Shown here: piece by piece, positions 1-20,146 of the stretch
Layout of the letters: each line of letters starts with the position of its first letter
Position numbering within the stretch: position 1 is the first letter of the stretch
Source: a virus
Strand: one strand, 5' to 3'
Virus record (IMG/VR): IMGVR_UViG_3300007609_000118
Coordinates: 1-20,146 of that record
Length of the DNA: 20,146 bases
Program-made: the position numbers and the translations under genes
The notes under the pieces: model-generated
Database searches by the model: none
What the model was told of the DNA's origin: nothing
What the model saw: only the letters and a program-made list of their open reading frames with translations

Positions 1-873
1 AAAGCTATCTCTATATTCGTCAGGAATGACAAGACCATATTCTAACTCTAGAGTTCCGTCAGAACCAAACACAGGTTCTCCATTTGGTCGAGCAGAAAAC
101 TGATCAAATACATAAGCATCTATCCAGTTGTCATTTTCATCCAAATACTGAACAGTAAAAATTTGCGGAACAGTTTTATTGTTATCACCAAAAAATGGGT
201 CAGCTACAGTAGAAAACTCACCGCTCTTAAACGGTCCAAGGTCAACATCTCCCACATTTGTTTGCACCTTTAATACAATTTTATTTGAAGGAACCTTGTC
301 TTTGTACGCAACAAAAGGAACAGCGTCATCAATAAAGTAAATACCGTTGGCATTGTTTTTAGATATGCCATATTCTTCATCTTTACCGTTGCTTGACTCT
401 GTTCTAAAAGATCTCCAATATTTAAAACTATCTTCTTTATGTGGCATATAATATCTTGGTCTGCGATACATGTCTTGGTTCGCATGTGGCAAAGACTTGT
501 TGTCAAAATAAGACAATTTGTTAATACCAGACCTAGGCCTAAAGGGTTTAATGCAATCTTCTAAAGAATAAAACAGTTTCTCTTTTTGTGTTTTGTTAAA
601 AGTAAAAGTTAGTGGAGTAACTTGATCGTCTTCTAAGCCAGACTCAATAGTAATATCTGAATCAGTAGCACCAGTATAAAAGTTACCAGAGTCAAACCTG
701 TCAAAGGAATTTGGCAAAGCATTAAACTGTGTACTATTACGACGATACCTATAGTTTCCTAGCTTTTGAACATTGCCAGGTGTGTTAAGATTCCATTCTG
801 CCAATACCGCTGTTTTTGACTCAATGGATTCAGAAGTTTCAAAATGATTCTTTAGTTCACCGTTTTGAAACAC
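1..873 (-). CDS. minor tail protein, N-terminal part (runs off left edge)
   Basis: The minus-strand frame is open from a GTG at 873 to position 1, giving 291 codons with no stop, so the gene continues beyond the window. The GTG lies one base after the stop of the upstream tail gene and is preceded by GGAAGAGG with six bases between AGAGG and GTG, a good Shine-Dalgarno. The nearby tandem ATGATG opens a frame that stops after eight codons, so GTG is preferred. The protein begins MFQNGELKNHF and has a segment AEWNLN..GNVQKLGNYRYR near residues 28-50, followed by an acidic, aromatic-rich, mostly beta-type sequence without signal peptide or membrane segment. Position after the tape measure and a Dit-like gene suggests a tail-tip or baseplate-hub minor tail protein. 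This is inference from order; I recognise no catalytic motif. The true length is unknown. Confidence 0.8.
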   Translation of the reverse strand, partial: MFQNGELKNHFETSESIESKTAVLAEWNLNTPGNVQKLGNYRYRRNSTQFNALPNSFDRFDSGNFYTGATDSDITIESGLEDDQVTPLTFTFNKTQKEKLFYSLEDCIKPFRPRSGINKLSYFDNKSLPHANQDMYRRPRYYMPHKEDSFKYWRSFRTESSNGKDEEYGISKNNANGIYFIDDAVPFVAYKDKVPSNKIVLKVQTNVGDVDLGPFKSGEFSTVADPFFGDNNKTVPQIFTVQYLDENDNWIDAYVFDQFSARPNGEPVFGSDGTLELEYGLVIPDEYRDSF

Positions 874-874
874 A

Positions 875-1516
875 TCATACCTCTTCCAAAGTCAGGTTGA
901 TGTTCCACATATCATAATTGCTGCGACCACGTTTAACAATAGAATATTCAAAAGCAGAAATGTACATTTGAATAATTTGAGCATATTCATTAAGATTTTG
1001 ATATGCGGCATCATCTTCACCGAAGTTGGTAAATCTGTCATACGAGAAGTAAACCCAAAAAGGACCAGTGTGATCATAGTACCATCTGAGCATTTCAGCA
1101 CCACCAGCTCCACCATCTGCAGTAAACTCTTGATTGTTTATTTTAGAATAGCTAGACAATCCAGTGCTTTGGTCAAAGTCTGGTCTACGGAAATAGCTAC
1201 GAGATGGCAGCATTGTCCAAGCGGTAGTAACAGAAACCTTATCGCCAATATAATATGAACGCATCATGCCATTAGCCATTCTTTTACGTTGCTCAATTCT
1301 TTGATTGGCAAAATTAATTGCATCTCTATTGTGATCAGACAAAATTAAAAACTCATTATTAGTAGTGTCTGATATTCCTGCAAGATCTGAATACCGCTCA
1401 GTGCCTGGAGGAACAAGCTGATCATTATCAAAAATAGCAGGGTTGTCTGCCCAAATCATTGCTTGAGGACGACCGCCAAAACGATTACGTCCCGACATGT
1501 AGGTAGAGTCAACCAT
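875..1516 (-). CDS. distal tail / minor tail protein
   Basis: This 213-residue protein starts at an ATG whose A is the last base of the tape measure stop codon (TAATG), so translation is probably coupled to the tape measure. The sequence is soluble, with no membrane segment or signal peptide. It has an aromatic-rich middle (RWYYDHTGPFWVYFSYDRF, about residues 144-162) and ends in a strand-like segment, SNYDMWNINLTLEEV. A protein of this size directly after the tape measure is usually the distal tail protein (Dit-like), which forms the ring closing the tail tube and holding the tip proteins. The final segment, describing a strand rich in hydrophobic residues and followed by an acidic end, fits the tube-like fold of such proteins, but I did not match a specific family. 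The following tail gene starts two bases after this stop codon, which supports one tail-tip operon. Confidence 0.7.
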   Translation of the reverse strand: MVDSTYMSGRNRFGGRPQAMIWADNPAIFDNDQLVPPGTERYSDLAGISDTTNNEFLILSDHNRDAINFANQRIEQRKRMANGMMRSYYIGDKVSVTTAWTMLPSRSYFRRPDFDQSTGLSSYSKINNQEFTADGGAGGAEMLRWYYDHTGPFWVYFSYDRFTNFGEDDAAYQNLNEYAQIIQMYISAFEYSIVKRGRSNYDMWNINLTLEEV

Positions 1517-4500
1517 TATCTAATTACCTGCCTTCTCAATGCCTGTCCCTCTGTTCTCTTAATTTCATTCATTACAACATTTGCAATTTCTCGTGGGCTA
1601 GCATTAGAGCCCTCAACATTAACGTTCAAATTATAATTATACAGGGTATTCGAGTTGTCTGTAATTGAATTTTGGAATGCCCTTGTGTTGTATTCAATTT
1701 GACCATTGTTTTCAATGGATGGAATTGAAGCACCGCCAAGTTGGGGCAGTCTAAAGTTAGAATTCATATCTTGTAATAGCGGACCAAACTTTCTAGCTGC
1801 CCTTCTGTTCATCACAAACTCACCTGGAGTTAGCATTGCGGGAACACTATCAGAATTTCTAGAAGAAATAGTGCCACCCACAGCCATAGGCTTAAACATT
1901 CCACCCTTCATTGGCACTGCCCCTCCAGCTGCCATGTAGACTTTACCTCCGCTAGCATATGCTTTCACCTTTCCACCAGCAGCATACATATTAGGAACTT
2001 CTCCACCAGATGCCATATTAACTGTTTTTCTTTTAACAGTCAAAGTAATAGTTCTGCTCTTAATACTCTCCCAAGTATTCTTGGTCCTACTTACCAAATC
2101 AAGACCAGCGGCTACAGCTGCATTGTAATCTTCCGCAGCAATCTTGGCAACTTCTTGAGCTGCCTTAGCTTCCTCCCAAGCCTGCCTCTTGTCCTGAATA
2201 GACCTAAGCTCAAGGTCACGCTGTCTTTGCAAAGATTCAATTTGCCTTTCAGCATTACGAAGTGTTGTAGTTTGAATAGTATAAACTTCATCTTCCAAGT
2301 CACGAATCTCAAGGCTAAGATCACGACGACGCTGTTCCAGCTGATACGTTTGCTGTTGAATTTCAAACTCTCTGTCAGCAATCTGATCTCTTGTCATACC
2401 AGTTTCAGCACCACGCAAACCAGCAACCTCTGCCTCACGTGCTGCATCAAGAGCAGTCATTAAGCCAGTTCTAGCTGATTGTGCCCTTTGTGCACGCATC
2501 TGTTGCATTTGCTGAGCGGCAGCAGAAATGTCACCCTGAGACAAAGCATCTGCAAGAGAAAGCTGAGACTTCTTTTGAGCAACAATATCTTTGTTAATCT
2601 TTTCAATGTCTTGCAAAGCTTTCTTTTGATCATTGTATTTCTTATTAATGTCTTCTGTCTGCTTATCCATAATAGCCAAATCATTAGCCATTACGGCAGA
2701 CTCTTGCTGAAGAAGCTCAAGAGGACGAGTGATAGTTAGCTCAATTTGTCTCTGCTTCTTTTCAATTTCATCTTGAATCTTAGTAATTTGCTGCTGTGCT
2801 TTGTAAGCAACATCTTCAAGTCTACGAATTCTCTTGTCATACCTGCGATTAATTCTAATTTCTTGCAAGTCATAAATCTTATTAGCAGAGTCCATCAGCC
2901 TATCAAACCTGTTCATTAGACCAACCTCACTCTGAAGTTCCATATTTCTAACCTGGTCCATAAGCCCAATAAGTCTATTCCATTTAGCGGTACCAACCTT
3001 AGTAGAAGCCAAGGCAGCAGCGGTAATGGGGTCTTCTGCTAACTGGAATGCCCTACCAGCATCCATACCAGATTGACGTAGCTTATTAAAGGCAACAGAG
3101 CTATTCTGCAGTTCTTTTTGCTGATCTTGCAAATCTTCAATAGTTTGTGCATAAGGACTCTTTTGTCCTCCACCGCCACCGCCACCACTATAAGTTGACT
3201 TTCTTTCTTCTGATCTTTCTTGAAGGGCTGCAATCTCTCTTAGGTCTTCAATAAGAGCATCACGTTCTTCCTGAGTTTCAGCGGAAGCCAAAGCTTGATT
3301 AACGGTTGCATCGCTAATCATGTTAATGGCTTCAGCCGCAGGCACACCAGCATCTCTCAATGCTTGGAATGCTGCCTCTTCGTTTTCAAGTCTTTCTTTC
3401 TTTTCGTCAAGCGTCTCATTAGCATTAGCCATAGCCTGGTTATATGCTTCAGTTTCTTCAGCTTCTTTGTTTGCTGCCTCTGTTTCCTTAGCAGTTTGTT
3501 TGATTAGTTTGTTATACTTAGTTCTAAGTCTATTGGCTTCTCTAATAGTTTCTGAATCTGCACCAGCCTTAGAAGCTTGTTCAAGCAAACGAAGTTCGTT
3601 AGCAGGAATTTTTACGCCAGCAGTGGCTGCTTCAATAAGTAGAATTTGATCCCTAACACTTTCAATGCCTTCTAGTTGTTCTTCAATACCCAGGTTTTCG
3701 GCAATTTGAGGAATAATGTCTTCCAAGGCTTCTGGATCAATAGTGTGCAGTTGACTAATAATTCCGTCTAGCTGTTCATTAAACTGCTCAGCACTAATGT
3801 CTCCAGACTCAAAACCAGTCTTAAGAGCGGTAAGCATAGAAGTAAATTGTCCAGCGACAGCCTGTGCTTGTTTTCCTAGCGGACCAATGCCACCAAAACC
3901 TTTCATTAAGACTCTGGCAAACGATGGTCCAGAAAATGCCTTATTAAATTCTTGTACAGAAGCCTGTGCCAAATTAGTCATTGCTTGCAATCCAGCATCA
4001 GTATTAATATCGATTTTTTGGAAAGACAGGTCTAGATCTGTTCTTTTAGCTTCAGTAGCTATTGCTGAAATAATAGCACCGACAGCTGCTTCATCAAATC
4101 CAGCAGCCGAAAGCTGTGCTGTCAAAGATTGTAAAGTTCTCTCTGCTTCTTCTCTACCCATTTTAGAAACCGCAGAAATCTGTGTTTCAAACTGTTTAGC
4201 AAAGTCTTCCGACTGTAGAAGCTGCTGGGTTAGATTAGCACCCTCTGGTCCTGTAGTTGCTTCAGTAAACTGTCCAGCAAAAGATGTTGTCTTTGCTTGA
4301 ATACCCAGAGCACTACCCAAATTTTTAAGTTGATCGGTAGTAAGTCGAGCTGCTTGACCAAACTGCTCTACTTCTTTTTTCTGGTCAAGGAAGAATTTGA
4401 ATACACCAAGTGCTGTAACAACGCCACCAATGATAGGAATAAACCGTGCAAACCTGCCAACAACTTTTGTTACGATTCCACCAAGGTTCTTAAATATATT

Positions 4501-7500
4501 CCCAATGCCTTTAAATCCTTTAGCTCCCCCCATAAAGCCACCAGCACCTCTTACTTTATCAATAGCACCCAGGGCATTGTTTTTAGCAGTAATGGCAAGC
4601 TCTGCAATTTTAGCCTGTGTCAGCAACTGAGTAACAGTCATCAAAGCAAACAAGATACCAGAGAACTGGAAAATCTTTTCAGATACCTTTCCAATTGCAC
4701 CACCCATCATAGAACCAGCACCAGCAAGCGATGTCAAAGCAAAAGAGCTACTCATAATAACGTTGTTTAGTTTGCCAAGGTTCATAGCTGTTTTGGCGGG
4801 GGCAGCAACAGCACCAGCACCACCAGTTGACATTGCAGCGTTAGCCCTTCTAGTCTCCCAGCCCTTCTTGGCGGCAGCAGATCTCTTAGTGGCCTGTGTA
4901 TCTTTGTTAGTAGCAGCTGTAGATTTTTTCTTGGCTTGAGTTTGCTCTTTAGTTGCCTGAGTACTCTTCCTAGTTGCCTTAACACCCTCTTCTACAGACT
5001 GCATAGCCTTTCTAGAATAAGAAGGACCAACAACTCTAGCATCAGCAGGACGGAAACCACCACTGCTTCTAGTTCTAGCAATCTGCTGTGATCCGTAGTA
5101 AACTCTACCCTTGCTTTCTGTAAACTCACCAGAAGAAATACCTCTTCTTAGCTGATCTGCGGTAGGCTCAACACGAACCTGTCCAACCTGTTGTGCAGAT
5201 TTTTCAAGAGCAAGTGCAGATTTTCTAACAGCACCCTTTTTCTTCTTTTGTTCAGCAATAACTTCTTTAGTAGCTTTAGCTAGAATCTGATCATTGACTC
5301 TTTGATCCTTTGTACCCTTTGCCAAAGAAATAGCACGCTTTTCAATTTCTTTTTCAATTTTACGAAGAGCAGCAATGTTTTCTTGATTCTTAGGTAGACC
5401 ACCAAGCTGTGCAGATGTAAGAAGTTTGTCTTGTCTAGAACCAAACTCTTTTTGGAAAGTTGCAGTAGAAACACCCTTACCCTTCATTGCCTGATTCAGT
5501 CTCTTAGGCAGTTCTGCAACAAGATTAGATGTAACTTTAATAAACTGTGGGAATTTTTTGCTTAACTCTTCAAGACCAGCGATTCTAATTGCTTCTTGAT
5601 ACTTACCGCTTCGTCTAGAGAATGGCATAGTGAGGTGAGATCTTTCAACAAATCTACCTTGCTGGAATCCAGGAATACTATCATTAACCATACCCTCAAT
5701 AAGTGGTGCATATTTTTCAGCCATATCGGCAGGAATAACAGCCTCTTTAGGCTCAAGCATGGCTGGAACTTTGTCACCTCTACCAGAACCAGGAACAGAA
5801 ACAACACCGCTAGCGTATTTTTTAGGAGTACGAACTCTACCTTTAGCCGTTGTGCCACCAATCATTGCCTGTTGTGCAGAAATAGAACGCTTATAAGCTG
5901 CAGTAAGCTTGTCAACAGCAGCTGCCTCAGAAGTAAATGTTTGCTGCAAACTCATATGACTTTGATTAAGAGAAGAAGCCACAGCAGATGCTTCAATCTG
6001 CTCCTGAGTCATATAGTTAAATTGTTCGCCAAGGATGTTACTGCTTTGTCCAGCTTTCTGGAATCCATTACGAACTACCGCCACAAACTTCAAAATGTTA
6101 GCAGCACCGTTAGCAATCAAACCAACAAGCATCAAAGCAACGGGGGCAACCAGACCAAGAACAGCAGTGGCAGCAACAGCAAACTGTTTAGCACCATCGC
6201 TCATATTGTTAAAGGCATCAAGAACCTTGGTTCCAAACTCTACAAGAGGTGTAGCTATTTTAAGGAATGCTTCACCAATTGGTGCAAGAGCTGCTTGGAA
6301 CTGTTCAATTGCTTTTCTAAATTTCGTAGAAACAGCTTCTTCAACTCTGCCAAGCTCACGGGTGGCAAGGGCACCAAGATCTCCTGTTTCCATAGCCATA
6401 AGCCTAAGAACTTCGGCAGCCTGAGAACCTTCTTTGTTAATGTTGTTAAACAGTGTCGCCATTCTAGCAAACTGGAATTTACCAAACAGCTGCTCAATGG
6501 CACGTGCTTTATCAAGTGGGTCAAGTGTGTCTAATGCTTTACCTAGCTCTACAACTGTGGCAGAAATGTTACCAGCATTACGATCAACAATTCCTAAAAT
6601 GTCAATACCAAAGCTACCAAGTTTTTGTACCGCCACTTCTGTGGGGTTAATCAATCGACCAAGAGATGATTTAAGAGCGTTCGCACCTTGGCTAGCATTA
6701 ACGCCACCCTCACGCATAGCAGTAAGGAAGAACGCCAAGTCCTCAACGCTACCACCAAGCTGATTAACAACAGAACCAGCTCGTGGAATAGCCTCGTTAA
6801 AGTCTTCAATAGAAAGAATAGTTTGGTTTTCTACAGCATTAAGAAAGTCAATTTTATTAGCTAAGTCTTCTGCTGCAATACCAAATGCGTTAGTAACAGC
6901 CACAGTGGTATTTAGAGCTTCTGACTGTTCAATACCACCCAAAACAGCAAGCCTAGTTGCTTCACGAACCTGTGCTTGCAGCTCAGCACCAGTGTTACCC
7001 ATCTGTGCCACATCAGCAGCAAGAGCCAATGTGTCTTCAACAGCAACACCAAAGCGAGTAAATTCTTGTGCAAGCTCTCGCATGTCCTGCAAAGCTTCTT
7101 CAGTTTGTCCAGGTGTAGTAAACAAATCACCATAAACACGACGGAACTTAATAGCTTGTTCTTCAAGCTTCATAAATGTTTGACCAGCCACTGTGGCAAA
7201 AATACCAAGAGGAATAGTAAAACCAACCATAAGCTGACGACCAGCCCACTGTGTATTCTTACCCCAGTTCAGCAGATTGGTTGAACCCTGCCTCAGTAGC
7301 TGATTAAATATTTGCTGTTTTTGTGCAGCCAAAGCAGACTGGGTGCTGAAGTTTTGAAGGTCAAGTGCTACAGGCCTAACCGCAATAGCACGCATTGCAC
7401 CACTAGCATCACGACCCATTTTGACATACTGAGTCTGAAGATCCTTTACTCTTTCACGAGCAACCTTGTTAATTGTGTTAAACTCGCCACGAAAAGCTCT

Positions 7501-7809
7501 TCCAAATGTTTTTGTCGATGCCCCCGCATAACGGAAGTACTGGCCCATTGTGAGCTTGTTTTTCTCAAGGGCATTAGTAAAAGACTCAGTCGTAGTTCTA
7601 ATACGAGTCATAGAAGCAGTAAACTTACCAGTAGCATTAACGCTATTGATAAGATTCTGCTGCATGTTAGCAGAAGCTGCCTGGGCAGAAGCACTGCCCT
7701 TAGCCATTTGAGTGTGAAAGGCTGATATTTGACGCTGGAGATTTTTAAGATTAGCTAGAGCACCAGCGGTTTGTATGTCTATTCTAATATTAGACTGAAC
7801 ATCAGCCAT
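1516..7809 (-). CDS. tail tape measure protein
   Basis: This 2097-residue protein is the longest gene here. It sets tail length inside the tube and probably helps DNA enter the host. An ATG at 7809 follows GAGGTGA at a usable distance. Residues 1-190 are helical and coiled-coil-like. About residues 205-420 match the phage minor-tail/tape-measure core in style (helical repeats with NAFGIAAEDLANKIDFL and REGGVNASQGANALKSSLGR). Hydrophobic stretches lie near 545-580, 1040-1065 and 1110-1140. A Lys/Thr-rich repeat spans about 940-980, a seven-glycine linker sits near 1544, and a long charged coiled coil fills about 1640-1900. A motif with DKVPAMLEPKE near residue 683 recurs as DSVPAMLTPGE near 1986, the second preceded by AxGGxV repeats. 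At about 1.5 angstrom per residue the length predicts a tail of roughly 300 nm, a siphovirus value. The identification is firm; domain limits are approximate. Confidence 0.96.
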   Translation of the reverse strand: MADVQSNIRIDIQTAGALANLKNLQRQISAFHTQMAKGSASAQAASANMQQNLINSVNATGKFTASMTRIRTTTESFTNALEKNKLTMGQYFRYAGASTKTFGRAFRGEFNTINKVARERVKDLQTQYVKMGRDASGAMRAIAVRPVALDLQNFSTQSALAAQKQQIFNQLLRQGSTNLLNWGKNTQWAGRQLMVGFTIPLGIFATVAGQTFMKLEEQAIKFRRVYGDLFTTPGQTEEALQDMRELAQEFTRFGVAVEDTLALAADVAQMGNTGAELQAQVREATRLAVLGGIEQSEALNTTVAVTNAFGIAAEDLANKIDFLNAVENQTILSIEDFNEAIPRAGSVVNQLGGSVEDLAFFLTAMREGGVNASQGANALKSSLGRLINPTEVAVQKLGSFGIDILGIVDRNAGNISATVVELGKALDTLDPLDKARAIEQLFGKFQFARMATLFNNINKEGSQAAEVLRLMAMETGDLGALATRELGRVEEAVSTKFRKAIEQFQAALAPIGEAFLKIATPLVEFGTKVLDAFNNMSDGAKQFAVAATAVLGLVAPVALMLVGLIANGAANILKFVAVVRNGFQKAGQSSNILGEQFNYMTQEQIEASAVASSLNQSHMSLQQTFTSEAAAVDKLTAAYKRSISAQQAMIGGTTAKGRVRTPKKYASGVVSVPGSGRGDKVPAMLEPKEAVIPADMAEKYAPLIEGMVNDSIPGFQQGRFVERSHLTMPFSRRSGKYQEAIRIAGLEELSKKFPQFIKVTSNLVAELPKRLNQAMKGKGVSTATFQKEFGSRQDKLLTSAQLGGLPKNQENIAALRKIEKEIEKRAISLAKGTKDQRVNDQILAKATKEVIAEQKKKKGAVRKSALALEKSAQQVGQVRVEPTADQLRRGISSGEFTESKGRVYYGSQQIARTRSSGGFRPADARVVGPSYSRKAMQSVEEGVKATRKSTQATKEQTQAKKKSTAATNKDTQATKRSAAAKKGWETRRANAAMSTGGAGAVAAPAKTAMNLGKLNNVIMSSSFALTSLAGAGSMMGGAIGKVSEKIFQFSGILFALMTVTQLLTQAKIAELAITAKNNALGAIDKVRGAGGFMGGAKGFKGIGNIFKNLGGIVTKVVGRFARFIPIIGGVVTALGVFKFFLDQKKEVEQFGQAARLTTDQLKNLGSALGIQAKTTSFAGQFTEATTGPEGANLTQQLLQSEDFAKQFETQISAVSKMGREEAERTLQSLTAQLSAAGFDEAAVGAIISAIATEAKRTDLDLSFQKIDINTDAGLQAMTNLAQASVQEFNKAFSGPSFARVLMKGFGGIGPLGKQAQAVAGQFTSMLTALKTGFESGDISAEQFNEQLDGIISQLHTIDPEALEDIIPQIAENLGIEEQLEGIESVRDQILLIEAATAGVKIPANELRLLEQASKAGADSETIREANRLRTKYNKLIKQTAKETEAANKEAEETEAYNQAMANANETLDEKKERLENEEAAFQALRDAGVPAAEAINMISDATVNQALASAETQEERDALIEDLREIAALQERSEERKSTYSGGGGGGGQKSPYAQTIEDLQDQQKELQNSSVAFNKLRQSGMDAGRAFQLAEDPITAAALASTKVGTAKWNRLIGLMDQVRNMELQSEVGLMNRFDRLMDSANKIYDLQEIRINRRYDKRIRRLEDVAYKAQQQITKIQDEIEKKQRQIELTITRPLELLQQESAVMANDLAIMDKQTEDINKKYNDQKKALQDIEKINKDIVAQKKSQLSLADALSQGDISAAAQQMQQMRAQRAQSARTGLMTALDAAREAEVAGLRGAETGMTRDQIADREFEIQQQTYQLEQRRRDLSLEIRDLEDEVYTIQTTTLRNAERQIESLQRQRDLELRSIQDKRQAWEEAKAAQEVAKIAAEDYNAAVAAGLDLVSRTKNTWESIKSRTITLTVKRKTVNMASGGEVPNMYAAGGKVKAYASGGKVYMAAGGAVPMKGGMFKPMAVGGTISSRNSDSVPAMLTPGEFVMNRRAARKFGPLLQDMNSNFRLPQLGGASIPSIENNGQIEYNTRAFQNSITDNSNTLYNYNLNVNVEGSNASPREIANVVMNEIKRTEGQALRRQVIR

Positions 7810-7834
7810 TCACGTTTCACCTCATATTTGTTAG

Positions 7835-8152
7835 TTACTCCGCATTCATCATTGCACCAAGCCCAGTCAGGTCCATGCCTGATGCTGACTCAATGATTTT
7901 GTATACGGTAGGTAGATCAAGAAGCTCTTCAAGCTGCTTAACATCGGCAAGCTCAGGCTTAAACTGCTGCATTGCAATCTGGACGCACTCCAGAAGAATA
8001 GCAATAGACTTCTCATTATCCTCTGCAACATCAGCAATACCTTGGAACTTTTTCATGAATGGTTTCAGAAGAGAAAGCTTCAAGGGACGAATGCTAACTT
8101 CTGTTCCATCAATGAGCTTTACAGTTTCTTCTGTGTGTTCGGTAACTGCCAT
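7835..8152 (-). CDS. tail assembly chaperone, short paralogue
   Basis: This 105-residue acidic protein lies between the major tail protein and the tape measure, where tailed phages encode the chaperones that hold the tape measure during tube polymerisation. Its core (SIRPLKLSLLKPFMKKFQ, then CVQIAMQQFKPE, then a YKIIESASGM segment) aligns with the first half of the neighbouring 227-residue protein, so the two are paralogues. The ATG at 8152 has AAAGGA about eleven bases upstream, a modest Shine-Dalgarno, and a candidate promoter lies 31 bases upstream. The tape measure starts 25 bases after its stop. I see no slippery heptamer near its 3' end and no room for a frameshifted extension, so it appears to be the short (G-type) chaperone only. 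Role is from position and paralogy. Confidence 0.75.
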   Translation of the reverse strand: MAVTEHTEETVKLIDGTEVSIRPLKLSLLKPFMKKFQGIADVAEDNEKSIAILLECVQIAMQQFKPELADVKQLEELLDLPTVYKIIESASGMDLTGLGAMMNAE

Positions 8153-8183
8153 TTGTGTTTCTATCCTTTCTTAGGGTATATCA

Positions 8184-8192
8184 ATTATATCA
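8184..8192 (-). promoter_or_regulatory. extended -10 promoter before short chaperone gene
   Basis: The minus strand reads TGATATAAT, a perfect extended -10 element (TGN plus TATAAT), in the gap just past the stop of the long chaperone gene. The predicted start site would leave a leader of about 25 bases containing the AAAGGA ribosome site before the ATG at 8152. At 17 bases upstream the sequence is TCTGTA, a weak -35, as expected for extended -10 promoters. A second TGATATA copy follows immediately. Confidence 0.55.
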
Positions 8193-8197
8193 TAATA

Positions 8198-8881
8198 CTA
8201 GCCTTTTACAGACTCGTATTCGAGCCCAAGACCGATGCCAAAGCCTGCTGCTTCAGCGTTTTTGCCTTGCAAGGCAAGGATATCTTTACTATCAGAAGTA
8301 GCACCATTGCTAGCCACTCTAGCTTTAAGATCTTCCCATTCTTTCTGGCCACGACCGTTTTGATTATCAAGATCGACACCCTTTAAGGCTGCAAAGAATT
8401 TCTTTTCATCATATGATGTTTCACGTTTAGTATTAAGAATGATAGTTAGTTCTTGCATAGATATAGAGCTTTCTAGTTCGTCATAATTTTTCCAAATACC
8501 CAGCAAAAATGCCTCAGACTCCAGCTCTGCCAAGTCTAAGTCTTCCCAAGCATCTCCACCTTCAGAAGCTCTTTCAATAGCCTCTTCCTCATTCTTCATC
8601 TTAATACCCACAGAATATTCCAGTATTTGATAAATGGCTGATATATCAAAATTGTCGTCAACTGAATCAACTGACTTTGACCACTCTGGCTTATATTGTT
8701 TCATAGTAATTCTCACACAATCAGCAAGAATCTCTAAAGCCTCAATATCATCATCTTTGTCTCTAAGATATTGAAAACGACTCATAAACTCTTTAAGATA
8801 TTTAATCTTAAGAGGTATAATCTCTAATTCTTCACCATCAATTGTATAAACAAAATGAGTAGAATAAACTTCAGTAGGCAT
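8198..8881 (-). CDS. tail assembly chaperone, long paralogue (G-T-like)
   Basis: This 227-residue protein has two parts. Residues 1-110 resemble the adjacent 105-residue chaperone (shared pattern PLK..LK.FM..FQ, then IL..CV.I.M.Q.KPE, then Y.I.E...G). Residues 115-227 form an extra acidic part (WEDLDLAELESEAFLLGIW, then SISMQELTIIL, then EKKFFAALKG). In many phages such an extension is joined to the short chaperone by programmed frameshifting; here it is in frame in a separate gene. The ATG at 8881 lies seven bases downstream of an extended -10 TGATAAAAT, and the bases between show no Shine-Dalgarno, so translation may be leaderless. A terminator hairpin just upstream separates it from the major tail protein gene. 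The chaperone role is inferred from order and paralogy. Confidence 0.75.
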   Translation of the reverse strand: MPTEVYSTHFVYTIDGEELEIIPLKIKYLKEFMSRFQYLRDKDDDIEALEILADCVRITMKQYKPEWSKSVDSVDDNFDISAIYQILEYSVGIKMKNEEEAIERASEGGDAWEDLDLAELESEAFLLGIWKNYDELESSISMQELTIILNTKRETSYDEKKFFAALKGVDLDNQNGRGQKEWEDLKARVASNGATSDSKDILALQGKNAEAAGFGIGLGLEYESVKG

Positions 8882-8888
8882 TTAATAA

Positions 8889-8897
8889 ATTTTATCA
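8889..8897 (-). promoter_or_regulatory. extended -10 promoter, probably leaderless, before long chaperone gene
   Basis: The minus strand reads TGATAAAAT, one base from the extended -10 consensus. Seven bases separate it from the ATG at 8881, so the expected start of transcription falls on or next to the start codon. The intervening bases (TTATTAA) offer no Shine-Dalgarno. It lies directly after the terminator of the major tail protein gene. Confidence 0.45.
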
Positions 8898-8909
8898 TAA
8901 AACAGCAAA

Positions 8910-8931
8910 GCCCACCCAATTAAGGGTGGGC
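8910..8931 (-). terminator. rho-independent terminator after major tail protein
   Basis: Arms GCCCACCC and GGGTGGGC form a perfect 8-bp G/C-rich stem around a six-base loop. On the minus strand the stem is followed by TTTGCTGTTTT, an imperfect T-rich tail. It begins 20 bases after the stop of the major tail protein gene, so it would trim or reduce read-through from this highly expressed gene into the chaperones and tape measure. Confidence 0.75.
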
Positions 8932-8951
8932 AATGCCTAATTTATTATTGA

Positions 8952-9587
8952 CTAGCTCGAAGGAGTCCAGGTACGGTCAATGATCTTGCCGTAGGAAGCA
9001 TCTCCATCGTCAGGAAGAAGACGGAAAGACACTTCGAACATCGAAGCCTCGTCACGCTTTGCGGAAACCGTCACGTTCTCAATAGAAAGAGCACGGTAGG
9101 CGGCGTAAACACGCTCGATTGTCTCAGATGCATCGCAGTCACCAGTACCAGGTCCAACAGCAATAATGCCTCGCTCAACGGGGCACTCGCCAAGGTCACC
9201 AGCGGAAAGGTCAAGGGCCTGTCCACCAGAAGTAGTCTTGTCACCTGTCAGCTCGTCGCTGTTGTAAGCAAGAGCAATGAGAAGGTTTTCAAGTGTAGCC
9301 TCAGCAAAGGCAGTGTTCATGTTCACTGTCATACCCTGCTTGTAGAGCTTGGCAACGTCAAGAAGCTGGTCAACCTGCACCTCACCGAAGTCAGGGGCAA
9401 AGGACAGCTCAAGACCATTCATCGTGTATCCAACGTTAGTCATGGTGTTGTCGCCCGCAAGAGTCTCACGGTAGGACTCGCCACCAACAAACGCAGGAAG
9501 AGTCGAAGAGTCAAGCACCGAGTCGGCGACAAAGAAAGACGCTGCACCGACAATGATGTTGTTCGAATTACCACGAGTGTATGCCAT
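8952..9587 (-). CDS. major tail (tube) protein
   Basis: This 211-residue protein would polymerise into the tail tube. It sits between neck genes and the chaperone pair, the standard position. The ATG at 9587 (MAYTRGNSNN) has GAGGTG six bases upstream; a GTG at 9596 that would add three residues is part of that ribosome site and is rejected. The sequence is beta-rich, small-residue-rich and acidic, with alternating strand patterns such as TMNGLELSFAPDFGEVQVDQ and a C-terminal part (RALSIENVTVSAKRDEASMFEVSFRLLPD) typical of the tube fold of siphovirus major tail proteins. The coding sequence uses many more G/C-ending codons than the neighbouring neck genes, which suggests selection for high expression. 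It has its own candidate promoter upstream and a terminator downstream. Identification rests on order, size and fold-like pattern. Confidence 0.85.
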   Translation of the reverse strand: MAYTRGNSNNIIVGAASFFVADSVLDSSTLPAFVGGESYRETLAGDNTMTNVGYTMNGLELSFAPDFGEVQVDQLLDVAKLYKQGMTVNMNTAFAEATLENLLIALAYNSDELTGDKTTSGGQALDLSAGDLGECPVERGIIAVGPGTGDCDASETIERVYAAYRALSIENVTVSAKRDEASMFEVSFRLLPDDGDASYGKIIDRTWTPSS

Positions 9588-9647
9588 AGTGTTCACCTCA
9601 TTTTCTGATAGTTATTAAATTGTAATTGGCGTGTTTCCTCAACACTA

Positions 9648-9656
9648 AGTATATCA
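9648..9656 (-). promoter_or_regulatory. extended -10 promoter of major tail protein gene
   Basis: The minus strand reads TGATATACT, TGN plus a five-of-six match to TATAAT. The expected start site gives a leader of about 55 bases ending in the GAGGTG ribosome site. Two copies of CTTAGTGT (9672-9665 and 9649-9642) flank or overlap the element, 23 bases apart. No convincing -35 was seen. Confidence 0.45.
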
Positions 9657-9667
9657 GCGTTTTTACA

Positions 9668-10264
9668 CTAAGTTAGGTTTGTGCCTTTGTTGGAATCCCA
9701 TTCGCCATTTTGATCTAATGACCATGCAACGTGATAATCGTATTCAATAATAATCTTATTTGTAAACGATGCTTTGACTGCCGCCAAGTCAACGAGGTCT
9801 CTTGTTTCGTCAGCCTGATAAACTTTCATGTTGTGAAAAAATATTTTATGATCAAATGTGATGCTATCAAAAGGTTTGTTGTTAGCACTATAAGCATTTA
9901 CTTCTTGTGCCGCAATATCTTGACGATCTAAAAGGTGCACAATGACATTTCGTGCATTATTAATATGTACAAGATTGTCACTGTATAAATAATAAATAAG
10001 CTGTTCTCGTTTAATTGGATAGAAAGAACCTGTTCTAAAACGCATAAGTGTTTCATATTGGATAAGCAAAGGCTCTTCTGTTGTAGCCTGTGTTACGAGT
10101 TGTTCCCAAATTTCTTGACTGTTTCCAGGTGCCGTCGCAATCGTGGGTACCAAAACAGGACTATTGTCTGAATCAACACCAGTATTAGAATATTGCCCAA
10201 GCTTGTGGACAACATACTGATTTATCCAATGTGGAGCATAAGGTACCTGTATAGCATCAACCAT
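9668..10264 (-). CDS. probable tail terminator / tail completion protein
   Basis: This 198-residue protein begins at an ATG overlapping the previous stop by one base (TAATG). It is the last gene before the major tail protein, where siphoviruses usually place the tail terminator, the hexameric ring that caps the tube and joins it to the neck. The N-terminus (MVDAIQVPYAPHWINQYVVHKLG) is helical, followed by a middle with LLIQYETLMRFRTGSFYPIKREQLIYYLY and a helix-rich segment with NARNVIVHLLDRQDIAAQEVN. The C-terminal third is strand-like (FTNKIIIEYDYHVAW). The alpha/beta layout and size agree with a terminator fold, but no signature residue identifies it, so the call is positional. No promoter or strong ribosome site precedes it; coupling to the upstream gene is likely. 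Confidence 0.6.
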   Translation of the reverse strand: MVDAIQVPYAPHWINQYVVHKLGQYSNTGVDSDNSPVLVPTIATAPGNSQEIWEQLVTQATTEEPLLIQYETLMRFRTGSFYPIKREQLIYYLYSDNLVHINNARNVIVHLLDRQDIAAQEVNAYSANNKPFDSITFDHKIFFHNMKVYQADETRDLVDLAAVKASFTNKIIIEYDYHVAWSLDQNGEWDSNKGTNLT

Positions 10265-10944
10265 TATTCAATTCCAATCGTAGCATTAGCAATCCACCGA
10301 TACCCCGTTTGTCTACCCACAGCTGCCCCTCGTTTTGCACCTTGCCTAAAGTTTTTCTTATAAACAATAGGATTATTAAGATAATCAAAAACTCCAGAAG
10401 CCCTAAGAAAAGACTGAGTAAAATAGTTATCCATAAAGTCATCAAATGTTTTCTCATATGAGCCAGCAACACCGTCTCCACCAGGTCGGTGCACATTAAC
10501 TGGGCCTTTAGTAAAAACTGTTTTACCACTATCTTCAAACCTTAAGACGCTAGCACTCTTAGGTCTAATTGTTACGGGTATCCCTTGTTCCATAATTCTA
10601 GCCTTGTCATAAAAAGGTTTTGTAGAATCTTTAGCTGCCGTTGTTGACTGGCGGAAAGTAGATCTCACAGACAGTCCATAATTACTAATTGTGTACTCCA
10701 AATCAAACAATCTAGCACTAGGGCTACCAGTTTGATACCACTCATAGACGTGATGTAATATTTCTGGATTCATTCTTGCGTGAACATCAATATACTGTGC
10801 AAGACCCTCAATGGTTCCAGCACCCAGATTAGCTAAAAATTTTGGTTTACCAGACTGTACGCCTTCTAAAAAGCCAGTTGAATAATTAACCACATTATTC
10901 ATTTCTCTCATAAACTCTCTGGTGTCCATTTTAAGATTAAACAT
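10264..10944 (-). CDS. HK97 gp10-like neck / tail completion protein
   Basis: This 226-residue basic protein starts at an ATG overlapping the previous stop (TAATG). The N-terminal half is helical (DTREFMREMNNVVNYSTGFL, then GAGTIEGLAQYIDVHARMNP). The middle (IPVTIRPKSASVLRFEDSG, KTVFTKGPVNVHRPG, then a helix with FMDNYFTQSFLRA) matches the pattern seen in HK97 gp10/minor tail protein Z-like neck proteins: a strand with an 'L.F...G..VF' turn, a His-Pro-Gly, and a terminal helix. The C-terminal tail is Lys/Arg-rich (FRQGAKRGAAVGRQTG), suggesting contact with DNA or with acidic neighbours. It would act in the neck that joins capsid and tail. Family resemblance is by eye; position between the stopper and terminator genes supports it. 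Confidence 0.65.
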   Translation of the reverse strand: MFNLKMDTREFMREMNNVVNYSTGFLEGVQSGKPKFLANLGAGTIEGLAQYIDVHARMNPEILHHVYEWYQTGSPSARLFDLEYTISNYGLSVRSTFRQSTTAAKDSTKPFYDKARIMEQGIPVTIRPKSASVLRFEDSGKTVFTKGPVNVHRPGGDGVAGSYEKTFDDFMDNYFTQSFLRASGVFDYLNNPIVYKKNFRQGAKRGAAVGRQTGYRWIANATIGIE

Positions 10945-11390
10945 TAGTTCAACACCTGGCTTTCTGTTCTACGCCACAGCATCTTGTAATATTCAATATA
11001 TTGAAAAGGGCCATATAGAGGTTCGAGTGCACCTATTTCATACAAGGTACCCTGACCTTTTCTGGGACCAGAAGTTTCTTTATAAAGCAAAAGATCATTA
11101 CGATCACGAATATTGGTAATCAGAATATTAGTCATGTCCATGTTTGTAGCATCAGCCATAATTCTTAAATCTGATTTAGAACGTGCAACCAACTTGTCTT
11201 CATATTTTAAAAACTCAGCAGGTTCAAGCTTTTCTTTACTTGCCCCGCCAACTGGAGAAGCATTGCAAACAACTGTACGGTCAAAAGTCCAAGACTTATC
11301 TACCTGACCATAAGGTCCCTGAGAAATAGTTGCATAATAAATATCTGCATAAAGCGGGTAAATAAAATCAGCAACTTCGCACGTGCTCAC
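10944..11390 (-). CDS. probable head closure (stopper) protein
   Basis: This 148-residue protein starts at GTG 11390, overlapping the upstream stop by four bases (GTGA), with AGG-TG just upstream. It follows the adaptor gene and precedes the gp10-like gene, the usual slot of the stopper ring that closes the head after packaging (SPP1 gp16-like). The short N-terminal part (FIYPLYADIYYATISQGPYGQ) introduces a strand pair, followed by a Lys/Glu loop region and a middle strand pair (SDLRIMADA, TNILITNIRD) ending with ALEPLYGPFQYIEYYKMLWRR. Small barrel-like stoppers often carry a similar 'Y.V..V.P..GPF...Y....W' ending, where the last strands report a predicted product range. The assignment is based on order, size and this general pattern, not on a definite motif. 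Confidence 0.6.
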   Translation of the reverse strand: MSTCEVADFIYPLYADIYYATISQGPYGQVDKSWTFDRTVVCNASPVGGASKEKLEPAEFLKYEDKLVARSKSDLRIMADATNMDMTNILITNIRDRNDLLLYKETSGPRKGQGTLYEIGALEPLYGPFQYIEYYKMLWRRTESQVLN

Positions 11391-12355
11391 AACACACCTG
11401 GCCTATCAAGAGATACAACATATTTAGCAAGCATTTTGTCAACCAAAATGTTACCAGTGCCATCGAGAACGCTTTCGTCCATCTTAACCCTATATTGATC
11501 TGTTGAATAGGCAGTGACATATCTTTGATAATACTCAAGTTTTCCACAAGCAATATCATCGATAAGCATTTCAGTTGCTCGTTTAACGTCCATTGGAACA
11601 ACCTTGTATCCTGTTTCTAAAACAAAAATGTAGTCCCATCCAGCAGGGAAGACAACGCCAGACTCCATAAATTGTGTAACTGGGCTATCGCTAGTGTCAT
11701 ACAAAGTAAAAGAATCAGATGGGTTAACTTTTGTACCAGCCTGCTTCTTCTCATGACGATTAAGCTGTTCGCCAGCAGCGTTGACAGGGTCTTTGGTAAT
11801 TGCACTACCGTCTCTAGTAATGTAATAATTGTAATTATCCAAAGCCGAAGGGTCTTCTTCAGCATCCCACACTAATTTAGCATTCTCATACGCATACAAA
11901 ATTTTGTGTGCTTTGTCCCACAGAGGCATATAGTCTGTATCTTGACCAACAACCTCCATTACGCTTCTTCTATACCCGAAGCCAACGCCCACATAGTCGT
12001 CAATAATTGCCCTAGCCAACTCTTCATGTTGAGTGTAGGCAGCAATATCGCTTTGGCTGGGTGCAATATCGGCAGGGTTTACATAAGGACGTGCAATATT
12101 AAGGCTATCCTGAACAACAATATCACCCAGTTCGCCAGCGGCATCTTCGTAAATAGTTAAACGATATTCCTGATCATAGTCAAGAAAGAAACCTTCAAGA
12201 TTGTAAGATACTTGAGAGTTACCGTCAGAAGTAACAGAAACTTTTAAATCTTTGTTTACGATACTATCTTCAATAATAATGAAGTAGTCAGTGCTTGCAT
12301 CTGGGACATCATACGTAATAGTCAAGGGATAGGGGGGTAGACGTAGAATGTTCAT
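11387..12355 (-). CDS. head-tail adaptor (connector) with extra N-terminal beta domain
   Basis: This 322-residue protein begins at an ATG sharing one base with the previous stop (TAATG). Residues 1-95 read like a beta-sandwich (PLTITYDVPDASTDYFIIIED, then SQVSYNLEGFFLDYDQEYRLTIYE), a domain not needed in minimal adaptors. From about residue 105 the protein becomes helical (ELARAIIDDYVGVGFGYRRS) and has a further helical C-terminal portion (DVKRATEMLIDDIACGKLEYYQRY) ending in ILVDKMLAKYV. The latter resembles the helical adaptor fold of HK97 gp6/SPP1 gp15, which docks under the portal and recruits the stopper. Its size exceeds the 100-150 residues usual for such proteins because of the N-terminal domain and a middle insertion (about 150-235). 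Assignment is from pattern and position; the N-terminal domain's role is unknown. Confidence 0.6.
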   Translation of the reverse strand: MNILRLPPYPLTITYDVPDASTDYFIIIEDSIVNKDLKVSVTSDGNSQVSYNLEGFFLDYDQEYRLTIYEDAAGELGDIVVQDSLNIARPYVNPADIAPSQSDIAAYTQHEELARAIIDDYVGVGFGYRRSVMEVVGQDTDYMPLWDKAHKILYAYENAKLVWDAEEDPSALDNYNYYITRDGSAITKDPVNAAGEQLNRHEKKQAGTKVNPSDSFTLYDTSDSPVTQFMESGVVFPAGWDYIFVLETGYKVVPMDVKRATEMLIDDIACGKLEYYQRYVTAYSTDQYRVKMDESVLDGTGNILVDKMLAKYVVSLDRPGVL

Positions 12356-12543
12356 TACATTTGACCGTAGTAAGCTGCAATCTCTTCAGGTTCCGCTACA
12401 CGAACAGCCTTATGAGATAACCAGTTTTCGGCATCCTCCTTCGAAACAATGTTGTACCCCACTGACAATTCACCCAAATTATACTTAAAAAGATTTTTGG
12501 AAGAGTAAAGTGCAACCATTTCGGCTTCTTGATCTGTATGCAT
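12355..12543 (-). CDS. small capsid-proximal protein, function unknown
   Basis: This 62-residue protein is encoded directly after the major capsid gene. The ATG at 12543 has AGGAGG four bases upstream, a very strong though slightly close ribosome site. The C-terminal half (SKEDAENWLSHKAVRVAEPEEIAAYYG) has a helix-turn pattern ending with a Pro-Glu-Glu helix, a type of short module I associate with small proteins near the capsid and connector genes of actinobacterial phages. It has no membrane segment or signal. The adaptor gene overlaps its stop codon by one base, so both are translated together. It could be a connector accessory or a decoration protein; I cannot decide between these from sequence. 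Confidence 0.7.
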   Translation of the reverse strand: MHTDQEAEMVALYSSKNLFKYNLGELSVGYNIVSKEDAENWLSHKAVRVAEPEEIAAYYGQM

Positions 12544-12558
12544 ATTTCCTCCTTTTTA

Positions 12559-12567
12559 ATTATATCA
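12559..12567 (-). promoter_or_regulatory. extended -10 promoter after capsid terminator
   Basis: The minus strand reads TGATATAAT, a perfect extended -10. It lies just downstream of the capsid terminator and 15 bases before the ATG at 12543. The expected start site (about 12552) falls at the AGGAGG ribosome site, so the mRNA would begin almost at the Shine-Dalgarno. It would restart transcription of the connector and neck genes. Confidence 0.55.
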
Positions 12568-12579
12568 GAATATGACAAA

Positions 12580-12603
12580 GGGGGACGGTTTTACCCGCCC
12601 CCC
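12580..12603 (-). terminator. rho-independent terminator after major capsid protein
   Basis: On the minus strand GGGGGGCGG pairs with CCGTCCCCC in a 9-bp stem with one G-U pair and a six-base loop, followed by TTTGTCATATT. It begins 14 bases after the capsid stop. The stem is strong and the T tail short, so partial termination is more likely than a complete stop. Confidence 0.7.
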
Positions 12604-12617
12604 AAAGCCATATTTAA

Positions 12618-13739
12618 TTAGGAGTCAGCAGCAGCGTCAGCGTATGCAACAGCATCCAGCTCTTCCCACTGCAGACCGAAACGAACGAACACGGTGTATT
12701 CAATCGTGTCCTTCTTCGGCTTGTACTCACGGTTCACGGTGATGTCACGCTGGAATCCCCAGATACGGTTGCTGGGGAACGTGAGGTCAACGTAGTTGTC
12801 AGGGTAGTAAGGAACCTCCATGACAGGCACACCCAGCACACGAGTGGTGCGAGCGTTACCAAGTGTCTGACCTTCACCATTGATGTAGGCCTGACGAGTT
12901 GCCTCAGTCGAACCAACTGCATCGAACAGAGTACCGTTCTCACGAACGACACCAGCAAATGCGTTAGTACCAGTGTAGAACTGCAGACCCGAACGGAGAG
13001 CACGGTACTTTCTCGGCAGTGCGAGAATGATCGACTCCATGACCTCGGGGGTCCACTTGTCATCAGCCACGGTAACGATTGCCTCGTGGGCATCCGAACC
13101 AGTAGTCACCTTGTTGACAAATCCCTCCATAATGGAAAGGAAATTGCCTGTCGAACCATCACCATTAATAGCGAGATCCTCGATGTCATTTGCGAAAGCA
13201 TTTGTCATCAGGCGAACCAGGTGGTCCTCAAGTGCAGAACCCTCGATGTTATCTTCGAGAGCCTCTGTCGAGACCTCCCAGTCCAAACGGATCTTCTTGG
13301 TTGTAAGCTCAACCTTAGTGAATGTGGCACCAGCATTTGTGAATGTGGGGTCAGCCTGGTTAGCTGCACGAATCACACGCTCACCAACGTTCACTTTCTC
13401 AAGCTCCATAGTGTTGGCACGCATAGTCACACGACGACCATCTTTAGCGAGAACTGTTCCATCCCACACGTAGTCGATGAAGCGACGAGCCTGCTCGGGA
13501 GCAAGAATACCACCAGGTGTACCAGTGGGGTTAACAGCGTTAGGACCAGAAGTCACACCGAACTCTGGAGTCGCAATGTTACCAAGGGACTCAGCAGGGC
13601 TCAGGTTACCACTAGCATCAGTTGCTGTAGCACCACCAACACCACCAGACGCAAACGATCCGTCACCGTTAATTTCGGCGTTGGACTGTGTGTCCGAACC
13701 TGGATAGTTCTTCTCAATGTTTGTTTCTTGTTCCGACAT
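12618..13739 (-). CDS. major capsid protein, HK97 fold
   Basis: This 373-residue protein forms the capsid shell. The ATG at 13739 (MSEQETNIEKN) has AGGAGGTGA eight bases upstream, counted from the last G of AGGAGG; a GTG at 13748 lies inside that ribosome site and is rejected. The first 75 residues are Gly/Ser/Ala/Asn-rich and flexible. From PGGILAPEQARRFIDYVWDG the HK97-type order follows: an N-arm and E-loop region (KDGRRVTMRANTMELEKVNV, TKKIRLDWEVSTEALED), a helix-rich P-domain (ALEDHLVRLMTNAFANDIED), and an A-domain near the end (PSNRIWGFQRDITVNREYKPK, TVFVRFGLQWEELDAVAY). It follows the protease/scaffold gene by 38 bases. Its codons are visibly G/C-ending compared with neighbours, as expected for the most abundant virion protein. 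A terminator and new promoter follow. Confidence 0.93.
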   Translation of the reverse strand: MSEQETNIEKNYPGSDTQSNAEINGDGSFASGGVGGATATDASGNLSPAESLGNIATPEFGVTSGPNAVNPTGTPGGILAPEQARRFIDYVWDGTVLAKDGRRVTMRANTMELEKVNVGERVIRAANQADPTFTNAGATFTKVELTTKKIRLDWEVSTEALEDNIEGSALEDHLVRLMTNAFANDIEDLAINGDGSTGNFLSIMEGFVNKVTTGSDAHEAIVTVADDKWTPEVMESIILALPRKYRALRSGLQFYTGTNAFAGVVRENGTLFDAVGSTEATRQAYINGEGQTLGNARTTRVLGVPVMEVPYYPDNYVDLTFPSNRIWGFQRDITVNREYKPKKDTIEYTVFVRFGLQWEELDAVAYADAAADS

Positions 13740-13744
13740 ATATT

Positions 13745-13753
13745 TCACCTCCT
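13745..13753 (-). promoter_or_regulatory. strong ribosome binding site of capsid gene
   Basis: The minus strand reads AGGAGGTGA, nearly fully complementary to the 16S 3' end, with eight bases between AGGAGG and the ATG at 13739. It decides the start: the GTG inside it would otherwise extend the protein by three residues. Confidence 0.85.
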
Positions 13754-13777
13754 AGTGATTTTTTGTTTATTCTATAT

Positions 13778-14290
13778 TTAGTTAAATAGGTCGGTATTTG
13801 TGAGGAAACGACCGCCCCATAGGGATTTCTGAACCCTTGTGGGTTCCTGAACGATCTCGCCAAGATCGCCAGACTTACGGAAAGCTGTGTCGGCCTCAAC
13901 TTGGTCAACACGCTTACCAAACTCATTAAACTCATCCTTAGCGTCCTTCACTTCGCTAGAAACGGACTCAAGGGACTTGCTCAACTCGTTCACTTGTTCG
14001 TGAAGAGATTTCACAGTCTCTGCTAGATCGCTAAAGGCTGATGTAAAAGTGTCTTTGATTTCTGTCACCATGTTGGTAACGTCATCAACAGACTTCGATA
14101 CCTCTTCAACTTCCTCTGTCTCTTCAGGCTCCTCAGCCTTCTCAACAGTCTCTTCAACTGCCTCGACAGGTTCAGTGTCAGCAACTTCTTCAGACACTTC
14201 TTCAGTTGTGGCATCTGCCTCGGGAGCGACCTCTACCTCTTCAACAACTTCCTCGGATTTCTCCACGGGAGTTTCTGTTGCTTCAGTCAT
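13778..14290 (-). CDS. scaffold protein from internal in-frame start
   Basis: Inside the protease-scaffold frame, the codons for Lys-Glu-Val spell AAGGAGGTA, a near-perfect Shine-Dalgarno, with eight bases between AGGAGG and an ATG at 14290 that begins MTEATETPVEKSEE. The resulting 170-residue protein would contain only the acidic region, the coiled coil and the C-terminal SLWGGRF segment, lacking the whole protease. Phages such as lambda make the scaffold Nu3 from an in-frame start within protease gene C, because more scaffold than protease is needed. The start falls at the junction between domains, and the downstream part appears richer in G/C-ending codons than the upstream part. Expression is an inference from these signals. 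Confidence 0.7.
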   Translation of the reverse strand: MTEATETPVEKSEEVVEEVEVAPEADATTEEVSEEVADTEPVEAVEETVEKAEEPEETEEVEEVSKSVDDVTNMVTEIKDTFTSAFSDLAETVKSLHEQVNELSKSLESVSSEVKDAKDEFNEFGKRVDQVEADTAFRKSGDLGEIVQEPTRVQKSLWGGRFLTNTDLFN

Positions 14291-15049
14291 AGGACTTACC
14301 TCCTTATCCATCTTAATTGTACTAATGCCTTTAGCACTATCAACTAAGAATTTTATTGTATCGGCACTATCTGTGTCGTTCTTTTCTACAAAACCAATGT
14401 TTTGCATCGAAGAAGAGCAAGACGGGCAAGTGGCATCCTGGTGCTCAGAAAGCTGAACCAGATCATCAGTACCGCACCAGTATACGTTATCAATTTCTGT
14501 TTTGGCCAAATACCCGTCAAACTGATTTTCGCCATTCACTTTTTCAATAGAAATAATGTTGGCGAACTGATTTGCAGGATTGTCAACAAGTGACAACTCG
14601 TGCAAGTCATACTCCTTTACGACACGAACAGACTTGTCCATATCCTCATTATATTGATCATCATATGTTTTGATGTTACCGCCAATGGAAAAACCAGAAT
14701 AGGTTCCGTCATTGACTTTCTCCCAAGCGTCCTGAGCACCCTTTGAAACATATGCCGAAACGTAAACGCCCTTGTAGAACTTTTTAGTGTTGGGATCGAA
14801 ATAACGGTCTTCTTTGAAAGAAACGATGCGGCCAATAGCTGAGGGCTGGTGCATCTCTCTCAAGTTACCACGGAAATTTTGAAAAGCAGTAAGACTAGCC
14901 TCGGTGGTAACAATATCACCTTGCTTGTCAACGTTGTCGAGAGTTGCAAAACCAGAAACGGTTCTACGCTCTACATCGATTTTTGCAATGGGCATCGACA
15001 GGCGAACGTTATCGCCCTCGGTCACCCAATGTGCCTTGTTGATATTCAT
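13778..15049 (-). CDS. prohead protease fused to scaffold
   Basis: This 423-residue protein joins two functions. Residues 1-170 read as an S78/XkdF-type capsid maturation protease: SMPIAKIDVERRTVSGFATL, then GNLREMHQPSAIGRI with the probable catalytic His67, then NDGTYSGFSIGG with the probable Ser121, then YDLHELSLVDNPANQ with the probable acidic third member Glu151. The linker holds C192, H203, C208 and C211, a possible metal site. From about 254 the protein is very acidic (runs of Glu/Val/Thr to about 325) and then a heptad-like coiled coil (SALSDLAETVKSLHEQ-type), ending in SLWGGRFLTNTDLF, probably the capsid-binding end. It lies between portal and capsid genes, as expected. A candidate promoter ends nine bases before the ATG. 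In-frame ATG 14290 may also produce the scaffold alone. Confidence 0.9.
   Translation of the reverse strand: MNINKAHWVTEGDNVRLSMPIAKIDVERRTVSGFATLDNVDKQGDIVTTEASLTAFQNFRGNLREMHQPSAIGRIVSFKEDRYFDPNTKKFYKGVYVSAYVSKGAQDAWEKVNDGTYSGFSIGGNIKTYDDQYNEDMDKSVRVVKEYDLHELSLVDNPANQFANIISIEKVNGENQFDGYLAKTEIDNVYWCGTDDLVQLSEHQDATCPSCSSSMQNIGFVEKNDTDSADTIKFLVDSAKGISTIKMDKEVSPMTEATETPVEKSEEVVEEVEVAPEADATTEEVSEEVADTEPVEAVEETVEKAEEPEETEEVEEVSKSVDDVTNMVTEIKDTFTSAFSDLAETVKSLHEQVNELSKSLESVSSEVKDAKDEFNEFGKRVDQVEADTAFRKSGDLGEIVQEPTRVQKSLWGGRFLTNTDLFN
14298..14306 (-). promoter_or_regulatory. internal Shine-Dalgarno for scaffold start
   Basis: The minus strand reads TAAGGAGGT within the protease-scaffold coding sequence. 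Eight bases separate AGGAGG from the ATG at 14290. It is as strong as the ribosome site of the capsid gene and stronger than anything before the full-length start at 15049. Confidence 0.75.
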
Positions 15050-15058
15050 ATCGATCCC

Positions 15059-15067
15059 ATTATAGCA
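15059..15067 (-). promoter_or_regulatory. extended -10 promoter before protease-scaffold gene
   Basis: The minus strand reads TGCTATAAT, a perfect extended -10, in the gap after the portal stop. GTTACA, a four-of-six -35 match, sits 18 bases upstream of TATAAT. The ATG is nine bases downstream, so the leader would be about three bases. A TTACA/TGTAA inverted repeat (15074-15087) overlaps the -35 region. Confidence 0.55.
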
Positions 15068-15090
15068 AATATTTTACAGTTTTGTAACTT

Positions 15091-16689
15091 TTACTCGCTA
15101 GAGCGTCCTTCGCCTTGCGGATTGCGACCATCTATGGTAGCTTCACCGTCCGACTGACTGTTTGTACGCTCTGCATCTCTTTCTCTATTTTGCTGTGCAT
15201 TGGCTCGCATATCGGCAACTCTACGTGCTGACATTTGAACAGGATCATCTCCACCGTCCCGCTGAGGAAGGTCAAGAACCTGTCGAGCTTCATTTGGAAG
15301 CATAACTTGATTACGAACATAACGTTCAATGATTTGAGATTGTGCAATCTCATCTGTAAGTGTAAGTTCGTTAAACTTCAATTCAAGAATATCTGTTTTT
15401 TCTTTGATAATCTTGTTGACAACTTTTTCTACCGCACGCTGAGCAGGTCTAGCAACCTGTTCTTTAAAAGTACGGTCTTGAGCCATAGCAGCAGCAATAG
15501 CTGCAGAGTCAGAGCCACCAAGTTTGCTAATGGGAACCTGGTGTGCAATAAGAATATCATCACGGTTTTGTTTACGATATTCTTTAAACGATCCTTCTTG
15601 AATACCGTTTTCAATAGGGGTCATATTAAATTCAACTTTTTGACCGTCGCCATCACCAGGCAACGGAATATAAAGAGTTCTGTGAGACTGAGACTTTAAA
15701 CCAGTCTGCAAGAATCTAAACATCTTGTCTTCTGCATCAGCAGAAAGCTTTGCACCTTTAAGAGTAACAATGTAACGAGGCACTGCTTTGTTTTGGAAAT
15801 AATCAATATTGTACTGCGAGGCCAACTGGTCACCGACAAGAGAGTTAATAGCGGAAATAGTGTCGGGAACACCATAGAAAGTGTTTAGCGGAGAGTATTC
15901 TTTAAAATGAATAATCTCATTGGGTCGTGGATCATTAGTGACAGGGTTAGCGTTTGTTGCACCAAAGTTACGGAAGTACACAACCTTGTTTCCAATAATC
16001 TGAACGTAACCATCACGTAGACGACGTACACGAACGGTAGTGGCAGGAATGTGTCCTACGTATCCAATTTCTCCACGAACTGTTCTACCGATTTCCAAAT
16101 ACCCGTTTCCTGTAGCCTGAATGTCTGTGTAAAACTTTTCCATTGTGCGGGTAAAGCTGTCATCATCATTACGACTTTCAAGCCAATCACGCAACTGCAG
16201 CTTCATTCTTTCAATTCTTGTTCTTGCTTTTCTTACAGCACTTTCGTTCTCATTTGTTTCCATGCTGAGCTTAGTCATGTCGGTAGGCTCAAAATAGTAG
16301 CCAAGGCCAACAACGTTTTCTACCTTGGCATCAATGGCAGCATGGTTAGCAAAAGAGCTGTCGTAATAATTGGCAAGCTCATAAAGATTATATGGAGGAG
16401 TGATAACATCGAAAAGGCCGTACCCGTTACGATAAACCTCACCAGGATTAATTTGTTTTGAACCTGCATCCTCTCCCGTTGCCCTTGCATTTGCCGCCTC
16501 CATATATTGCGGGGTTGCGTTAATTTTATTAATCTGTCTTGTAGTGCGACGACGAAAGTTTGTGTCAAGACCACTAAGTTCTTTTAGCTCATCCCAAGGT
16601 TTATTGAAAGCATCTTGCTTTTTGAATTCATCTTCTGTCTCGGGCTCAGTGTTGAGCTTTGCGAACAAATATTCTTGTTCATCACTCAT
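15091..16689 (-). CDS. portal protein
   Basis: This 532-residue protein forms the dodecameric DNA entry ring at one capsid vertex. I chose the ATG at 16689 (MSDEQEYLF), which overlaps the upstream stop by eight bases (ATGAGTGA); an ATG at 16710 would add seven residues but has no ribosome site. The sequence shows the portal plan: a wing with ELANYYDSSFANHAAIDAKVENVVG near residues 95-120, a helix-rich part rich in Arg/Lys near 140-170, a strand region with HIPATTVRVRRLRDGYVQII, and the conserved NEIIHFKEYSPLNTFYG..D then QLASQYNIDYFQNKAVPRYIV segment of the HK97/PBSX portal family near 255-310. The end (after VNKIIKEKTDILELKFNEL) leads to a Gln/Arg/Glu-rich tail, likely the inner crown or flexible end. 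Order next to the protease and capsid genes agrees. Confidence 0.93.
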   Translation of the reverse strand: MSDEQEYLFAKLNTEPETEDEFKKQDAFNKPWDELKELSGLDTNFRRRTTRQINKINATPQYMEAANARATGEDAGSKQINPGEVYRNGYGLFDVITPPYNLYELANYYDSSFANHAAIDAKVENVVGLGYYFEPTDMTKLSMETNENESAVRKARTRIERMKLQLRDWLESRNDDDSFTRTMEKFYTDIQATGNGYLEIGRTVRGEIGYVGHIPATTVRVRRLRDGYVQIIGNKVVYFRNFGATNANPVTNDPRPNEIIHFKEYSPLNTFYGVPDTISAINSLVGDQLASQYNIDYFQNKAVPRYIVTLKGAKLSADAEDKMFRFLQTGLKSQSHRTLYIPLPGDGDGQKVEFNMTPIENGIQEGSFKEYRKQNRDDILIAHQVPISKLGGSDSAAIAAAMAQDRTFKEQVARPAQRAVEKVVNKIIKEKTDILELKFNELTLTDEIAQSQIIERYVRNQVMLPNEARQVLDLPQRDGGDDPVQMSARRVADMRANAQQNRERDAERTNSQSDGEATIDGRNPQGEGRSSE

Positions 16690-17065
16690 CTTCGTAAACA
16701 TCCCTTCCATGTGTTTTCAGGGTTTGCTGTGCGTCGTAAATAGCACCAAGATCATTTTCATTGGGGATAAGTCCCTGAGACATTCTGTTGAGCTGTTCGC
16801 TGTAGCCCTCTTCACTAATTCTGTTAAGACCAGGAACAAAAATAGCTTGTCCTTGGCCATCGTCTCCGTAATACTTGGCCGCACTGTACAGTTCAGAAAT
16901 TTTAGAAAGGTCACCTTTTATAGAAGGAATGTTTAAAACGGCACCCTCACCGTCAGTAAACCATCTACCGTCTGCTTTTTTGTACACATACAGCCCCCAG
17001 TCATACATCTTATCGATGACTTGACGACGGACATTACCAACAATAGGCTTTTTCTCATCAGGCAT
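16682..17065 (-). CDS. portal-proximal protein, function unknown
   Basis: This 127-residue protein precedes the portal and overlaps it by eight bases. The Met at 17065 follows an extended -10 at 17073-17081 by only seven bases and lacks a Shine-Dalgarno, so it may be translated from a leaderless mRNA. The N-terminal part (VRRQVIDKMYDWGLYVYKK, ADGRWFTDGEG) looks like a helix followed by a small strand-rich unit, and the middle (SKISELYSAAKYYG) is helical. The C-terminal part has NRMSQGLIPNENDLGAIYDAQ and ends acidic (DVYEDE). There is no signal or membrane segment. I do not recognise its family. Its position suggests a role with the portal or packaging, which is inference. Confidence 0.75.
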   Translation of the reverse strand: MPDEKKPIVGNVRRQVIDKMYDWGLYVYKKADGRWFTDGEGAVLNIPSIKGDLSKISELYSAAKYYGDDGQGQAIFVPGLNRISEEGYSEQLNRMSQGLIPNENDLGAIYDAQQTLKTHGRDVYEDE

Positions 17066-17072
17066 GGTTATT

Positions 17073-17081
17073 ATTATACCA
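17073..17081 (-). promoter_or_regulatory. extended -10 promoter, probably leaderless, heading the portal genes
   Basis: The minus strand reads TGGTATAAT, a perfect extended -10. Seven bases separate it from the ATG at 17065, placing the expected start site at or beside the start codon; no Shine-Dalgarno is visible. A 7-bp inverted repeat (17076-17095) overlaps it. Confidence 0.55.
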
Positions 17082-17095
17082 GATTAAACTGGTAT
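17076..17095. repeat. 7-bp inverted repeat over promoter and stop codon
   Basis: ATACCAG and CTGGTAT flank six bases (ATTAAA on the plus strand). The repeat covers the stop codon of the LamG gene and most of the extended -10 element. There is no T tract after it on the minus strand, so an operator or mRNA-end hairpin is more likely than a rho-independent terminator. Confidence 0.6.
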
Positions 17096-20000
17096 CTGTG
17101 TCGATGTGGACCAATCAAGGTCACTATATATCGATACACTGTCAGGATTGAACAATACGCCGTCAGCAACATCGTCAAATATGACTCTATTGGTACCAAC
17201 AGATCTTTCATAAATGTCAACAGGGTCAATGTCAAAGACTTCACCGATACTAATAATCTTCATTTCACTAAAGGTGTATGAGTCTTTCCAATCTTGCCAA
17301 GTGAGTGAGCCGTTATCATTAAGAACCTTGGCCCATGTTCTTGTAAGAATGTTCTGTGTCTGTGCAAGGTTGGTGGCAAGATAGTATGAAACGTTATTGT
17401 AGATAACTGGACCATTAAGATTGAGTCGTCCAGTGTATTGATTAAAGTCAACAAGGTTGGGGAAAGCTATTCCCAATACCGCCCACTCTTCATTAATCAA
17501 ATATGGCACATCGACAGACTGACCATTCATGTAATATTCTACATTTGTAAGAACATTATTGGTTGCCCTGTCCCTTGCCACAATAGATCCACGCTGGGTA
17601 CTAGGATCTGAAACAACAAGGAAATCATAAATACCATCTTTATGTTCTAATGTAAAGATAGGAATTTCTTGTGTAGGAAATACTCTGTCGGAAAATCTTA
17701 GCCAAAGTTGGAGGGCACTAATTTGAGTATCAATGCCCTTTTGCTCATTAATCGGAATTGAAATACCCCGATCAAGAATAGCACTAAAGTCTCCTCGGAC
17801 TCGCCAACCAGAGTTTCTAGTCATGTATAGATAAGGTGTGCTTTGCTTGTAAGTAGAAATGGGGTTCTTTCTTTTAAAGTCATAATATAGGCCAAACTTA
17901 GTGTATGGGTAAATCGGGGTACCGAACTTTGTACCAACTTCAGTAAACTCATTACGTTCAAGAACCTGTGATGCGAGCTGAAGCTTTCTGATCCTGAATG
18001 GGTGGTGCTTAATACCTTCGGAATAAATGTCAAGGTGATAAACAAGAGCAAGATCTTGGAAGTTTACACCGTTATTGTGTTTGTCTGTTTGTGGTGCATA
18101 AATAACAGTACTATCTACAACCTCATAAGCTGCTGTTTCCCACTCACTTAACTGAACTTCTGGATCAACAACACCTCTTACTCGTGCAACCTCTCTGTTT
18201 GGTAAATCAACTAAGTTAGTATTGGCACCATCTATAATTTTTTGGAATGACACATAGCTTCTCACACCAGCATTTTCTGTGACATAGTAGTAGAACTTGT
18301 TAGAGTCTTCTTTCATATCTTGATAGTCATCCCAGCCAGAATAGAAGTTGTTGTCAAGGTCAACATATTGCTGTTGTACTGGATTGGCGTATCTAACATT
18401 AAGATCTTTGTATGTCCATGAAGAGACAAACTCAATTGAATTTACCTCAAGTGCTTCAGGATAATCAATATTAAATTGAATAGAATCTAAATCATAAAAC
18501 GTTTTGCCCTCAAAGTCAGTAGTGTTTTTGGCAAAATATGATAGGGGCACATAATCTTCCCAATATCCAGACACAGCAATGTCAGAGAAGAAAATCCCGT
18601 ATTGGTCAAATGCTTTAAGTGTGTAATTGGCTACGTGATCAAACAGAGTGTTGCTGTCTGCCTGTGTGACACTAAAAATACCATCGCTATCATACAGGCT
18701 AGCAATCTTTCTGTTGTTATATGGTCCATCAAGACCAATTCTATAAATCTTTCCTGTAAAGGTTGATGTTGTGTCTCCTGCCATAAACATTCTAAGTTGT
18801 GTGGGATCTGCCAAGAGTCTGCTTATACCGTCAATAATTTTGTTTGACAATGTGGGAATATGAATACCAGCAGCAAACTTTTGATCTGCCACAATAGTTT
18901 TTGTTGTTATCGTTGTAGATGTTCCACCAATGTTTACAGAGTAAGTTAATGTAGTGCCATTAAGAGAAATTAGCAAATAGTTTTTTGTAACACTGTTCTC
19001 AATTTTAAACAAGGTTTCATTGCTTGCTGTACCGTCGCTTTCAAACACACCGTAAATAGTTTTTAGTGGATCTGACAAGAAACCAATACTGGGAAAGTAC
19101 AGATAGCAGTCTTCTGAATCCCAATTGCTATTTGGCCTAAAGCTAAAATATTTGTCATCTTCTGCGGACTCAAGTGTTTGTAGGTCGGAATACCATGTGT
19201 CTTCAGTTTTGGTTCCCAAATAAAAATCGGGCAAGTCATAATCTGGTAAAGTCAAATAGTTAGATGTGGTGTCAACATTGGAAAAGTATGCTTGCCCCCA
19301 GTTAGCAAAGTCGGGGTAGTTGTAGTTAGAAGCATAATTGGCAAAAGAGTAATCGTTAAACGCTGTCACAGCATTAAGAGAAGAGTTTGTTTGTTCAGGT
19401 GGCACAACACCTTGACCCCATACATATCTACGCTTAGCAACTTCGTTGGGAACAGAATAAGAATAGATAGCAAATGAGTCAATGCTGAGTGGCTTCACAT
19501 CGTCATAAGAATAGAATCCAAGCCAGTTTTGGTTTTTGTCATTACTGTCAAACTCTGTAGGTAGTGTGAGATTACGTGTTGAAAAATCAATTGAAATAAC
19601 TTCTTCACCATTAAGCAACACACTAGCAGCATCACGTTGTACTCGAATATGTACAAGCATTGGTCTAAACCATTCGCCAACATAGTGAGAGCCAAACTCT
19701 TTACCCACCACCAATGTAATAAAGCCACCTTCAACATATAAACCATCTTGACTATTAAGTGGTCCAAAGAATCTACGTGGCTCTTTAGCATCAGTGTTAA
19801 TTCTTAACCACATTTCTGCAGTGTAATCATTATTACGTCCCGCTTCGTTTAAAAATCCATACCCTGGAAAAATCAGAGAAGGATATTCTGTGCCAATAGT
19901 ATTCGGAGTAAGTTTAGTGACATTTGTTGAACCATATACCAGTGGAATACCAAAGTTAATTGCATAAGAGGATTGCTGGCAACCCAAGTAGTAAGCATTT

Positions 20001-20146
20001 TCTTTTGATGGTGCATAAGGTATAGCAGTTACTGCTTTAATAGTTGATGGCAATGCAATATCGGAGGGTAGATCTTCAAAAACAACACCAGTAGATTTTT
20101 TATGAAACTCTTCAGACCAAGGGGCAAAAGAAAAACCATTAAGAAA
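17084..20146 (-). CDS. large LamG-domain structural protein (runs off right edge)
   Basis: The frame is open from the right edge to a TAA at 17084, showing 1020 residues; the N-terminus lies outside. A TTG at 20053 could be taken as a start, but 31 in-frame codons precede it to the edge and no ribosome site is present, so it is internal. Three beta-rich jelly-roll segments of LamG/concanavalin type are suggested. The first is about visible residues 105-245 (YTAEMWLRI, then VHIRVQRDAASVLLNGEEVI, then SFAIYSYSVPNEVAKRRYV). The second is about 365-490 (TIYGVFESDG, then MFMAGDTTSTFTGKIYRIGL). The third is about 810-990 (SALQLWLRFSD, then TFSEMKIISIGEV). Such domains often bind carbohydrates, so a receptor-binding tail fibre or capsid-fibre role is plausible. 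It lies upstream of the portal, away from the tail genes. Function is inferred. Confidence 0.8.
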   Translation of the reverse strand, partial: FLNGFSFAPWSEEFHKKSTGVVFEDLPSDIALPSTIKAVTAIPYAPSKENAYYLGCQQSSYAINFGIPLVYGSTNVTKLTPNTIGTEYPSLIFPGYGFLNEAGRNNDYTAEMWLRINTDAKEPRRFFGPLNSQDGLYVEGGFITLVVGKEFGSHYVGEWFRPMLVHIRVQRDAASVLLNGEEVISIDFSTRNLTLPTEFDSNDKNQNWLGFYSYDDVKPLSIDSFAIYSYSVPNEVAKRRYVWGQGVVPPEQTNSSLNAVTAFNDYSFANYASNYNYPDFANWGQAYFSNVDTTSNYLTLPDYDLPDFYLGTKTEDTWYSDLQTLESAEDDKYFSFRPNSNWDSEDCYLYFPSIGFLSDPLKTIYGVFESDGTASNETLFKIENSVTKNYLLISLNGTTLTYSVNIGGTSTTITTKTIVADQKFAAGIHIPTLSNKIIDGISRLLADPTQLRMFMAGDTTSTFTGKIYRIGLDGPYNNRKIASLYDSDGIFSVTQADSNTLFDHVANYTLKAFDQYGIFFSDIAVSGYWEDYVPLSYFAKNTTDFEGKTFYDLDSIQFNIDYPEALEVNSIEFVSSWTYKDLNVRYANPVQQQYVDLDNNFYSGWDDYQDMKEDSNKFYYYVTENAGVRSYVSFQKIIDGANTNLVDLPNREVARVRGVVDPEVQLSEWETAAYEVVDSTVIYAPQTDKHNNGVNFQDLALVYHLDIYSEGIKHHPFRIRKLQLASQVLERNEFTEVGTKFGTPIYPYTKFGLYYDFKRKNPISTYKQSTPYLYMTRNSGWRVRGDFSAILDRGISIPINEQKGIDTQISALQLWLRFSDRVFPTQEIPIFTLEHKDGIYDFLVVSDPSTQRGSIVARDRATNNVLTNVEYYMNGQSVDVPYLINEEWAVLGIAFPNLVDFNQYTGRLNLNGPVIYNNVSYYLATNLAQTQNILTRTWAKVLNDNGSLTWQDWKDSYTFSEMKIISIGEVFDIDPVDIYERSVGTNRVIFDDVADGVLFNPDSVSIYSDLDWSTSTQIPV

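Follow-up and report, generated by a model that had tools for sequence, protein, structure and literature searches.

Two neighbouring paralogous genes probably replace a frameshifted tail assembly chaperone locus in environmental phages related to Stanwilliamsviridae

The G/GT frameshift of tail assembly chaperones is among the most conserved recoding events of phages. In lambda, a -1 frameshift in one gene yields G and GT at a ratio of about 30:1, which matters for tail assembly; the short form coats the tape measure protein and the T region recruits the tail tube protein (PMC5009743). Arrangements with two genes have also been described. The tail chaperonin of Bacillus phage 0305phi8-36 is encoded by two genes (Hardies et al. 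2007, PMC2147016). T4-like phages, in the words of a citing paper, have a short gene and a long gene that fuses the short and downstream parts, without frameshifting (Vladimirov, Gautam and Davidson 2022, cited in PMC10885494). Microbacterium phages of cluster EA include phages with two separately expressed chaperone ORFs and no evident frameshift (PMC7302621).

The locus analysed here resembles lambda gpG/gpGT in its genome position, in the presence of a short form and a C-terminally extended form, and in the proposed role, whereas lambda uses one gene and a -1 frameshift and the phage studied here has two genes. In 0305phi8-36, as here, two adjacent genes have a homologous domain in common and one of them has an extra C-terminal part; no frameshift was found, and the long form has almost no ribosome binding site. 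In contrast, 0305phi8-36 belongs to an unrelated myovirus lineage, for which no frameshifting relatives, leaderless promoter or terminator have been described. As the citing paper describes them, the T4-like phages, which are a different phage group, are similar in combining a short gene with a fused long gene. The two chaperone genes of cluster EA, unlike those described here, are different ORFs and are not described as a duplicated short domain. The two-gene principle is thus already known, and the clade described below is a variant of it with unusually clear frameshifting relatives.

The window, which is the whole stretch of DNA that was analysed, comprises positions 1-20,146 of the 20,146-base viral record IMGVR_UViG_3300007609_000118. 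Its structural genes all lie on the minus strand, in the order portal, head maturation protease, capsid-type virion protein, head-tail genes, Ig-domain major tail protein, long chaperone, short chaperone, tape measure and minor tail genes. The two predicted chaperone genes and their direct neighbours are as follows.

8952..9596, minus strand: Ig-domain major tail protein gene, directly upstream of the long chaperone gene
8198..8881, minus strand: predicted long tail assembly chaperone gene (GT-like), 227 aa, with the short-chaperone domain at residues 1-105 and a T-like extension at residues 109-227
7835..8152, minus strand: predicted short tail assembly chaperone gene (G-like), 105 aa, paralogous to the long form's N-terminal domain
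1516..7809, minus strand: tape measure protein gene, 2,097 aa, directly downstream of the short chaperone gene

The major tail protein matches PHROG 2175 (E 5e-34) and PHROG 885, major tail protein (E 3e-4), and the gene at the equivalent place in Streptomyces phages is annotated as major tail protein. The tape measure protein matches PHROG 10030, tail length tape measure, at E 9e-102. At the edge of the window, a 989-aa ORF (17084-20053, minus strand) has no PHROG match at E 0.001.

The short protein and the N-terminal part of the long protein are 38% identical (E 3.9e-17). Both match PHROG 10504 over residues 1-104, and PHROG 10474 is matched by the extension of the long form alone; neither family has a listed function. 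The window thus holds two adjacent genes with a common homologous domain, one of which carries an extension, without a frameshift. The start of the long gene is secure, because an in-frame TAA lies immediately 5' of its ATG and M1 is invariant across 55 relatives. A preliminary description of this DNA had read the long protein as a short-chaperone-like domain with a 110-residue extension and the next gene as a second copy of the short domain alone. The domain composition of both genes agrees with that reading, and the extension is corrected to about 118 residues (109-227).

The assignment as tail assembly chaperones is supported by position, domain composition and sequence homology. The pair is flanked by the major tail protein gene and the tape measure gene, as in annotated Streptomyces phages; it consists of a short protein and a long protein formed by the short domain plus a C-terminal extension; and both show homology to annotated chaperones, with matches to Streptomyces phage tail assembly chaperone genes at E down to 1e-17. 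In addition, 10 of 48 members have a match to PHROG 1932, tail assembly chaperone, the best of them at E 0.003. In the predicted models (mean pLDDT 72.5 and 74.0), the shared domain is a beta hairpin followed by helices, with the elements in like order in both proteins; unrelated folds, which the preliminary description had named as evidence against its proposal, were not seen. The long-form model matches predicted viral tail assembly chaperones (E 5.5e-4, probability 1.00). For the short-form model, the HK97 chaperone gp13 (2ob9) is the top Foldseek match in the PDB, although a weak one (E 0.66, TM 0.43). A second structural alignment of the long form to the PDB gave no chaperone match, an absence that does not count as evidence. 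Pfam gave no credible match for the chaperone proteins, and profile searches against solved structures returned chance matches only.

Scans of viral contigs showed that the long and short gene pair is kept in 121 distinct environmental phage loci. A first set comprises 73 distinct loci, window included, and later scans added 48 further distinct loci, which were fetched after the sequence motifs described below had been defined. The 88 contigs from the later scans and the genome scan comprise 85 with a fused long gene plus a short gene, 2 with the frameshift arrangement and 1 that is incomplete. The two-gene arrangement occurs in nearly every relative and is therefore neither a chance feature nor an assembly error. 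Long and short genes always co-occur, next to the tape measure gene, in the relatives examined. Intermediates, either a duplication with the frameshift kept or a fusion without a second G, were not present among the relatives scanned, apart from incomplete contigs. A genome search for the host gave a single match, a frameshift-type G/T pair at L230:7648-8288 on a contig binned as an uncultured cyanobacterium, which may be a mis-binned phage contig.

The relatives that use frameshifting form a clear counterpart to this arrangement. In the loci L051-L057, a G domain is followed by a T domain in the -1 frame, with an ORF overlap of 16-121 bases. An in-phase X_XXY_YYZ site lies within the G/T overlap, at the end of G. 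L051 has CCCAAAC, L052 has AAACCCA, which is a weaker site, and the other five loci have CCCAAAT. These loci have no second G, and the gene directly downstream resembles the start of a tape measure gene. Named-phage homologues of both domains were found in Streptomyces phages of Stanwilliamsviridae, including Samisti12, Wakanda and TunaTartare. Each of these phages has one G and one T, many of them annotated as tail assembly chaperone, and TunaTartare carries a joined frameshift CDS for the chaperone. Like the window, the Stanwilliamsviridae phages hold homologues of both domains in the same order, with the major tail protein gene on one side and the tape measure gene on the other; unlike the window, they carry G only once and encode T in the -1 frame. 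The placement of these homologues between equivalent genes supports the functional assignment and also points to the putative ancestral state. A survey of relatives for a single-gene state had been proposed in the preliminary description, and it is answered by these genomes with one G/T pair and an in-phase -1 slippery site.

We built a G-domain tree from both copies of 39 loci and from 10 frameshifting relatives. In it, the long-form domains (97/77) and the short genes (99/93) each group as a clade of their own, so that the duplication most likely happened once, in ancient time, before the two-gene clade diversified. Without constraint, the short genes are joined by L051 and L052, although forcing all frameshifting relatives into one group gives a tree that is no worse (p-AU 0.81). 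For the T domain, a tree computed without bootstrap splits the frameshift from the fused forms at 97%. The frameshift state is putatively ancestral, on the basis of outgroup comparison and parsimony. The proposal that gene duplication replaced recoding is thereby upheld, through the relatives with a single frameshifted G/T pair and the two paralogue clades that trace to one duplication. Across 39 distinct two-gene loci, the pairwise identities of the long-form N-domains and of the short genes correlate weakly (r 0.28), and the two genes may have been exchanged separately between phages or may evolve at different rates.

The upstream regions of the two genes are strikingly regular across the two-gene relatives. 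In the window, four elements were identified.

8910..8931, minus strand: terminator-like hairpin GCCCACCC-TTAATT-GGGTGGGC with a T-rich tail, between the major tail protein and long chaperone genes
8889..8897, minus strand: extended -10 TGATAAAAT, probable leaderless promoter of the long gene, 7 nt 5' of the ATG
8184..8192, minus strand: extended -10 TGATATAAT, probable separate promoter of the short gene, just 3' of the long-gene stop
8161..8172, minus strand: short-gene Shine-Dalgarno region, AAGAAAGGATAG; its long-gene counterpart is the weaker one in relatives

In all 73 loci of the first set, a strong hairpin with a T-rich tail separates the major tail protein gene from the long gene, with an energy of -16 to -28 kcal/mol; in all 48 further loci the hairpin energy is -12 kcal/mol or below. 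Directly after it, TGNTANNNT is found 5-9 nt 5' of the long-gene ATG in 67/73 and 47/48 distinct loci (114/121); shuffled sequences gave this element in about 2/73, with a slightly wider window. A spacing of 5-9 nt places the expected RNA start at or adjoining the ATG, and the long-gene mRNA is thus probably leaderless. A second, near-perfect extended -10 (TGNTAWAMT) lies 14-60 nt 5' of the short gene in 72 of the 73 loci, with about 1 expected, and 14-50 nt 5' of it in 48/48 of the further loci; its spacing clusters at 24-28 nt. In L018, the upstream signals of the short gene are present at a GTG 5' of the rule-assigned start. In the window alone, a generic sigma-70 scan (56 hits, shuffles 41.7, sd 7.3) and a terminator scan (16 hits, shuffles 15.3) did not rise clearly over shuffled sequences, and the count of the extended -10 motif, 5 with 2.7 expected, was not significant. 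The promoter claim therefore rests on conservation among relatives. An Rfam search found nothing.

Several of the frameshifting relatives carry a terminator, an extended -10 and a Shine-Dalgarno sequence 5' of their single G. It therefore seems that the short gene kept the ancestral start region and that the start region of the long gene was altered.

The contrast between the two start regions is largest in the Shine-Dalgarno sequence, with a median of -2.9 kcal/mol (almost none) for the long gene and about -10 kcal/mol for the short gene. The Shine-Dalgarno sequence is stronger for the short gene in 72/73 loci (p 1e-13) and in 48/48 further loci, or 120/121 in total. Codon adaptation to the major tail protein gene points in the same direction, with median indices of 0.64 (short gene), 0.51 (long gene) and 0.52 (tape measure gene). 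The codon bias counts as independent support and suggests that the short form is the abundant one. These data, together with the nearly bare ribosome binding site of the long gene in 0305phi8-36 (Hardies 2007, PMC2147016), would also fit a single transcript on which nothing but translation initiation and codon usage sets the ratio, with the -10-like element before the short gene not acting as a promoter. We consider this rather unlikely, given the recurrence and the clustered spacing of TGNTAWAMT before the short gene and the equivalent promoter-like unit that precedes the single G of the frameshifting relatives. The observations support an excess of the short form that would be set by transcription and translation initiation together. 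The preliminary description had given each copy its own promoter and had let the promoters set the ratio; the first part gains comparative support from the conserved extended -10 before both genes, and the second is amended, as the strongest contrasts between the copies are translational. A leaderless start alone is no proof of low output, since leaderless translation is comparably robust to leadered translation in mycobacteria, although it reaches about 10% in E. coli (PMC4633059).

A persistence of recoding, in which a non-canonical or +1 frameshift or transcriptional slippage additionally yields a hybrid from one gene, is hardly credible. Isolated in-phase canonical heptamers do occur among the 73 distinct loci, at the fused junction in 15/73 and near the short-gene end in 5/73, and non-canonical slippery sites are known from other phages (PMC10885494). 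These heptamers are, however, scattered and unconserved, differing in sequence and place. The window has no in-phase canonical heptamer, either at the domain junction or within the 30 final codons of the short gene, as the preliminary description had stated, and its T domain lies in the zero frame of the long gene, which already encodes the whole long protein. Beyond the short-gene stop, the median open stretch is 8 codons in the -1 frame and 4 codons in the +1 frame; with the start of the tape measure gene about 14-32 bases 3' of the stop, a T domain does not fit in. A single CCCAAAT near the junction of the fused gene, in L095, was considered as a fossil slippery site and set aside as no more than chance. 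It is also improbable, if less so, that the copies have diverged in their job and that the long form, instead of being a minor GT equivalent, serves as a chaperone of, for instance, the tail tip or baseplate. The long-form N-domains are less conserved (mean identity 45%) than the short genes (62%), and positions 27-28 differ in an almost fixed manner, K-Y in the long form and S-L in the short form. Against a change of job, the long form retains K27, which is present in all ten frameshifting relatives and is replaced by S27 in the short gene, as well as a T extension with 61% mean identity, and the two genes never part from each other or from the tape measure gene.

We therefore favour, with a probability of roughly 0.8, the reading that duplicate neighbouring genes, each with its own start signals, supply G-like and GT-like chaperones and replace an ancestral -1 frameshift. 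The phage would be a long-tailed relative of Stanwilliamsviridae whose ancestor made both forms from a single locus by -1 frameshifting. In one ancient tandem duplication, the first copy would have become an in-frame G-T fusion and the second would have kept G only. The transcript of the major tail protein gene is predicted to stop at the terminator, and a new transcript would begin at or next to the long-gene ATG, where the leaderless start without a Shine-Dalgarno sequence would give a small amount of the long form. The second promoter 3' of the long gene, with the strong Shine-Dalgarno sequence and preferred codons, would provide much more of the short form and would feed the tape measure gene too. 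By analogy with lambda, many short subunits may coat the tape measure protein and few long ones may recruit the tail tube protein. We lean, by a narrower measure, towards a stronger form of this reading, in which the duplication exchanged the -1 frameshift for a purely expression-level ratio device, kept in a very diverse group, with a terminator-coupled leaderless promoter for the long form and a second promoter plus strong Shine-Dalgarno sequence for the short form, and with the long N-domain starting to diverge functionally.

We found neither this clade nor its before-and-after pairing with frameshifting sister groups described in the literature. Nor did we find a terminator plus leaderless promoter described before a long form, and a search for tail assembly chaperone together with leaderless returned unrelated uses only. 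The clade seems to have dropped the frameshift while close frameshifting homologues exist, some of them in culturable Streptomyces phages, so equivalent domains are available for comparison in a recoded and a non-recoded setting. It can thus be tested directly whether the ratio as such is what matters, or co-translation from a single mRNA, or N-domains that are identical. The exchange of a frameshift for a duplication is clean, widespread and testable, and it has precedent. The arrangement also provides an annotation signature for about 120 distinct environmental loci whose PHROGs (10504 and 10474) are listed as unknown function.

Elsewhere in the window, similar elements were observed. TGNTAWAAT occurs five times in the window, each time on the coding (minus) strand and in an intergenic gap, and the plus strand has none. 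An extended -10 of this kind, TGGTATAAT at 17073-17081 on the minus strand, lies 7 nt 5' of the ATG (17065) of a 127-aa gene with a weak Shine-Dalgarno sequence. Another, TGCTATAAT at 15059-15067 on the minus strand, lies 9 nt 5' of the ATG (15049) of the head maturation protease gene, again with a weak Shine-Dalgarno sequence. These two genes are possible further cases of leaderless starts in this phage. Between the capsid-type gene and the next gene (12603-12559, minus strand), a second terminator hairpin is followed directly by the extended -10 TGATATAAT and a strong Shine-Dalgarno sequence, which is a terminate-and-restart layout as found 5' of the long chaperone gene.
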